A stretch of 64,000 nt of DNA from Chamaesiphon minutus PCC 6605 (lineage in GTDB: Bacteria; Cyanobacteriota; Cyanobacteriia; Cyanobacteriales; Chamaesiphonaceae), in contig NC_019697.1 in NCBI RefSeq assembly GCF_000317145.1, forward strand, positions 3,258,385-3,322,384, in the 5' to 3' direction. The notes below the pieces were generated by a model that ran no database searches, was not told the DNA's origin, and was given only the letters and a program-made list of their open reading frames with translations. This document shows positions 1 to 64,000 of this stretch, piece after piece. The first letter of the stretch is position 1. Each line of letters opens with the position of its first letter. A program made the position numbers and the translations under genes.

Positions 1-114
1 TAATCTGAATTTGGGCTAAGTAGATTCAGATCGACTGCCGATCGATCGACCTTCCATACTCGCAGATTTAGTTACCATCGATCGCTATGGCTCAACCCAC
101 TTCAGTGGAATTTT

Positions 115-153
115 GCGCTTAGCCCATTGGCGTAGCCGTTCGGAACGAAACAA
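115..153. repeat. Dispersed cyanobacterial repeat (GCGTAGCC type)
   Basis: This short stretch contains TTGGCGTAGCCGTTCGGAACG, which matches the core of the dispersed repeat seen again near 3600, 4710, 12600, 27730, 39545 and 42130. It lies in the spacer downstream of the VanY-like gene. The first 204 bases otherwise hold no gene that I can support. Confidence 0.45.
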
Positions 154-204
154 TTTAGTTTAGGGCGTTTAGAGATTAAGCACCAACAAATAGATTCACT
201 GAGG

Positions 205-1026
205 CTACTTACTATTGAGATTGTGTGCCTTATAAAAGGTTTCCAAACTGTTGATATCGCCGACAAACCGCCAGTGCCAAGGCTCGTAGCTAACTTTTTG
301 AATGTTATTTTTGGGAAAAGATAGCTCGAAACCATAGGTAGCGGCGTTAGCCTTCATCCATTTATAAGCAGGTGTCGTATCGAAATTTTGATTGAGATTG
401 GTCGCTGGTACCGTACCATCGCCGATATCGACAGCATAGCCAGTATGATGTTCGCTGTACTTGGGCGGTGCGCTGACTTCGGCACGTTTGGTGGGTTGCT
501 GTCCGCGTGCCGCACCGACGCCAAAAAATAACCGTTTTTGATCTTCAACCGATCGAAATGCAGAAATTGTGGTGATATTTACCCCGTTGGCTCGGGCTGC
601 TGCTACCATAGCTTGAAATTTAGCAGCCGCAGCTTTACGCAATCGATAGCCGCCGCCGATCGAGACTAATTCGGCGTCGGGAGCTTCGCTGTAAGGTAAA
701 TGATTTAAAACATTATCTGTATCGGCGGACTGAGTGGCAGCGGGGGTTTGACTGAGACGATCGTCGTTACTAGGAGCCGTGTTCGCGCTCGGCGGTGAGA
801 CGACGGGTGACTGGCGTAAAGCTGTAACTACCAAAAATGCCGCGCCACTAGAGGCTAAAATCGTCAATCCGATGGCGATGCCACTCACCGGACGTTTGGC
901 GACTGCGATATGTTTGAGGCGATCGGGTCGAGTTTTATCGCCATCCCGCAGGGCTGCTGGGATGTCTTCGGCTTTACCTAGATGAGCCGATTTATTTGCT
1001 GGTCTAGACCGATCTGAGTTACTCAA
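205..1026 (-). CDS. VanY-type D-alanyl-D-alanine carboxypeptidase (M15B)
   Basis: This is a zinc peptidase that trims the D-Ala-D-Ala end of peptidoglycan stem peptides. A basic cytoplasmic N-terminus is followed by one membrane segment at about residues 48-68, a low-complexity linker, and the catalytic domain from about 105 to the end. The family motifs are visible: SAFRSVEDQ near 155-163, SEHHTGYAVD at 191-200 (zinc ligands H193 and D200) and EPWHW at 248-252 (H251). There is no in-frame ATG near the start. A TTG preceded by GGGAG at good spacing is the best start. The membrane anchor places the enzyme in the periplasm. Family assignment is strong; the exact substrate is inferred. Confidence 0.92.
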   Translation of the reverse strand: MSNSDRSRPANKSAHLGKAEDIPAALRDGDKTRPDRLKHIAVAKRPVSGIAIGLTILASSGAAFLVVTALRQSPVVSPPSANTAPSNDDRLSQTPAATQSADTDNVLNHLPYSEAPDAELVSIGGGYRLRKAAAAKFQAMVAAARANGVNITTISAFRSVEDQKRLFFGVGAARGQQPTKRAEVSAPPKYSEHHTGYAVDIGDGTVPATNLNQNFDTTPAYKWMKANAATYGFELSFPKNNIQKVSYEPWHWRFVGDINSLETFYKAHNLNSK

Positions 1027-1215
1027 CTGTTGCTCCCTGTTGCGACTTATTGCATTTTGACATATTGTTGACGCTCGGCGAGAAAAAGATTGTCAGAGTT
1101 TGAATCTGGCTCGATCTTTAGTGTTCCCACCAATCGTTACAAACCAGCGATGAATGCGAGCGGTCGATCGAGCTAGTGTTTACCATTGAATCTTTTCAAG
1201 AGTACCTGCTAACTT

Positions 1216-2406
1216 CTATTTCTGCAATCGAATTGCTGTGCCAAAGGGAAATTTGGCTAAATCTAATCCCCCAGGGGTGACTACCCACAGGGTGGGGATC
1301 GATGGTGGGTGCAGGGGAAATTCACCATAGCCATCTGTGAGATAAATGCAGACAGATTGGGTATGTTCGTCCCAGCTTTGGGCTACTCGATCGAAAAATG
1401 CGACAAAGGATGTTCCACCGCCACCTTGGGGTCTAGGTAAGGGTGAATCGCTCGTCAGTAGATAAGGGCCATAAGTATCGCGATCGACATAATATAAGTT
1501 ACAGGCTAAATGAGGATAGGCACCAATAATGCCTTTGACTTCATCGATAAATACTCCCAGAGTGGCTTCGCTGACCGAGCCGCTAGTATCGATCGCGATA
1601 TATACTTGCAATGATTCATTTTCTAGAGCTTCGAGATAGAGTCCCCGTCCGACAAAGCGGCGATCGAAGCCCTGAAAATCGGTCGGCGTGCGTGCTAAAT
1701 ATCGCCATAGATACGATCGCCAATCTAACTGTGGATTGAGGTTGGATTCTAATTCTCGCTCGATGCCTAGTGCTAATTTACCCCAACGAGATGTCCGATC
1801 GCTAGCGGTGGCTTGTTGGAGTGCCTGCTTCCAATAGGCGGTCACTTCTGCTTTGTGGTTGCCTGTTTGAGGCTGACTGAGCTTGCTGGCGAGCGAATCG
1901 CTGGTTGTGCTTGTCGTGTCTGTTGTCATCTTGCCAGCAGTGGGAGCGAGCAGATCGGGATAGACTAATTGAAAGCGATTGCTTCCTGTGGCTCTTAAGA
2001 TTTCGTAGACTTCTTCGACACTGGAATGCTCTAAATTCTCATCTCGCAATCCACCTGGTGGAAGTTCAAATCCACTCTGATGCATAATCATCCCATTGAC
2101 CACAATATCTGCCGCAATATTCCATAATCTCGGTTCTCGCTCGTGGAGGCGCAACGGATGCAAGAGCGCGGCGTGCAAAATTTCGTGCAAGATTAGACCA
2201 TCTTGCTGCTGTTTTGACAAGGAGCTGAGAAATTCTGGATTGAGACAAATATCGCGTCCATCTGTGGCGGCGCAAGGAATGCTCGGGTCGGACATAAAGT
2301 TGGCAAACATGGCAAGAGTGCCGAAAAATGGCGATTTTGCGCGCAACCGCAATAATGAAGCACTAATGAGATTGGTAAAGTCAACAGTCAAAGGACACTG
2401 ATTCAT
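1216..2406 (-). CDS. Metallopeptidase-like / VWA-like protein (DUF2201 family)
   Basis: The protein has two parts typical of the DUF2201 family. The first is an N-terminal metallopeptidase-like domain with HEILHAALLH at residues 74-83, an HExxH-type zinc site. The second is a C-terminal VWA-like domain with AIDTSGSVS, a MIDAS-like metal site, and YLTDGYGE near the end. Family members are often found beside MoxR-type AAA ATPases, but here none is adjacent. No signal peptide is seen, so it is probably cytoplasmic. The start ATG is close behind AAGGA. Substrate and partners are unknown. Confidence 0.88.
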   Translation of the reverse strand: MNQCPLTVDFTNLISASLLRLRAKSPFFGTLAMFANFMSDPSIPCAATDGRDICLNPEFLSSLSKQQQDGLILHEILHAALLHPLRLHEREPRLWNIAADIVVNGMIMHQSGFELPPGGLRDENLEHSSVEEVYEILRATGSNRFQLVYPDLLAPTAGKMTTDTTSTTSDSLASKLSQPQTGNHKAEVTAYWKQALQQATASDRTSRWGKLALGIERELESNLNPQLDWRSYLWRYLARTPTDFQGFDRRFVGRGLYLEALENESLQVYIAIDTSGSVSEATLGVFIDEVKGIIGAYPHLACNLYYVDRDTYGPYLLTSDSPLPRPQGGGGTSFVAFFDRVAQSWDEHTQSVCIYLTDGYGEFPLHPPSIPTLWVVTPGGLDLAKFPFGTAIRLQK

Positions 2407-2482
2407 TCCTTAATTAATCCCACAGAGCTGGATGTAATTAACATTAGAAAATCGCTATCAGAAGAGTAGAGATTATCTAATA

Positions 2483-2650
2483 TTAGATCGCTAAATTTGC
2501 TAGTGGCAATCCTTGAATGATGGTTTCGACGATCGGCGCAGGAAGCATTTCGCCCCGAAAATCAATAATTTGGACGACGACTAAATAGGCGATCGCGAGC
2601 ACGATCGAAATGGTGCCTGTAATAATTGCAACAATTTTGGAACGATCCAT
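2483..2650 (-). CDS. Small single-pass membrane protein, 55 aa
   Basis: A 55-codon frame opens with MDRSKIVAIITG and carries one hydrophobic segment at about residues 6-28, followed by FRGEMLPAP and a short amphipathic tail. The pattern (MDRSK, one membrane helix, then an FRGE-like motif) resembles a short conserved cyanobacterial protein of unknown function. It stands alone between the DUF2201 gene and the L,D-transpeptidase, on the same strand. No function can be assigned. Confidence 0.7.
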   Translation of the reverse strand: MDRSKIVAIITGTISIVLAIAYLVVVQIIDFRGEMLPAPIVETIIQGLPLANLAI

Positions 2651-2764
2651 AGATGGCGATCGAGAGGTATGAATAGCTTTTTCTATTAAATGCTAACACA
2701 AAAATCTCCCGCTCCTAGCATAGAATAGTGGGAGCTAATGATTATTTTTATTGAAAAAATATTG

Positions 2765-3739
2765 CTACCGATCTGATGGTGTCAGGATACTGACAAACAG
2801 GCTACGTGGATGGTACTTAGTTACAAAATTATCGAGTGCATCGCGCTCTACCAAAGTTGTAATTCCGATACAGCCAGAGGTTCCATCGTATCCATTACGC
2901 TTGTTAAAACTCGGATCGAGATGCATCCCCAAACCAGTTCTTTTAGTTTCAAATTTTGGAAAAATTCCAATAAAAGTAGCCCCGACTTCTGGGGTCATTC
3001 CAGGAATAACTTGACTGCTGACTTCGTAAATTCCATCTGGTAAGGGTGCTGAATTATTGCCGATATGTCGATCGGCAGATTGCGTATTGGCAGTACCAGT
3101 AACTACTTTAAATGTCCGATACTTACGTCCATTTACATACGCCTCAAGTACGTAAATCGGATTACCGACTTCGTTAGTTCCGAGACTGAGATATCTAACT
3201 AGCTTGAGATAATTACCATTTTCGGACAATCGAGATACGGCTGCCAATTTTCGCCTAAAGTTAGACTTAGTTTGGCGAATGTCTCTAGCAGTCTTATTCT
3301 GAGATAGTTCTGTGTTTAATGCTAGAATTTTATTACGTTTTAAAACCGATTTTGGCGGTGAAGCTGTTGGAATAACTAGATTTATCGGCTCGACCCGATT
3401 GGTAGCTAGCTTGCGTTTTGCTTTAGATATCGGCTTAGATTTACGATCGCGTTCTTTAACAATTGTAGTAGAGCCATTCCGCGAACGAGAATTAGACCAA
3501 TACGGTGTTGTGGACATCGATTCTTGACTTTTGGTAGAGTCGATCGACATTGCTGGAACTGGAATGCTAAGATTAAGATCTTTAACTGACGGCAAAGATT
3601 CGACGCGGCGAGATTCTCCAAGGGAGAGGCTCCGCCTGCGAGCCATTTGTTCGGCACTAGCAGGAGCGATGCTTGCAGTTACGATAAATAATGGCAGCAC
3701 GATCGCTCTCGACAACCAGTTAATAGTCGATATTTTCAT
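2765..3739 (-). CDS. L,D-transpeptidase (YkuD domain), secreted
   Basis: A Sec-type signal peptide (about residues 1-29, ending APASA) is followed by a basic, Ser-rich linker and a C-terminal YkuD domain. The catalytic signature is present: H273 in GMHLDP and C290 in TSGCIGIT. The family makes 3-3 cross-links in peptidoglycan or attaches proteins to it, in the periplasm. Directly after the signal peptide, the codons for MARRRSLSLGESRR are made by a dispersed repeat lying in the gene at about 3604-3645. This is an in-frame repeat insertion that has become coding sequence. The start ATG is clear. Confidence 0.92.
   Translation of the reverse strand: MKISTINWLSRAIVLPLFIVTASIAPASAEQMARRRSLSLGESRRVESLPSVKDLNLSIPVPAMSIDSTKSQESMSTTPYWSNSRSRNGSTTIVKERDRKSKPISKAKRKLATNRVEPINLVIPTASPPKSVLKRNKILALNTELSQNKTARDIRQTKSNFRRKLAAVSRLSENGNYLKLVRYLSLGTNEVGNPIYVLEAYVNGRKYRTFKVVTGTANTQSADRHIGNNSAPLPDGIYEVSSQVIPGMTPEVGATFIGIFPKFETKRTGLGMHLDPSFNKRNGYDGTSGCIGITTLVERDALDNFVTKYHPRSLFVSILTPSDR
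3604..3645. repeat. Dispersed repeat inside a coding sequence
   Basis: The complement strand reads GGCGGAGCCTCTCCCTTGG, a close match to the repeat core GGCGGAGCCTTCCCGAAGG at 12617 and 27739. It lies just behind the signal-peptide codons of the L,D-transpeptidase and keeps the reading frame open. Confidence 0.6.
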
Positions 3740-3806
3740 TGGATATTTAGTTATTTAATAATTAATATTTGACACTTCGGCGACGATCGGTGAGAGTAAT
3801 TATTAA

Positions 3807-3905
3807 TTAAGTTGTCAAGATGACAACTTAAACTCCACTCTAACAATTCATATCCAAGGTGGTTTAGTTTAGACTCTTATTTTTCACTAATGAAAGATTA
3901 GTGAA
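3807..3905. other. Two hairpins in a spacer
   Basis: Two perfect inverted repeats lie between the NTF2-like gene (which starts upstream on the minus strand) and the L,D-transpeptidase. TTAAGTTGTCA/TGACAACTTAA (3807-3831, 3-base loop) and TTCACTAAT/ATTAGTGAA (3883-3905, 5-base loop) have no strong U tract. They may be weak terminators, operators or mRNA structures upstream of the transpeptidase start. Confidence 0.5.
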
Positions 3906-3946
3906 TATCGATCTAATGTTGTTATAATAAACCGTTAAAGATTTAC

Positions 3947-4492
3947 TTAGCGATCGCGATTGAGAGATTTAATTACCGTGTTACCATCGCTAATTTTCCA
4001 TTGACCGCGATACTTAGTTAAGGCAATAGAAGCTGACTGGTGAGATGTCGCCGATCCTCTTTGTCCTCTGACCTTCATTACTTGGTCGATAGTTACTAAA
4101 GCATTATTTTCTGAGATCGAAACCAACTCAATATTCTCAACTTCAACGCTCATTCCGACTCCAGCAGATCTCATTCGTGCAAAAAAATCTCGTAAATATC
4201 CCTGCTCGGTAACCGATCCTGGTACTGTCGCCCGCTCCATCCGCTCGACACTATATTCATTAAAACCGCGATAGTATTGGGTTAAAACTCGATGAATACT
4301 TTTAATGTCGTTACGCTGCTGGGCATTAATCTGACTGGGTTTTTCGTCTTTAGTAATCAATTTCTGATACTCGTTAGTAGCGATCGATATTGTGGGATCG
4401 ACCGTTGCATTAGCAGTCTGAATTAAACTAGTAGCAACGAATACCAGGTTGACGATTGCAGCAAACGCAGTAATGGGCAGATATTTCAACAT
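3947..4492 (-). CDS. Secreted NTF2/SnoaL-like protein of unknown function
   Basis: The protein starts with a Sec-type signal peptide (about residues 1-29, ending TANA). The mature part, about residues 60-180, has the pattern of an NTF2-like fold: a helix with VLTQYYRGFNEYSVERM, then alternating strands ending in YRGQWKISDGN. Such domains often bind small ligands or act as nuclear-transport-factor-like scaffolds, and no catalytic residues can be claimed here. The ATG at 4492 is preferred over the GTG one codon upstream. Fold assignment is by pattern only. Confidence 0.75.
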   Translation of the reverse strand: MLKYLPITAFAAIVNLVFVATSLIQTANATVDPTISIATNEYQKLITKDEKPSQINAQQRNDIKSIHRVLTQYYRGFNEYSVERMERATVPGSVTEQGYLRDFFARMRSAGVGMSVEVENIELVSISENNALVTIDQVMKVRGQRGSATSHQSASIALTKYRGQWKISDGNTVIKSLNRDR

Positions 4493-4708
4493 CACGAAGA
4501 TCGGTAAGTGTCAGATGTATTGTTCTTTTATTTACATCAATTGCACTCAAGCATCCGGACAATTTTTTAGTAGTTTAGTAAAAATTTCAATCGAGACTAC
4601 TTGGAGCAATCGCCAAACTGTCACATGGGTCGAGAAGAATCAGTCTTACTAGGGCACGATAGTAGAGTATCCCCTGACAGAGAGGTTGTCGGTACTACCC
4701 GCTCATCG

Positions 4709-4748
4709 AGCACTTCTCCCATCGGAGAGGCTACGCCAACGACTTCGC
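4709..4748. repeat. Dispersed cyanobacterial repeat (GCGTAGCC type)
   Basis: The complement reads GTTGGCGTAGCCTCTCCGAT followed by GGGAG, the same family as the repeats at 39541 and 42125. It ends about 35 bases before the large membrane protein gene and fills most of an otherwise gene-free spacer. Confidence 0.55.
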
Positions 4749-4782
4749 GAAAGTAGCAAGCCCATCCACCCATCTACCCCCT

Positions 4783-7700
4783 ATGCCCCAGACCCCCGCA
4801 AAATCGATCTGGTTAGAGTTGCAAATCGATCCTGACAATCCCGAATTGTTAGCTATTCTCGATCGCTTGACACGATCGCAAATGCTCGATCGATCGCAAA
4901 TCCTGAACATTGCCCAGGCTTGTTTGAGCGAGGAGTTGCCTATTGTGCAATCTAAGATGGCACCCATTGCCCCACCCGAAATTTGGGAGCCACAGATCGT
5001 CGCACCAATTCCGTCCTCAGTTCGCACTGTATGGCAGAACCTCAAGGATGAATTGAGCGTGCGCTGGCTGCTATTTTTGGGTGTATTTTTGGTGATCCTC
5101 TCGTCTGGGGTATTGGCAGCAACTCAGTGGTCGCGGTTTCCAGCGTGGGGGCAGTATGGCTTGTTATGGCTGTATACGATCGCGTTTTGGGTGGTTGGAA
5201 GTTGGGCGCGGAAACAAGCGGGATTGCGCCTGACGGCAAACACGCTGCAATTAGTGACGCTGTTATTGATGCCAGTCAACTTTTGGGCGATCGATTCATT
5301 TGGGCTATGGCAGCAGCCGCTGGGACTCGTCACGGCGAGCATTGCTGGGATCGGGCTGGTGGGAATTACTTATCTCAAACATCAACAGCAGCGAGGACGC
5401 GCCGATTTTAGGCAGTCTGGCTTACTTTTAGCTACATATACGATCGTCAGCACTCTGCATCTAGGCTGGCAAATCCCCTATTGGTCGGCGACCGCGATTT
5501 ATATTGGGGCGATTGGGGTAGCGATCGTCTTACAAAAAATTCGCCAAATCGAAGGCGGCGCGCTGGCTATCTATGGTGTGGGGATATTGCTGCTGCGGGG
5601 TTTGGTGGTAGTACATTTACCACTCTATACCTTTGGTCTGGCGATCGGGATTGTCGGGTGGTTGTTTAGCCAATGGGGGCTTCAAAAACACCGTCGCTTT
5701 GCACGGATGATGCGGAGCAAGCACTCGGCGTCACTGCGGACGGAACGCTATCGCTCTACGCTGCGCAATTTAGCGCGACTATACCAACAGATCGGCGTTA
5801 TTCTGCTCGGATTGGGCTGGTTATTCGGGATGGGCAACTTACTCAGTTCGCCTAAAAATAGCTCTTGGCAAGCTTTCTCTGTCAGCATTCTGGCATTAGT
5901 CTGGCTGTGGCAACGCCTGCGCGACCGTCAACAATATCGAGAAGTCGTCGCGCTATTTTTTGTCGGACTGCAAACATATATCCTCAGTAGTTTTCTGTGG
6001 ACGCCCCTCGCGATTGGTGACATATTCGCCAAAATTGTACCGTTGTTGCTGCTGGTATTCGGGCCAAACTATATCGTCGCTGGCTCGTTACTAATTTTCC
6101 CCTATTTACTGCTGTGGGTATGGCTGACTAACTGGTTCTGGAAACAAGGCTGGCATTTACTCGCGCGCAGGGGTGAGCTGCTAATTGTGGGTACTGGCGT
6201 GTTAATACCGCTATTCAATCTCACTAACCCACTGAGTTTACTGCTCGATCTGGCAATTTCTACTGGCATCTTGCTACATCTCACGCTGCGGTATTTACCG
6301 ACTAGATCGAGCTATATCTACATCACGCACCTGACTGGCTTGGCAACCATTTTTGCCGCGCTAGCCTATCGCTGGGATTGGTGGCTCGCAATCGCACGGA
6401 ATTTTGTCACCGTTTCGGCAGAGAATGCCCAGATCCTCGATCTGGCGGTACTTGCAGTATCCACGATCGTGTTAACCGCGATCGAGTTGTGGCTCTCGGC
6501 GCAACCCGTGCGTCGCGAGACAGATGGTTGGTTGCGTAGTAGTTGGCAGTTCGGATTGGGATTAGCAATCCTCTCTTATAGTTGCTTCACGCTTTTAGCT
6601 ACTATCCCCGCTGCGGCTGCAATTTGGCCGATATGGTGGCTGCTAGTCCCGATCGCGTTCGCATATATCGCCACTCGCCAGCCGCCCGTGCAACCGTGGC
6701 AACTCGCCGCCCAAACTCCCGCCGCTTGGTTGGCAACTTTAGGAATGGGCATGGGAGTAGGTTTGACAATCGATCGACCGGAATGGCGATCGATCCTATT
6801 AGGCGCGTCGCTCATGCTGATGTTCCCGATCGTCAAACGGCTGAAACAGACTCTACCAGCGGCAATTCACATCGGCTGGGGATTGGGATTGGGCGTTAGT
6901 TTGTTGGCTGGGCAGATTTTAGTCAATTATTGGTTGGTAATTGGCGCAGTGACTTGCGCGCTGTTATGGTTTGTCAGCCCCAAGTTACCTCGGATCTATG
7001 CTGTGGCTAGCGATCGCTGGGCGATCGGTTTAGCTGGAGTAGGACTATCGATCGGTTCGCTAGAATATGCTTATAATGTCGCGATCGATCTCGATCCGGG
7101 CAACTTGGTGAGAGTCACGACATCGATATTTGAGAATAGTCATTTAATTACGCTCATCGCGACCGGAATTCTAGCCATCGCCATTCGATCGCGCAGTCGT
7201 TGGCAAGAAGCCTTAATACCTGAGTGGGTATGGTTTTGGAGCTTGGTATGGACGGGGCAAATTGCCTTAGCAGCGGTGGTGCAGTTGCTAAGTGGGAATA
7301 CTTTATCGTTAGCTACTGCTAATATTCTAGCGGCGTTCCCCGTCTGGAGCTGGCTGACTGTCACCGAGCGACGGCTACCGCAACAATTAGCCGTACCGGG
7401 CGCAAAATTATTGCCCTGTCTGCTAGCTGGCTGGGGATTGCTACTCCGATTGCCATTTTTCAATGCTTATACTGGATTGTTGACGATCGTGGCAGGTGTA
7501 GCTTTTATCCTCACCAGTCGGCAGAATGTTAGAGCGATCGGTTATTTGGGGATATTGTCAGTCACTTTGGGCTGTTACGAGCTAATTACTCACTATCTGC
7601 TCCAAGCTCCCCCTGGTGGCAATCTCGCCGATGCCTTCACTATTTATGGCTTCACAACCGCATTACTCGCGCTAGGCTATCGAGTTGGCGTCTGGTGGCA

Positions 7701-8703
7701 ACAAAAAAAAGGTCGCGCTCTGTGGTGGAATTTTCCACTCAAACACTTAAAAAATGTCGCCCATATTCATTGGGCGGTAGCGAGTACCTGGAAAATCGCC
7801 GCAGCCACCATGCCCGCCGTACCCGTCCCGCAGCTCACATTACTGCACCTATTTATCAGCGTGTTATTGGGTGGCTATGCCTTGATTCAAGCTAGGGAGA
7901 GAGATGGCGGCGATTGGTGGATTTATGTAGGATTGGCAGAATTATTAGGCGTCGGGGTATATGCTCGATCGATCTTTCAGAATCTAGGTATCGTCGATGA
8001 AGGGCTAATCTTAATTGCTTGCCTGATGGGTTTACTTATCTTACTAGCTCCCTGGCGACAATGGGGTTGGCACGATCGACCCTGGCGACAAGTTGCGCTC
8101 GTATTACCACTATCGCGGGTAGTATTTGAGTGGGAGCAGATTTCGCTACTCAATTTGGCAATTTTAGCTGTCTTTTATGCTGGAGTAGCACGCCGACAAC
8201 GCCAGTTTGGTTGGGCTTATCTGAGTCTGCTATTTATCAACTGGGCGGCGATGCGAGTATTAGCTCAATATCAGTTAACCAGTCCGCTGTGGTACGCCAC
8301 TCTTGTCGGGCTATCGATTTTAGTCGTAGTCCAGTACGATCCCTACTGGCAAAATTCCAAGCAAAATCGTCATTACGGGCGGCTCCTTGGCAGCGGCACG
8401 ATCGCGATAACAGCCATATTATGGCATCAACCATGGTTGCCGATCGGCATCGGACTGACGATCGCCATTTTGGGTATAGTTCTCAGAGTGCGAGCTTGGC
8501 TATATGTGGGCACGATCGCTTTTATCCTCACCAATTGTTATCAATTATTGCTGTTAATTACCGAATATCCAGTTACTAAATGGGCGATCGGGTTATTAGC
8601 TGGCATCACGATTATTACCCTTGCTGCCAATTTCGAGCGTCGTAAAGAACAAATCGAACGCGCTCTGCAACATTGGCTCGATCGATTGCAAGAGTGGGAG
8701 TAA
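4783..8703 (+). CDS. Giant polytopic membrane protein, 1306 aa, unknown function
   Basis: A hydrophilic N-terminal segment of about 85 residues (with DPDNPELLAILDRLTRSQ) is followed by a very long run of hydrophobic helices from about residue 88 to the end. By eye there are some 25-35 membrane segments separated by short basic loops, and the protein ends in a charged helix (ERRKEQIERALQHWLDR). No transporter or glycosyltransferase signature could be recognised. Proteins of this layout occur in cyanobacteria as conserved hypothetical membrane proteins. The gene is single and not clearly in an operon. Codon use looks native, rich in GATCG. Confidence 0.85.
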   Translation: MPQTPAKSIWLELQIDPDNPELLAILDRLTRSQMLDRSQILNIAQACLSEELPIVQSKMAPIAPPEIWEPQIVAPIPSSVRTVWQNLKDELSVRWLLFLGVFLVILSSGVLAATQWSRFPAWGQYGLLWLYTIAFWVVGSWARKQAGLRLTANTLQLVTLLLMPVNFWAIDSFGLWQQPLGLVTASIAGIGLVGITYLKHQQQRGRADFRQSGLLLATYTIVSTLHLGWQIPYWSATAIYIGAIGVAIVLQKIRQIEGGALAIYGVGILLLRGLVVVHLPLYTFGLAIGIVGWLFSQWGLQKHRRFARMMRSKHSASLRTERYRSTLRNLARLYQQIGVILLGLGWLFGMGNLLSSPKNSSWQAFSVSILALVWLWQRLRDRQQYREVVALFFVGLQTYILSSFLWTPLAIGDIFAKIVPLLLLVFGPNYIVAGSLLIFPYLLLWVWLTNWFWKQGWHLLARRGELLIVGTGVLIPLFNLTNPLSLLLDLAISTGILLHLTLRYLPTRSSYIYITHLTGLATIFAALAYRWDWWLAIARNFVTVSAENAQILDLAVLAVSTIVLTAIELWLSAQPVRRETDGWLRSSWQFGLGLAILSYSCFTLLATIPAAAAIWPIWWLLVPIAFAYIATRQPPVQPWQLAAQTPAAWLATLGMGMGVGLTIDRPEWRSILLGASLMLMFPIVKRLKQTLPAAIHIGWGLGLGVSLLAGQILVNYWLVIGAVTCALLWFVSPKLPRIYAVASDRWAIGLAGVGLSIGSLEYAYNVAIDLDPGNLVRVTTSIFENSHLITLIATGILAIAIRSRSRWQEALIPEWVWFWSLVWTGQIALAAVVQLLSGNTLSLATANILAAFPVWSWLTVTERRLPQQLAVPGAKLLPCLLAGWGLLLRLPFFNAYTGLLTIVAGVAFILTSRQNVRAIGYLGILSVTLGCYELITHYLLQAPPGGNLADAFTIYGFTTALLALGYRVGVWWQQKKGRALWWNFPLKHLKNVAHIHWAVASTWKIAAATMPAVPVPQLTLLHLFISVLLGGYALIQARERDGGDWWIYVGLAELLGVGVYARSIFQNLGIVDEGLILIACLMGLLILLAPWRQWGWHDRPWRQVALVLPLSRVVFEWEQISLLNLAILAVFYAGVARRQRQFGWAYLSLLFINWAAMRVLAQYQLTSPLWYATLVGLSILVVVQYDPYWQNSKQNRHYGRLLGSGTIAITAILWHQPWLPIGIGLTIAILGIVLRVRAWLYVGTIAFILTNCYQLLLLITEYPVTKWAIGLLAGITIITLAANFERRKEQIERALQHWLDRLQEWE

Positions 8704-8722
8704 TGAGCCAAAAGGGCAAGTC

Positions 8723-9595
8723 TTACCGATTGGTTTCTAACCAATTTATTAGCTCGGTAATTGCTTGAAAATCTAATAAGGCTTCGCCTAGCTCTTCTAG
8801 TTTCTCCAAGGATAGGGCAATTATTGCAGCATTGACTTCAACAGAGAGAGTCCCAAATCGCCGCGATAATTGCCGTAGGATTAATGCTCGACCCTCAGCT
8901 TGACGACCTTCACTTATGCCTTCAGCTTTGCCTTCAGCCTTGCCTTCAGCTTTGCCTTCAGCTTTAGCATCTTGATAGACTCTGGTTTCTTGGAGGGTAA
9001 TGCCAATCATTGCTTCTACCTCAGTTCTGGTTAAGCTAGTAAATCTGTAAACCATAATGGTCGAAATCATATCTATTATGGCACGACCATCTGGAAGCTG
9101 TTGAGATCGAGCGATGAGCGATTTGGCTTTAGTAACTGCGTTGTCATCGTTGAGCGTTGTCAGCAGCATTAGCTCTAATCCGAGCGGTTGTGGCTCGATA
9201 TTACTCAATTCATCCAGGTAGATGCGCGTAATCCGTCCGCTAGCAAGTAGATCGCTGACTACTTCTAATCGCTCTTGTTCGACACTACGGCTGGGGTAGA
9301 TGACGATCGATCGCCAGTCGTAAAATTTATCGCGATAACGATAGGTGTAAATCGCAGTTTCGCTATTGAATCGTTCGTAAAAACAATTATCTTTTTGAAA
9401 CTGAATCTCGCAGAAGTAAACAATTCCACTGTTTTCGGGGGGAAGAAATACACCATCCAGGCGAAAGCTGGTTTCTTTGACTTCGACTGACTCGAAAGTA
9501 TAACCAGCAACATTGGGAGGTGGATTAGCAATTAAGTCAAACAGGAGCGATGGCGATTGCTGAAAAAGTTGATAGAAGATGGTGTCGCGACGCAT
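8723..9595 (-). CDS. Rpn/DUF2887-type PD-(D/E)XK nuclease-like protein with DUF4351
   Basis: The N-terminus (MRRDTIFYQLFQQSPSLLF) and the core FRLDGVF..FCEIQFQKD match the DUF2887/Rpn family. The D and the E-x-Q are the expected PD-(D/E)XK catalytic positions. Residues about 213-230 are a run of AEGK repeats, common in this family, and a C-terminal helical DUF4351-like domain follows. The family is numerous in cyanobacteria and has been linked to recombination or mobile DNA, but the role here is unknown. It converges with the giant membrane protein gene with a 19-base gap. Confidence 0.88.
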   Translation of the reverse strand: MRRDTIFYQLFQQSPSLLFDLIANPPPNVAGYTFESVEVKETSFRLDGVFLPPENSGIVYFCEIQFQKDNCFYERFNSETAIYTYRYRDKFYDWRSIVIYPSRSVEQERLEVVSDLLASGRITRIYLDELSNIEPQPLGLELMLLTTLNDDNAVTKAKSLIARSQQLPDGRAIIDMISTIMVYRFTSLTRTEVEAMIGITLQETRVYQDAKAEGKAEGKAEGKAEGISEGRQAEGRALILRQLSRRFGTLSVEVNAAIIALSLEKLEELGEALLDFQAITELINWLETNR

Positions 9596-9832
9596 CGGGA
9601 TTGAGAGAGCAGATTATTTTTACTCCACAATACCCGATCGTGTAATCTTCAAGATGACTAAAAGATCGATAATATTACAAAAGCAATCTTGACTCTCGTT
9701 CGCGAAGCGTGCCAAGGGCAATCGATTCTTACTCCCTTCCCACTCAAGAAATAGACGCTCTCGCTTTGTGATGTCGGTTGTCTATCCACTATCCACTCTA
9801 GATGTCTAACTTGACACTTGGAAAGAAGTATC
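9596..9832. other. Spacer without a gene
   Basis: This spacer lies between the Rpn-like gene and clpS. It contains CGTTCGCGAAGCGTGCC at about 9699, a fragment resembling the dispersed repeat family. I see no RNA gene or other feature. Confidence 0.4.
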
Positions 9833-10120
9833 TCATGCAGCCTCTAATGGTGCCATCGTCAAACCCGCACGGCGGAGTTGCTGGTGATAGAGTTCCGCTT
9901 GCTCTTGAGGGCCGACCCAGACGATCGCTTGTCCTTCAAAATGGACTTGATTGGTAAGTTCCCAGGCACGATCGTCACTCATGCCAGGGATATAAGTCAT
10001 CAAACAAGTATGAACGTGCTCGAAGGTATTAAAGTCATCATCTAAAACGATGACTTTAAAGTTCGGGTAAGGTTTGGAAACTGTGACTGTTTCACTGGAT
10101 TTTTCAGGCGCGAACACCAT
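9833..10120 (-). CDS. clpS: ATP-dependent Clp protease adaptor ClpS
   Basis: ClpS binds N-end-rule substrates and the N-domain of ClpA/ClpC, delivering proteins to the Clp protease in the cytoplasm. The 95-residue protein has the family core: NFKVIVLDDDFNTFEHV and a later helix ending in VHFEGQAIVWVG. The D-D-x-N-T substrate pocket is visible. The longer frame starts with TTG inside the upstream gene. The ATG at 10120, with GGAAG about 6 bases upstream, is the better start and leaves a 2-base gap after the FAD gene, so the two are probably cotranscribed. Confidence 0.93.
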   Translation of the reverse strand: MVFAPEKSSETVTVSKPYPNFKVIVLDDDFNTFEHVHTCLMTYIPGMSDDRAWELTNQVHFEGQAIVWVGPQEQAELYHQQLRRAGLTMAPLEAA

Positions 10121-10122
10121 AG

Positions 10123-12168
10123 TTACTTCCACTCTTGCCAATTATTATTAAAAATCGAAGTATTTGGAAACGATGTTGGATTGTTATTCGCTTCTAGGCG
10201 TTTGCGTAGCTCTAGTAACGATGGCGATCGATTGGGGAGATTTTCGACCATTTGAGCGGGGGTGATGCCTTTTTCGAGCGCGTAGGCAATCGTAGTACCA
10301 GCCGCAGCTCCAGCCGACCATTCAAAGGAGTGAATGCGATAGGCAGCAGCAGCCACATGACTGGTAGCGATACTTTTACCCGCTATTAACATATTATCAA
10401 TCTTTTGCGGAATCATCGATCGCAGCGGAATTTGGAAGGGGTAAGCTTGGCCTTCACCTTTGCGCGCGCCGAGTCGTTCGCTGTTATTGGGGGCTTCTGG
10501 TGGCGAGTTTTGCATACAGGGATGAAAATCGATCGCGTAGTGACCGATGCCCACCGTATCTGCATACATGGTCGCTCGATTGCGCGGTGTCGGTTTATCG
10601 CCAGTCAATACGTTGAGCGCATTTGCCCCAGATAAAACTGCCTGCAAGCGACGATATTCTGCTGGGGATAGTTCTGGCATTTTGTTCGGATCGAGTAGGT
10701 TATTGCGGCTCATATCCACCTCGGCAACGACAAATCCATCCTTATGCCCATAGCTAGGTCTGCCGATGATTCGGCGGCCTTCCCGAATGTAGGGATATTT
10801 TGATAAGCCATGCGCCGTGCCCATGGGGGTGTCTAAGCCGCTCACATAGCGATGATTGGGGTTGGGTGTCTTCACCCAGTGGTCGGGAGCTTTGGGATCG
10901 GGATTGGCACGAGAATCGGTAGTACCAGCCACTAGCCAATAATAAAAGCCTTGAGCGTGTTCTTCGCCTTTGCGGAGGGTATCGGTGCGTAAGCCGCCCA
11001 TCCAACCGCCTGGTTTGAGTTGTCCGCCAATTTGCAGTTGGGATCGATCGAGAATCAAATTATCAGTGGCACTACCCGGACGATAATCGTTACCCCACGT
11101 CCAGTTTTGCATGGAGATATCGCCTGGTGCTGGGGCTGTATAATTAATACCGCCAAATCTCATTGGTTTGCCAGCTCCCGTACTGAAGATGCGGCGATAG
11201 CTGTAGACTAATCCAAAATCAGCTAGGCGTTTGAGTTCGTAGCTATAGTAGGGGGCGTATTGTTGATAAGAGACGGGTTGGATCTGGAGTTGTGGTTTCT
11301 CCGTTGTCGTCATCGCAAACGTATAGGTAAACCCTTGGGTACAGTAAGGATCGCCAGTTGTAGTTGCGGCAGAGGGTTCGTCAGCAGAGCGGGGATCGAG
11401 TCCCAATCGGTAGGGAACATCTGCTAAACCAACCAGTTCGCCTGTCTCGGTGGCATCGACGACATACCAATCTGCGGGTTTGGTTGCTTGTTGTTGGGGA
11501 GTTTTATAAGTTGGAATGAAGATGATTTTTTGCTTTTGAAACTTGGGAGAATCCTGATAACTATAAGCATCTTCGATCGTCTGCGACAGCGGTTCGGTAT
11601 TAAGCGGTGCAGCTCCAGGTTGGGGGCGATGTTGAATTGCCACTACCGCATTAATCTGTTGTCCGTTGCCTCTTTTGCCGACAATTAATTCCTTAACTAC
11701 CGTATTTGGGAACCAATATAGCTTGCCTTTGCCTTTTTTCTCAGCACCCTTGAGCATTCCATACAAAAGTTTGTGCGCGTCGTTGGGCAAGAAACAAACT
11801 TCACTGACCCAGCAGCTCCCGACGTTTAATTTGCCATAATAATCCTGAACTTTTTGGCGAAATTCTAGGTAGCCGCGTGAAAAGTATTTTTTCGATCGCT
11901 GAGTGGGGCGTTCGTCTAATGCGGATACACCTTGAGAGGTAATCTGTCCGCCTACCCAGTCGGTAATCTCAGTCATGCAAACTTGTTTGCCAGCAAGTAA
12001 GCCTTCATAGGCAGTCGCCGTACCGCTCAAACCACCTCCGGCGATCGCGATATCGCAGCCAATCGTCTGAGCGACAGGTGTAGTTTCAGCAGCAAAAGCG
12101 ATCGGGTAACCTAATTCGACTGTCAAGAGCGAGACAAAACAGGCAGCAGCTAAGGATCTTTTTATCAT
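10123..12168 (-). CDS. Secreted FAD-dependent oxidoreductase (FAD_oxidored family)
   Basis: After a signal peptide or N-terminal anchor (about the first 28 residues, ending AFAAE) comes a Rossmann FAD-binding motif, IAIAGGGLSGTATAYEGL. The family continuation WVGGQITSQGV follows, and near the C-terminus PLRSMIPQKIDNMLIAGKSIATSH, the second dinucleotide-contact region. These features match the FAD_oxidored (PF12831) family. Substrate is unknown; related proteins act outside the cytoplasm. The ATG at 12168 is preferred to the TTG 15 bases upstream. It precedes clpS by 2 bases. Confidence 0.88.
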   Translation of the reverse strand: MIKRSLAAACFVSLLTVELGYPIAFAAETTPVAQTIGCDIAIAGGGLSGTATAYEGLLAGKQVCMTEITDWVGGQITSQGVSALDERPTQRSKKYFSRGYLEFRQKVQDYYGKLNVGSCWVSEVCFLPNDAHKLLYGMLKGAEKKGKGKLYWFPNTVVKELIVGKRGNGQQINAVVAIQHRPQPGAAPLNTEPLSQTIEDAYSYQDSPKFQKQKIIFIPTYKTPQQQATKPADWYVVDATETGELVGLADVPYRLGLDPRSADEPSAATTTGDPYCTQGFTYTFAMTTTEKPQLQIQPVSYQQYAPYYSYELKRLADFGLVYSYRRIFSTGAGKPMRFGGINYTAPAPGDISMQNWTWGNDYRPGSATDNLILDRSQLQIGGQLKPGGWMGGLRTDTLRKGEEHAQGFYYWLVAGTTDSRANPDPKAPDHWVKTPNPNHRYVSGLDTPMGTAHGLSKYPYIREGRRIIGRPSYGHKDGFVVAEVDMSRNNLLDPNKMPELSPAEYRRLQAVLSGANALNVLTGDKPTPRNRATMYADTVGIGHYAIDFHPCMQNSPPEAPNNSERLGARKGEGQAYPFQIPLRSMIPQKIDNMLIAGKSIATSHVAAAAYRIHSFEWSAGAAAGTTIAYALEKGITPAQMVENLPNRSPSLLELRKRLEANNNPTSFPNTSIFNNNWQEWK

Positions 12169-12473
12169 TAGTTCGATTGTCAAATGGGTAAATGCGGGGG
12201 TTTACAGACAACAATGCGCGATCGTCAAATATCTTCAATCATGGTACACGATCGGCGATCGACTAGCCTAAGTGATTCAGCAAAGGTAAAACATGCTGAA
12301 CTTTTTGCTAATTGTGAGTAGTAGCTACTCTATGCCCATAAAAACCATATTTCTATTAATTCTGATTGTCGATCGAATGACGCTAACAGCAATTTAACGT
12401 AATTGCTAGAACCCCTGTGCATCCGTCGCATTTAGCCGAACGATTTGGTTTAGGTTTTCTCAATCCGCAATCC

Positions 12474-12745
12474 TGTCTTGTCTTGACGCACACAAACGGG
12501 AGGGAGCGATGCGCGCTCGGCGGTTTTCCCGCCGGGATAGCGCATCAGCGACGCATCGACCTGGAGGTTTCCTCCAGGTTGTGTGCGTCAAGACAAGACA
12601 ACCTCCCGTTCGTTGGCGGAGCCTTCCCGAAGGGAGCTGCGTCGCTGTCTCGCTCAATCTGGAGGGACCCTCCGCAAGCGCGAGCCGCTGCTTGGTGGAA
12701 CGCACGCTGAGGGAACCTCAGCGCGATTCCATCCGCAAAATTCAA
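12474..12745. repeat. Modular hairpin-rich repeat, copy A
   Basis: This element shares two long blocks with copy B at 27650. The first runs from CTTGTCTTGACGCACACAAA to GGGAGCGATGC. The second is CCTCCCGTTCGTTGGCGGAG continuing to CTGCGTCGCTGTC. The outer arm TTGTCTTGACGCACACAA pairs with its exact complement around 12580-12597. Between and after the arms sit several short hairpins with different stems, such as CTGGAGG/CCTCCAG and GCTGAGG/CCTCAGC. Open frames across it have no protein character. It fills the spacer between the FAD gene and the 99-residue gene. Confidence 0.75.
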
Positions 12746-12762
12746 AATGGTATAAAACTTTA

Positions 12763-13062
12763 TCACAAGCCATCAATGCGATGAAGCGATTCGATCGACT
12801 CTTCTACCTCTTCGTCATCAACACATTGCTCGATCTGGGCGTTAAACCACTTTAATTCCTCCGCTTCTGGATTTTGGATGTGGTAAACCAATAGTACCCC
12901 AGCGACCCTTGCCAGCGTCACGGGTGTGGGTGAAATGTGACTGAGGAGATTTTGAGCGTGTTGGTAGACGCTATCGATGATTGCCCGATCTAGGGGTTGT
13001 CCTAATTGAATGGCAAGTTGATGCAGGCTATCAGGGATAGAAGGATCTTCGTTAGTAGGCAT
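12763..13062 (-). CDS. Hypothetical acidic protein, 99 aa
   Basis: The frame starts at a clear ATG (MPTNEDPSIPDSLHQL) and encodes a soluble, mostly helical, acidic protein ending in CVDDEEVEESIESL. It has no signal peptide or recognised motif. Codon use is cyanobacterial and the protein looks like a conserved hypothetical. It is probably real because the sequence is balanced and low in rare codons, but no function is visible. Confidence 0.65.
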   Translation of the reverse strand: MPTNEDPSIPDSLHQLAIQLGQPLDRAIIDSVYQHAQNLLSHISPTPVTLARVAGVLLVYHIQNPEAEELKWFNAQIEQCVDDEEVEESIESLHRIDGL

Positions 13063-13218
13063 AAGAGCGATCGCGATCTCGTCGGAAGTTACTACTTACC
13101 ATTGTCGCTACTTGACCCGATCGAGCTAATAAAACTTCCAAATCTTTACTGGCCCGATTCGATCTCCACAGAAAATACATGACGATTTTCGATTGAGTCA
13201 GCTTGTTTCGATCTCACG

Positions 13219-13938
13219 TTATAATTGCGAACGATTTGATGTGGATAATGTCGCTTTTTGCTTGGCTTCGTAGAAACGGCAGGCTAGATGTCCCAAAGTG
13301 TATAACAAAGTAGCATCGCCAGCACTACCCACTACCGCACCAATGCCTGGGAGCAGTTCGACAAAGCTTAACCCCATCTTAAGCGCGCCCGAACTTCCAG
13401 TCGATAAACTCCAAATCGCCAGCACTTCGCCGCGTCGGGCAACATCGGTGGGCGAAAATCCATAAATAATCGCAATCCGATAAATCATTTCGGCTTGCAA
13501 AGCCGAGATCGCACCTAGATCGGCGGCAAATAACATTAGTGCCACAGGCGGAATAATATTGGTGACTAAACCAATTCCGGCGGCTTTCCAAGCAGTGTCG
13601 GCGATAACTCGCTGCGCCAATCGATCGGGGGTATCCAAAGGGTACTGTTGCCGCAATGTGTCAACTTCTTGCTGTACTATCTCTACATTCACCTGACCCA
13701 GCGCAGCCATGAACCAATTAATTCCTGGCACCTTGGTCGCCCATTTTATCGCGGGATTGTCAGCGATCGGCGCGATCGCTTTACCAATAGTTTCCGTACC
13801 TCGATCTACAAACTGATAAAGTACCGTCCCGACTGATTCGCTCAAGTCTGCTGCAACCGTCCGAGATGCGGTGGCAACGATGGCAAATGCGGCATCTATC
13901 ATAGCAGCCCAGGATGCGTCGCGATCTTGATTACCCAT
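13219..13938 (-). CDS. EcsC-like protein
   Basis: The 239-residue protein has amphipathic helices and a hydrophobic stretch at about residues 118-150 (GIGLVTNIIPPVALMLFAADLGAI). This is followed by YRIAIIYGFSPTD and a glycine-rich LLPGIGAVVGSAGDATLLYTLG. That pattern resembles EcsC-family proteins, which are membrane-associated and of uncertain function. Start is a clear ATG. The family call is by sequence pattern only and could be replaced by a cyanobacterial hypothetical family. Confidence 0.7.
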   Translation of the reverse strand: MGNQDRDASWAAMIDAAFAIVATASRTVAADLSESVGTVLYQFVDRGTETIGKAIAPIADNPAIKWATKVPGINWFMAALGQVNVEIVQQEVDTLRQQYPLDTPDRLAQRVIADTAWKAAGIGLVTNIIPPVALMLFAADLGAISALQAEMIYRIAIIYGFSPTDVARRGEVLAIWSLSTGSSGALKMGLSFVELLPGIGAVVGSAGDATLLYTLGHLACRFYEAKQKATLSTSNRSQL

Positions 13939-14195
13939 GCTTTACAACCGATCCTCGATCGGCATAACACCACTTCTACCTTAACGAAGTCGGCGAGAGA
14001 TCGGGGTATTCTGGCGGTAGTAAGAACCGTTGTCGTGCTGGAGGGAAATCTGACCGTTCGCTTGTCAAATACCGTTCCAGGAGGAAATTTTCAGTTGCAC
14101 TTAAGTTGACGACCGAAAATCCTCTTTAGGGTAGATTTTATTTGAGATCGGATCGCCTAGATTTGAATGATATTTTCAGTAAAGGCAAAGCGATC
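13939..14195. other. Intergenic region ahead of treZ
   Basis: This is a divergent spacer between the EcsC-like gene and treZ. It must carry promoters for both genes. A TTGACG at about 14106 could be a -35 box, but no convincing -10 was found. No RNA gene is seen. Confidence 0.35.
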
Positions 14196-16025
14196 GTGAA
14201 AGTTGGGGCTTGGTATGTAGGTGGCGATCGCTGCCAGTTTACGGTATGGGCACCCAGTGCCAAAGAGGTTTCTCTTAAAATTGTCGCGCCGAGCGAGCGG
14301 GTTTTGCCGATGCAGCCGATCGAATTTGGCTATTGGCAACTCACAGAGCAAATTGCGCCAGGTACTAATTATCTGTATCAGCTCGATGGCGATTTAGAGC
14401 GTCCCGATCCGGCTTCTCATTCTCAGCCCCAAGGGGTGCATGGGGCTTCCGAACCGATCGAACATGATACATTTGCTTGGAGCGATCGAGAGTGGTCGAA
14501 TCTACCGCTTGCAGAGCTGATTATTTACGAACTACATACGGGCACATTTACTCCCGAAGGTACCTTTGACGCGATCGTCTCTCGATTGCCATACTTGAAG
14601 AATTTGGGTGTCAATGCGATCGAAGTCATGCCGATCTCGCAGTTTCCAGGCGATCGCAATTGGGGCTACGATGGCGTGTATCCTTTCGCAGTGCAAGACT
14701 CGTACGGGGGTGTGGATGGCCTCAAACGACTAGTCGATGCTTGCCACCAGCAAGGGATAGCCGCGTTCCTAGATGTGGTTTATAACCATTTTGGCCCCGA
14801 AGGCTGCTACGTTGATGATTATGCCCCATACTATATCGATAAATTTCAATGTTTATGGGGGAACGCACTTAATTTTGATGGTGCTGGTAGCTACGGAGTC
14901 CGCAACTACTTTATTCAAAACGCGCTCTACTGGCTAGAAACTTTCCACATCGATGGTTTGCGTATAGATGCTAGCGACAATATTTTCGATCTCAATGCCA
15001 AACACTTTCTTCAGGAGCTAGCAGAAGCCACCGCAGAGCTGTCGGATCGTGCCGGAAGATCGTTTTATCTAATTGCCGAAAATGACCTCAGTGACGTCCG
15101 CCTGACGCGTACAGCCGAGCAAGGCGGTTACGGATTAGATGCGCAGTGGAACGATGCTTTTCACCATTGCGTACATACCGTACTCACGGGCGAACAGTCA
15201 GGTTATTACAAAGATTATGGAACTTTCGAGCAATTAGCCAAAGCCTACAAGCAAGGATTTGTCTACTCTTGGGATTATTCTCCCGATCGACAACGTTGGC
15301 ACGGTAGCGATTCGAGCGATTTGCCTGGGCAAAATATGGTAGTTTGCATTCAAAACCACGACCAGGTTGGCAACCGAATTTTAGGCGATCGATTATCGCA
15401 ATTAGTCTCATTTGACGCACTCAAAGTTGCTGCTGCTGCCTTATTTATGGCTCCTAATATTCCGCTCCTATTTATGGGTGAAGAATATGCCGAAGCAGCA
15501 CCATTTTTGTACTTTGTCAGTCATACCGATCCAGAATTAATTGCCGCCGTTCGTGCTGGACGTAAGAAAGAATTTGCCCACTTTCATCAAGAGCAAGACT
15601 ACATCGATCCTGAAAGTATGGAGGCTTTCGATCGATCTAAATTACAGTGGGAAATCAGCCAGCAAGGGAAACATCAAGTGATGTTTAGTCTATATCAGCA
15701 TTTAATTCAATTACGCCGCACGATTCCAGCTTTGAGGCAATTAAATAAGCAAAATCTCGACGCGATCGGATTACCAGAAGAACGAGTGTTGCTACTCCAT
15801 CGCTGGTGTGATGAAGGGGCGATCTTTTGTCTGTTGAATTTCGATCGGGATGATATCTCATTCGCACCGACTATTCCCGCAGGTAACTGGCAAAAAATCC
15901 TCGATTCTGCTGAGGAGAAATGGTTGGGTGCTGGTTCATTAATGCCGGAAGCATTAAATTCTTCGGATCGAGCAATTACGCTTCGAGCTAGTAGTTTTGC
16001 CCTTTATCAAAGTACATCCACATAA
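14196..16025 (+). CDS. treZ: Malto-oligosyltrehalose trehalohydrolase TreZ
   Basis: TreZ (GH13) releases trehalose from maltooligosyltrehalose, the second step of the TreYZ route from glycogen. An N-terminal carbohydrate-binding-like domain (CQFTVWAPSAKEVSLK) precedes the TIM barrel. The barrel motifs are DVVYNHFG, DGLRIDAS with the nucleophile Asp, LIAENDLS with the acid/base Glu, and QNHDQVGNR. A longer frame opens at TTG 14142. The GTG at 14196 starts the usual KVGAWYVGGD sequence and gives 609 residues, normal for the family. It is followed by treY and trehalase on the same strand. Confidence 0.95.
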   Translation: MKVGAWYVGGDRCQFTVWAPSAKEVSLKIVAPSERVLPMQPIEFGYWQLTEQIAPGTNYLYQLDGDLERPDPASHSQPQGVHGASEPIEHDTFAWSDREWSNLPLAELIIYELHTGTFTPEGTFDAIVSRLPYLKNLGVNAIEVMPISQFPGDRNWGYDGVYPFAVQDSYGGVDGLKRLVDACHQQGIAAFLDVVYNHFGPEGCYVDDYAPYYIDKFQCLWGNALNFDGAGSYGVRNYFIQNALYWLETFHIDGLRIDASDNIFDLNAKHFLQELAEATAELSDRAGRSFYLIAENDLSDVRLTRTAEQGGYGLDAQWNDAFHHCVHTVLTGEQSGYYKDYGTFEQLAKAYKQGFVYSWDYSPDRQRWHGSDSSDLPGQNMVVCIQNHDQVGNRILGDRLSQLVSFDALKVAAAALFMAPNIPLLFMGEEYAEAAPFLYFVSHTDPELIAAVRAGRKKEFAHFHQEQDYIDPESMEAFDRSKLQWEISQQGKHQVMFSLYQHLIQLRRTIPALRQLNKQNLDAIGLPEERVLLLHRWCDEGAIFCLLNFDRDDISFAPTIPAGNWQKILDSAEEKWLGAGSLMPEALNSSDRAITLRASSFALYQSTST

Positions 16026-16131
16026 CATAGTTCTACATGGATCTGTAATGCCGGGTTTATGCGATCGATAGCGATTATAACGATAACCTCCGTACAAATC
16101 CACCTTCCACACTCTTAACCTTCAGCTCGTC

Positions 16132-16150
16132 TTTCTAATTGGGTTAGAAA
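16132..16150. other. Small hairpin between treZ and treY
   Basis: TTTCTAA/TTAGAAA forms a 7-bp stem with a 5-base loop followed by AAAG. It lies about 105 bases before the chosen treY start. It could attenuate or stabilise the message but is too short to call a terminator. Confidence 0.35.
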
Positions 16151-16254
16151 AAGAAATCCGCAGGTTGCTAGTGGAGTTAGACAGCTTTGGACGAAGGTTA
16201 TTTTCAGATTTGGGTTTGTTGCATAAACCTGCACCTACAGCGTTAATAAATGAG

Positions 16255-19056
16255 ATGATGATGAAAATTCCTACTGCCACCTACCGCCTCCAATTTCACA
16301 AAGACTACCCTTTCGCCCTCGCTCGATCGATTGTGACTTACCTAGCTGATTTAGGTATTTCGGACATCTATGCGTCCCCAATTTTTAAAGCTAGAGCGGG
16401 CAGTACTCACGGCTATGATGTCATCGATCCTACCCAACTCAATCCAGAACTAGGAACGGCTGAAGAATTTGCGGAATTAATTAAAGAAGTCCAACAGTAT
16501 CAAATGGGTTGGTTGCAAGATATTGTGCCCAATCACATGGCTTACGATAGCCAAAATGTCTGGCTGATGGATATCTTAGAAAATGGGCCGGATGCCGAAT
16601 CATTTGATTATTTTGATATTAATTGGACACCAGTTTCTGAAACTATCCCTGCCCGCGTGTTGGCACCGTTGCTTGGCAATTTTTATGCAGAATGCCTAGA
16701 GCAGGGCGATCTAAAGCTGGCCTATGAGGAAAGTGGGCTGAGTATTAATTATTTCGGTTTAAAGTTGCCGATTCGACTCGAATCCTACAATCGATTTATA
16801 TCAAATAACTTAGGTCAAATCATGCGATCGATCGGTAGAAATCATCCTGATTTTATTAAGCTATTAGGTATTTTATATCTAGTCAAGAATGTTGCCAATG
16901 AAGCTAAAGGTCGAGAACTGTACGATCGAGTTACTTTCGTCAAAGGTCTGTTGTGGGAACTCTATAGCCAAAATGAGACAATTAAGGAGTTATTTGATGC
17001 TAATGTACTGGCATTTAATGGCGAGGTTGGCAAACCAGAGAGCTTTAACTTACTAGATGGAATGCTCAACGAACAGTTTTATCGTCTCTCATATTGGAAG
17101 GTGGGTGCGGAAGAGATTAATTATCGACGTTTTTTTACCGTCAATGAGTTGATTTCGGTCAAAGTTGAGGAAATTAAAGTTTTTCATAAAACTCATTCGC
17201 TGATTATTCAATTAGTTGAAGACGGTAGTTTTACCGGACTGCGAATCGATCATATCGATGGTTTGTACGATCCCGTTCGGTATTTAGAGCGACTGCGCGA
17301 TCGAACGGGAGAAACCTATATTACAGTAGAAAAAATACTAGAACTATCTGAAAATCTGCCATCTGATTGGCCGACTCAAGGTACTAGCGGCTACGAGTTT
17401 CTAAATTATGTAAATGGCTTATTTTGTTGTGATAAGCATCAAGACCAATTAACACAATTTTATTCAACATTTACTCGATCGTTTGCCGAATATGAAACGC
17501 TGGCTGTCGATAAAAAACGCCTAATTATCGAAACAAATTTAGCAGGTGATGTCAGTAATCTCGCAGATCGACTCAAACGGATTGCCGGACAAACGCGCCT
17601 CGGTGGTGACTTTACTGCATATGGTTTAAAGCGCGCTTTAACAGAAGTGTTAGCATTTTTTCCAGTTTATCGGACTTATATTGCATCCGATCGAGTCACC
17701 GCAGCCGATCGATCTGTGATTCAATCGGCGATCGAGAGATCCAGAGAGCAAGTGCCGCAGTTACTCAAAGAGTTGGACTATATCGAGCAACTATTACTCC
17801 GCCAGGGTGAAGATTATTTGACCGAAGCTCAAAAAAGCGATCGGCTCGATTTTATCATGCGAATGCAGCAATTGACGGGGCCGCTGATGGCTAAAGGGAT
17901 TGAAGATACGCTGCTGTACAGCTATAACCGTCTGCTCTCGCTCAATGAAGTTGGCGGTAATCCCGGTCAATTTGGTATTTCGCTCTCGCAATTTAATGAA
18001 TTCAATCAACACAAAGTCGAGCATTGGCAACACTCCATGAATGCCACCGCCACCCACGATACCAAACGCGGCGAAGACATGCGCGCCCGCTTGAATGTGC
18101 TCTCCGAACTACCCACCGAATGGATCGAGCGAGTCAAAGTCTGGGCAGATTTGAATGCTGACAAAAAGCAGAAGATCGCTGGTAAAGCTGTCCCAAATCG
18201 CAACGACGAATATTTTCTGTACCAAACATTAGTAGGTGCATTTCCATTCAACGATAGTGAGTTTGCTGAATTTGGCGATCGAGTCAAAGCCTATGCCATC
18301 AAAGCCGTGCGCGAAGCCAAGGTTCACACCGCATGGCTGCGTCCCGACAGCAATTATGAAGAGGGCTATTTAGCCTTTATCAACGCCATCTTCGCTACGC
18401 CAGAAACTAACCCCTTCTTGCGCGAATTCCAGCCATTTCAAAGTCAAGTAGCTGAGTATGGCATCCTCAATTCTCTCTCCCAAGTGCTGTTGAAATATAC
18501 CGCACCAGGAGTGCCAGATCTCTATCAGGGCGATGAATTTTGGGACTTGAATCTAGTCGATCCCGATAACCGTCGTCCTGTAGATTACGATCGCCGCAAG
18601 ACTGCCCTCACCTACATTCGGGAGCAGATCGATCGCAATATTTTAGAGCTAATCGACGAACTATTCACCACCCAAACCGACGGCAGAATCAAGCTGTTTC
18701 TCACCTTTCAATTACTGCAAGCCAGAAAAACAGATCTCGATCTATTCCAGCAAGGCGATTATCTCCCGCTAGAAGTAACAGGCGAATTCAGCGATCGAGT
18801 TATTGCCTTTGGGCGACAGTTCGAGGGAAAAATGGCCATCTCGATCGCGCCACGTTTCTTTGTCGGCTTAGTGTCGCCAGGACAACGCCCCCTCGGCAAG
18901 GACATCTGGCAGAATACCAGTATCCACCTCCCACCATCGGCACCGACAAATTGGAATAATGTCATTACCGGACAATCCCTGCAATCTGCTTCTAGCCTAC
19001 TTTTCGTCGGTGAAGCACTAGCACATTTTTCAGTCGCCCTCGCGATCGGTCAATAG
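16255..19056 (+). CDS. treY: Malto-oligosyltrehalose synthase TreY
   Basis: TreY turns the reducing-end alpha-1,4 bond of maltodextrins into an alpha-1,1 bond. Family motifs are clear: PTATYRLQFHKDYPF at the start, SPIFKARAGSTHGYDV, DIVPNHMA, GLRIDHIDGLYDP with the nucleophile Asp, TVEKILE with the acid/base Glu, and TATHDTKRGEDMR. At 933 residues it is full length. The longest frame begins at TTG 16165, but its first 30 residues are not family-like. Three ATGs at 16255-16263 lead straight into KIPTATYRLQ. It lies about 230 bases after treZ and is probably in one transcript with it. Confidence 0.95.
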   Translation: MMMKIPTATYRLQFHKDYPFALARSIVTYLADLGISDIYASPIFKARAGSTHGYDVIDPTQLNPELGTAEEFAELIKEVQQYQMGWLQDIVPNHMAYDSQNVWLMDILENGPDAESFDYFDINWTPVSETIPARVLAPLLGNFYAECLEQGDLKLAYEESGLSINYFGLKLPIRLESYNRFISNNLGQIMRSIGRNHPDFIKLLGILYLVKNVANEAKGRELYDRVTFVKGLLWELYSQNETIKELFDANVLAFNGEVGKPESFNLLDGMLNEQFYRLSYWKVGAEEINYRRFFTVNELISVKVEEIKVFHKTHSLIIQLVEDGSFTGLRIDHIDGLYDPVRYLERLRDRTGETYITVEKILELSENLPSDWPTQGTSGYEFLNYVNGLFCCDKHQDQLTQFYSTFTRSFAEYETLAVDKKRLIIETNLAGDVSNLADRLKRIAGQTRLGGDFTAYGLKRALTEVLAFFPVYRTYIASDRVTAADRSVIQSAIERSREQVPQLLKELDYIEQLLLRQGEDYLTEAQKSDRLDFIMRMQQLTGPLMAKGIEDTLLYSYNRLLSLNEVGGNPGQFGISLSQFNEFNQHKVEHWQHSMNATATHDTKRGEDMRARLNVLSELPTEWIERVKVWADLNADKKQKIAGKAVPNRNDEYFLYQTLVGAFPFNDSEFAEFGDRVKAYAIKAVREAKVHTAWLRPDSNYEEGYLAFINAIFATPETNPFLREFQPFQSQVAEYGILNSLSQVLLKYTAPGVPDLYQGDEFWDLNLVDPDNRRPVDYDRRKTALTYIREQIDRNILELIDELFTTQTDGRIKLFLTFQLLQARKTDLDLFQQGDYLPLEVTGEFSDRVIAFGRQFEGKMAISIAPRFFVGLVSPGQRPLGKDIWQNTSIHLPPSAPTNWNNVITGQSLQSASSLLFVGEALAHFSVALAIGQ

Positions 19057-19070
19057 TCTTTAACAATAAT

Positions 19071-19282
19071 CTGTAGGGATGGGTTTATGCAGACAACCAT
19101 CGGTAAAATTCCAGAAATCTCAACCAAACCCACCCAACCCCACCAGCAATTATCGATCGTTCGGGAATGTCCGGTGGGTAATCGAGGGTGGATAACATGC
19201 GATCTGTTATTGGTGAGGAGGGCGGGTTTGTCCGCTAGTTATCATTACAGTCGCAATTGATGGCATAAACTCGCCCCTACAG
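19071..19282. repeat. Inverted-repeat-bounded element between treY and trehalase
   Basis: The ends CTGTAGGGATGGGTTTATGC and, reversed, CTGTAGGGGCGAGTTTATGC match at 17 of 20 positions and enclose about 170 bases of non-coding sequence. The size and layout are those of a small non-autonomous element. It separates treY from the trehalase gene. Confidence 0.6.
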
Positions 19283-19324
19283 CCTTAAAAATCGCCCCCG
19301 TCCCCCATCTCCCCCTCTTTTTAT

Positions 19325-20854
19325 ATGCTAACCAATCTCCCCACTACAAACCCAATCCCCACCCCCACCCAAATTCAATCGGTGCGAGACTACATTAAAC
19401 GTACCTGGAAAACCCTATATCGATCGCAAGAACACATCCTGCAAGCCGCCAAAGACATCAAAGTCGAACATACCTCCGGCCAAAGGTGGATCGTATATGT
19501 CTCCCAACAAGAAGACTTCGCTCGAGTCACCCAAACCCTCCAGCAAGTCCTCCCACCAGCAGAATGGAACCAAATCGATCTCCGCATCCTACCTGCTGAT
19601 GTAGACCAAATTCAAGAGCACGGTCTTCTCTACCTGCCCCATGCTTACGTCGTGCCTGGTGGTAGGTTCAACGAAATGTATGGGTGGGATAGCTATTTTA
19701 TTCAGATGGGGCTGTTGCGGGATGGTGAAATCGACCTGGCGCGGAGCATGACCGAACAATTGGTGTATGAGATCGAGCATTATGGCACTATTCTCAATGC
19801 CAATCGCACTTATCAGTTAGCGCGCTCTCAGCCGCCACTACTAACGCTGATGATTTTGGCAGTATATGCCCAAACTCACGATCGAGACTGGGTGAGATCG
19901 CTATTACCGATGGTCGAGCGTTTTTACTATTACTGGACGGTGCCGCCCCATTTGAACCCCTCCACGGGACTATCGCGTTACTATGCCTTAGGTCATGGCC
20001 CTGCGCCGGAAGTGCTAGTATCTGAGAAAGATGAGGACGGTAGAACGCATTACGATCGCGTGCGGGAGTATTACCGTCAGCATGAGGTGAATGACTACGA
20101 TCTAGCCCTATATTACGATCGAGAAGAAGATTGTCTGACCGACTTATTTTATCAAGGCGATCGATCGATGCGCGAATCAGGGTTTGATATTAGCAACCGT
20201 TTTGGCCCCTTTAGTGTCGATATCATTCACTATGTGCCCGTCTGCCTGAATGTGTTGCTGTACCAGATGGAGCAGGACATCGCGACACTCTATGAAATCG
20301 TGGAGCAATCCGAAACCGCCCAAACCTGGCGAGAGCGGGCAATCGATCGTCACGAACGGATCGATCGATTTTTGTGGGATGAAGACGCGGGTCAATATTT
20401 TGACTACAACTTTAGTACGGGAGATCGTCGTCCTTATGAATTTGCCACCACTTTCTATCCTCTGTGGGCGGGAATTGCCTCCACCGAGCAAGCCCAGCGA
20501 GTAGTCCAAAATCTCGATCGATTTGAAATGCCTGGTGGTTTGCAAACCAGTACCCATATCAGCGGCAACCAGTGGGATGCGCCCTTTGGGTGGGCACCGT
20601 TACAGCTATTTGCAGTGCAGGGTTTGCGTCGTTATGGTTACCAAGAGGATGCCGAGCGGTTAGCACGAAAATTTATTGCTATGCTCGTCCAAGAATTTAC
20701 CAGCACTGGCACCCTGGTCGAAAAGTACGATGTCTGCGCCTGTTCGGCTGACGTTTCGGCAGAAATCCTGTTTGGCTACAGTTCTAACGAAGTTGGCTTC
20801 GGCTGGACAAATGGTGTGTTTCTGGAGTTGTTGGCAATTTTAAATGATGAGTGA
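19325..20854 (+). CDS. treH: Trehalase (GH37)
   Basis: Hydrolyses trehalose to two glucose units. Both family signatures are visible: PGGRFNEMYGWDSYFIQMGL (signature 1) at about residues 115-134, and QWDAPFGWAPLQ (signature 2) at about 418-429. The DxGWTNG-like FGWTNGVFLE stands near the end. At 509 residues with no signal peptide, it is probably cytoplasmic. Together with treZ and treY it makes the synthesis-plus-breakdown set known from desiccation-tolerant cyanobacteria. The start ATG is clear; a repeat element separates it from treY. Confidence 0.95.
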   Translation: MLTNLPTTNPIPTPTQIQSVRDYIKRTWKTLYRSQEHILQAAKDIKVEHTSGQRWIVYVSQQEDFARVTQTLQQVLPPAEWNQIDLRILPADVDQIQEHGLLYLPHAYVVPGGRFNEMYGWDSYFIQMGLLRDGEIDLARSMTEQLVYEIEHYGTILNANRTYQLARSQPPLLTLMILAVYAQTHDRDWVRSLLPMVERFYYYWTVPPHLNPSTGLSRYYALGHGPAPEVLVSEKDEDGRTHYDRVREYYRQHEVNDYDLALYYDREEDCLTDLFYQGDRSMRESGFDISNRFGPFSVDIIHYVPVCLNVLLYQMEQDIATLYEIVEQSETAQTWRERAIDRHERIDRFLWDEDAGQYFDYNFSTGDRRPYEFATTFYPLWAGIASTEQAQRVVQNLDRFEMPGGLQTSTHISGNQWDAPFGWAPLQLFAVQGLRRYGYQEDAERLARKFIAMLVQEFTSTGTLVEKYDVCACSADVSAEILFGYSSNEVGFGWTNGVFLELLAILNDE

Positions 20855-20896
20855 ATGGGCTATTTATCCGCTCGATCTACTACCGCCCAACAAAAA

Positions 20897-21772
20897 TCAG
20901 GCTCGTCCCTCTGCAATGGCAACTTTTCTACCGTAGAGGATTGTTGCAAATCCTGTGACATACATCAACAGGCTATAAACAGCAGCCGGAATAGCCATTT
21001 CGGGGTTATTCAGCAGACCAGCAGTAATCGCTAGAGCTAGCGTACCATTGGAAATGCCGACCTCGATTGCAATGCAGATTTGTTGGGAGCGGGGTAACTT
21101 TAGCACTTTACCGATCGAGAATCCAGCTAGCATTGATAGTACATTGAGCAGCAATACGCCAACTCCTACCTGCAAGATAAATCCAGGTAATTTGCTACCT
21201 TCGCGCACTACGAGCAGGATAATAATTAATGCGAGCAAACCAGCGGCGACGCGGCTCATCACCTTTTCCAGACGATTGGCAATGTGCGGAAATCTTTGGC
21301 GAACGGTCATGCCGATCGCGATTGGTAGCAGGGTAATCAGGAAAATTTGCCCCATCGTCTGACCGATGGGCATCTCGATCGCGGCATTCTGTCCGAGAAA
21401 GTGCTGGAGTGCGAGATTGGCGAAGACTGGAATCGTGAAGACTGTAATAATACTACCCACTGCCGTAAGCGAAACTGACAGTGCAACATCTCCCTTTGCT
21501 AGGTAGGTAATTAGATTAGACGAGGGACCACCACAACATAGTGCCAGCACGATTAGTCCGACAGCAATCGTCGGTTGCATCGGTACTATTTGGGTAATTA
21601 GGAGGGCAATTAGGGGTAATAGTAGCACCTGACAAATGGTGCCTACTGCCACCGCTTTGGGATAACGAGCGATCCGCTTAAAATCTTCGGGAATCAGACT
21701 CAAACCCATTCCCAGCATTACTAAAGACAGGGCTAATGGTAGTAAGACAGCGGTGAATAGGTTACTTTGCAT
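20897..21772 (-). CDS. Bile acid:sodium symporter (BASS) family transporter
   Basis: A 291-residue membrane protein with about 9-10 helices. Family motifs include LVMLGMGLSLIPEDFKRI near the N-terminus, LCCGGPSSNLITYLAKGD at about 78-95, and EVGISNGTLALAI at about 237-249, which lines the sodium and substrate sites. BASS proteins in cyanobacteria include sodium-dependent bicarbonate or organic-anion carriers. Substrate cannot be decided here. It converges with the trehalase gene. Confidence 0.92.
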   Translation of the reverse strand: MQSNLFTAVLLPLALSLVMLGMGLSLIPEDFKRIARYPKAVAVGTICQVLLLPLIALLITQIVPMQPTIAVGLIVLALCCGGPSSNLITYLAKGDVALSVSLTAVGSIITVFTIPVFANLALQHFLGQNAAIEMPIGQTMGQIFLITLLPIAIGMTVRQRFPHIANRLEKVMSRVAAGLLALIIILLVVREGSKLPGFILQVGVGVLLLNVLSMLAGFSIGKVLKLPRSQQICIAIEVGISNGTLALAITAGLLNNPEMAIPAAVYSLLMYVTGFATILYGRKVAIAEGRA

Positions 21773-21929
21773 ATAATGTAGTCGAGATTGACATAAAATG
21801 CATTTTACCTTGTTTATAGCGATTGAATTTCCTTACTACACGAACATCGAGGTGAGCAATCTTCGCGATCGATCTTAGATTTGAGAGCGATATTTTGGGA
21901 GTCGGTACCTTTTACTTTATTAAATCCTA

Positions 21930-22109
21930 ATGACTTTACTATGGGCACAGGGATTGGCGATTTATCTACCGCTACTTGTCATCGGGCGAATCGTTCACAT
22001 GGTGAGCTATCTCAAAGCACTCCAACCGTGGCGGAATTTATCTTATCAGTTGGGGTTGTGGGTAACATTTGTCATGACAGTACATATTGTACTGCGATCG
22101 ATCTCATGA
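21930..22109 (+). CDS. Small hydrophobic frame, possible membrane-protein remnant
   Basis: A 59-codon frame (start MTLLWAQGLAIYLP) encodes two hydrophobic segments joined by VSYLKALQPWRNLSYQLG. A stop codon lies three codons upstream of the ATG. The pattern looks like the last two helices of a small membrane protein, possibly of the MAPEG type. It may be the tail of a gene whose front was lost or a real short protein. Function unknown. Confidence 0.35.
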   Translation: MTLLWAQGLAIYLPLLVIGRIVHMVSYLKALQPWRNLSYQLGLWVTFVMTVHIVLRSIS

Positions 22110-22300
22110 AGCTCTGTAGAAGTGCAATACAGGGCGTATCTAGCGGTTGGGGGAGTACAAATTAGTACAAGCGATTCATCAGAGAACAAACTATCAAATC
22201 TTTGATTGACCCACTCCAAACGTAGATGCAACAAATGATTAAACTTTATCAGAAATAAGTCCTAGAATAGACAAGGGAATGTCAGGCAAAGGCTCAAAGC

Positions 22301-22622
22301 ATGAAAATCACATATGCACAATTTCAGGGCAAATCAAGGATTCTGCAAAGCCTGACAGGTCTAAATCAGCAAGAATTTGAGAAACCACGTAACGGACAGC
22401 TCACGGAGCAGCAAAAGGAAGACAACCGAGTTATTTCCAACGTGCGGGTGGAAGTAGATCATCAGATTTGTGGCATTAAACGGTGCCAAATCGTGGTGCA
22501 TAAGTTCCGCAACCTTTGTTGACCACTATGCTGATGATGTGATGGAAACAGCCTGTGGATTACACAATTTTCGATTGACTCATCGCCAAAAAGGAGCTGT
22601 AGCACAGGCAGTCGCAGCCTAA
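22301..22622 (+). pseudogene. IS5-like transposase remnant, internally deleted and frameshifted
   Basis: The frame starts MKITYAQFQGKSRILQSLTG, as in the N-terminus of an IS5-type transposase. It jumps at about residue 29 to the C-terminal part (LTEQQKEDNRVISNVRVEVD, then HQICGIKRCQI). A one-base shift near 22516 moves the rest (DDVMETACGLHNFRLTHR) to the next frame, ending at TAA 22620. The catalytic core is missing. This is a dead transposase scar, not a working gene. Confidence 0.75.
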
Positions 22623-22815
22623 AATTACAATCTGCTACGATCTCTCGATCGTCAACTCTTTCTTCACTATTTCCGATAAAGTCTATTTTGTTAGCGAGTC
22701 GAGATCGAGGGGAACGGGCGATCGTTGACACTTGCTGACACATCACGTCTGTTATTCAAGTTATGCTGATAGAAGTAAGCCCAGACCTCTTGAAGTAGCA
22801 ACCGCTGAAGATCGA

Positions 22816-23898
22816 ATGCTCTCCTACCAAAAACTACCTCAATGGCTCCAGATTAGTTTAGCGTTTCCGTTGATTTTTCTAAATGGCTGGCTGATTGGGC
22901 TGCTCTATCATTTCTTACAACCGATTTCTAGTATCGTCATTACGGCTTGTTTGGTAACATTTTTACTAGATTATCCGATCGCCTTCTTGGAACGGCGCGG
23001 ACTGCCCAGAGCTTTGTCGATCGGGTTAGTGCTGATTATCGCGATTGCCTTAGTAGGCGCGGTCGGTTTTGGACTATTGCCGATCGTGTTTCAACAATTG
23101 CAGGAATTTGTCAACCGCTTACCCGCTTGGCTGACTGCCGCACAGCAGCAAGTCGATAGCCTCAGTACGCTGCCGATTTTTCAGGATATTCCGATCGAGC
23201 TGACTAATTTAACCGCAGGATTGAGCGAGCGAGTCACTCAAACTCTACAACTAGCCTCGCGCAAAGCGATCTTCCTCGCTGTAGAGACGATTAACAGTGC
23301 CTTAAATTTGCTGTTGATTCTCGTGTTGACGATCTTATTGGTGTTTAGCGGCGAGCCATTATGGAATGGATTGTGGAGCTGGCTCCCCGCACCTTGGCGC
23401 GAGCGAATTCAAGACTCGCTGAAGCAAAGTTTTCAGAGTTATTTTGCAGGTCAAGCGATCGTTTCTACCATTCAAGGTGTCTCGCTGATGACGGTATTTC
23501 TCTTGCTTCAGATACCGTTTGGATTGTTATTTGGGTTGACGATTGGGTTTGCCAGTTTGATTCCCTTTGGTGGTACCCTGACGATTATTGTGATTAGCTC
23601 GCTGCTGGCTCTCCAAAACATTTGGTTGGGACTCAAAGTTTTGCTAGTCGCGATCGTCGTCGGTCAGATTATTGAAAATGCGATCGCCCCTCGGTTGATG
23701 AGTGGCATGACTGGACTCAATCCAGCTATTGTGTTCATTTCTGTGTTAACGGGGTCTCAAGTAGGGGGACTGCTCGGACTCCTGCTAGCCGTACCGACTG
23801 CGGGGTTTATCAAACGAATCGCCGATGCTCTCAAGGAGAGAGCCAACCCACAATTGGAAAACTCAAAATTGGACTCGGATCTCGTCAGCAGTCCTTGA
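22816..23898 (+). CDS. AI-2E family transporter (UPF0118/PerM)
   Basis: A 360-residue membrane protein with about 8 helices and a long periplasmic or peripheral segment at about 90-150 (QQLQEFVNRLPAWLTAAQQQ). The typical C-terminal block FGLTIGFASLIPFGGTL and LAVPTAGFIKRI is visible. The family includes quorum-signal exporters and sodium/proton antiporters; the cargo here is unknown. The open frame extends back to TTG 22732, but ATG 22816 starts the hydrophobic family-like sequence. Confidence 0.9.
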   Translation: MLSYQKLPQWLQISLAFPLIFLNGWLIGLLYHFLQPISSIVITACLVTFLLDYPIAFLERRGLPRALSIGLVLIIAIALVGAVGFGLLPIVFQQLQEFVNRLPAWLTAAQQQVDSLSTLPIFQDIPIELTNLTAGLSERVTQTLQLASRKAIFLAVETINSALNLLLILVLTILLVFSGEPLWNGLWSWLPAPWRERIQDSLKQSFQSYFAGQAIVSTIQGVSLMTVFLLLQIPFGLLFGLTIGFASLIPFGGTLTIIVISSLLALQNIWLGLKVLLVAIVVGQIIENAIAPRLMSGMTGLNPAIVFISVLTGSQVGGLLGLLLAVPTAGFIKRIADALKERANPQLENSKLDSDLVSSP

Positions 23899-23945
23899 TA
23901 TATTGAGGCCAGATTGCCGCTCCGATCTAGCTCAATTATCGATTT

Positions 23946-25112
23946 TTAGATATTACTGAAGAGCGTCCGGAGAATTTTAGGTAGATATTCGATCGCCACA
24001 TACATCATCATCCCAGTAATAGTACTAACAGAAATAACCTGAGTTAAACTAAGTGGCGCACTTAGGGCACTTTTAATTAAATTCATTGAATTTTTTAACT
24101 GCCGATTCTTCAGTTCTAAGAGCGAATTATTGACCAATTTAACAGGAAAATTTCGCTCCAATCTTTGAGTAGGCGTGTCGATCGATTTTATTAGTTGATA
24201 TTTTCCCAAGAAACCATCGATAGTAATATAATAGTCTTCACTATTTGACGAGCAGTAAGAATTTTCATAGCCAAAGCAAGCATAAAGACAGAATTCACTG
24301 GGACTATCGACCTTTTTAAATTTTGGATAATTAATTTTAAAGCCGGGATAGTCGCGAGTAACTCTTTCTTGAAGATATCGATCGTTACAATCGTATCCAG
24401 CCATAAATGACTGCTGAAGTAGATTCGAGCCATATTCAAAAATCCAATCTTCTTTATTGTCGAGCGAGCCGATCGGCACTGCTACTGTGGATAATTCTAA
24501 AGAAGAACCTATGAGCTTAATTAATTGATATTTTCCTAGATAATTGTCGATCGTAATATAGTAATTTTCTCGATCGGCAGAACAGTGCGCATATTCATAA
24601 TTTGCACAAGCATGAAAACATCTTTCATTAGGAGTATCCACCCTCGAATATTTCAGTTCGTTAATTACAAAACCAGGATATTCAAATGCTAATCTCTCAG
24701 CTAAATATCCAGCATTGCATTCGTAGCCAGCTTTCAACGATTGTTGGAGTAAAGCCGAGCCGTACTTAAAAATCCAGTTTTCTTTAGTTTTGATAAATAT
24801 ATCGATCGTAAATATACTAGGGATTTCCGAACGCACGATCGAATTAGTATAATTGCGACGATCGAATAGCTCGCTGTTTACAATTTCTCCATCGGCATGA
24901 CCCAAGCTCAGATAAGATGTTCGATCGTTCCAAATCCCATTTTCATAGCTAGCAATAAATAGATCTATTGCATCGATCGCGGCTGCCTGAGATTCATACC
25001 ATTCCATCCGATCTTGGTGATGTACGTACCAGTTTGTTGACAATTTTTTCTTACCCATCATCGATCGTCCATTCAAAGGGCTTACGATTGCCGATCTATT
25101 CTTTTCCAACAT
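23946..25112 (-). CDS. Protein with a duplicated four-cysteine domain and C-terminal membrane helix
   Basis: No known family was recognised. Residues 110-201 and 220-311 are a tandem duplication with an exact 110-residue period. Each copy has WIF.YGS.LLQQS..AGY.CN, YPGF.IN, four cysteines and ENYYITID or EDYYITID, then LGKYQLIK. The cysteines are at 132, 165, 169, 177 and 242, 275, 279, 287. A segment at about 355-375 is a likely membrane helix. The N-terminus (YESQAAAIDAIDLFIASYENG) may be a diverged related unit. It may be anchored by its tail. The cysteines suggest metal binding or disulfides. Confidence 0.75.
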   Translation of the reverse strand: MLEKNRSAIVSPLNGRSMMGKKKLSTNWYVHHQDRMEWYESQAAAIDAIDLFIASYENGIWNDRTSYLSLGHADGEIVNSELFDRRNYTNSIVRSEIPSIFTIDIFIKTKENWIFKYGSALLQQSLKAGYECNAGYLAERLAFEYPGFVINELKYSRVDTPNERCFHACANYEYAHCSADRENYYITIDNYLGKYQLIKLIGSSLELSTVAVPIGSLDNKEDWIFEYGSNLLQQSFMAGYDCNDRYLQERVTRDYPGFKINYPKFKKVDSPSEFCLYACFGYENSYCSSNSEDYYITIDGFLGKYQLIKSIDTPTQRLERNFPVKLVNNSLLELKNRQLKNSMNLIKSALSAPLSLTQVISVSTITGMMMYVAIEYLPKILRTLFSNI

Positions 25113-25371
25113 CCTCTAACTGCGATCGAGCGATTGAGCGATCGTTCTACTGTACCAATACGATATCCTCATGGCTCTGGATACGGCTCAGAACTGCTGC
25201 TACCCCGATGAGTCGCGACTAGAGACATTCTTATTCTAAGTTAATCCCCAATTCTAAGCATTGATAAGCGTGTGGGCACGATCGAGTGGCGAACAGATCG
25301 ATCTCAAACTAGGGTTTAGATACAATAGAATACTCTCCTCGGACGCAGAACGCAGACATTTTGAGGGTAAC
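25113..25371. other. Divergent spacer
   Basis: This spacer separates the duplicated-cysteine gene from the RarA fusion gene and must hold both promoters. No RNA gene or repeat was recognised. The start of the downstream gene is marked by GAGGGTAAC before ATG 25372. Confidence 0.35.
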
Positions 25372-27600
25372 ATGGATTTATTCGAGCACCACCGCCAGCA
25401 AATTACCGCCGCCGAAGCACCACTGGCCGATCGCTTGCGTCCGCGCACCCTAGAAGAATTTATCGGTCAAGAGCAGATCTTAGGGCAAGGTAGACTGTTA
25501 CGCCGCGCCATTTGTGCCGATCGTCTATCTTCACTGATTTTCTATGGCCCCCCAGGGACGGGTAAAACCACCCTAGCGCGGATTATTGCCAATACCACCA
25601 ACGGCTATTTTATCGCGATTAATGCCGTCCTCGCTGGCGTCAAAGAGATTCGCGAAGCCATCGATACCGCTCAAACCCAACGCGGGATGTACGCTCGGCG
25701 CACGATTCTATTTGTCGATGAAGTACATCGCTTCAACAAAGCCCAACAGGACGCGCTGCTACCTTGGGTCGAAAATGGCACGATAATTCTGATTGGCGCG
25801 ACGACGGAGAATCCGTTTTTTGAGGTAAATAAAGCCTTAGTGAGTCGCTCGCGGTTATTCCAATTAAAACCCTTAACCGCAACGGATTTACGACAAGTAT
25901 TGCAGCAAGCATTGCAGGACGATTCCAGGGGTTACGGCAAGCTTAAGGTATCGATCGATGAAGATGCGATCGCCCACTTAGCAAACGTCGCCAATGGCGA
26001 TGCGCGATCTCTGCTCAATGCGTTGGAATTGGCAGTAGAAACCACCGCACCCGCAACCGATGGCACGATCGCTATTACTCTAGCAGTAGCCGAAGAATCG
26101 ATCCAGCAACGGGCGGTACTATACGATAAAGAGGGCGATACCCATTTCGATACGATTAGTGCATTTATTAAAAGCGTGCGCGGTTCCGATCCCGATGCGG
26201 CTCTTTACTGGCTGGCGAAAATGGTCTATGCCGGAGAAGAACCGAGATTTATTTTACGCAGGTTGCTGATTTTAGCCAGTGAAGATATCGGACTTGCCGA
26301 TCCACAAGCGTTAGTCGTGGTCAATGCTTGCGCTCAAGCCTTCGATCGCGTTGGGTTGCCCGAAGGTCGTTATCCGCTGGCACAGGCGACACTTTATCTG
26401 GCGAATGCGCCCAAATCTAATAGCATCATGGGCTTTTTCGACGCGCTGGCGGCGGTAGAATCAGAACGCCAATCGGACGTTCCCAATCCCCTCAAAGATA
26501 ACAGTCGCGACAACCAAGGATTCGGTCATGGCAAAGGATATCTCTATCCCCATGCCTATCGAGACCACTGGATCGAACAGCAATATTTACCCGGTAGCTT
26601 GCAGGGACGAGTATTCTATCAACCGTCGGCGCAGGGAGCGGAGGGAGCGATTAAGTGGCAAGTCGAACGTCACCGAGAGGCTCAGTTAGCAGCTATGGTT
26701 AGCGGCATGGGAATGGAACTGCCCGAAATCCTGACCTTTAGCCCCAACGATCTCCAGAACGACCGCTGGTTGCAACGCACGCTCTCTCAAACAGGCGATC
26801 GCCAAGCCAAAATTCGCGATCGATTATTTGCGCTACTATCGCCCCAACGTCATCACGTCATACTCGATCTCAACTCCACAACAGGGTTGCTGACTTGGGA
26901 GGCACTGCGCCAAGTGCCCGAAGGTGGTGTTTATACGCTAGCACCCAGACCAGCCGACGCGATCGCCATCCAAGAGCAATCTGCAAGTTTGCCCGAACTG
27001 TTGCGACCGATGGTAATGGTGGGATCTTTGAGCGAACTCCCAGCACAGATCGCAGCGATGAAATTCGACGGGATTGTCGGCAATTGCGCCCTAATGCGCG
27101 ATCGTCACAAGTGCGCTCTGATTCAAACGATGGCAAATTTCTTGCAACCCGACGGGAAAATCGCGCTCTACGAATCGATTCCCCGCCATACCCAACGCAT
27201 TTATCAGTTGCTCGATTTTGGACGGTTGGAGATCTCCCCAGATCTTAGAGATCGCTGGATACGAGCCGAAGAAGCGATTTATACCAATCCTGACGATGGC
27301 ATGACGAATTGGGATGTTGAGGATTTACGCTCGTCGTTCGAGCGGGCGGAATTTACAGTTGAAATGGAGGTCGAAAGCACTATCGCTCAGCTCCAAATTT
27401 CGAGTGCGACAATCGAGCGGTGGTTTACTCAAAATAACTCTAAACCTACTTATGCCAGCTACTTAAGTAAGTTTCTCACCAAATCAGAGATTGAGATCGT
27501 GCAGCAGGCGATCGTCGATCGACTTTTAAATAAAACTGTAAATTGGCAGAGCAAATCTGTAGTTATTACCGCCAAATTTAACTCTAGAGAGCTTCGCTAA
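25372..27600 (+). CDS. rarA: RarA (MgsA) AAA+ ATPase fused to a methyltransferase-like domain
   Basis: Residues about 1-440 are a full RarA: FIGQEQILGQGRLLRRAI, Walker A GPPGTGKTTLARII, Walker B LFVDEVHRF, sensor IGATTENPFFEVN. The MgsA-type C-terminal domain has GSDPDAALYWLAKM and YPHAYRDHW. RarA acts at stalled replication forks. The remaining 300 residues (with HVILDLNSTTGLLTWEAL and FDGIVGNCALM) look like a Rossmann methyltransferase-like domain. Cyanobacterial genomes carry this fused form. ATG 25372, behind GAGGG, is preferred over the TTG at 25261. Whether the C-domain binds SAM is unknown. Confidence 0.92.
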   Translation: MDLFEHHRQQITAAEAPLADRLRPRTLEEFIGQEQILGQGRLLRRAICADRLSSLIFYGPPGTGKTTLARIIANTTNGYFIAINAVLAGVKEIREAIDTAQTQRGMYARRTILFVDEVHRFNKAQQDALLPWVENGTIILIGATTENPFFEVNKALVSRSRLFQLKPLTATDLRQVLQQALQDDSRGYGKLKVSIDEDAIAHLANVANGDARSLLNALELAVETTAPATDGTIAITLAVAEESIQQRAVLYDKEGDTHFDTISAFIKSVRGSDPDAALYWLAKMVYAGEEPRFILRRLLILASEDIGLADPQALVVVNACAQAFDRVGLPEGRYPLAQATLYLANAPKSNSIMGFFDALAAVESERQSDVPNPLKDNSRDNQGFGHGKGYLYPHAYRDHWIEQQYLPGSLQGRVFYQPSAQGAEGAIKWQVERHREAQLAAMVSGMGMELPEILTFSPNDLQNDRWLQRTLSQTGDRQAKIRDRLFALLSPQRHHVILDLNSTTGLLTWEALRQVPEGGVYTLAPRPADAIAIQEQSASLPELLRPMVMVGSLSELPAQIAAMKFDGIVGNCALMRDRHKCALIQTMANFLQPDGKIALYESIPRHTQRIYQLLDFGRLEISPDLRDRWIRAEEAIYTNPDDGMTNWDVEDLRSSFERAEFTVEMEVESTIAQLQISSATIERWFTQNNSKPTYASYLSKFLTKSEIEIVQQAIVDRLLNKTVNWQSKSVVITAKFNSRELR

Positions 27601-27649
27601 ATTGGATGCCTTCCAATACGGTTCGGCTAGAAAGTTAGACAGCGGTTGT

Positions 27650-27875
27650 GTCTTGTCTTGACGCACACAAACGGGAGGGAGCGATGCAATGTGGGCGGGA
27701 AACCCGCCCACATTGCATCAAGACAACCTCCCGTTCGTTGGCGGAGCCTTCCCGAAGGGAGCTGCGTCGCTGTCGCGCTTGCTTGGTGCAACACATGCTC
27801 CTCCACTCTCCGCGTGGTTGCATCCGCTTTCCCGTCGGGAGACCCGACGTTGGTGTTGGCGGAGCCTGCCGTTTA
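27650..27875. repeat. Modular hairpin-rich repeat, copy B
   Basis: It shares with copy A (12474) the block CTTGTCTTGACGCACACAAA to GGGAGCGATGC and the block from CCTCCCGTTCGTTGGCGGAG to GTCGCTGTC. The centre differs: here it is a perfect 17-bp hairpin (GATGCAATGTGGGCGGG and its complement, AAA loop) at about 27682-27718. A second hairpin, CGTCGGG/CCCGACG, lies near 27834. The element fills the gap between the RarA fusion and the truncated SRPBCC gene. Open frames through it are not protein-like. Confidence 0.75.
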
Positions 27876-27880
27876 ATATC

Positions 27881-28042
27881 ATGGAAATCAACTTGCAAGC
27901 ACCCGTCATTGCCTATCATCAAATCATCATTAATGCCTCGATCGAAACCATTTGGCAAATCCTAACTGATATCGATCGGTGGAATATTTGGAATTCAAAC
28001 ATTTCAGAATCTAGAATAGAAGCTCCGCTCAATAGTGTTTAG
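27881..28042 (+). pseudogene. Truncated SRPBCC (START-like) family gene
   Basis: The 53-codon frame (MEINLQAPVIAYHQIIINAS, then IETIWQILTDIDRWNIWNS) matches the first strand-helix-strand of the SRPBCC/polyketide-cyclase fold, which normally needs about 140 residues. It ends at a stop just after the second strand, and what follows is the leader of another gene. It is therefore a 5' fragment left after a rearrangement. A repeat element abuts it upstream. Confidence 0.65.
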
Positions 28043-28119
28043 AGCCTTTTCGTTTAGTTCGAGAGGTTGTTTTCGGTGGGTGAAGCGGAACATTAGGCTT
28101 CACAGAAAAGGAGACTGTC

Positions 28120-28205
28120 ATGCTCGGTGCAATAGCTGGTGATACGATCGGATCTATATTCGAGTGGAACAACGTCAAAACTAAGAACTTCCCGCTATTC
28201 TCCAT
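28120..28205 (+). pseudogene. ADP-ribosylglycohydrolase, 5' fragment (interrupted by IS)
   Basis: A strong ribosome binding site (AAAAGGAG) precedes ATG 28120. MLGAIAGDTIGSIFEWNN, then VKTKNFPLF, is the typical N-terminus of ADP-ribosylglycohydrolases. The frame is broken by the IS4-family element inserted at 28206. The last nine bases, ATTCTCCAT, are the left copy of the target duplication, and the gene resumes at 29693. Joining across the element reads NFPLFSIDTCFTDDTV, restoring the family's metal-binding FTDDT. Confidence 0.88.
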
Positions 28206-29692
28206 CATTCGTGACAAGTTAAGAAAATCAGAGATTTGTCAAAAGGGTAATAAAAAGATGCCAAACTGTTTCTAGTCAAGAGTTTGAGGGAATAGAGGCC
28301 TGATGACCAGCCGCCGAAGAAGTAACCGCGACCACGCCAAAAAGAACCACCAACCAGGTGTGGAAGATGAGATCATCGCCGCTCAAGTAGAGGCTTTATT
28401 GACACCAGCAATTTTCAATCAAAGTCATTACTACCGACAATTAGGGCTGAGAAATCGGCTGTTAAATTTACCCTTGATGATGGCAGCAGTGCTGACGCTA
28501 CTGTGGCGGAATGTGCCAGGAGTCAGAGAACTAAGCCGAATGTTAGGGCGAGAAGGATTTTTGTGGTGTGAGCCAACACAAGTAAGTCAACAGGCGATTG
28601 CACAAAGATTTCTGACCTTTCCATCTGAGTTATTTGAGAGAGTGTTTAAGGAATTACTGCCAGAATTTAGAGTGAAGTGGCACCAGAGAAAACAGCGATT
28701 GTTGCCACAAAGCATTGAATTTGCTCAAGCAAAATTTGAGCGGATTTGGGCATGTGATGGCTCCACATTGGAAGCGATATTCAAGAAATTAGATAGCTTA
28801 TCTGATGTGCCAATCGGACAACTAGCGGGAAAAATGGGAGTAGTCATAGATTTTGGTGACGAGATTGCCGATTGAAATCTGGTTTAGAGAAAATCCCCAA
28901 AAGCTTCAGATGTTAATTTTGAGAAAGATATCCTGAATTTAGTAACATCGGGCACTTTATTGCTCTTGGATCGAGGCTTCTATCATTTCCAATTTTGGCA
29001 AGAATTAATTAACAGAGATATTCATTTTATTACTCGATTAAAAAAAGGTGCATCGCTACAGATAGAGCGAGTATTTAGCAATAGTTATAGTATCCGTGAC
29101 CGAATAGTGCGGATGGGGTCTGGCACCAAAAAGACTCCATATATAACTGTAAGATTAGTCGAAATTAAAGTGGGTAAAGTCTGGTATTCTTATCTAACTA
29201 GTGTACTCGACCCATTGAATCTTCCTCCCTATGTAGTCGCCGATTTGTACGGAAGACGGTGGCGAATTGAAGAGGCTTTTAATACTGTTAAACGATTGCT
29301 CGGGTTGAGTTATTTATGGACTGGTTCAGTTAATGGAATTAAATTACAGATGTGGGGGACTTGGCTGTTTTATGCAGTTCTAGTCGATTTAGGTGATGCT
29401 GTAGCTGATGAATTATCTCTCCCATTCGACCGCATTTCTTTAGAGATGATTTATCGAGGTCTTTATCACTTTCATGTAGCTCATCATAAAGGTTTAGCTG
29501 CCAATCCAGTCACCTATTTTGCTGCCCCAGAGAATCAAGATTTAGGTATTGTTAAAACTGTTCGTAAACCTAATGTTAAGTTAATTATTGCACCTTTTCC
29601 TGATTCTATGAGTCGAACAGACAATTTTTTCTTCGACTCATCGCCTCAAGCCCGCTTGACAAGTGCGATCGCTTCTTAACTTGTCACTAATG
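28206..29692 (+). mobile_element. IS4-family insertion sequence, copy 1 (1487 bp)
   Basis: The element has 20-base terminal inverted repeats, CATTCGTGACAAGTTAAGAA on the left and CATTAGTGACAAGTTAAGAA read inward on the right, with one mismatch. It is flanked by a 9-bp target duplication, ATTCTCCAT (28197-28205 and 29693-29701). It carries one transposase frame, broken here. A second copy, 1485 bp, is at 47798-49282 in the opposite orientation. The element splits an ADP-ribosylglycohydrolase gene. Confidence 0.95.
28303..29679 (+). pseudogene. IS4-family transposase, frameshifted (copy 1)
   Basis: This is a DDE transposase with WACDGSTLEAI (first Asp), LLLDRGFYHF (second Asp) and the IS4 YREK signature in YGRRWRIEEAFNTVKRLL (Y-2-R-3-E-6-K). 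Compared with copy 2 it has one extra T after codon 185 (TTTGGTGACG) and two extra bases (C and A) about 45 bases on. The net change is +3, so the frame is lost only between about 28855 and 28905, where a stop occurs at 28873. The first 190 codons are intact here, unlike in copy 2. Confidence 0.9.
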
Positions 29693-30390
29693 ATTCTCCA
29701 TTGATACTTGCTTCACGGATGACACGGTACTCACAGTCGCTCTGGCAGAGGCCATTCTGACGGGAACGGACTACGATCGAGTTATGAGGGCTTACTAACT
29801 ACTACAGGTATCCACAAGCAGGCTATGGCGGTTCCTTTCACGATTGGGCATTATCTGACACTCCATCACCGTATTCGAGCTGGGGTAATGGTGCGGCGAT
29901 GAGGATTAGTCCAGCCGCCTACGCATATGACACTCTAGATGAAGTGCTGCGCCGATCGGAACATTTCACGGCATTGACGCACAACCACCCTGAAGGGATT
30001 AAAGGCGGTCAAGCTACTGCCGCAGCGATCTTCATCGCCCGTAAGGGAGGCTCCAAGGTTGATATCCGTCACTTCATTGAGGATCGCTTTGGCTATGACC
30101 TATCGCGAACTGTCGATGAGATTCGATCGACATACGATTTCGACGAGTCTTGCCAAGGAACCGTACCGGAGGCTCTGACTTGTCTGCTAGAAGCATCGGA
30201 CTTTGAGGATGCTATCCGCAACGCCATCTCCATCGGCGGGGATTCAGACACGCTTGCCTGCATCACGGGTTCTGTGGCAGAGCCGCTCTTCGGTGGGGTA
30301 CCCGAACCGATCGCACAGGTTGTTTTGGGCAAGCTAGACCCTCATCTTCGCGGCGTGACAACAAACTTCATTGTCAAGTACGTGAGGTAG
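29693..30390 (+). pseudogene. ADP-ribosylglycohydrolase, 3' fragment
   Basis: This is the continuation of the gene starting at 28120. CFTDDTVLTVALAEAIL holds the Asp-Asp metal ligands. A stop at 29796 is followed by the correct next frame, so a separate 4-base insertion (TAAC, 29796-29799) also breaks the gene. The rest (YPQAGYGGSFHDWAL, SPYSSWGNGAAMR, HNHPEGIKGGQATA, ISIGGDSDTLACITG) is well conserved, including the second metal site GGDSDT. The family removes ADP-ribose from proteins or nucleic acids. A product from ATG 29899 would lack half the active site. Confidence 0.85.
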
Positions 30391-30458
30391 GTTTGCTACG
30401 AATCCCGATCGATCGCAATATCATATCCGATTAGTTTATTAAAAAATCGATCTCAATT

Positions 30459-31085
30459 ATGGAAGATAAGCAAACAATAAAACAAGGATTGCAAAGAATA
30501 TCTAAATGGGCAGAAGCACACTACAAAGGCGATGCTAAATTAATTCCTGGCATGAGCAAGACTGAAATCGAAAGAATTGTTAAAAACTTTCCATTTAAAG
30601 TACCAGAAGAAATTATCCAGTTTCATGAAACTGGATATACAGCAATGTTTCTATCTCCATATCCCAATCATTTTATAGCATTGGAGGATAGTACTTATGG
30701 CTGTTTCTCTTGTGGCCATTTAGAGAATACTTATCTCAATGATGATGATGAACATAGTATTGCTGAATGGTGCGAGATAAATATTGCTTACGGCTCTGGT
30801 AAAGAGTTGTACCAGGCGAGATGTTATCGTCATCAAACCAGCTTTTCACCTGTCTGGATCAGACAGCTTGGAATGGAACCATATCTTTATGCAAGCAGCT
30901 TAACCAACTCAATTCTAGCTAATGCGGAGTGCTATGAATCTGGGGCTTATTATCCGGCTTTGATAAAAGACGATGATGGAGATTTTTATGTAGTTGAAGT
31001 AGATTGGGAGAAAGCAGCACCAATTTGCAAAAAATACAACCCTAATCAAATAGATGTCTGGAGAGATCTGCATCGAGAGATGTAG
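30459..31085 (+). CDS. Hypothetical protein, possibly SMI1/KNR4 (SUKH)-like
   Basis: The 208-residue soluble protein has an N-terminal helical part and then MSKTEIERIVKNFPFKVPEE with IIQFHE. This resembles the start of SUKH/SMI1-KNR4 domains, which often act as immunity proteins against toxins. Later it has FIALEDSTYG and a DGDFYVVEVDWE strand pair. Start ATG 30459 is clear. It follows the broken ADP-ribosylglycohydrolase on the same strand. The family call is tentative; otherwise it is a hypothetical. Confidence 0.7.
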   Translation: MEDKQTIKQGLQRISKWAEAHYKGDAKLIPGMSKTEIERIVKNFPFKVPEEIIQFHETGYTAMFLSPYPNHFIALEDSTYGCFSCGHLENTYLNDDDEHSIAEWCEINIAYGSGKELYQARCYRHQTSFSPVWIRQLGMEPYLYASSLTNSILANAECYESGAYYPALIKDDDGDFYVVEVDWEKAAPICKKYNPNQIDVWRDLHREM

Positions 31086-31167
31086 TTCGATCGGGTGACG
31101 ATCGCCGCGAGGCGGTAGCGTCAGGGGTGTACTGGGTACCCTGAAGAAGAGTACTCTAAGTTTGGTT

Positions 31168-32130
31168 ATGGATTTGTCCGTTGCAAAGCCCCCGCGCGTA
31201 GCTGGGCAAGAGATTTACCAACGTTTGCACCACAACATCGAACGGGTTGTTAAGGGTCAATCCAGTGCTATTCGGATGTTGCTGGCGGCTTTTGCCAGCG
31301 GGGGACACGTACTTTTGGAAGATTATCCCGGTACGGGTAAAACCACCCTAGCCAAAGCTCTAGCCTGTTCTGTGGATGTTTCCTTTAAGCGCATTCAGTT
31401 TACGCCAGATTTATTACCATCAGATATTCTGGGGGTTTCGATCCTAGACCCGATCGAGCGTGCCTTTCATTTCCATGAAGGGCCGATTTTTGCCAATATC
31501 GTCCTGGCCGATGAAATTAATCGCGCCTCGCCCCGTACCCAATCTGCCCTGCTGGAGGCGATGGCCGAATCTCAGGTGAGTATCGACGGCAACGTCAAGA
31601 AACTGGACGAGCCATTTTTTGTAATTGCCACGCAAAATCCGGTAGATTCGCGCGGTACCTATCCCCTGCCAGAAGCCCAAATGGATCGGTTTGCGGTGCA
31701 GTTGAGTTTGGGCTATCTCTCGCCGGAGGCGGAAATCGATATTATTTCTCAACACATCGATCGATCGAACGCCGATCGATTGCGCCCCTGTCTGGCGGTA
31801 GAAGATATTGCCACCTTGAAACAACAGGTACAGCAGATTCGGGTGAGTCCAGAAGTGAAACGCTATGTGGTGGATCTCATCGGTGCCACGCGACGGGCTG
31901 AGGGGGTACAGTTGGGAGCCAGTCCAAGGGGATCGATCGCCCTAGTAAAAGTCGCTCAGGCATTGGCTCTGTTCGACGGCTATGAATTTGTCTTGCCAGA
32001 CCACATTCAGGAAGTTGCCGTGGCTGTACTCGCCCACCGACTCGTGATGGAACCTCAGGCTCGATTTTCTGGTAGGACGGCAGCAACTGTAGTTGCGGAG
32101 ATTTTGCGTACCACGCCAATGCCCGCTTAG
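31168..32130 (+). CDS. MoxR-family AAA+ ATPase
   Basis: MoxR ATPases act as chaperone-like partners of VWA or DUF58 proteins. The motifs are Walker A LLEDYPGTGKTTLAKAL, Walker B NIVLADEINRASPRTQSALL, and sensor FFVIATQNPVDSRGTYPLPE. Its 320 residues are a normal length. ATG 31168 is two codons inside the longest frame. The DUF58 gene starts 3 bases after its stop and the transglutaminase gene overlaps that by 4 bases, so the three form one operon. Confidence 0.95.
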   Translation: MDLSVAKPPRVAGQEIYQRLHHNIERVVKGQSSAIRMLLAAFASGGHVLLEDYPGTGKTTLAKALACSVDVSFKRIQFTPDLLPSDILGVSILDPIERAFHFHEGPIFANIVLADEINRASPRTQSALLEAMAESQVSIDGNVKKLDEPFFVIATQNPVDSRGTYPLPEAQMDRFAVQLSLGYLSPEAEIDIISQHIDRSNADRLRPCLAVEDIATLKQQVQQIRVSPEVKRYVVDLIGATRRAEGVQLGASPRGSIALVKVAQALALFDGYEFVLPDHIQEVAVAVLAHRLVMEPQARFSGRTAATVVAEILRTTPMPA

Positions 32131-32133
32131 GTT

Positions 32134-33465
32134 ATGAATCCTTTTATCTATCGGATCGTGCGAGGTAGTTATAGCGCGCAAAGGTGGCTGAGCCGCCGCT
32201 TTACCCCTAGTGGATTGGGGGTACTGGTCTGTTTTGTATTTTCGGGAATCGTGGGCGCGGATACGAACCAAAGCCTATCTTACCAGTTGTTTTGTTTTCT
32301 CGGTGCTAGCTTGGCGATCGCGATCGCCGCCAGCCATTTTCAGCGTTATCGCGTGAGGGCAACGCGAATCCTCCCGCGCTTTGGCACGGTGGGAATGCCG
32401 TTGCGGTATCGGATTGTCTTTGAAAATCAGACCCCACGCCGACACGAGGGACTGAAGTTCTATGAAGCTCTAGTCGAACCCTTTCCAGAGCTGCGAGAAT
32501 TTAGCGTTCTCAACTGGCGAACTTCTTGGCAGATCCAACGGCAACAATGGGAGCGGATTATGGCTCGCCGCAAGAGGGCGATCGCGCCCAGCCTCGATCT
32601 GCCCACCCTCTTGCCCCAGAGCGAAACCGAAGTAATGGGAGAAATAATCCCATTGCAGCGGGGATTGCTCAAATTTTGTGAGATCGGCGTTACCTGTCCA
32701 GATCCGCTGGGATTATTTAATGCTTGTCTTGCCCTTTCCTTGCCACAGGCAGTCTTAATTTTGCCCAAACGCTATCACTTGCCGCCAATTCAGCTTCCTG
32801 GAGCGCGTCGCCATCAATCTGGGGGAGTTGCCTTAGCCACCTCGGTGGGAGATGCCGAAGAATTCCGCGCACTGCGGGAATATCGACCTGGAGATCCGAT
32901 CCGCAAAATTCACTGGAAGAGTTGGGCTAAGGTCGGCAAACCGATGGTCAAAGAAGAGCAGGAGGAATTCTTTGTCCGTCATGCGTTGATTCTGGATACT
33001 TTTCAATCGGCAGCAGCGAGCGAACTCTTAGAAGAAGCAGTGGCGATCGCTAGCTCGTTAGCCTGTGAAATCCAGACTCAGGAATCGTTGTTGGATATGA
33101 TGTTCGTCGGCTTAGAATCCTATTGCTTCACGGCGGGGCGGGGACTCGGCCAAACGGAACGGATGCTGGAACTATTGGCATCAGTTGTTCCCTGTCAGGA
33201 TAAATCCTTTGCCTCCTTTCTACCTGTAATTCAATCCCGCTGCACCCTTTTGAGCGGCTGTATTTGCATCCTCTTGGACTGGGATGAGGAACGCAAAACT
33301 TTGGTGCGATACCTTCAGAGTTTGGGCATTCCTACCCTCGTACTGGTCATTCGGGGAGATCTCGGTTTGTCGATGGAACCGACTCAGGATGCAGTTAATT
33401 CAGCCCACAGCCAGATTCGGATTCTCAAGCTAGGACAGATTCAGGAAGGGTTGATGCAGTTATGA
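32134..33465 (+). CDS. DUF58 domain protein
   Basis: Two membrane helices near the N-terminus (about residues 27-65) are followed by a cytoplasmic or peripheral region with the DUF58 signature. This is EFRALREYRPGDPIRKIHWKSWAK (about 246-269), preceded by GLFNACLAL. The family pairs with MoxR and a transglutaminase, as here. The reaction is unknown; a role in assembling or activating a cell-surface complex has been suggested for such operons. The stop overlaps the next start (ATGA). Confidence 0.93.
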   Translation: MNPFIYRIVRGSYSAQRWLSRRFTPSGLGVLVCFVFSGIVGADTNQSLSYQLFCFLGASLAIAIAASHFQRYRVRATRILPRFGTVGMPLRYRIVFENQTPRRHEGLKFYEALVEPFPELREFSVLNWRTSWQIQRQQWERIMARRKRAIAPSLDLPTLLPQSETEVMGEIIPLQRGLLKFCEIGVTCPDPLGLFNACLALSLPQAVLILPKRYHLPPIQLPGARRHQSGGVALATSVGDAEEFRALREYRPGDPIRKIHWKSWAKVGKPMVKEEQEEFFVRHALILDTFQSAAASELLEEAVAIASSLACEIQTQESLLDMMFVGLESYCFTAGRGLGQTERMLELLASVVPCQDKSFASFLPVIQSRCTLLSGCICILLDWDEERKTLVRYLQSLGIPTLVLVIRGDLGLSMEPTQDAVNSAHSQIRILKLGQIQEGLMQL

Positions 33466-35492
33466 AGATCTCAATTTCCAGTTTATGTAGCCTAGCAATT
33501 TGCTTGTGGGGATTTCAGACAGGCTTGTGGGGGTTTGCCGCGATCGTTCTCTTAGCCCTAGAAGGACGGCGGTTTGTCCGATCGCAGTGGGATTTATCTT
33601 TTAACCAACTGAAGAATATTGGCAAGCTCTGGGGCATCCTCGCGCTTGGCTCGATTGTATTTTTGCTCATTGCCTATCGAGCGATGTTCATCTACAGTCT
33701 GCTGCAATGGCTGCCGTTCCTGTGCTTGCCCCTAGTCATTGGGCAAACCTATGTCAATGGTTTTACGACGCTGTTACCACTGTTGTCGAACGATTCCACC
33801 CAATCGCGAAGCGCGCCACCAAGGCGGGCGCGATCGATCGCTGTAAACCAAAACAACCCGAACTTTTACTATCCCTACTTTGCAATTTGTCTAATTGCTG
33901 CCAGTACTTCCAATCGTCATGACCTAATATTTTATGGCGCGACCGTAGCCCTAGTCGGATTATTTCTCTGGAATTTGCGCCCGCGACAGGCTCATCCAGC
34001 GATCTGGCTTTGCTTGCTAATACTCGCAGGAGCGATCGGGTTTGGCGGACAGCTTCAACTCCATCAACTTCAAGCCAAATTAGAAGAACAGGTGGCTCCG
34101 TTGTTGAGTGGGTTTACTGGAGAATCCATCGATCCTTACCAAGCTCAGACGCAAGTTGGCAGTATTGGCGATTTAAAGCAATCCAATGAAATTATCTTTC
34201 GGGTAGCGGGCAATCGCCAACAATTTCCGTTGCTGCTGCGCGAAGCAACCTATAACAAATATCAATCTCCATCCTGGGTAGCACTGAAGTCAAAATTTAC
34301 ACCCGTTCTGCCCCAATCAGATGGCAGCACTTGGCAGTTGGGAGCGAGCCAGACTAAATCGACGGCGATCTCCATTTCATCCCAACTCAATCGGGGGAAA
34401 GCAATTTTGAGATTACCCCACAGTATAACGCAGGTCGATCGGTTAAACGTCGAGAAGATGATGCAGAACCAATATGGCACGGTTAAGGTGCGGGGACAGG
34501 GAAATTCTCTAACTTATCAAGCGCACTTTAACCCCGATCGATCGCTCGATACCCCACCCACAGACGCAGATTTACACATCCCCGCAGCAGAGCAACCTGC
34601 GATTGCGAAGACACTTCAAAATTTAGATGTGAAGGAGCTTCCCGCCGATCGAGTACTCGATCGCTTATCTAACTTCTTTACGCAAAATTTCCGCTATTCA
34701 CTAAAACTGGCTGGATCGGGCAACCCTTCAACACCTCTATCTGCTTTTCTGCTGAAACAGCGGGCGGGACACTGTGAGTATTTTGCCACGGCAACTACCT
34801 TACTGCTTCGGGGTGCAGGCATTCCAGCACGATATGTTGTGGGGTATTCCGTCCGTGAATGGAGTCCGTTAGAGCAGCAGTTTGTAATCCGCAGCCGACA
34901 TGCTCATGCTTGGACGATGGCATATACGAACGGAAATTGGCAATCTTTCGATACCACGCCGCCGGATTGGGCGGCACAGGAAGATGCAATGGCTTCTCCA
35001 TTTCAGACGATCTCGGATCTGTGGTCGTTCTTGAGTTTTCAATTCTCAAGAGGACTGGCACATATAGTTGCCGGAAAAACGACCATCCTGCTATGGACGA
35101 TCGCCGTGGGGGGATTATTTTTACTCTGGCGGTTCCGTCGCAGGTGGCGATTGCCGAGATCGTTGCAAGTGGCGATCGTGCCCGAACAGTCGATTCCGAT
35201 CGGGCGATCGGGTCTGGACTCAGAGTTTTATGAGATCGATCGAGCATTACAAAACTTAGGTCTGCATCGCTTATCCAGTGAGTCTTTCCAGCAATGGTTG
35301 TTACGCATCGAACCCCACCTAGCAGAGTCCCAGTATTCGACCCTAAAACAGATTCTCGATCTGCACCATTGCTATCGGTTCGACCCTCAAGGTCTTAGCT
35401 CAATGGAACGACAACAATTGCAAGAGTTGAGTCAGTCATGGTTAGATTATTTTGCTAGTTATAGTCCAGTGACTCAATGCATGGAAAAATAA
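33462..35492 (+). CDS. TgpA-like membrane transglutaminase (DUF3488 + transglutaminase core)
   Basis: Several N-terminal membrane helices (residues about 1-190) precede a periplasmic transglutaminase-like domain. That domain holds GHCEYFATATTLLLRGAGIP with the catalytic Cys, RHAHAWTMAY with the His, and FDTTPPD with the Asp. Another membrane helix follows at about 545-565, then a C-terminal DUF4129-like tail (LHRLSSESFQQWL). Family members are thought to modify cell-envelope proteins. The gene is translationally coupled to the DUF58 gene and converges, 4 bases apart, with the photolyase gene. Confidence 0.93.
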   Translation: MKISISSLCSLAICLWGFQTGLWGFAAIVLLALEGRRFVRSQWDLSFNQLKNIGKLWGILALGSIVFLLIAYRAMFIYSLLQWLPFLCLPLVIGQTYVNGFTTLLPLLSNDSTQSRSAPPRRARSIAVNQNNPNFYYPYFAICLIAASTSNRHDLIFYGATVALVGLFLWNLRPRQAHPAIWLCLLILAGAIGFGGQLQLHQLQAKLEEQVAPLLSGFTGESIDPYQAQTQVGSIGDLKQSNEIIFRVAGNRQQFPLLLREATYNKYQSPSWVALKSKFTPVLPQSDGSTWQLGASQTKSTAISISSQLNRGKAILRLPHSITQVDRLNVEKMMQNQYGTVKVRGQGNSLTYQAHFNPDRSLDTPPTDADLHIPAAEQPAIAKTLQNLDVKELPADRVLDRLSNFFTQNFRYSLKLAGSGNPSTPLSAFLLKQRAGHCEYFATATTLLLRGAGIPARYVVGYSVREWSPLEQQFVIRSRHAHAWTMAYTNGNWQSFDTTPPDWAAQEDAMASPFQTISDLWSFLSFQFSRGLAHIVAGKTTILLWTIAVGGLFLLWRFRRRWRLPRSLQVAIVPEQSIPIGRSGLDSEFYEIDRALQNLGLHRLSSESFQQWLLRIEPHLAESQYSTLKQILDLHHCYRFDPQGLSSMERQQLQELSQSWLDYFASYSPVTQCMEK

Positions 35493-35496
35493 TTAC

Positions 35497-37032
35497 CTAA
35501 CCCGATCCCGCTGAGATTTTTTTGTATTCTTTATTCTTATGTTGCCAGTATTTTTCCACAGTTTCCTTGGCCGCGATTGCACTGTCATATTCAGTACCAC
35601 CCTGAGCGACCAATCTAGCTCGGACTTGTTTCCGAAGGTCTGAAACAATCTTGCCATTAACTTTGCGCGTCTGCGCCCAATCGAGAATTGGCTGGGGATA
35701 ATAACTATCCGCATATTGACCTTTACTAACCTCTTCGAGACTATATCCCTGTAATTCTGGAATCCAGTGGTAAATAAAACTCAAATCGGGATCTTTTTCG
35801 GCGATGTTTTTGTTGGGGTTATAGATCCGAAACGTTTCGCTCAGAGGATTGGTGACACCAGCCTGCATCTGCCATTGCCAATTGTCGATCGCCAGATCTC
35901 CATCGACTAAATAGTTCATAAAGTGTTTGGCTCCATGCTGCCAAGATACACCACAATTAATCGTCAAAAAGGTGGCGCACATCGCCCGCATCCGAAAGTT
36001 CATCCAGCCCATGGTTAGAAGCTGCCGCATACTTGCATCGATGAGGGGAAAACCCGTCATCCCCTCTTGCCAAGCTTGGAATAATTCGAGCTGATTGAGG
36101 CTGAGCGCGTCTGGCTGGTACCAAGTATCGAATTCAGGATAGCGATTTTGATATGCTATTTCTGGGTGGAAGTAAAGACGTTGGGTAAAACTATCATGCC
36201 ACCGCAACCTGTCGCGAAAAGCTTTGAGCGAAAACTCAGCTTTTTCTTTACCTGCAAGTTCGGCCACTCTAGCTTTGGTTGCTTGGTAAACAGTCCGCGT
36301 CGAAATCGTCCCAAAAGTCAGATGTGGCGAGAGGTGGGAAGTTGCCCCAATTTGCGCCAACCACGGACGTGATAGTTTCCAATGATAGCCGTGAAATCTA
36401 CTGGCAAGGAATGAGTCTAACGTTTTGTGGGCATTTGTTTCTCCACCAGGAAAATAGACTTTTTCGACATCCCAAAACCGTGAGTATTTTTGGTTGAGTT
36501 CTGGAAAAGTCAGTTGTGGAATGTCGATCTCTAACGTGGGCAAATCGAGCCTGTGCGGTGGCTGGTATTGAGATTGGCGTTGATAAGTATAGTACTGTTC
36601 AAACCATTCCTGGCGGTTATCTCGTGTTTGCAGAAAGTTGTTTAACCCTAGATGGCAATCGAGATTTAATTCCCGATAGAAGTCCACAATGGCTCGATCG
36701 CGACTAATCCCATATTCTACTTGGACATCGCGATTGAAGAACAGTTTGGGTCGCTGTCCTCGATCGATGAGCTGTGTGGTGAGGTTTTGGATAACGGTGG
36801 TGGAGTTGCCCTCAAATAAAACCAACCGACTACCTAACTCTTGCAATTGGCGATCTAAGTCTATTAAGGACTCAAACAAAAATCTGACTCTAGCTGTGCC
36901 AATATCCGCCCAGGTATAAAACCACGGATCGATGATGAAAAAGGGTAAAACTGGGGCATTGTCGGCAGTCGCTAGGGTGACGATCTCATTGTCAGTCAAT
37001 CGTAAGTCGCGGCGAAACCAGAGCAGGTGCAT
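35497..37032 (-). CDS. Cryptochrome/photolyase family protein
   Basis: An N-terminal Rossmann-type domain for the antenna cofactor (LLWFRRDLRLTDNEIV) is joined to a C-terminal FAD-binding domain. The FAD domain has GFPLIDASMRQLLTMGWMNF, then MRAMCATFL and DGDLAIDNWQWQMQAG. The pattern matches class I CPD photolyases that use light to repair pyrimidine dimers, but a cryptochrome cannot be excluded without structure-based comparison. ATG 37032 was chosen over the GTG 9 bases upstream. Its 511 residues are typical. Confidence 0.92.
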   Translation of the reverse strand: MHLLWFRRDLRLTDNEIVTLATADNAPVLPFFIIDPWFYTWADIGTARVRFLFESLIDLDRQLQELGSRLVLFEGNSTTVIQNLTTQLIDRGQRPKLFFNRDVQVEYGISRDRAIVDFYRELNLDCHLGLNNFLQTRDNRQEWFEQYYTYQRQSQYQPPHRLDLPTLEIDIPQLTFPELNQKYSRFWDVEKVYFPGGETNAHKTLDSFLASRFHGYHWKLSRPWLAQIGATSHLSPHLTFGTISTRTVYQATKARVAELAGKEKAEFSLKAFRDRLRWHDSFTQRLYFHPEIAYQNRYPEFDTWYQPDALSLNQLELFQAWQEGMTGFPLIDASMRQLLTMGWMNFRMRAMCATFLTINCGVSWQHGAKHFMNYLVDGDLAIDNWQWQMQAGVTNPLSETFRIYNPNKNIAEKDPDLSFIYHWIPELQGYSLEEVSKGQYADSYYPQPILDWAQTRKVNGKIVSDLRKQVRARLVAQGGTEYDSAIAAKETVEKYWQHKNKEYKKISAGSG

Positions 37033-37163
37033 ACTTTTCACAACTTGGCAAGGGTACCCACTATTTTAACGTTTCGATCGTTTAAGTACATCTGTCCTGA
37101 CTGAACTAATTGAGTGTGAATATCCGATCTCGATCTGGAGGATAATAGTCTTCGTCGGGTCGT

Positions 37164-38981
37164 TTACGACGGCAATACTCCAGATTCTTGCAGTGCGTGG
37201 AGCTTGGCATAAACACCATGCTGCTTGACTAGTTCATCGTGCGTTCCCACTTCGGCAATGCGACCGCGATCTAACACCACAATTTTGTCAGCATCCCGGA
37301 CGGTACTGAGTCGGTGCGCGATAATTAGCATCGTTCTGGTGCCCGAAATCGATCGCATGGCGAGCTGAATGGCACGTTCCGACTCATAATCGAGGCTGGA
37401 TGTAGCTTCATCGAACACCAACACATTCGGATTGACAATTAGAGCGCGGGCAATTCCCAGCCGCTGTCGCTGTCCCCCCGATAGGCGCACGCCGCGCTCT
37501 CCCACCACCGTGGCATATCCCTGCGGTAACTCGTGGATAAATTCATCGACTCGTGCCATTTGACAGGCTGCCGCGACTATATCGGCAGCGGCAGTAGGAT
37601 TGCCATAGCGGAGATTGTCCATAATCGTGCCATTGAAAATATCGACCTCTTGATGAACGATCGCGAGGCGCGAACGGTATGGCCCGATTGCTAACGATTT
37701 TATATCTGTACCATCGATCGAGATGCGTCCCTGAGTTGGCTCGAAGTAACGCAATAATAGCTTGACGAGCGTGGACTTCCCCGAACCCGATTTACCAACC
37801 AGGGCAACGGTTTGATATGGCTCGATCGTCAGATTAATATCGTGCAGAATCGGTCGCTCTGGGTCATAACCAAAACTCAGCCGCTCGAACTCAATTTTAC
37901 CCGTGAAATCGTATGCCACTGAAGATCGATCTGCTGACTGAAGATCGATCGCATCCTTGCCCACTGGCTCGTGCATAAACTCATGGAAACGCAACATGGA
38001 AGCATAGCGACGCGCCAGAAACTCCGCCAAGATACTCAATGGTTCTAGCTCGGAATAGGCCATACTAGAGACCGTCAGCAACGTCACAAAATGACCTAAC
38101 GACAGTTCGCCGCGCAGGGTGGCCAGCAGCGTCATCACCAGTACGCCAAAGATGCAGCTCTGAACTGTCGTCCGCTGCCACATCCCCAACCGGACATAAC
38201 TCCGATGGATGCGGTAGACTACGACCGTCAACTCGCGGTCTAAGCGTTGCCGTTGCCGAGCGAGTTCGCTCTCTTCGGCGGCAAAAGCTTTAACAGTTTT
38301 GATATTGGTAATAATTTCCGAGGTGCGGCTTTCGGTGTTCTCCATATAGCTGTCGAGGAGTGCTTCGCGTTTAATGATGCCCCGCAATCCTTTGAGGCTA
38401 AATGCCAAAATAGCGATAAAAGAAATGGCAAAAGCGATCCCAATCCGCCATTCCAGCAGACAAATAGTCATAAAAATGCCGAAGACCCTCACTAACTTCG
38501 GAATCAACTGTCCGGCAATTTCTGGATAAGTCCAAGTGTGGTTAGTCAGTCCGCGTGCGACCCGTCCGGCAATCCGACCGGGGTTGTTTTCATCGTAGAA
38601 AGATAGAGGTAAGGTGAGAATTTTTTGAATCGTCAGATCGGCACGCTCGCGCCGAGCGCGCAGCGGAATCGCCCAGTGGAACCAACTGCCAATCCAGGGC
38701 TGAATCGGCGCGCGCACGACCGATACGACAAAGACGATCGCCAGCAGTGTCACTAGCGATAATTCCGGCGATCCTGGCAGATTGAAGCTGGTGGCGATCG
38801 CACTAATTAGTGCCACCAAAGGCGCATCGAGCGGTTGCTTGGACAAGACATTGAGAATTTGACCGATCGCATAGGGCACAGTTAAATCTGCCACCTCAAA
38901 CAGACTCGATGCGGCAATACTGATAGCCGCGAGCTTCCCATAGCCGCGAAAATACCCAATAATATCCCGATAAGATGCCAC
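37164..38981 (-). CDS. ABC exporter half-transporter (permease-ATPase fusion)
   Basis: Six membrane helices span about residues 15-330. The ATPase domain follows, with Walker A GKSGSGKSTLVKLLL near 396, signature LSGGQRQRLGIARAL near 500 and Walker B VLVFDEATSSLD. The layout is that of MsbA/multidrug-type exporters, which work as dimers in the inner membrane. Substrate unknown. The start is a GTG behind GGGAG. Confidence 0.93.
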   Translation of the reverse strand: MASYRDIIGYFRGYGKLAAISIAASSLFEVADLTVPYAIGQILNVLSKQPLDAPLVALISAIATSFNLPGSPELSLVTLLAIVFVVSVVRAPIQPWIGSWFHWAIPLRARRERADLTIQKILTLPLSFYDENNPGRIAGRVARGLTNHTWTYPEIAGQLIPKLVRVFGIFMTICLLEWRIGIAFAISFIAILAFSLKGLRGIIKREALLDSYMENTESRTSEIITNIKTVKAFAAEESELARQRQRLDRELTVVVYRIHRSYVRLGMWQRTTVQSCIFGVLVMTLLATLRGELSLGHFVTLLTVSSMAYSELEPLSILAEFLARRYASMLRFHEFMHEPVGKDAIDLQSADRSSVAYDFTGKIEFERLSFGYDPERPILHDINLTIEPYQTVALVGKSGSGKSTLVKLLLRYFEPTQGRISIDGTDIKSLAIGPYRSRLAIVHQEVDIFNGTIMDNLRYGNPTAAADIVAAACQMARVDEFIHELPQGYATVVGERGVRLSGGQRQRLGIARALIVNPNVLVFDEATSSLDYESERAIQLAMRSISGTRTMLIIAHRLSTVRDADKIVVLDRGRIAEVGTHDELVKQHGVYAKLHALQESGVLPS

Positions 38982-39108
38982 GATCTAACTCCCAGAATCT
39001 CAAAATTAGTTACCAACGCTGTTGTACCTTCCAGTCTAGAAGTAGCAGGCGTCCTGCTGCATCGATACTTGTAACAGCATACTTGACGAATACTAACGAT
39101 GGGTTGGG

Positions 39109-39246
39109 ATGGGGAAAAATCTGAATAAACGATCGATTCCCTCTAAATTGGCTCAGGTAGAGATCGGCACTGAATGCGATCGATTAACAGCAGACGATCG
39201 GGATTTCATCAGTTTCGATCAATGGCGTTGCTGGATTCAGGTATGA
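39109..39246 (+). CDS. Possible small protein, 45 aa
   Basis: A 45-codon frame (MGKNLNKRSIPSKLAQVEIG to QWRCWIQV) lies in the otherwise empty 350-base gap after the ABC exporter gene. Its composition looks protein-like (EIGTECDRLTADDRDFISF) and it starts with ATG, but there is no clear ribosome binding site and no recognised family. It may be a remnant. Confidence 0.3.
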   Translation: MGKNLNKRSIPSKLAQVEIGTECDRLTADDRDFISFDQWRCWIQV

Positions 39247-39333
39247 TTTACCTTTGAGACAAGCCCTGAAATTTAAAGTATTAATTTATGAATTACCCCT
39301 ACCTGAAATTTCGAGGGCATTTCATACATCAAT

Positions 39334-39645
39334 TCAGCAGCACCAATTAAATAATTCATCTGATAGTGGTTCATCAAAATCATCGCTCATTTTCATTGCA
39401 CCGCGATTTAGCCCCAAAATTCTTGGATGTAGTTCTGAAGGATGATGATTCTCAGGGATGGCTGATGCGTCAAGGGAGTGAATAAATGCTAGGACGCTTA
39501 GTTGCATTGGTTCGGGGATTTTCTCTAGTTCCTGGACTATCGATTCGTTGGCGTAGCCTCTCCGTGGAGAATCGCGGAGCGTCCGCTTTGCGGAATCGTA
39601 CTCATGATGCGATCGGGCAGATTGAATATGATTCAATTTTACCAT
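39334..39645 (-). CDS. DUF2281-like protein with a repeat-encoded N-terminus
   Basis: The C-terminal 65 residues (SIVQELEKIPEPMQLSVLAF, then PRILGLNRGAMKMSDDFDEP) match DUF2281 proteins, often antitoxin-like partners in cyanobacteria. The first 38 codons come from a dispersed repeat (39541-39600) that reads SAKRTLRDSPRRGYAN in this frame. The gene may therefore be a repeat-extended or 5'-replaced antitoxin. No toxin gene is directly adjacent on this strand. Start ATG 39645 is plausible but not certain. Confidence 0.6.
   Translation of the reverse strand: MVKLNHIQSARSHHEYDSAKRTLRDSPRRGYANESIVQELEKIPEPMQLSVLAFIHSLDASAIPENHHPSELHPRILGLNRGAMKMSDDFDEPLSDELFNWCC
39541..39600. repeat. Dispersed repeat inside DUF2281-like gene
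   Basis: CGTTGGCGTAGCCTCTCCGT is followed by GGAGAATCGCGGAGCGTCCG and CTTTGCGG. It matches the copies at 4709 and 42122 and supplies codons at the front of the DUF2281-like frame. Confidence 0.6.
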
Positions 39646-39729
39646 TCCCACATTTAAGCAACAAGGAGCGAGCGATCGTCCGAAGATAGAACATCCCTAG
39701 TCACCATCTCCAAATGGATAGCTATAATC

Positions 39730-40074
39730 TTAATCCTCATCCTCTTCATCAAAATCTGAATCTTTAAATCCTAACCAGAACAGAATTATTTCTTCTACTT
39801 CACTCAATCGATCTGGAGTAAGATTTCCTAGTTTACGGATCAGTTTTGCGTGAGGAATTGTAATGATATTTTGTACATCAAAGGCACCAGATCGCAAAAA
39901 CTTCACAGCGATATCGACTTCAAATCTCGAACCTCGCGAACTTGTCGTGTGTGGAATGAGCGTTGTTAAGGCACGATCGCGATCTAACGCTGGAATACTT
40001 ACAACTAAGCATGGTCTGACTTTTGCCACGGAACCCAAATCGACTAACCAAACGTCACCCCGATTAGGATTAAT
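39730..40074 (-). CDS. MazF/PemK-type toxin with a non-ATG start
   Basis: MazF toxins are sequence-specific mRNA endonucleases. The family core is clear: NPNRGDVWLVDLGSVAKVRP, SIPALDRDRALTTLIPHTTS, and GAFDVQNIITIPHAKLI. No ATG or GTG lies ahead of the first strand. The normal start position (MNPNRGDVW in relatives) is ATT here (40072-40074), with a CTG two codons upstream. The first usable TTG (40038) would remove the RGDVWLVD strand. The start overlaps the antitoxin stop by a few bases, so translation is probably coupled. Confidence 0.82.
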   Translation of the reverse strand: MNPNRGDVWLVDLGSVAKVRPCLVVSIPALDRDRALTTLIPHTTSSRGSRFEVDIAVKFLRSGAFDVQNIITIPHAKLIRKLGNLTPDRLSEVEEIILFWLGFKDSDFDEEDED

Positions 40075-40258
40075 ATGCAGATTCTTCTTCGTCTAACTGT
40101 AGAAAAATTTCCTCTGAAATTAGCACCAAATTATCGTCGGATAATGGTGGGAAGTCTAGATAAGCTATCCGCTTTAAAATCTCTGATGCTAAATCCAGTC
40201 GCTCTGAGTCTGTCAGTCGATCGAATGTAGTTAAGAAATCTTGTACAACAGGAGTCAT
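40070..40258 (-). CDS. Antitoxin of the MazF-type module
   Basis: A 62-residue acidic protein (MTPVVQDFLTTFDRLTDSER to LQLDEEESAY) is placed directly ahead of the MazF gene, with overlapping ends. Size, charge and position are those of a type II antitoxin. GGAGAGAAAC gives a good ribosome binding site. The exact antitoxin family was not recognised; LTDSERLDLASEIL resembles the DUF2281/addiction-module style. Confidence 0.78.
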   Translation of the reverse strand: MTPVVQDFLTTFDRLTDSERLDLASEILKRIAYLDFPPLSDDNLVLISEEIFLQLDEEESAY

Positions 40259-40324
40259 TGTTTCTCTCCTTACTCAATATATTCACAGCATAACACCACT
40301 CAAGCTGTTTGAGCTATTAGGCTA

Positions 40325-41261
40325 GTACAGAGCGGCGTAAATAGACCTATGATTGAAAGCAGCTCATCAAAATGAGAGGAACACAGAGGATGCCAAGATT
40401 ATCCGCTGCCCTAATTACACTCAATGAAGTAGAACAAGCCGAACTACAACAACTACTCAAGCGCAAGAAAACGCCACAACAAATCGCACTCCGAGCCAAA
40501 ATCATCGTCTTGGCAGCCCAAGGGAAAAGTCACGGTGAGATTGCTGAGACATTAGAAATTAGCAATGTCTACGAACAAGCACCCCAACGTGCGCTGACAG
40601 GAGAAGTCACCCTCAGCCTGGACGAAATGACTGGGATTCAAGCACTGGAGAGAACTATGCCAAATATTCCGATGAAACCAGGACAGTGCGAACGTGTAGA
40701 GTTTGAATATACTCGACACGGAACTCAATCATTAATTGCCAGTTTCGATGTGGCAACTGGTCGAATTGCGTTGGCCAGTGTGGGCGCAACTCGAACCGAA
40801 GCTGATTTCGCCGAGCATGTCACCCGTTCCTTAGCACAATATCCCACTGCCGCAAAATACCATTTGGTCATGGATTGTCTCAATACCCATCAATCCGAGA
40901 CGCTGGTTAGGCTGGTGGCCGGATTAGAGACAACTCCACAGGAGCTGGGTGTTAAAGGTCAGTCGGGGATTTTGAAGTCAATGGAGACGCGAGCGCAATT
41001 TTTAGCCGACCCAAACCATCGGCTAGTGATTCATTACACGCCCAAACATTGTTCTTGGATGAATCAGATTGAGATCTGGTTTGGGATTCTAGTACGGAAA
41101 TTGTTACGACGCGGTAGCTTTACCAGTACAAATCACTTGAAAGCCCGGATCCATGAGTTTGTGGACTACTTTAACATTACGATGGCCAAACCCTTCAAAT
41201 GGACTTACAAGGGTAAACCTCTAACCTCTTAGATACTTGGTTTATTTCCGCCGCTCTATAC
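40325..41261 (+). mobile_element. IS630-family element, internally deleted (937 bp)
   Basis: The ends TAGAGCGGCGGAAATA and TACAGAGCGGCGTAAATA match as imperfect inverted repeats, and both sides are flanked by CTAG, consistent with the TA target of IS630/Tc1 elements. The transposase inside lacks its middle helix-turn-helix part, so the element is probably not self-mobile. It lies between the MazF-type module and the ParDE module. Confidence 0.82.
40390..41232 (+). CDS. IS630-family transposase with in-frame internal deletion
   Basis: The N-terminal helix-turn-helix start ([19 protein letters not shown]) continues to IAETLEIS and then jumps to [20 protein letters not shown]. The catalytic domain has SLDEMTGIQ (first Asp), VMDCLNTHQ (second Asp) and [13 protein letters not shown] (Glu). 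About 100 residues between the first helix-turn-helix and the catalytic domain are missing relative to the family. The DDE residues remain but DNA binding is likely impaired. ATG 40390 (after AGAGG) or 40372 may start it. Confidence 0.85.
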
Positions 41262-41396
41262 TAGAGACGATCGATCTCAAGCTCGAAAGCACCATCCACA
41301 GCTACTAAAGTCATTGATAAGTTACCAACAGATCGATCGAGACTAAAGCCGATCGATCTCAAAATCGAAAGCACCATCCACAGTTGCTAAAGTCAT
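41261..41396 (-). repeat. Two tandem repeat units with 17-codon frames, downstream of parE
   Basis: Two units of about 80 bases each contain the minus-strand frame MTLATVDGAFDFEIDRL (41343-41396) or MTLVAVDGAFELEIDRL (41261-41314), each with its own stop. The first starts 6 bases after the parE stop codon. A third copy, MTLATVDSSFDRYEIDRF, is upstream of parD at 42051-42107. The units also share AAGTTACC and AGATCGATCGAGACTAAA. Confidence 0.6.
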
Positions 41397-41402
41397 TTTT
41401 GC

Positions 41403-41711
41403 TCAATCATCCACATCAGTAAACAATGTAGATAAATCTCTGTAACCACTAACTACTCGTAAAATCTCAATCTCGTCACCAATTGGCAGATAGAGAATTA
41501 AATAGTTGTCTAATGGTATGGTGCGAATATTTATTAAAATTTCATCTCTTTTTCTGCCAAGTAGCGGAAAGGTGACTATTTTGGAAAATTTAGATTCTAG
41601 TTTGCTTAAAAATATTTCTGACTTTTCTAAACCAGATTGTTGAGCGATATAATCCGCAATCTCTTCAATGTCTTGGATTGCTGGTTTTGTCAGTCTAAAT
41701 CGATCGGTCAT
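41403..41711 (-). CDS. parE: RelE/ParE-family toxin
   Basis: The protein has the ParE pattern: RLTKPAIQDIEEIADYIAQQ at the start, FPLLGRKRDEILINIRTIPL in the middle, and the terminal EILRVVSGYRDLSTLF with the conserved VxxGxRD. ParE toxins poison gyrase; RelE relatives cut mRNA on ribosomes. It follows parD by 5 bases on the same strand. The antitoxin-first order is typical. Confidence 0.88.
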   Translation of the reverse strand: MTDRFRLTKPAIQDIEEIADYIAQQSGLEKSEIFLSKLESKFSKIVTFPLLGRKRDEILINIRTIPLDNYLILYLPIGDEIEILRVVSGYRDLSTLFTDVDD

Positions 41712-41716
41712 TAGCT

Positions 41717-41977
41717 CTATTTGCTGTAGCGAGATTTAAGATTAGATCTAATTTGCTCCATTGCGATATTACCATCGACTACCTCACCCCGTTGAGATGC
41801 TTCCCAGCCGATCGATGCGGCTTGTTGCAGTTCGCCTAATTTTCCTTGGTAAATATCTTCCTGCTTGTCTAAGAGTTCAATCGCGGTTCTAATCACTTCG
41901 ATCGCGTTTTGATATTTGCCGCTAGTTAGTTGGCGACTGACTATTAGTTCTAATTCTGGTGGGAGAGTAACTTGCAT
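41717..41977 (-). CDS. parD: ParD-like antitoxin
   Basis: An 86-residue protein starting MQVTLPPELELIVSRQL has the ribbon-helix-helix beginning of ParD/CopG antitoxins. SGKYQNAIEVIRTAIELLD and a C-terminal tail for toxin binding (LGELQQAASIGWEASQRGEV) follow. It precedes parE by 5 bases and probably represses its own operon. Confidence 0.86.
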   Translation of the reverse strand: MQVTLPPELELIVSRQLTSGKYQNAIEVIRTAIELLDKQEDIYQGKLGELQQAASIGWEASQRGEVVDGNIAMEQIRSNLKSRYSK

Positions 41978-42050
41978 AACACCTGCTCTTATTTTCGCGG
42001 GAAGATCGGCTGTCTGATTCTATTATAAGTTACCTAGAGATCGATCGAGA

Positions 42051-42107
42051 CTAAAACCGATCGATCTCATATCGATCGAAAGAACTATCTACAGTAGCTA
42101 AAGTCAT
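42051..42107 (-). repeat. Third repeat unit upstream of parD
   Basis: It carries an 18-codon minus-strand frame, MTLATVDSSFDRYEIDRF, and the shared block ATAAGTTACC...AGATCGATCGAGACTAAA. It sits about 75 bases upstream of the parD start, so the parDE module lies between repeat copies in direct orientation. Confidence 0.55.
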
Positions 42108-42121
42108 TTTTTCTAGTTCCA

Positions 42122-42188
42122 GCACGATCGATTACTTTGCGTAGCCTTCTCGTGAAGAATCGTGGAACGTCCGCTTTCACGGTTAGCG
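42122..42188. repeat. Dispersed repeat (GCGTAGCC type)
   Basis: TTTGCGTAGCCTTCTCGTGA is followed by AGAATCGTGGAACGTCCGCT and TTCACGGTTAGCGCAT. It belongs to the same family as 39541 and is slightly diverged. It fills the gap between the parD region and the ISAs1 fragment. Confidence 0.5.
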
Positions 42189-42199
42189 CATCTCAAAAC

Positions 42200-42726
42200 C
42201 TATTGACAAGCGGATGTGCTTGGATGGGAAGTGGGAACAGCCGCAGATAAGACAGCAAGCATATAGCGGTCATTCATCGCGGTTCGCCGGGACTTTTGAC
42301 GAATACTACGCCGAAAAGATGTCTCACGTTCTAAGGCATTAAGTGCAAGGCGACGTAACACGGCAAAATTCTGCGGACCGTGGAGAGAACGAATGCGAGA
42401 TTTGTCCTCATCAAAGGTGACATCTAATGTCCAATGGACAGAATTCTCAATCCCCCAGTGCTGGCGAATCGCACTACCAATCCGGTTGGCATCGCTGAGA
42501 AGACTGGTTAGGTAAAATTGGACTTCATGAGTGGTCTTGTTCCAATACTGAGACTTGCGTACAACCATCACAACTGTTTGCAGTCCACTCCACTGGTCTT
42601 GTTGATACAGCAATGGTAGTTGTGAAACAGGGACAGTGTAAACTTTCCGGTTTTCAATCCGATGATGTCCTTTCTCCACCCGCTGACTAATACTGACATC
42701 TACGCCTTTAAACCCCTGTGATTGTG
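42200..42726 (-). pseudogene. ISAs1-family transposase, C-terminal fragment
   Basis: The fragment begins at QSQGFKGVDVSISQRVEKGH, then HRIENRKVYTV, and continues through GSAIRQHWGIENSVHWTLDV with DEDKSRIRS, the ISAs1 C-terminal signature including the catalytic Glu. The N-terminal two thirds are missing. The break is exactly at the inverted repeat of the next element (42727), so that element or a deletion next to it removed the rest. Confidence 0.85.
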
Positions 42727-44151
42727 CAGCAATTCCAAATTCAGATTTTGACAACTTGGTAGGGTGAGCAGGAGAATAGAGAGACTTCAAAAAGAGAAGC
42801 AGAATGGAGCCAATGAAGCTGAGTTTTGGGGTATTGATAGTCTATCTGAACCGAGCAATTCTTCAGATGAAAGATCCGCGCCTTGCCAGCAATGGCACTA
42901 AATACACCATCAGAGATGCTGTGTTGGGAGCATTTTCGATGTTTTTCATGCAAAGCGAATCCTTTTTAGAACATCAGCGGCACATGAATAGCAATCAGGG
43001 CAAAAGCAATGCTCAGACACTGTTTGGCATGATTAAAATCCCAACAGTGCCGCAAATTCGGAATATCCTGGATGAAATTTCAGCCACAGCACTATTTGGA
43101 GTATTCAATCACGTCTATCAGTCTTTAAGACGAGAAGGTCACTTGAAACCGTTTGAATATCTCGGTGGATTACTAGTTGCGCTGGATGGAACTCAGTATT
43201 TTGACTCGCACAAACTCAACTGTAAATGCTGTTCGAGCCGTACCCACAAAAATGGCACAGTAACTTACTTCCACAGTGCCATTTTGCCTGTAATAGTTGC
43301 GCCTGGGCAATCTCAAGTAATTTCCTTAGCTCCAGAATTCATCACACCTCAAGATGGTCACCAGAAGCAGGACTGCGAAGTGGCAGCAGCTAAACGATGG
43401 CTCAAAACTCATGCCCCAGAATTCCAAGGACAAGCAATCACTCTACTCGGAGATGACCTCTACAGTCACCAACCAATGTGTGAACAGGTGATAGCGTCGG
43501 GAATGAACTTTATCTTTACCTGTTTAGAAACGTCTCATACTGCTGTTTATGATTGGTTGAAATACTTGGATGGTATTGGCGAGGTGAAAAAGCTAGAAGT
43601 GAAACAGTGGAACAGCAATTCAAGCGAATTATATAGCTATCAATATGTGAATGGAATTCCTCTAAGGGACTCCCAGCCAGCAATGAAGGTCAATTGGTGT
43701 AAACTAATCCATACCCGCCAATCAGATGGAGAAATATTATATGAAAATTCATTTATTACCCGCCATGAATTAAACGAACAGAGCGTACCTCTGGTTGCTG
43801 CGGCTGGTCGATGTCGTTGGAAGACCGAAAATGAAAATCATAATGTGCTCAAAACAAAGGGATATCATCTGGAGCATAACTTTGGGCATGGTCAGCAGCA
43901 TTTAGCTGCTTGTTTATTGACGCTGAACCTGTTGGCATTCCTTTTTCACACTGTTTTGCATTTAACAGATCTTGCATATGGACAGATTCGTCTCAAGCGT
44001 GTTACTCGTAAAGGCTTTTTTCAAGATATCCTCAGTCTTACCAAATATTTACTCTTTGAGAGTTGGCCTTCTTTGATTGATTTCATGCTTTACGGCTCGG
44101 CTTCCACTCTGGTCGCCAACTCTTCCTAGATTTTTGAATTTGGAATTGCTG
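42727..44151 (+). mobile_element. Insertion sequence with 441-aa DDE transposase (1425 bp)
   Basis: Perfect 17-base inverted repeats bound the element: CAGCAATTCCAAATTCA at 42727-42743 and its complement at 44135-44151. No target duplication is seen. The left flank is an ISAs1 fragment (ending GATTGTG) and the right flank is the 3' part of a SIR2 gene (starting GTTTATC), which suggests a deletion or recombination at this element. It carries one intact transposase. Confidence 0.88.
42804..44129 (+). CDS. DDE transposase, 441 aa
   Basis: The protein reads as a full transposase: an N-terminal region with LFGMIKIPTVPQIRNILDEI, a first catalytic Asp in GLLVALDGTQYF, a second in AITLLGDDLYSHQP, and a terminal AGRCRWKTENENHNVLKTKG with the likely catalytic Glu. 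HLAACLLTLNLLAFLFHTVL follows. A CKCCSS cysteine cluster lies near residue 137. The family could not be fixed and it may belong to a not-classified group. ATG 42804 or 42813 starts it. Its last codons overlap the end of the truncated SIR2 frame on the other strand. Confidence 0.88.
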   Translation: MEPMKLSFGVLIVYLNRAILQMKDPRLASNGTKYTIRDAVLGAFSMFFMQSESFLEHQRHMNSNQGKSNAQTLFGMIKIPTVPQIRNILDEISATALFGVFNHVYQSLRREGHLKPFEYLGGLLVALDGTQYFDSHKLNCKCCSSRTHKNGTVTYFHSAILPVIVAPGQSQVISLAPEFITPQDGHQKQDCEVAAAKRWLKTHAPEFQGQAITLLGDDLYSHQPMCEQVIASGMNFIFTCLETSHTAVYDWLKYLDGIGEVKKLEVKQWNSNSSELYSYQYVNGIPLRDSQPAMKVNWCKLIHTRQSDGEILYENSFITRHELNEQSVPLVAAAGRCRWKTENENHNVLKTKGYHLEHNFGHGQQHLAACLLTLNLLAFLFHTVLHLTDLAYGQIRLKRVTRKGFFQDILSLTKYLLFESWPSLIDFMLYGSASTLVANSS

Positions 44152-45354
44152 GTTTATCTCATGGAGAGTTGACAAACATTCGATTGGAGCGGATTTTTGC
44201 AGCCTTGGTAATAATTGAGATTGAATCAATCTCGATACCCATTTATCTGTGAAAATCCAAATTCGAGTTCTTAAAGCATGAGGACAAATTATAAAATCAG
44301 GATATGCTTCTCGACAGATTTTCCAGTTCTTGATAAGGTCTTGAATTTCCTCAAGATTTAATGAGTGGTGCGAGATATGTGGATTCGGATTTTTCCATGA
44401 TAAAGGTGTAAACTTTATTTCTGGAAAACTAGGAAGATCGATACTTGGCTCCCATTTTTTAAAATCTTTCGCTACTGGCGGCTCTGGCCAATCCAGCCTA
44501 CTAGATGGTTCACCTTGCATTAAACTCAACAAAAACCATTCAATTGCTCTGGCATGTCGAATATTTCTGTCTGGGTATTCAGTGATAGTGAATATAGGAG
44601 AAAGATCTATCGTTACAATACTTTTAGTTGCTAAAAGTTGCTTTTGCGACGCGGATAGATTAAGTAATCCACATAGATAAATAGGCGGAGTTGAATCACC
44701 CAAATTATCTTTAACCCAGCCAATCCAGTTGAGGAAGTTTGGATCGTCTCCTGAAAATCCAATCAAGCAAAAAATATTTTCCATGATGGACTGCTGAACA
44801 GTATTCACAAATGGAGCAAATTTTTTTGGGTAGCTACGATAATCCTCTTCTGTAAAAATAAATGGTCGATGCGAAGGGAAACCACCATGCAGCTTAACTA
44901 TTCTTGGCTTCATCCTGCCTGGAAGATCGGAGTGATTTAAGACCGTATCATACTTACGATCGTAAATAAAGGGCGTAGCTCGCTCCAGCAAAGTATCATA
45001 ATTAGTAGTGAAAACATCAGACCAGGGTAATGACAATAGTAGCTTATGCAGTTTATCAGGCTGATATTGAAGATCTGGAATGAGTGATATTAATAGATCG
45101 TCTAAACTTTGTCTACCAAATACGACTTCATATTCACTACCTAAGCGAATAACGTCAGAATTCTTCGACCCCAAGCGTGTTTGAAGCTCGCCAACTAAAT
45201 CATTCCATAGTGGAAATGGCGGTGCAGTCGGATAAACTTTTACAGCATTGCGGCTAAAGCCAGAACCGATCATCACGGAAGCTTGTCCTATATCTCTGCC
45301 ACACCAGAGCCGTTCGCGAATTCGGTTGATGTGAATTTGGTCTGGTAGCAACAA
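44083..45354 (-). CDS. SIR2-domain protein, 3' end cut off by an insertion sequence
   Basis: A SIR2-like NAD-binding domain fills the N-terminal 260 residues. It has MIGSGFSRNA (NAD-binding GSGxS) near 28-37, WSDVFTTNYDTLLERA near 111-126, IVKLHGGFPS with the catalytic-type His, and LIGFSGDDPNFL. In bacteria such proteins are often NAD-degrading antiphage effectors with a large C-terminal sensor region. Here the last 16 or so codons (KSRKSWRPEWKPSRKA) are read from the insertion sequence. The natural 3' part is gone. The start is TTG behind a strong AAGGAG; no ATG is available. Probably inactive or altered. Confidence 0.82.
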   Translation of the reverse strand: MLLPDQIHINRIRERLWCGRDIGQASVMIGSGFSRNAVKVYPTAPPFPLWNDLVGELQTRLGSKNSDVIRLGSEYEVVFGRQSLDDLLISLIPDLQYQPDKLHKLLLSLPWSDVFTTNYDTLLERATPFIYDRKYDTVLNHSDLPGRMKPRIVKLHGGFPSHRPFIFTEEDYRSYPKKFAPFVNTVQQSIMENIFCLIGFSGDDPNFLNWIGWVKDNLGDSTPPIYLCGLLNLSASQKQLLATKSIVTIDLSPIFTITEYPDRNIRHARAIEWFLLSLMQGEPSSRLDWPEPPVAKDFKKWEPSIDLPSFPEIKFTPLSWKNPNPHISHHSLNLEEIQDLIKNWKICREAYPDFIICPHALRTRIWIFTDKWVSRLIQSQLLPRLQKSAPIECLSTLHEINQQFQIQKSRKSWRPEWKPSRKA

Positions 45355-45687
45355 TGAGGGAACTCCTTATGGCATCTGATGGTTTACACAACTGCGGACT
45401 TTTAGTCATAAATCTATTGTAATCTTCTGAGTGATACATTGGTATGTTTGTCCTGTTTTTTGGAGAAGTTTGCTAAAAATTGCAAATCATTCCAGGTGAC
45501 ACATAACATATCATTAGACGATCGATGGATTGATTTGCTTGTAATCCAGTTTCAGAAAATAATAGAGATATCGAACTGAATTTAGTCTATCGATACTAGA
45601 TTAAAGGTATTCCACACTGTGGATCGATTGATTTCTGTAACTTCATCAATCGGCTAATGGAAGCACTCCAGTATTGAATTTGAGTTA
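45355..45687. other. Spacer without a gene
   Basis: It contains the ribosome binding site AAGGAG for the SIR2 gene at about 45363-45368 and presumably that gene's promoter. A minus-strand frame from 45439 overlaps the SIR2 start but has no protein character that I can defend. No RNA gene was seen. Confidence 0.35.
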
Positions 45688-46965
45688 CTATTTTCCTGCG
45701 GCATCCCATGTAGTGGCCGCACTAGATAAAGCTTGTTCTACGGTTTTTTCGCCTAACATGGCTGCTTGGAGATCTTCATAGATCGCTTTCTTGAGCACAT
45801 CGAGATTCTTGAGTGGGGGGATCAGAATTTCCGATTGGGCTAATTGCTGCGCGCTAATCGATTTGCCCCGATCGAGTGCGGATTTATCTTTACTGGCTGC
45901 TAGTTTATTAATATATTCTTTCACTGCTGTGACATTAGAAGGCAACGTATCAGAAGCTTCGGCAAAAGCCAATTGATTGCTAGCGTTAGTGATGAATAGC
46001 GCGAACTTAACTGCGGCATCGGGAGTTTTGGTAGTGCGAGGAATGACTAGATTCATGACAGCGACCCCTTTTTTGCCATTGGTGCCGGATATTTGGGGAG
46101 CCACCGACGAGACTTTAGCAACTTGAGGCGCGTTTTTGGCGATCGTATCGATAAACGGTGCCCCAGCCGAGAGCATCGCCGTCTCACCAGCTTGATAGAG
46201 TTGAATGCCCTGTTGATGCCCCTGAGTGAGGGCTTCCTTGGGCAGCAAGCCCTGTCGATATAGATCTACCCAATAGGCAAAGGCAGCTTTACCCGCAGGG
46301 GTATTAAAGGCCGCCTTGCCCTGCGGATCGACGAGCTGAACGCCCATTTGCACTAGCGATTCGAGGACATCGTTACTATCTTCAGGCACAAAGGTGGTAA
46401 AGAAGGCATATTTACCTGTCTTTTCTTTGATTTGCTTGGCAACTTGGGCTAATTCTTGATAAGTACTTGGCGGTTTGGTAACGCCTGCTTTGGTAAATAG
46501 TTGTTGATTGTAGATCGTCACATTAGTTGTCAGATACCACGGCAAACTAAAAGCTTTGCCATTGAGCGTACCAGCCTGCCACATACTCGGTACGTACTGC
46601 TTATTTTCGCCCTTAGTTAAGACAGAATCCAAATCCAACCAGGCATTTCTAGCGGCTAATTGAATGGCAAAATCGGGATTGAGATTGACGACATCGGGCG
46701 CAGTTTTCGCGCCCATCGCCGCTTGGATCTTGCCTTGCATCGCTCCCCAGGGCACATCTACCCAGTGGACTTTAATACCTGGATTGGCCGTTTCAAATTT
46801 ACCGATCGCGTCTTTAAAATAGTTGTTAAACTTGGGTTGAAGCTGCATTGTCCAAAATTCCAACTGGGGAGTTTTTGGAGATTGGAAACAACTGACAACT
46901 CCAGTGAGGATCAGTCCCAACAAAAAACAGATCGGGAAACGACGAAAATTAGCAATCTTGACCAT
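45688..46965 (-). CDS. ABC sugar-type substrate-binding lipoprotein (family 1)
   Basis: A signal peptide ends in the lipobox LTGVVSC (Cys at about residue 26), so the mature protein is lipid-anchored. The rest is a family 1 extracellular solute-binding protein: FETANPGIKVHWVDVPWGAM, KTAPDVVNLNPDF, LPWYLTTNVTIYNQQLFTKA. The substrate is probably a sugar or sugar derivative. No permease or ATPase gene is adjacent, so it must work with components encoded elsewhere. ATG 46965 is preferred to the upstream TTG. Confidence 0.92.
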   Translation of the reverse strand: MVKIANFRRFPICFLLGLILTGVVSCFQSPKTPQLEFWTMQLQPKFNNYFKDAIGKFETANPGIKVHWVDVPWGAMQGKIQAAMGAKTAPDVVNLNPDFAIQLAARNAWLDLDSVLTKGENKQYVPSMWQAGTLNGKAFSLPWYLTTNVTIYNQQLFTKAGVTKPPSTYQELAQVAKQIKEKTGKYAFFTTFVPEDSNDVLESLVQMGVQLVDPQGKAAFNTPAGKAAFAYWVDLYRQGLLPKEALTQGHQQGIQLYQAGETAMLSAGAPFIDTIAKNAPQVAKVSSVAPQISGTNGKKGVAVMNLVIPRTTKTPDAAVKFALFITNASNQLAFAEASDTLPSNVTAVKEYINKLAASKDKSALDRGKSISAQQLAQSEILIPPLKNLDVLKKAIYEDLQAAMLGEKTVEQALSSAATTWDAAGK

Positions 46966-47045
46966 TAGCACGAGCAACCCTCGATCGACACTCAGGTATT
47001 ATCGGCGATTTGGGCGATCGCGACTAGGGGTATAAAAACAGAATC

Positions 47046-47093
47046 ATGCCCTACGTTATATTATTTATATTGCTAGATCTGAAGATCCCTTGA
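47046..47093 (+). other. 15-codon leader frame overlapping the next start
   Basis: ATG 47046 opens a short frame, MPYVILFILLDLKIP, whose TGA (47091-47093) overlaps the TTG start of the cytochrome b-like gene as TTGA. This arrangement would allow coupled translation of a gene that has a weak TTG start. There is no proof of expression. Confidence 0.35.
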
Positions 47094-47803
47094 CTAAAAA
47101 GATCGCCCAATTCCTTCCATATCAGCCGCTCCTGCTCCGGATTTTGCATGGCTCCACGGGGCTATTTCTCATTGCCGCCATTCTGAGTGCCTATTGGACT
47201 TACGATACTTACGATCGACGCTGGGGTGGCTTCCTACCCATTTACCAAGACATCGAAGGCATCCACGGCACCTTTGGTCTATGGACTTTGCTGATATTTC
47301 CAGCATTTGCGATTTACGCCTTCCATCGGGGACAACGGCGGTTAATTCAGCCGGACTCTTTGGGTAAGCTGGCTCAGGTGGGTAGACCGATCTGGTGGTA
47401 CACCCTCAGCCGCATCACTAATACCCTAGCCCTCGTCGCTTTGACCTTCGCCCTGTTCAGCGGCAAGATGATGGACGATACCTGGCTACCCAAGGGGGAA
47501 TTAACCCATTTCTGGTACTACGCCCATTTAACTTCATGGGTAATAATGGTAAGCGCGATCGGTCTCCACCTGCTGATGAATGCCAGAGTCGGTGGCGCAC
47601 CGCTATTACTTTCTATGCTGACTTGGCAGTTCCGCGATAAGGATCGTCCAGCCCTCTGGCTGGCTCATCTTTCCCAGTGGCGATCGGGTGTTCGGCAGGG
47701 ATCGTGGACGAGGTGGTTTCAACCACTAACGGCAACGATCGTCTTAGAGATTGCGATTTTAGTAAGTATTATGGCTGCTTGGATTATTCCTCTGCTTCAT
47801 TAG
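47090..47803 (+). CDS. Cytochrome b/b6-like membrane protein
   Basis: A 237-residue protein with about five membrane helices and spaced histidines: LLRILHGSTGLFLIAA near 15-30, IEGIHGTFGLWTLLIF near 54-69, HFWYYAHLTSW near 140-150 and AIGLHLLMNAR near 155-165. The pattern fits a small b-type cytochrome. The start is TTG 47090; no ATG is in frame upstream. Its last codon and stop (CAT TAG) are supplied by the IS4-family element inserted at 47798. Before insertion the end would have been PLLK and stop, so only one residue changed. Confidence 0.82.
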   Translation: MTKKIAQFLPYQPLLLRILHGSTGLFLIAAILSAYWTYDTYDRRWGGFLPIYQDIEGIHGTFGLWTLLIFPAFAIYAFHRGQRRLIQPDSLGKLAQVGRPIWWYTLSRITNTLALVALTFALFSGKMMDDTWLPKGELTHFWYYAHLTSWVIMVSAIGLHLLMNARVGGAPLLLSMLTWQFRDKDRPALWLAHLSQWRSGVRQGSWTRWFQPLTATIVLEIAILVSIMAAWIIPLLH

Positions 47804-49282
47804 TGACAAGTTAAGAAGCGATCGCACTTGTCAAGCGGGCTTGAGGCGATGAGTCGAAGAAAAAATTGTCTGTTCGACTCATAGAATCAGGAAAAGGTGC
47901 AATAATTAACTTAACATTAGGTTTACGAACAGTTTTAACAATACCTAAATCTTGATTCTCTGGGGCAGCAAAATAGGTGACTGGATTGGCAGCTAAACCT
48001 TTATGATGAGCTACATGAAAGTGATAAAGACCTCGATAAATCATCTCTAAAGAAATGCGGTCGAATGGGAGAGATAATTCATCAGCTACAGCATCACCTA
48101 AATCGACTAGAACTGCATAAAACAGCCAAGTCCCCCACATCTGTAATTTAATTCCATTAACTGAACCAGTCCATAAATAACTCAACCCGAGCAATCGTTT
48201 AACAGTATTAAAAGCCTCTTCAATTCGCCACCGTCTTCCGTACAAATCGGCGACTACATAGGGAGGAAGATTCAATGGGTCGAGTACACTAGTTAGATAA
48301 GAATACCAGACTTTACCCACTTTAATTTCGACTAATCTTACAGTTATATATGGAGTCTTTTTGGTGCCAGACCCCATCCGCACTATTCGGTCACGGATAC
48401 TATAACTATTGCTAAATACTCGCTCTATCTGTAGCGATGCACCTTTTTTTAATCGAGTAATAAAATGAATATCTCTGTTAATTAATTCTTGCCAAAATTG
48501 GAAATGATAGAAGCCTCGATCCAAGAGCAATAAAGTGCCCGATGTTACTAAATTCAGGATATCTTTCTCAAAATTAACATCTGAAGCTTTGGGATTTTCT
48601 CTAAACCAGATTTCAATCGGCAATCTCGTCACCAAATCTATGACTACTCCCATTTTTCCCGCTAGTTGTCCGATTGGCACATCAGATAAGCTATCTAATT
48701 TCTTGAATATCGCTTCCAATGTGGAGCCATCACATGCCCAAATCCGCTCAAATTTTGCTTGAGCAAATTCAATGCTTTGTGGCAACAATCGCTGTTTTCT
48801 CTGGTGCCACTTCACTCTAAATTCTGGCAGTAATTCCTTAAACACTCTCTCAAATAACTCAGATGGAAAGGTCAGAAATCTTTGTGCAATCGCCTGTTGA
48901 CTTACTTGTGTTGGCTCACACCACAAAAATCCTTACTCGCCCTAACATTCGGCTTAGTTCTCTGACTCCTGGCACATTCCGCCACAGTAGCGTCAGCACT
49001 GCTGCCATCATCAAGGGTAAATTTAACAGCCGATTTCTCAGCCCTAATTGTCGGTAGTAATGACTTTGATTGAAAATTGCTGGTGTCAATAAAGCCTCTA
49101 CTTGAGCGGCGATGATCTCATCTTCCACACCTGGTTGGTGGTTCTTTTTGGCGTGGTCGCGGTTACTTCTTCGGCGGCTGGTCATCAGGCCTCTATTCCC
49201 TCAAACTCTTGACTAGAAACAGTTTGGCATCTTTTTATTACCCTTTTGACAAATCTCTGATTTTCTTAACTTGTCACGAATG
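47798..49282 (-). mobile_element. IS4-family insertion sequence, copy 2 (1485 bp)
   Basis: The inverted repeats are the same as copy 1 (CATTAGTGACAAGTTAAGAA and CATTCGTGACAAGTTAAGAA). A 9-bp target duplication, CCTCTGCTT, lies at 47789-47797 and 49283-49291. It is nearly identical to copy 1 at 28206, in opposite orientation. It landed in the last codons of the cytochrome b-like gene. Confidence 0.95.
47811..49185 (-). pseudogene. IS4-family transposase, frameshifted (copy 2)
   Basis: It is the same transposase as at 28303, but a T inserted in GCGAGTAAGG (about 48932) shifts the frame after codon 85 and ends the first part at 48916. From 48926 to the end the frame is open and complete through both Asp motifs and YREK. 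This copy has an intact 3' part and a broken 5' part, the mirror of copy 1. An intact protein would be about 458 residues. Confidence 0.9.
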
Positions 49283-49489
49283 CCTCTGCTTAAGTAGCAG
49301 CTTTAGCAAACAGGAGAAAGAGTAGACTTGGGGAAAATGTCAGCATTTTTTAACTACCCTTTACGATCTACCCTCTTCCATGGAAATTATTGCTGATGGA
49401 GAAAACCTCCTTGAAGTATGGAACATTAACCACATGGCGATTTATTGCCGCTGTTATAAAATTACAACAGGTAGGGTTGAATACGCACA

Positions 49490-50602
49490 ATGGAAAAAAC
49501 AGCAGCTCGCATTTGCGATCCAAACAACATCCAGATCTCGCCATTGAAGTTAGAAAATGAAGGCTCGATCGCCGACTTTATTGGGGCTAAGATCGCGATC
49601 GAAAGGCTCTCGCACGGTGATAACAAAGAAGACGATGGTAAGATCTCGAAGCTTGTAGACTTGGGTCGGATGCCTATGCTCGTGCATGGTGTCGGCGTGT
49701 ACTATCGACGTTTTTTTGACCTAGACTGCGACCTTTTCAACCGGATCTCTACAGAGCACGCATTCCAAACCCTCACGGAGTCTAATAAACCTGGGAAGGC
49801 TCATCGCACGGGAATCTATCTTACACCCGTCACGCAAGAAGGTGAAGATCTGCACTTTCGCCTGCTCAGATGTTCCACAAACCTATCGGGGCCAACCGAG
49901 AACTTTCGCAAAACCGACAGGTACATCGTCGATGCTCTGAACCAGAAAGCAGCATTTATCTTCCAGCACCAGGCACCGCTCAATCACGTCCTAGCACAGA
50001 TTTACCATAACACCCCCGCTGCCGCTGCCAAAAAGCAGTCCAAAGCCAAGATCTCTGCACACGCAGACAAAACCAAGGATATGCCTGTAAATGGCATCAT
50101 AGCTTTCTGCACCTTCTACGATCGACTCGATAAGCTAAGTCCTCTGACCGAGGATGCCTTTGATTACGGATATAAAGGTACCAGCGGGCTGACCAAGCTC
50201 CACTTTCGGCTCAAAGAGTCGGTTGCAGCACTGCCCGAACACAAAAACCTTCCCCGTCAGTTTGCATTGACCTTGTATCCTAACTCTGTGTTCTTCATAC
50301 CGCTGTCTACCAATCGGTTATATACGCACGAGATCCGGTCGTCGATGCTGGATGCCGAATTGCTCCCAACCCGATTGGGTTATGTGGTTCGCTGTTCGAG
50401 TACTGAAGCGGTTCACCAGAACGGTCATACTTTCCTCAAGCGGGACGGAAAGTTAGTGCCGCTAGAATCACCGACGATCGAAGGCATTGATGAGCTGCGA
50501 AAGCTGTATACAGACGAGAATAATACCCCGGATTTCATCGATTATGGCGATCGATTTCTGTTTAGTATGAATGCAGGAGATTACCTTGCCCCCCGCATCT
50601 AA
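49490..50602 (+). CDS. Divergent AlkB-like 2-oxoglutarate/Fe(II) dioxygenase (370 aa)
   Basis: No named family was recognised, but the residues of a 2OG-Fe(II) oxygenase are in order. H191 and D193 lie in AHADKTKDMPVNGI. H280 lies in STNRLYTHEI after a strand PNSVFFIPL. R301 lies in LGYVVRCSST, the AlkB-type 2OG-binding Arg. Residues 61-160 form a domain (MPMLVHGVGVYYRRFFDLD) ahead of the core. Such enzymes hydroxylate or demethylate nucleic acids, proteins or small molecules; the target is unknown. The next gene overlaps it and has the same motif set. The start ATG is clear. Confidence 0.78.
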   Translation: MEKTAARICDPNNIQISPLKLENEGSIADFIGAKIAIERLSHGDNKEDDGKISKLVDLGRMPMLVHGVGVYYRRFFDLDCDLFNRISTEHAFQTLTESNKPGKAHRTGIYLTPVTQEGEDLHFRLLRCSTNLSGPTENFRKTDRYIVDALNQKAAFIFQHQAPLNHVLAQIYHNTPAAAAKKQSKAKISAHADKTKDMPVNGIIAFCTFYDRLDKLSPLTEDAFDYGYKGTSGLTKLHFRLKESVAALPEHKNLPRQFALTLYPNSVFFIPLSTNRLYTHEIRSSMLDAELLPTRLGYVVRCSSTEAVHQNGHTFLKRDGKLVPLESPTIEGIDELRKLYTDENNTPDFIDYGDRFLFSMNAGDYLAPRI

Positions 50603-51386
50603 ACTAACCGATGAGCTTCGATCTTATACCTTGCCGATTCTCCAAAGGAGCAGCGGAGCCAACGCAGACAACCCGTTCGAGGAGTTGCGGGCATCGGTGC
50701 GGTTTGAGAATGTGGGCAAAGGTCGGCAGGGAACGGTGCTGACAAAGATCGACGAGACAGGTAACATCCCGCTCGTTCGCACTACCACCAGATACAGCAT
50801 CCCAGCGCAACGCTTTCAATCGGTACACGCTCGGCTAGCACGGCAGATTCAGACAGTTGCGTCGCTGGCGGTTGGCTTTAACAACGCTCTCATCGAAAAC
50901 TACACGAACGCTTACACTACCATGGGCAGTCATTCCGACCAAGCTCTGGATTTAGCAGACGAATCGTCGATCGCGATTTTCTCGTGTTACAAATATCCCG
51001 ATCTCGCAAACCCGCCGAGGAAGTTGATTGTCGAATTAAAGGAGCCTGGTGACGATTTCATCGAGATCCCCTTAACTCACAATAGTGTCGTAGTGTTCGA
51101 CCTTGACGCCAATCGGCGGCTCAAACACAAGATCGTGATGGACAAATCCGTCCAACCGCCAGAGAATCAATGGCTGGGTATCACCTTTAGAACTTCAAAG
51201 ACCTTTGTACGGTTTCGCGACGAATCTGCCTACTTCCCGGACGATACGCGGCTGACGTTGGCTAATGACGAGCAAAGGCAAGAGTTCTACCATCTGCGGC
51301 ATCGAGAAAATAACGAAACGGACTTTATTTACCCGCAGATTACTTACACCATCAGCGAGAGCGATCTGATGCCACCCGAACTCTGA
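50571..51386 (+). CDS. Second AlkB-like 2-oxoglutarate/Fe(II) dioxygenase (271 aa)
   Basis: The Fe(II) and 2OG residues are visible: H121 and D123 in YTTMGSHSDQALDL, H186 in DANRRLKHKIVM after VVVFDLD, and R207 in WLGITFRTSKTF. The N-x-Y..G..H.D arrangement is AlkB-like. The frame overlaps the preceding gene by 32 bases. TTG 50586 has AGGAG six bases upstream and may be the real start, giving 266 residues. The two genes are surely cotranscribed. They look like diverged paralogues that may form a heterodimer or work one after the other; this is inference. Confidence 0.78.
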   Translation: MQEITLPPASKLTDELRSYTLPILQRSSGANADNPFEELRASVRFENVGKGRQGTVLTKIDETGNIPLVRTTTRYSIPAQRFQSVHARLARQIQTVASLAVGFNNALIENYTNAYTTMGSHSDQALDLADESSIAIFSCYKYPDLANPPRKLIVELKEPGDDFIEIPLTHNSVVVFDLDANRRLKHKIVMDKSVQPPENQWLGITFRTSKTFVRFRDESAYFPDDTRLTLANDEQRQEFYHLRHRENNETDFIYPQITYTISESDLMPPEL

Positions 51387-51605
51387 ATCTCAAATCTCTA
51401 TGGCTAGATCGCGTCAAAAGCTCTACAAACAAAAATGAATCCGAATATAAAGCGACCGAGATAAAAGAGATCGAGATAAAAGGTCATACTGTCGATCGAC
51501 ACTCAGGTACGATCGACTGTTTCGGACGAGCTTCCCACCCTCCAAAATGAGATTGCGTTACAATTCTTATCATTAGCTGATATCTGATTATCCTCGCAAA
51601 ACATC

Positions 51606-52481
51606 ATGACAGTTGCCTACCCTCGCAAATTCAACAACAGTCTCAGTGCCAGAGAGATTCTCAAACGCGTAGTTAGCGATCGAGAAATTCACCTCATTAC
51701 CCTCAATCGCTACCGCTACAACGAACAACGCAGTTGCAAAGATCTGACCGAATTAATCGAGCAGCTCAATGGCAACCCGCCAGAATTAATTCGCGATCTA
51801 TCCCATCACGTCAATGATGAATCTCGTCATGCCATGTGGTTGACAGATTTGCTCGTAGATCTGGGTGGCCCTCTGGATACCCCACCAGGTGTATCGTACA
51901 TCGATGAATTCAATCGGTTAATCGATCGCGAAACCTACACTACCGCAGAAGATGGTGTCATTGCCGCCCTAGCTGCAATTAATGTCACCGAAAAACGCGG
52001 CTGTGAGTTTTTCTCAGCTCACATTCACGCCCTCAAAGCTGCGCCTCAAACTGAAGAAAATATCAAGATCCGCGAAACGATCGAGAAAATTTTCCCAGAA
52101 GAAACCGGACACGTCCGCTGGGGCACCAGACAACTAGCTAAAATCGCAGCTAAAAGTCCCGCTCATCGCCAAAAAGTCGAAATAGCCAAACGTAAGTTTG
52201 TCGCGATCGAACAAGCGGCATTTGAATCGGGGATGGACATCATGTTTGGTGCCGAATTACGCCGCGTCAATAACTTAATGGATGTCGTCAACACTCTACC
52301 GCTATGGGAGCGTCCTCAATACCTGATGGCGCGCCTACCCGAAACCCTTCTCGATCCCGAACTCCAAAAAGTCCGCATGACTGCCGCTCAAAAAGCCTGG
52401 GATCGCGATCCGCAAGCTTTTGTGACTAAGTTTATTCCGATGTTCTTGGGGAATGGGGGAATTGGGGAAAGTAGGTTTTAG
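51606..52481 (+). CDS. Ferritin-like di-iron protein
   Basis: A 291-residue, mainly helical protein with spaced Glu/His motifs of a ferritin-like di-iron site: LSHHVNDESRHAMWLTDLL near 67-85 and IFPEETGHVRWGTRQL near 167-182, with Glu residues on other helices (DREIHLITLNRYRYNE near 26-41). The family is cytoplasmic and can be an oxidase, hydroxylase or oxygen sensor. The exact reaction is unknown. It follows the two dioxygenase genes by 219 bases on the same strand. The start ATG is clear. Confidence 0.82.
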   Translation: MTVAYPRKFNNSLSAREILKRVVSDREIHLITLNRYRYNEQRSCKDLTELIEQLNGNPPELIRDLSHHVNDESRHAMWLTDLLVDLGGPLDTPPGVSYIDEFNRLIDRETYTTAEDGVIAALAAINVTEKRGCEFFSAHIHALKAAPQTEENIKIRETIEKIFPEETGHVRWGTRQLAKIAAKSPAHRQKVEIAKRKFVAIEQAAFESGMDIMFGAELRRVNNLMDVVNTLPLWERPQYLMARLPETLLDPELQKVRMTAAQKAWDRDPQAFVTKFIPMFLGNGGIGESRF

Positions 52482-52612
52482 GCTTTAGGCTTTAGGCTTT
52501 AGGTTTTCAATATTGAAGACGCCAGCGTCTTGTGAGTAGGTCGAGCAAATACACACAGTGGTTCCAATATCTAAAGCCTAAAGCCTAATCCCTAACATCT
52601 AAAGCCTAATTA
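52477..52612. repeat. TTTAGGC heptamer runs in opposite orientation plus a hairpin
   Basis: About four copies of TTTAGGC start inside the ferritin-like stop codon (52477-52506). Complementary GCCTAAA copies lie at about 52571-52609, up to the rhodanese stop. Between them AAGACGC/GCGTCTT (52516-52531) forms a tight hairpin. Together these can fold into a long stem between two convergent genes and may act as a two-way terminator. Confidence 0.6.
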
Positions 52613-53430
52613 GAGATCCAATCACTCCAACTTCCTGGATACAACTTGGCTCCTTTGATGCCAGCTAGCTCTAGAGATAATAAATTCACACAAGCCGTCA
52701 CTCCCGAACCGCAGTAAACTATCGGCTCGACATCGGGTGAAATTGCCGTCCAGCGTTGTTGATGTTCGGCGACGGATAAAACGAATCCTTCGGGATTTGT
52801 CACACCTTGCCAGGGATAATTGACAGCACTGGGGATATGTCCGGCTACCGGATCGATCGGTTCGGTTTTGCCGAGATAGCGATCGGGTTCGCGGGAGTCG
52901 ATGAGGATATGCTTGGCTGAATGTTGAATGTCTTTAACTCGATCGATGTCCACGATCCATTCGGTTCTAACTTGTGGCTTAAAATTACCAGGAGCGGACG
53001 CTGCTGGCAACTCGGCAGTCACGGTAAAGCCAGATTCGACCCAATTACTATAACCACCGTCTAGTACTGCGACTCGATCGTGACCGTAATATCGCAACAG
53101 CCACCACAACCGCGCCGCAAACCCCAAGCGCGAATCATCATAAGCAACGACTAAAGTATCGGGATTAATCCCCATCGTTGCTAATTTGGCTCCTAAGACG
53201 CGATCGTCTGGCAAAGGATGTCTGCCACCACGAACCCCAGCCGGACTCGATAAATCGCGATTTAAGTCCAAATAATGAGCTTCCGGCAAATGTGCCGCTG
53301 CATACTGTTGTCTGCCCAAATCTGGATCTGCCAACGCAAATCGACAATCGACGATCGTCAAATTGGGATTCGATCCGGTAACTAAATAACTATGTAGCAA
53401 CTCTGCGGTGATGACAGGAGAACTTAGCAT
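52606..53430 (-). CDS. Thiosulfate/3-mercaptopyruvate-type sulfurtransferase (rhodanese)
   Basis: Two rhodanese domains are fused. The first has TIVDCRFALADPDLG and LVVAYDDSRLGFAARLWWLL (inactive, Asp in place of the active Cys). The second has HILIDSREPDRYLGKTEPID and the active loop IVYCGSGVTACVN with the catalytic Cys. It moves sulfur from a thiol donor to a thiophilic acceptor. ATG 53430 was chosen. The longer frame adds 16 residues (QKGFTNPQSPIPNPI) made by GATTGGGG heptamer repeats. Confidence 0.93.
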   Translation of the reverse strand: MLSSPVITAELLHSYLVTGSNPNLTIVDCRFALADPDLGRQQYAAAHLPEAHYLDLNRDLSSPAGVRGGRHPLPDDRVLGAKLATMGINPDTLVVAYDDSRLGFAARLWWLLRYYGHDRVAVLDGGYSNWVESGFTVTAELPAASAPGNFKPQVRTEWIVDIDRVKDIQHSAKHILIDSREPDRYLGKTEPIDPVAGHIPSAVNYPWQGVTNPEGFVLSVAEHQQRWTAISPDVEPIVYCGSGVTACVNLLSLELAGIKGAKLYPGSWSDWISN

Positions 53431-53638
53431 TATGGGATTGGGGATTGGGGATTGCGGATTGGTAAAACCTTTTTGCATTATGCAGTCGATAGATCGAGTC
53501 AGGAGCAGTTGCTTAAATCGGGATTGAATCTCTGAAGACGATCGACAACCTGGCCACCGATAACCATCATAAACTTAGAGACGATCGCAAACAGAGATAA
53601 CACAGAGCCTCAAGTCCAATCCCCAATCCCCAATTCTC
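53431..53638. repeat. Opposed GATTGGGG/CCCCAATC heptamer repeats in spacer
   Basis: GGGATTGGGGATTGGGGATT (53434-53453) ahead of the rhodanese gene and CAATCCCCAATCCCCAATT (53617-53635) after the response regulator are complementary short tandem repeats of the cyanobacterial heptamer type. They bracket an otherwise empty spacer of about 150 bases. Confidence 0.5.
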
Positions 53639-54322
53639 CTACCCCCTCCCAATCCGATATCCCTTCCCATAAACAGTCTGAATCAACTCTGGCGAGCCTT
53701 TGACCTCGATTTTCCGCCGGAGCAAACGCACTAGCGCAGCCAGCACATTGCTACTCGGTGCAGTATTTTCCCCCCAGAGAAAGGCTTCGATGCGATCGTG
53801 TGCGAGGACTTGTCCGGCATTTTGCATTAGATAGCCAAGTAATTTGGTCTCTTTTTCTGAAAGTTCGATACTTTTACCCTTGATATAAGCAAGTTGATTG
53901 CCCATATCTAGTTCCAAATCGTCTACCTGAAGTCGCAATTGTGTCGGCGGTGCATCTGCGGTTGGGGGACGGCGCAGGAGCGCGCGCACTCTAGCAAGCA
54001 ATTCTCGCAATTCAAACGGCTTGACTAAGTAGTCATCGGCTCCAGCATCTAGCCCGAGCACTCGATCGTCGAGCGTATCTTTCGCTGTCAAAAACAATAC
54101 CGGAGTACGATCGCCGCGATCGCGTAACTGTTGACAAATTTGCAGCCCAGTTAGATGGGGTAACATCCAGTCTAAAATGAGCAGATCGTAATTGTTGTTG
54201 GTAGCTAATTGGCAACCGACGCGACCATCGGTCGCGACATCAATGGTATAGCCTTCTCGACTCAATAGCCGACTCAATGGTTCTGTCAGAGCGGCTTCGT
54301 CATCAACTAATAAAATTTTCAT
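53639..54322 (-). CDS. OmpR/PhoB-family response regulator
   Basis: A receiver domain (MKILLVDDEAALTEPLSRLL; phosphoacceptor Asp in LLILDWMLPHLTG; LTAKDTLDDR; Lys in DDYLVKPFEL) is joined to a winged-helix DNA-binding domain ending ELIQTVYGKGYRIGRG. Its 227 residues are normal. ATG 54322 is chosen; the longer frame adds 28 unrelated residues. No histidine kinase is adjacent, so it is an orphan here. Target genes cannot be predicted. Confidence 0.93.
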   Translation of the reverse strand: MKILLVDDEAALTEPLSRLLSREGYTIDVATDGRVGCQLATNNNYDLLILDWMLPHLTGLQICQQLRDRGDRTPVLFLTAKDTLDDRVLGLDAGADDYLVKPFELRELLARVRALLRRPPTADAPPTQLRLQVDDLELDMGNQLAYIKGKSIELSEKETKLLGYLMQNAGQVLAHDRIEAFLWGENTAPSSNVLAALVRLLRRKIEVKGSPELIQTVYGKGYRIGRG

Positions 54323-54797
54323 TTGCAGTTTTTTACGAATAGATGAACGATTCTGACTAATGCGAGGGTATGATAAGAGCGGTTCGATATCTAAAACTAG
54401 CTGCAATCGTCTTTATACAAATATAACTAGCTAACCATCAATTCACCGCTCTAGCCTTATCATGCCGCTATTTTATCGGTTGCCGATTGTGACAGAAGAG
54501 ATTATGAAACTATAATTACGTAAGTCAGGCTAGACAAGATAAGATCGGAATTTGCTAGTTGTGGCATCGAGATTGCAGCGCGATCGATCGAGAGCGATCG
54601 TTATGGATTATCTACACAAAATCTACCAATAACTGCGAATTCGATTCGGCAGAGCCAATGCTGCACGAACGAGTGGGTGGAGGCAATTTGCACTCTCTCA
54701 ACAAATTTGAATCGCTGCCGCTAGAGAATAAAACATTCTTAGCGATTTTTGGGTAAACTCTCTATATTCTCCTTAGTTCTAGGCGTAAGTTCTGGTT
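54323..54797. other. Divergent spacer between regulator and kinase
   Basis: These 475 bases hold the promoters of the OmpR regulator and of the Ser/Thr kinase. A GTG frame at 54559-54756 has no family likeness and was not called. I saw no RNA gene or repeat. Confidence 0.35.
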
Positions 54798-56477
54798 ATG
54801 CAACCACCAATTCCATTGGGAACATTGCTTCAACAGCGTTACCGCGTGACCAAAATATTAGGTCAGGGGGGTTTTGGCCGTACCTACTTATCTCAAGACA
54901 CTGGTTGTTTTGATGAAATGTGCGTACTTAAAGAATTTAGCCCTAACGATCGCGGTCGCGACGCGCTCAAAAAGTCTAAGGAGCTATTTCAGCGCGAAGC
55001 TCAAGTATTGTATCAAATCAATCATCCTCAAATCCCGAAGTTTAGGGCCAACTTTGAAGAGCAAAAACGACTCTTTTTAGTGCAAGAGTATGCTGAGGGG
55101 AAAACAGTCGCCAAAACTCTGAGCGATCGATTGAAAAATAATACAACTTTTAGCGAAGCGGAAGCGGTAGAATTTCTACAAAATATGTTGCCCGTACTAT
55201 CGCATATTCATGGCATGGGCATCATTCATCGCGATATTTCTCCTGATAACATTATTTTCCGAGATCGCGATAAGTTACCCGTACTAATCGATTTTGGCGT
55301 GGTCAAAGCAGGCGTTACCCAACTAGAAGTTTCGACCCAAATTCACCAAGGTACCACTGTTGGCAAAGCTGGCTACGCTCCAGGCGAGCAGCTCCAAACA
55401 GGCGAAGCTTATGCCAATAGCGACCTCTACGCATTAGCAGTGACGGTTGTAGTGATGATGACTGGGCGCAAGCCCGAAAGTCTGATCGACAAAAGTACCA
55501 TGACTTGGAAATGGCACCAGTGGGTGCCGACTCTCACCCCATGGTTTGCCAAAATTCTGAATAAAATGCTCAGCCGGATGCCCAATAGTCGGTATCAGTC
55601 GGCAAACGAAGTCGCTCAAGCCTTGCGCTCGGTATCGGACTTTGTAGGGCCTTCGGCAGCACCAGGACATGCCACTGGCAACCTTACCCCGCTAACTGGA
55701 ATACCATCTCGCCCAACGACATCCGGCTACGAGCAGCCTTCTACCACCAACAATTCTGGCTCGGTTCCACTCTCGCGAGTCAAGCGGACGACAACCAGCG
55801 TCAAATCTAGCAACTATTCCGCCAAAAACACTCAGCCGCCACCGCAAAATCCCCTGCGCGGGATCTTGAACACCCCCTGGGGAACTGCGCTGGGTTCGAC
55901 AGCCGCAGCCGTTATCTTTATTATCATCCCGCTATTTTTGGTCAGTCGATCGCTGACGACCTCTAGTAGCGGTTCCAAAACGCCAACTCCCGAACCAACT
56001 CTAGCCACACCAGCTACAGATCCGATCGCCACGCCAACGCCAATTACCGTACCTCCACCAGTTGTTGAGAGCGTGCCGCCGTCTCCACCAGTTACAGCAA
56101 CGACCCCAGCACCTGCTACAGTTACGGCAGAAGCATTAAGTGTCGAAGTCGGCAAACCGCTGGTCAAAGAAGGCGCGCTCGATCCTAGTAAACCAACAGT
56201 ATTCAGCCTGAACTTACCCGTCGGTCACAAACTCAAGGCTTCACTCGCCAGCACGCCTGCGGGAGCGACGATGAATATCCTCGCGCCCAATCAAGCAAAT
56301 GTCGATGTCTATGCCAAAAATACGGTCAATTGGGAGGGCACTCTGCCACTAGCGGGGGAATATCGGATCGAGATCGTCCCGCTAGCTGGTGCCGCCAGTA
56401 ACTATAAGCTAGAAGTGATAACCAATCTGGCACCAACGCCAGAGGTGTCGGCATCGCCTGCGCCAGTCAGTAGATAA
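54798..56477 (+). CDS. Serine/threonine protein kinase with Pro/Thr linker and outer domain
   Basis: The kinase domain covers residues about 15-280: GQGGFGRTY (P-loop, 23-30), K45 in CVLKEF, HRDISPDNII with catalytic D146, and IDFGVVK with D165. A polar linker leads to one membrane helix at about 365-385 (AAAVIFIIIPLFLVSRSL), then a Pro/Thr-rich stretch. A beta-rich periplasmic domain (FSLNLPVGHKLKASLASTPA to EYRIEIVPLAG) resembles a PPC-type domain and could sense the envelope. ATG 54798 is clear. Its stop TAA shares bases with the border of the next repeat element. Confidence 0.93.
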   Translation: MQPPIPLGTLLQQRYRVTKILGQGGFGRTYLSQDTGCFDEMCVLKEFSPNDRGRDALKKSKELFQREAQVLYQINHPQIPKFRANFEEQKRLFLVQEYAEGKTVAKTLSDRLKNNTTFSEAEAVEFLQNMLPVLSHIHGMGIIHRDISPDNIIFRDRDKLPVLIDFGVVKAGVTQLEVSTQIHQGTTVGKAGYAPGEQLQTGEAYANSDLYALAVTVVVMMTGRKPESLIDKSTMTWKWHQWVPTLTPWFAKILNKMLSRMPNSRYQSANEVAQALRSVSDFVGPSAAPGHATGNLTPLTGIPSRPTTSGYEQPSTTNNSGSVPLSRVKRTTTSVKSSNYSAKNTQPPPQNPLRGILNTPWGTALGSTAAAVIFIIIPLFLVSRSLTTSSSGSKTPTPEPTLATPATDPIATPTPITVPPPVVESVPPSPPVTATTPAPATVTAEALSVEVGKPLVKEGALDPSKPTVFSLNLPVGHKLKASLASTPAGATMNILAPNQANVDVYAKNTVNWEGTLPLAGEYRIEIVPLAGAASNYKLEVITNLAPTPEVSASPAPVSR

Positions 56478-56630
56478 CCCAAGTTGCTACCTATAGAATG
56501 CCTGCGACTAAAGTCGCGGCTAATGCTGCAAAGTCCGCCTTCGCGGACTAATAAAGTAGTCCGCGAAGGTGGACTTTGCACTACGAGCAGCGGTTTTTAA
56601 CCGCTGAGGTTGTAGGTAGCAACTTGGGTT
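56476..56630. repeat. MITE-like element with perfect inverted ends
   Basis: The ends AACCCAAGTTGCTACCTA are exact complements of each other, enclosing about 120 bases. AGAT on both sides may be a 4-bp target duplication. Inside are hairpins AGTCCGCGAAGG/CCTTCGCGGACT, GCGACT/AGTCGC and AGCGGTT/AACCGCT. It is non-coding and sits exactly at the kinase stop codon, keeping the stop in place. Confidence 0.75.
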
Positions 56631-56636
56631 AGATAA

Positions 56637-56748
56637 TAAACTAAGTTGCTAGTTACAGATTTTTAGTGTGGAAGGGGGAAAGGGTAAAGGAAATTGTTAT
56701 ATCCTTTCCCTACAATCACCGTGCGAATATAATTAGCAACTTGCGTTA
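56637..56748. repeat. Second, smaller related inverted-repeat element
   Basis: The ends AACTAAGTTGCTAGTTA and, reversed, AACGCAAGTTGCTAATTA share the AAGTTGCTA core of the preceding element. It encloses about 80 bases and lies 6 bases after the first element. ATAATA on the left and AATAATA on the right may be the target repeat. Confidence 0.55.
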
Positions 56749-56792
56749 ATAATAGAGATTGTCACCAGCACAGATTTGAGATCTGGACATTT

Positions 56793-57245
56793 ATGGATGA
56801 AGAATCGATCGATATTGAGATGTTTGCTGAGTCGATCGCGAGTTTGGGACTCGATCGGATCTCGCGGCATATTTTGATTTGCGCCGACCAAACTAAACCG
56901 CTATGTTGCTCTCAAGCCGAGAGTTTAGTGGCCTGGAATTATCTCAAAAACAGACTCAAAGCACTCAAGCTCGATCGTCCTGACTCGCTCCCTGGGACTG
57001 TTTTTCGGACGAAGGCTAATTGTCTGCGCGTCTGCCATCACGGCCCGATTGTCGTTGTCTACCCCGACGGTGTTTGGTATCATTCGGCAACACCACCAGT
57101 ATTAGAGCGCATCATTCAAGAGCATTTACTCGGCGATCGCATCGTTACAGAATATGCTTTTTTAGTACATCCTCTAAAAAATTATCAAAATACCAATGTG
57201 GCAGAGATCCCCAGCCAAGTAGCAGCTAACAAAGAAGAGTCTTAA
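56793..57245 (+). CDS. (2Fe-2S) thioredoxin-like ferredoxin
   Basis: A 150-residue soluble protein in the [2Fe-2S] thioredoxin-like ferredoxin family. The four cluster cysteines are C30, C38 (or C39), C77 and C81, with the typical [20 protein letters not shown]. It carries electrons to unknown partners; in cyanobacteria such proteins act in redox or nitrogen metabolism. ATG 56793 is clear. It stands alone behind two inverted-repeat elements. Confidence 0.9.
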
Positions 57246-57365
57246 TTTTCGATCGTCCCTGCTCCCCGCTCCCAACTCCCCAACAATTTTTAGACCAATG
57301 ACATTTGCGGCGATCGGCTAGGGGATAATTATAGAATAGTAATATAAAGTTCAAGAGATCGAGCT

Positions 57366-57722
57366 ATGAGTAATCGCGATGGATTCACGGGTGGATTTTG
57401 GTTGGGCACGCTCGTCGGTGGTGTCATCGGCGGGATCGTTGGCGCGACAGTTGCCTCTCAACGATCCAATCAAATCGATGCTGAAACCGAAAACGGCAGG
57501 TTATCAGGCAGTGGCGAAAGAAGACCGCTCAAATCCAGCCGTCGGCGGAGCTACGATCGAATGGAGCTAGCTCGGCAGAGTTTGGATGCGAAAATTAATG
57601 ACTTAAATAACGCCATCGATTCTGTCAGATCTTCGATCGGACATCCCCCTGGAGATATGTTCGATCCCTCGTTCGAACGCCTCAATGAAGACGTCAAGCC
57701 TCAAAAATCGATCGACGCCTAA
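57366..57722 (+). CDS. Small membrane-anchored hypothetical protein
   Basis: A glycine-rich N-terminal helix (WLGTLVGGVIGGIVGATVAS, about residues 12-31) is followed by a basic linker (SSRRRSYDRMELARQSLD) and a short amphipathic helix (INDLNNAIDSVRSSI). The pattern resembles YtxH-like or cyanobacterial membrane-anchored hypotheticals. The function is unknown. ATG 57366 is clear. Confidence 0.78.
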   Translation: MSNRDGFTGGFWLGTLVGGVIGGIVGATVASQRSNQIDAETENGRLSGSGERRPLKSSRRRSYDRMELARQSLDAKINDLNNAIDSVRSSIGHPPGDMFDPSFERLNEDVKPQKSIDA

Positions 57723-57908
57723 ATCTAAATCGGGACGCTCGATCGTCTAGTACTAAGCGGCATAATTTAGGGTACCGTATTTTCGATTCCCGCTCCCCGC
57801 TCTAGACTAATGATTGAGTCGGTAAATACGGTATGTCAAGCCATTCGTGAATTACCAGTCGATCGGTTAAACTAAGTTGAGTAGATTTGAATTTAGATAC
57901 TAACTTTT

Positions 57909-58193
57909 ATGGAAAACGCCGCGATCGTCCCCTTATTAATCATTAGCTTTTCAAAATTTCTAGAATATTATTCATACATTCTCATCGTCCGATTACTGCT
58001 AACTTGGTTTCCAAATATTGACTGGATGCAGCAAATTATTGGATTCCTCAGCCCGATTACCGATCCTTATCTCAATCTATTTCGGTTTATTCCTCCAGTC
58101 GGAATGCTCGATCTATCGCCAATCCTAGCTATCTTTGCCTTGCAATTTGCCATGCAGGCATTTGCAGCACTCACGCCAGTATTGTTAGGCTAA
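57909..58193 (+). CDS. YggT family membrane protein
   Basis: A 94-residue protein with two or three hydrophobic helices and the YggT motif ILIVRLLLTWFPNIDWMQQI, then ITDPYLNLFRFIPPVGMLDL. In cyanobacteria and plastids such proteins are linked to thylakoid or nucleoid organisation. This link is from the family, not the sequence. ATG 57909 is clear. Confidence 0.93.
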   Translation: MENAAIVPLLIISFSKFLEYYSYILIVRLLLTWFPNIDWMQQIIGFLSPITDPYLNLFRFIPPVGMLDLSPILAIFALQFAMQAFAALTPVLLG

Positions 58194-58303
58194 TCAAGAC
58201 TATCCGTCGCTCGATCGCCAGTTCCCATCATTTTGATGCAATGTTTTTTGCAAAGTGGTAGGGCGCGATTTACTGCAATCAAATAACTATTCATACCCCC
58301 AAC

Positions 58304-58849
58304 GTGACAACCACAACACTGATTTATGTTGCTTTACTACTGACGACCTTAGTAGGGGTCGTTGGGGCTGTAGTCCCAGTAATGCCTGGGCCGATCTTAA
58401 TTTTGGGCACATCGATCGGGGCGGGATTTCTCTATAATTGGGATAATGCCACTGTGACGATCGTCGTCTCTGGTGTTGTCTTCGTCATGTGTTTCGCGAT
58501 CGAGCAGTTATCGGGCATCTGGGGCGCGCAAAAAGCTGGAGCCAGCTATTGGGGTCAAATTGGTTCGATCGTCGGTCTATTCCTCGGATTCTTTGGGCTG
58601 CTGCCAGCTTTACCCGTGGGCGGCCCACTGGTGGGACTGTTTTTTGGGCCGTTTATTGGTGCGGTTGTGGGCGAGTTGTTATATCCACGTCAGGTGCCGC
58701 TAGCCGAGCGAGTTAAAATTTCGGTCAAAGCTGGTGTCGGAATCGTTCTTGGTTCGGTGCTAGGTCTGATTTTGCAAGGTTTATTATCCCTGTTTGCCGC
58801 GATCGTCTTTGTCGTAACTACTTGGCATCTGGGGATGGGGATTAATTAA
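58304..58849 (+). CDS. DUF456 membrane protein
   Basis: A 181-residue protein with four or five membrane helices and the DUF456 signature: VGAVVPVMPGPILILGTSIG, GAQKAGASYWGQIGSIVGLF, and GPFIGAVVGELL. The function is unknown. The start is GTG 58304; no ATG is in frame nearby. A strong terminator hairpin follows at 58869. Confidence 0.9.
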   Translation: MTTTTLIYVALLLTTLVGVVGAVVPVMPGPILILGTSIGAGFLYNWDNATVTIVVSGVVFVMCFAIEQLSGIWGAQKAGASYWGQIGSIVGLFLGFFGLLPALPVGGPLVGLFFGPFIGAVVGELLYPRQVPLAERVKISVKAGVGIVLGSVLGLILQGLLSLFAAIVFVVTTWHLGMGIN

Positions 58850-58868
58850 TAATCGATCGTCGATCGAT

Positions 58869-58896
58869 AGCCCCGACTATCCAAGAAGTCGGGGCT
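58869..58896. terminator. Bidirectional terminator hairpin
   Basis: AGCCCCGACT/AGTCGGGGCT, with an 8-base loop and a following TTTAGATTTT, lies between the convergent DUF456 and pilT genes. It probably ends both transcripts. Confidence 0.75.
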
Positions 58897-58902
58897 GTGG
58901 CT

Positions 58903-60093
58903 TTAGATTTTACCGCGTAACATCATTGCCATTTCGTTAGGTGTGGGCGAGAGTTCGAGAGCGGTTTCTTCGGTGATCCGGCCTTCTTGATAGAGCGAGA
59001 ATAGAGACTTATTCATGGTAATCATCCCGTCGAATTCGCCATCGGTCATTAGTGGGGCAATTTCATCATATTTACCATCCCGAACGTAGTCTTTGACAGT
59101 TTCGGTATTGATTAAAATATCGTGATAAGCCGCTCGTTTACCGTCGGTGGTACGACATAAACCTTGAGAGATGACAGCAACTAGCGATTCTGCCAGCGAT
59201 ACCCGCATGACGGCTTGTTCTTCTGGCTTGAATAGATTCAGAATCCGCTCGATGGTTTTGATCGCACTATTGGTGTGCAAAGTACCGATGACTAAGTGTC
59301 CGGTTTGGGCGGCTTTGAGTGCGGTATTGACTGTCTCGCGATCGCGCATTTCTCCGACCAATATTACGTCAGGATCTTCACGCAGTGCCGCTTTCAACGC
59401 GGTGTCAAACTTGAGTGTATTTGCCCCGACTTCGCGGTGTTTGATCAGCGCGCGCTTACTTTTGTGAATAAATTCGATCGGATCTTCGATCGTGATAATA
59501 TGGCGCGGCATTTCTTTATTCATATAATCGACCATTGCCGCCATTGATGTCGATTTACCCGAACCTGTCGGCCCCGTGACCAAAATTAAGCCTTTATGAT
59601 AGTGGCAGACATCGCGGAAGACTGGCGGTAATCGCAATTCCTCGACTGTGGCAATTTGCATCGGAATCAGTCGCATTACCATCCCATAGCCATACAGGGA
59701 ATCAAATAAATTGATCCGCACCCGCGCGAAGTCATATTGGGTAGCTCCATCAAAGTCTAGCTTCTCCTGAAATGTCCGAATATCATCTTCATTCAACACT
59801 TCATGCAACCAGGACATAAAAGTTGGTAGATCGGTTTCGGGGTAGTTAGTGGTTTCGATTTCCCCACGATTGCGAAATCTGGGCATTTCACCGACACCGA
59901 CATGCACGTCCGAATAGCCTGCGTCAAAAGCTTCCTGCACCAATGCGCTGATGCTGGGCTGTCCTGGTGGTAGTTTGTAGCTGGGTGCTGTTATCTGTGG
60001 TTTGGTGGCCGCCGAGGGTGGGGGTGGCGGAAAATTAGTAGATAGGCTAGGCATTGATGGCGGTGGAGCCGGGACGTTACGGGAGTTTACCAT
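58903..60093 (-). CDS. pilT: Type IV pilus retraction ATPase PilT
   Basis: PilT powers pilus retraction and twitching. A Pro-rich N-terminal extension (residues 1-45) precedes the N-domain (SISALVQEAFDAGYSDVHVG). The ATPase domain has Walker A GPTGSGKSTSMAAM near 183-196, Asp box ITIEDPIEF, Walker B VILVGEMRDRETVNTALKAA and His box GHLVIGTLHTNSA. The C-terminus ends TPNEMAMMLRGKI. The extended form is common in cyanobacteria. ATG 60093 is clear. Confidence 0.93.
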   Translation of the reverse strand: MVNSRNVPAPPPSMPSLSTNFPPPPPSAATKPQITAPSYKLPPGQPSISALVQEAFDAGYSDVHVGVGEMPRFRNRGEIETTNYPETDLPTFMSWLHEVLNEDDIRTFQEKLDFDGATQYDFARVRINLFDSLYGYGMVMRLIPMQIATVEELRLPPVFRDVCHYHKGLILVTGPTGSGKSTSMAAMVDYMNKEMPRHIITIEDPIEFIHKSKRALIKHREVGANTLKFDTALKAALREDPDVILVGEMRDRETVNTALKAAQTGHLVIGTLHTNSAIKTIERILNLFKPEEQAVMRVSLAESLVAVISQGLCRTTDGKRAAYHDILINTETVKDYVRDGKYDEIAPLMTDGEFDGMITMNKSLFSLYQEGRITEETALELSPTPNEMAMMLRGKI

Positions 60094-60170
60094 AGGTCGA
60101 TCGGGGGGATGATTTTATGCGACTACTCTCGTTTAGCTTGCCCAAATTTTACCCTTCGATCGACTTTTAA

Positions 60171-60842
60171 CTAAGAAAAATCGTCCATACCTCTTTGGAG
60201 AGCGACGATCGCCAGTTGGGTGCGATCGCGTAAATTTAATTGGCTTAAAATGTTGGTAATCCGATTTTTGACTGTTTTCTCTGCAATAAATAAAGCGTCG
60301 GCAATCTCCCGATTACTTGCCCCCTGGGCGATGAGGCAGATGATTTCTCGCTCTCTAGGGGTTAACTGCTCCCAACCAGTTGAGACCACTAAAGCCTTTT
60401 TTGGAGCGGGTTGTGCTAGTACTTGATGTGCTAAGCCGGGGCCGATTTGAGTATGGCCTTTCCGAACGAGGCGGATTGCTTGAGTCAATTCTTCAAAAGG
60501 TGTATCTTTGAGCAAATAACCAGATGCTCCGGCTTGGAGAGCTTGGGAGACATATTCGCGATCGTCAAATGTGGTTAAGACTAGCACCTTTGTGTCGGGA
60601 AACCGCTGACAGATTTCCCGCGTGGCTACTACGCCATCCATCACTGGCATTCGGATATCCATTAGCACCAGATCTGGCGGCAAATTCTCGACCGCATCGT
60701 TGGCAAAGCCTTCTAGCAGAGAAATCGCTTCCAGTCCGTTTTCTGCTTCTCCTACGATTTCCAATTCTGGATCGGTTTTGAGCAAGGCACGTAAACCCCG
60801 CCGGATTAGATTTTGGTCGTCTACCAGTACTAGGCGAATCAT
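60171..60842 (-). CDS. NarL/FixJ-family response regulator
   Basis: A receiver domain (IRLVLVDDQNLIRRGL; phosphoacceptor Asp in LVLMDIRMPVMDG; Lys in GYLLKDTPFEEL) is joined to a LuxR helix-turn-helix (LTPREREIICLIAQGASNRE, IADALFIAEKTVKNRI). Its ATG overlaps the stop of the histidine kinase (TGATG), so the pair is translated together. No target genes can be inferred. Confidence 0.95.
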   Translation of the reverse strand: MIRLVLVDDQNLIRRGLRALLKTDPELEIVGEAENGLEAISLLEGFANDAVENLPPDLVLMDIRMPVMDGVVATREICQRFPDTKVLVLTTFDDREYVSQALQAGASGYLLKDTPFEELTQAIRLVRKGHTQIGPGLAHQVLAQPAPKKALVVSTGWEQLTPREREIICLIAQGASNREIADALFIAEKTVKNRITNILSQLNLRDRTQLAIVALQRGMDDFS

Positions 60843-62077
60843 CACGATTTCGCTCCAGCGGGAACGGCAGCAATGAGGGGCAAAGTAACTTGGATTTGAC
60901 AGCCCCGACGCGGTGCTGTGGTAATTTGCAATTCGCCGCCTAGTGCGGCGGTACGTTCTTGCATTCCTTGCAGTCCAAATCCTGATGGCTTGTGGCTCAG
61001 ATCGAATCCCTGTCCGTTATCTTGCATCGTGGCGGTAATTGCTGTCTCAGTTTGACGAATCTCGATCGCGACTTCTGTAGCTTTTGCATGTTTGCGGATA
61101 TTTGTCAAGCTTTCTTGTGCCAGCCGATAGAGAGTGAAGTCAAGTTCGATAGCCAGTGGGATGGCGATTTCATCAGTAAAAGTGGGGGCGATGCCTGTAG
61201 TCCGCTGGAAATCTCTCACTAAATTCGCGATCGCTTCTTGGCGAGATCTACCCTGCAACGGATCGGCACGCAAGAGCGTCACAGACTCCCGCACATCCTG
61301 CAATGCTTGAGATCCCAACTGTTTGACTTCTTGCAGCAATGCTTCGGCTTCTAGCAGGTCTGTCCGCAGCAATCTCAGGGCGGCTCCAATGTGGATGTTT
61401 ACCACTGTCAGTGAGTGTCCCAAGGAATCGTGAATATCGCGGGCGATCCGGTTGCGCTCCTGTTCCGTCGCTAATTCTTCGATCCGTAAGGCATATTCAC
61501 GCAAGCGGGTATTGGCATCAGCGAGTTGTTCCTGTCCTTTGCGCTCCGCCAAAATCGTATCTACCAGCAGATGCAGGAATAAAAATACTAAGCTAAACAC
61601 GATCGTTAAACCAATCCACGCTACGCCAGTTTGAGCAATGGGAATTGCAAACAGCAACCGACCAGACCACAGTCTGTAAGTTTGAGAGAACAGACAGGCA
61701 ATAAAAGCCAGTAAAGTAATTGCCAAACGTACTTGTCCTTGGTGAGGATCTCGTCCGGCTAACAATACGCAATTGCGGAGCGTCAGCACGACATACAACA
61801 ACGACGGTGATGGAAATTCGCCGCCAAACGTCAGTAATAACAACAGGCTAAATTCTGCGGTTGTATAGAGTAGTTTATAGTTCCAATCATGTGGCAAGCG
61901 CAATCTCATTGCCGCAAACATTACCAACCCCAACATATTTAGCGCGGGAAAACCTAAATTGGGGTTACCGATCGCGACCAGGATTTGGACGATCGCTGCT
62001 ACCGCCAATAATACCCATTCCAGCCGTAATAAGAGCTGAATTGGTGACGAATGCTGATGACTGAGGGATAAACTCAT
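60842..62077 (-). CDS. NarL-type sensor histidine kinase
   Basis: Several membrane helices (about residues 18-180) lead to a HisKA_3 domain with the phosphoacceptor His in RIARDIHDSLGHSLTVVNIH, near residue 240. An HATPase domain follows: ESLTNIRKHAKATEV (N box), DNGQGFDLSHKPSGFGLQGM (G1/F/G2). It phosphorylates the overlapping response regulator. ATG 62077 gives MSLSLSHQHSSPIQ; the longer frame opens at TTG 62182. Confidence 0.94.
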   Translation of the reverse strand: MSLSLSHQHSSPIQLLLRLEWVLLAVAAIVQILVAIGNPNLGFPALNMLGLVMFAAMRLRLPHDWNYKLLYTTAEFSLLLLLTFGGEFPSPSLLYVVLTLRNCVLLAGRDPHQGQVRLAITLLAFIACLFSQTYRLWSGRLLFAIPIAQTGVAWIGLTIVFSLVFLFLHLLVDTILAERKGQEQLADANTRLREYALRIEELATEQERNRIARDIHDSLGHSLTVVNIHIGAALRLLRTDLLEAEALLQEVKQLGSQALQDVRESVTLLRADPLQGRSRQEAIANLVRDFQRTTGIAPTFTDEIAIPLAIELDFTLYRLAQESLTNIRKHAKATEVAIEIRQTETAITATMQDNGQGFDLSHKPSGFGLQGMQERTAALGGELQITTAPRRGCQIQVTLPLIAAVPAGAKS

Positions 62078-62528
62078 GACGATCGAGAAAACTACCAACT
62101 CAACAATAGCCGATCGATCGTCCAACCGACTAGGGATAAAGTCCCGCAGAATTCGGGTTATGGCAACCGCAGTTAGGGGCAAGGTGGTTATATCGCTGGC
62201 GATGGCAATGGTAACTACAAGTCTGGTAGTTATAGTTACGGTTACTCAAGTTACTAGTAGTAATTAACGATCGCGCTCAAAACCCGGAAATCCAACCCAA
62301 CGTTAGTAATTCTAAATTAAAGTTATATCTCCGATCGAACTTGTTAGCTGAGGACGATCGGATTTTTTGTTGAGTTTGCTTGCATAACATTTCCAAACGA
62401 TCGAGACCAAATTTATCCCCGATCGATCGGGACAAAATCCCAAATAAATGGGGACGTTCGACTCTATTGAATCGAGGTTGACCCGGCTTATATTGATAGA
62501 CATAGAGCGATAGCAACCAGGAACTTTG
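62078..62528. other. Spacer with a Gly/Tyr-rich coding remnant
   Basis: At 62148-62253 one plus-strand frame reads NSGYGNRS, stop, then GQGGYIAGDGNGNYKSGSYS and YGYSSY. The composition is far from random for this genome but lacks a start, so it looks like the tail of a degraded small Gly/Tyr-rich protein. No other gene is seen in the spacer. Confidence 0.35.
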
Positions 62529-62939
62529 ATGAATCACCACCGCACGGCAATTGCGATCGGTAGCGTTATGACCGCCCTCGTAGTAGTAACGCCCGCCCAA
62601 GCTCAACCTGTCGCACTCACACAGTTGTTCCCCGCACTGGTTGGAGTCAAACTCCAACCCGCACAAACAGCTAGTTTAGCGCAACTCAGTCAGCAGACCT
62701 TACCGTTAGTCAGACGGTTGCTCTCTTCCACCCAAGTGCAACAGTTTGATGCTGCACTTGGGCAGGGTCAATCGGTAAGAGCTGCATTATTCTCTCTCGA
62801 TCTATCGAGATCGCAACAATTTAAATTGTCCCGTAAATTGCAGTCGGTCAAATCGCAACTTAACGAAATTCTCACACCCGAACAACAGCAGCAAGTTATT
62901 CAAAATGCACTTGCTTTACCACAACGATCGATTAGGTAG
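62529..62939 (+). CDS. Secreted helical protein, Spy/CpxP-like
   Basis: A signal peptide (about 1-25, ending PAQA) precedes a helical, Gln-rich mature protein (LAQLSQQTLPLVRRLLSSTQ, then LTPEQQQQVIQNALALP). The style recalls Spy/CpxP-type periplasmic chaperones, whose helices end in LTxEQ-like motifs, but the match is only general. ATG 62529 follows a TTG. It lies 58 bases before the tandem-repeat protein on the same strand. Confidence 0.72.
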   Translation: MNHHRTAIAIGSVMTALVVVTPAQAQPVALTQLFPALVGVKLQPAQTASLAQLSQQTLPLVRRLLSSTQVQQFDAALGQGQSVRAALFSLDLSRSQQFKLSRKLQSVKSQLNEILTPEQQQQVIQNALALPQRSIR

Positions 62940-62997
62940 CAAATCGTAACTGAAAGATCTAATTAACTCAGTCAACCATCATAACCAGGAGTTTATC

Positions 62998-63285
62998 ATG
63001 CAGAAATCTATTCTCAATCTATCTATTTCGATCGCATTACTAATTATCGGCTGTTCTCAAGCAGCCTTTGCTCAACAAACTACAATTCGCACTGGCCCTT
63101 ATGGTAACAGTAGTGTCACCAACCGCTCCTATAACGGTAATGGTAAGCAAACCACGACTCGCACTGGCCCTTATGGTAACAGTAGTGTCACCAACCGCAC
63201 CTTTACTGGTGCTGGCAAGCAAACCACGACTCGGACTGGCCCATATGGTAAAACTGGCACCACTACTCGTTCTGTTGGCAAATAG
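62998..63285 (+). CDS. Small exported protein made of 24-residue repeats
   Basis: The 95-residue protein has an N-terminal export signal with a lipobox-like IIGC (Cys19) and also a signal-peptidase I site after AFA (residue 25). The mature part is 2.8 copies of a 24-residue unit, QTTxRTGPYGNSSVTNRxxxGxGK (residues 27-50, 51-74, 75-95), basic and rich in Thr, Gly and Asn. The repeats are 72 bases long and nearly identical in DNA. No family was recognised. CAGGAG gives a good ribosome binding site. It ends at a strong terminator. Confidence 0.82.
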   Translation: MQKSILNLSISIALLIIGCSQAAFAQQTTIRTGPYGNSSVTNRSYNGNGKQTTTRTGPYGNSSVTNRTFTGAGKQTTTRTGPYGKTGTTTRSVGK

Positions 63286-63334
63286 GTCGATTCGATCGCC
63301 TTTTGAATTGCTATCCTCAATTGAGTACTTCACT

Positions 63335-63366
63335 GGGGAGGCTAAATTATTTAGCCTCCCCTTTTA
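63335..63366 (+). terminator. Rho-independent terminator
   Basis: A perfect 12-bp stem, GGGGAGGCTAAA/TTTAGCCTCCCC, with a 3-base loop is followed by TTTTAT. It lies 50 bases after the repeat-protein stop. Confidence 0.9.
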
Positions 63367-63429
63367 TCGCTCCAAAATTAGTTCGACTTTAACTTCTTTT
63401 ATTGGTTCTCCCCGCTCCCTGAAGATATT

Positions 63430-64000
63430 ATGCAGCACGGTTTAATTTACTTTTTTTACCCAATTCTATTAGTAGCGGTCGCAATTGAAATATATTTTAG
63501 TAGCAATAGTCGCCACCGGAATTATCATTGGCAAGAGAGCATTGCTTCACTATGGATTTTTCTGATTCATCATTTGACTCAAATCCTGTTTAGGTTCGTA
63601 CCTACAGGGATCTTATTCTTTGCTTGGCAGCATCGATTATTGACGGTGTCATTCGATCGGTGGTGGAGTATTCCTTTATTATTTATCTCGCTCGAATTTT
63701 GTTATTACTGGTATCATCGTGCGGCTCATCAAGTTCGGTGGCTGTGGGCGACTCATGCCGTTCATCACTCCATCCAATATTTTAATTTATCCGCTGCCTA
63801 TCGTTTGGGCTGGACGGGTTGGTTGTCGGGGAATATTCTCTTTTTTATGCCATTGAGTTGGTTGGGCTTTCACCCAATGGCAGTTGGCATTGGGCTATCG
63901 TTAAATTTATTATATCAATTTTGGATTCATACCGAATTAATTCCTAAACTGGGTGTTTTTGAACTAGTATTCAATACACCTTCCCATCACCGCGTTCATC
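63430..64000 (+). CDS. Sterol desaturase / fatty acid hydroxylase family protein (partial)
   Basis: The first 190 codons are in the window and the gene runs off the end. The integral membrane di-iron enzyme family is shown by its histidine boxes: HRAAH (96-100), HAVHH (109-113), H167 in HTELIP, and HHRVH at 186-190. These bind two irons for O2-dependent hydroxylation or desaturation of lipids or sterol-like molecules. ATG 63430 follows GAAGATATT. The substrate is unknown. Confidence 0.9.
   Translation, partial: MQHGLIYFFYPILLVAVAIEIYFSSNSRHRNYHWQESIASLWIFLIHHLTQILFRFVPTGILFFAWQHRLLTVSFDRWWSIPLLFISLEFCYYWYHRAAHQVRWLWATHAVHHSIQYFNLSAAYRLGWTGWLSGNILFFMPLSWLGFHPMAVGIGLSLNLLYQFWIHTELIPKLGVFELVFNTPSHHRVH

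Follow-up and report, generated by a model that had tools for sequence, protein, structure and literature searches.

A conserved pair of AlkB-like genes, split or fused, in Chamaesiphon minutus PCC 6605 and other bacteria

A stretch of 64,000 nucleotides from the genome of Chamaesiphon minutus PCC 6605, here called the window, contains two overlapping, diverged genes with residues typical of Fe(II)/2-oxoglutarate (2OG) oxygenases, which raises the question of whether their products form one enzyme and on what it might act. Both open reading frames (ORFs) were found where the initial annotation had placed them and are named P1 and P2 in this study.

49490..50602, + strand: P1, AlkB-like 2OG/Fe(II) oxygenase subunit, 370 aa, with H191, D193, H280, R295 and R301
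50586..51386, + strand: P2, AlkB-like subunit, 266 aa from TTG 50586 (271 aa from ATG 50571)
H121, D123, H186, W201 and R207: key residues of P2, numbered from ATG 50571
50575..50602, + strand: putative coupling junction, with AGGAG at 50575-50579, the P2 TTG at 50586-50588 and the P1 TAA at 50600-50602

The P2 ORF spans 50571-51386 and offers two candidate starts, ATG 50571 and TTG 50586. TTG 50586 is the start kept across homologues, with AGGAG six bases before it, in agreement with the AGGAG-TTG start first noticed inside the overlap. Because the homologues back this TTG, the genes overlap by 17 bases; the 32 bases originally reported apply if P2 begins at ATG 50571.

P2 adjoins P1 in 82 of the 83 distinct P1 loci that were compiled, and the one exception (L095) lies at a contig edge. 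Cyanobacteria and streptomycetes are among the hosts, as are Nonomuraea, planctomycete metagenome-assembled genomes (MAGs) and one gammaproteobacterial MAG. Because P1 was the query that brought up most of the 83 loci, P2 genes standing alone would go unnoticed among them. Peptide patterns of P2 found eight loci in a contig collection with one genome per species (84,980 species), all eight with P1, and in a plasmid collection the P1 and P2 queries matched the same three records (two Embleya, one Nonomuraea). Occurrence of each protein alone, which had been named as an argument against a two-part system, was thus not the pattern in either collection, and the adjacency of the pair in several phyla, together with its fusion in four loci, supports the earlier proposal of a dedicated two-part module.

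The distribution of the pair is patchy. Counting the seed, the P1 profile matched 71 of the 394 Streptomycetaceae genomes, and 70 of these 71 are represented among the 83 loci (G689, in three fragments, was left out). In the planctomycete phylum two of 246 genomes matched, one being the seed and the other a weak match that spans 49 positions. Within the window's phylum, a single P1 query matched three of 292 genomes, and a P2 query matched three of 60 near relatives, the window's own genome included both times. With the P2 profile, the class to which the Streptomyces seed belongs gave three matches in 296 genomes, none of them new relative to the P1-positive set, and the phylum of the gammaproteobacterial seed gave three in 200: the seed itself plus weak partial matches in G1325 and G1329, which stand outside the pairing counts. 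No match was found in 50,697 phage records, and pattern scans of IMG/VR gave no relative. Eight of the 71 streptomycete-family genomes are irregular, with in-frame stops in G337, G410 and G665 and partial or split matches in G453, G478, G490, G524 and G689; some of these are perhaps assembly faults. The genome of C. minutus also contains the remnant of a second P2 copy (L004; G000:C1:375846-376004, - strand), which corresponds to residues ~133-184 at 68-69% identity and has no P1 in the locus retrieved.

The residues HxD...H...R occur in the same order in P1 and P2. H191, D193, H280 and R301 of P1 are invariant in a 13-row alignment (A1), as are H121, D123, H186 and R207 of P2 in a 14-row alignment (A2). 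Over all loci, P1 keeps HxD and the second His in 83/83 copies and both Arg residues of the terminal R-x5-R (R295 and R301 in the window) in 82/82 readable copies; P2 keeps HxD in 82/82 copies, and its second His and last Arg (R207) in 81/81 readable ones. For the four fused loci (L010, L012, L014 and L015) the P2 residues were taken from the alignment, and for L045 from its sequence, as these frames span both genes. Loss of HxD or Arg in homologues, which would have spoken against the first reading of the locus, was therefore not encountered at the positions noted in any readable copy. The two proteins differ at one place. The first position of R-x5-R in P2 is Trp (W201) in all 81 complete copies (76 by pattern and five read individually; L046 is truncated and L095 lacks P2), and the terminal motif reads RLGYVVR in P1 and WLGITFR in P2, with Arg aligned over Trp in both the profile and the joint alignments. 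The first Arg of R-x5-R, Arg204 in AlkB, is the 2OG anchor. The full 2OG/Fe(II) residue set that had been ascribed to both proteins is thus complete in P1, whereas P2 has the metal ligands and the last Arg but not the first. The joint alignment places the metal-binding residues of P1 and P2, and also their last Arg, in shared columns. Two AlkB-like proteins encoded elsewhere in the host genome (L133 and L134) end in RISLTLR and RISLTFR, and their last Arg shares this column; their first Arg was assigned by spacing, since the aligner put gaps between. A passage in PMC8508711 terms the last Arg (Arg210 in AlkB) distinctive of the AlkB family.

Profile comparison of A1 with A2 (hhalign) gave a probability of 95.8 and an E-value of 6.8e-9, with 26% identity over 233 columns that include the C-terminal tails. 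The sequences are indeed very different, as first described, and are homologous nonetheless. The further remark that neither protein matches a nameable family is corrected here: both come near the AlkB family by profile and fold matches. Window P2 matches the Pfam family 2OG-FeII_Oxy_2 (PF13532) with an E-value of 4.7e-6 and 27.4 bits, under the gathering cut-off of 31.2, and window P1 has no relevant family match in Pfam and other searches. PF13532 matches all 14 aligned P2 members at E<=1 (best 2.8e-9) and, weakly, five of the 13 P1 members (best 3.3e-4). The closest solved structure to P2 by sequence is human ALKBH2 (profile, E 0.0036), with HxD aligned to HxD. Judging from these comparisons, P1 and P2 are paralogues and remote relatives of the AlkB family.

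The AlphaFold models were weak, both for the fused protein of L010 (pLDDT 53.0, pTM 0.36, 16 sequences) and for P1 of L006 (pLDDT 51.4, pTM 0.44, 18 sequences). Because of this low confidence, only fold-level matches were used. Foldseek ranked Tpa1/OGFOD1 at the top for the fused model, with E-values of 1.2e-6 to 6.2e-6 at a TM-score of only 0.15-0.23 (0.15-0.18 for Tpa1, E 1.2e-6) and an rmsd >23; ALKBH2/3 followed, from E 1.1e-5 and with a target TM-score of about 0.57, and the two-cupin protein pecan vicilin also fell below E 0.001. For the L006 P1 model, ALKBH2, ALKBH7 and FTO were the top matches (best E 0.0041, none <0.001). These matches support the fold alone, and no interface or active-site geometry. 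The two ordinary AlkB-like genes of the host exceed the Pfam cut-off, with 98.5 and 92.1 bits as against 27.1 for P2. AlkB has the motif R-x-N-x-[TS]-x-R. This motif was tried as an AlkB pattern and discarded, since it has no match in the L133 and L134 frames, which end in R-x-S-x-T-x-R. The AlkB-like domain of L133 (G000:C1:5081211-5081720) sits in an open frame of 490 aa, which may hold a second domain.

On this basis we lean towards the view that P1 and P2 are the halves of a single Fe(II)/2OG oxygenase of the AlkB family, whose most likely substrate would be a methylated or alkylated base. The two ordinary AlkB-like genes already present in the genome count against this view. A separate question is whether the window copy still works.

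49590..49606, + strand: site of an in-frame 114-bp deletion in window P1, at a TCGCGAT repeat

That the window copy is a decaying relic and the locus inert in C. minutus PCC 6605 appears doubtful. The deletion has cost window P1 an N-terminal stretch of 38 residues that is retained in the other 12 rows of A1 and falls within the part where the L006 P1 model has its best local confidence; the P2 remnant L004 also fits decay. Against this, both window frames are open and dN/dS relative to L005 is low (0.165 for P1, 0.106 for P2). The motif YLCGD, gone with the deletion, is present in 63 of the 83 P1 copies and was not found in that form in 19 others besides the window's, indicating that the N-terminal region of P1 tolerates change.

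The surroundings of the pair were analyzed for clues to its function. In the window, the pair lies between the following features.

47798..49282, - strand: insertion sequence (IS) element, flanking and outside the module, with a DDE_Tnp_1 transposase at 47811-48926 and 20-nt terminal inverted repeats
51606..52481, + strand: neighbouring DUF455-related (ferritin-like) protein, E 1e-7, 32.2 bits, below the cut-off of 34.3

The inverted ends of the IS element are 95% complementary, its transposase ORF overlaps a smaller ORF, and its right end is 207 bp upstream of P1. The IS element and the di-iron protein thus flank the window pair as first described, but neither travels with the pair elsewhere. 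No Rfam match was found at 46900-53600 of the window. Farther off, at 44083-45354 (- strand), lies a SIR2 protein of 423 aa whose match covers the N-terminal third of the anti-phage protein DSR2 (PADLOC E 3.9e-133, profile positions 12-356 of 1222). Its end coincides with the beginning of a transposase-like ORF (42804-44129, + strand) that has no Pfam match; inspection by eye of the ORFs at 37-43 kb revealed no remainder of DSR2.

Outside the pair itself, any common protein family was present in at most six of 42 flanked loci. The seven commonest ORF families, found in 11 to 42 loci each, have 358 members, of which 344 overlap the pair itself. Selected neighbours examined with Pfam and PADLOC belong to unrelated families that differ by locus, and nothing common was found among them beyond one subclade of four divergent Streptomycetaceae loci (L119, L121, L122 and L123) with common surroundings. 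The common neighbours in this subclade include a PhyH-like 2OG protein (L122:4806-5915) and an FUSC_2 protein, and most of the ten scanned have no Pfam family. Beside the planctomycete copy L007, a sigma-54 activator (L007:8903-10471, - strand) matches RtcR-type CARF models over its AAA/HTH part in PADLOC and has GAF domains by Pfam. Assignment of a function through guilt by association was dropped, given that no neighbour family exceeds six of the 42 loci. Synonymous divergence (dS) between three cyanobacterial and two planctomycete MAG loci was 0.43 to 1.02, and among the cyanobacterial loci it was 0.44 to 0.76. Such low divergence across phyla points to a recent horizontal transfer, provided that the MAG contigs have been binned correctly. 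dN/dS was 0.11-0.29 for both genes in all 20 comparisons over these five loci. The P1-P2 module would be horizontally mobile and self-contained.

These surroundings bear on the possibility that the pair is a tailoring enzyme, in which one or both subunits hydroxylate a metabolite or peptide. 2OG oxygenases commonly tailor metabolites in streptomycetes, and the pair is concentrated in this group, as the share of P1-positive Streptomycetaceae genomes given above indicates. A terpene synthase adjoins the L011 copy, and the PhyH-like protein is among the common neighbours of the four-locus subclade. Nevertheless, we consider a tailoring role unlikely: no family beyond the pair recurs in more than six of the 42 loci, the annotated neighbours change from locus to locus, and the profile and fold matches are AlkB homologues and, for the fused model, protein hydroxylases. 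Rather than a biosynthetic role, we favour, with modest confidence, the repair or editing of modified bases, from the family resemblance and from the pair's habit of occurring as a lone cassette.

P1 and P2 form a single open frame in L010, L012, L014 and L015, with lengths of 695, 678, 683 and 656 aa, respectively, from the first start codon. The hosts are all non-actinobacterial: an Obscuribacterales MAG (L010), a gammaproteobacterial MAG (L012) and two members of the window's phylum (L014 and L015). In a midpoint-rooted tree of 80 of the 83 loci (L046, L095 and L096 were left out as partial), the four fused loci cluster together. L045 was not counted as a natural fusion, since an apparent one-base deletion before the P1 stop, possibly a sequencing error, joins its frames. 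In L018 (Nonomuraea) the C-terminus of P1 is missing and the frames are offset.

Two further accounts concern how the halves might share the work. In one, the pair would be a new tandem AlkB-type class with two unequal metal centres, in which P1 oxidises with 2OG and P2, whose iron site is intact but whose first arginine is absent, acts on the substrate of P1 in a further step that is driven differently; we regard this as a rather long shot. In the other, P1 and P2 would be two oxygenases that act independently from one operon, without forming a complex. The Fe ligands kept by both proteins in all readable copies agree with independent action, and translational coupling needs no contact between products, yet P2 is adjacent in all but one of the 83 loci and the two are naturally fused in four, which makes this account improbable.

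The junction between the genes was compared in the loci that contain the motif MNxGDY, 74 split and four fused (L018, L045, L093, L094 and L095 are without it). A start codon in the P2 frame stands at one fixed place within the end of P1 in 73 of the 74 split loci (TTG 51, GTG 16, ATG 6), whereas all four fused loci are without one there. An embedded P2 start is likewise seen in L093 and L094, and the junction exception, L092, has neither a start codon nor GGRG at the fixed place. The P1 residue encoded at the embedded start varies (V, L, R, I, D, G, S). In actinobacterial P1 genes, the codon at this place ends in T in 68 of 69 cases, as against 6.9% of P1 codons (binomial p = 5e-78, a value that ignores the relatedness of the loci). 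The Gly-Asp codons upstream of the P2 start read GGAG or GGGG in 72 of the 74 split junctions, and GGA makes up 52 of the 69 junction Gly codons, compared with 268 of the 2,352 Gly codons at other positions of actinobacterial P1. Three of the fused loci likewise have GGAG, which there has to be explained by the protein motif alone; the start codon is consequently the stronger sign of coupling. By these sequence features, the embedded start with its GGAG or GGGG looks like translational coupling of P1 and P2. A programmed +1 ribosomal frameshift at CCC-C near the end of P1, which would yield a P1-P2 product lined up with the natural fusions and was suggested by CCC-C at the same place in the first nine split loci, was rejected as highly improbable once 74 junctions were compared, because CCC-C is found in only 52 of them as against 73 with the P2 start codon, and L053 has extra bases between the genes.

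From the pairing, fusion, homology, residue pattern and conserved embedded start observed here, we infer coupled translation, a heterodimer, a division of labour and a substrate for the two-half AlkB-family oxygenase that we prefer. Duplication of an AlkB-like domain would have given rise to P1 and P2. In split hosts, ribosomes finishing P1 would start P2 at the codon within the last codons of P1, keeping the subunits in step; in fused hosts, both halves would be made as one tandem polypeptide. P1, with the metal-binding HxD...H and both arginines, is most likely the predicted oxidising half. P2, with its metal ligands and second Arg but Trp at the first, is probably a partner domain in which the use of 2OG is altered or lost, and it may help to shape the substrate site, by analogy with what has been suggested for the second double-stranded beta-helix (DSBH) domain of Tpa1/OGFOD1. 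The most likely predicted substrate, by family resemblance only, is a methylated or alkylated base in a nucleic acid or nucleotide; modified nucleobases are a guess.

Among the literature matches listed in searches on AlkB pairs, heterodimers, AlkB surveys, tandem DSBH domains and the host, with subscription journals and bioRxiv outside the scope, the pair is undescribed. PMC3265494 lists the bacterial groups ALKBH2_HighGC, ALKBH13 and ALKBH14, and P1 or P2 may be among them. According to a passage in PMC4396695 (2015), the uS12 hydroxylases were then the sole 2OG oxygenases identified with tandem DSBH domains. If the preferred reading is true, a bacterial AlkB-type tandem that keeps both metal sites and comes both fused and split would add a second, different case. 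The constant difference of Arg and Trp would offer a direct test of a 2OG domain that changes or loses its cosubstrate and yet stays with its partner, and the presence of P1 in 71 of the 394 Streptomycetaceae genomes makes the module frequent enough for a gene-deletion study.

In sum, the pair can be set beside three known systems. Like AlkB, ALKBH2 and ALKBH3 (PF13532), both P1 and P2 have the HxD...H metal site and the Arg distinctive of AlkB, and N-x2-L-x3-Y precedes HxD in the pair and in the AlkB-like proteins of the host. Unlike them, the two proteins occur as a constant pair or a tandem, the first Arg of R-x5-R is absent from P2, window P2 falls below the Pfam cut-off, and window P1 has no relevant match. 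P1 also has an N-terminus about 95 residues longer than that of P2 in the joint alignment. With the host's own AlkB-like proteins, P1 shares the HADKT motif (L133) and the terminal R-x5-R (L133 and L134), and both of these proteins, unlike P2, exceed the Pfam cut-off. The fused members may resemble the prolyl hydroxylases OGFOD1, Tpa1 and Ofd1 in having two such domains per chain, and OGFOD1 and Tpa1 took the top Foldseek rank for the fused model, at a low TM-score. The C-terminal DSBH domain of OGFOD1/Tpa1/Ofd1 has no metal site, as a section of PMC4396695 states. P2, in contrast, keeps HxD...H, and the pair is AlkB-type, bacterial and mostly encoded by two genes.
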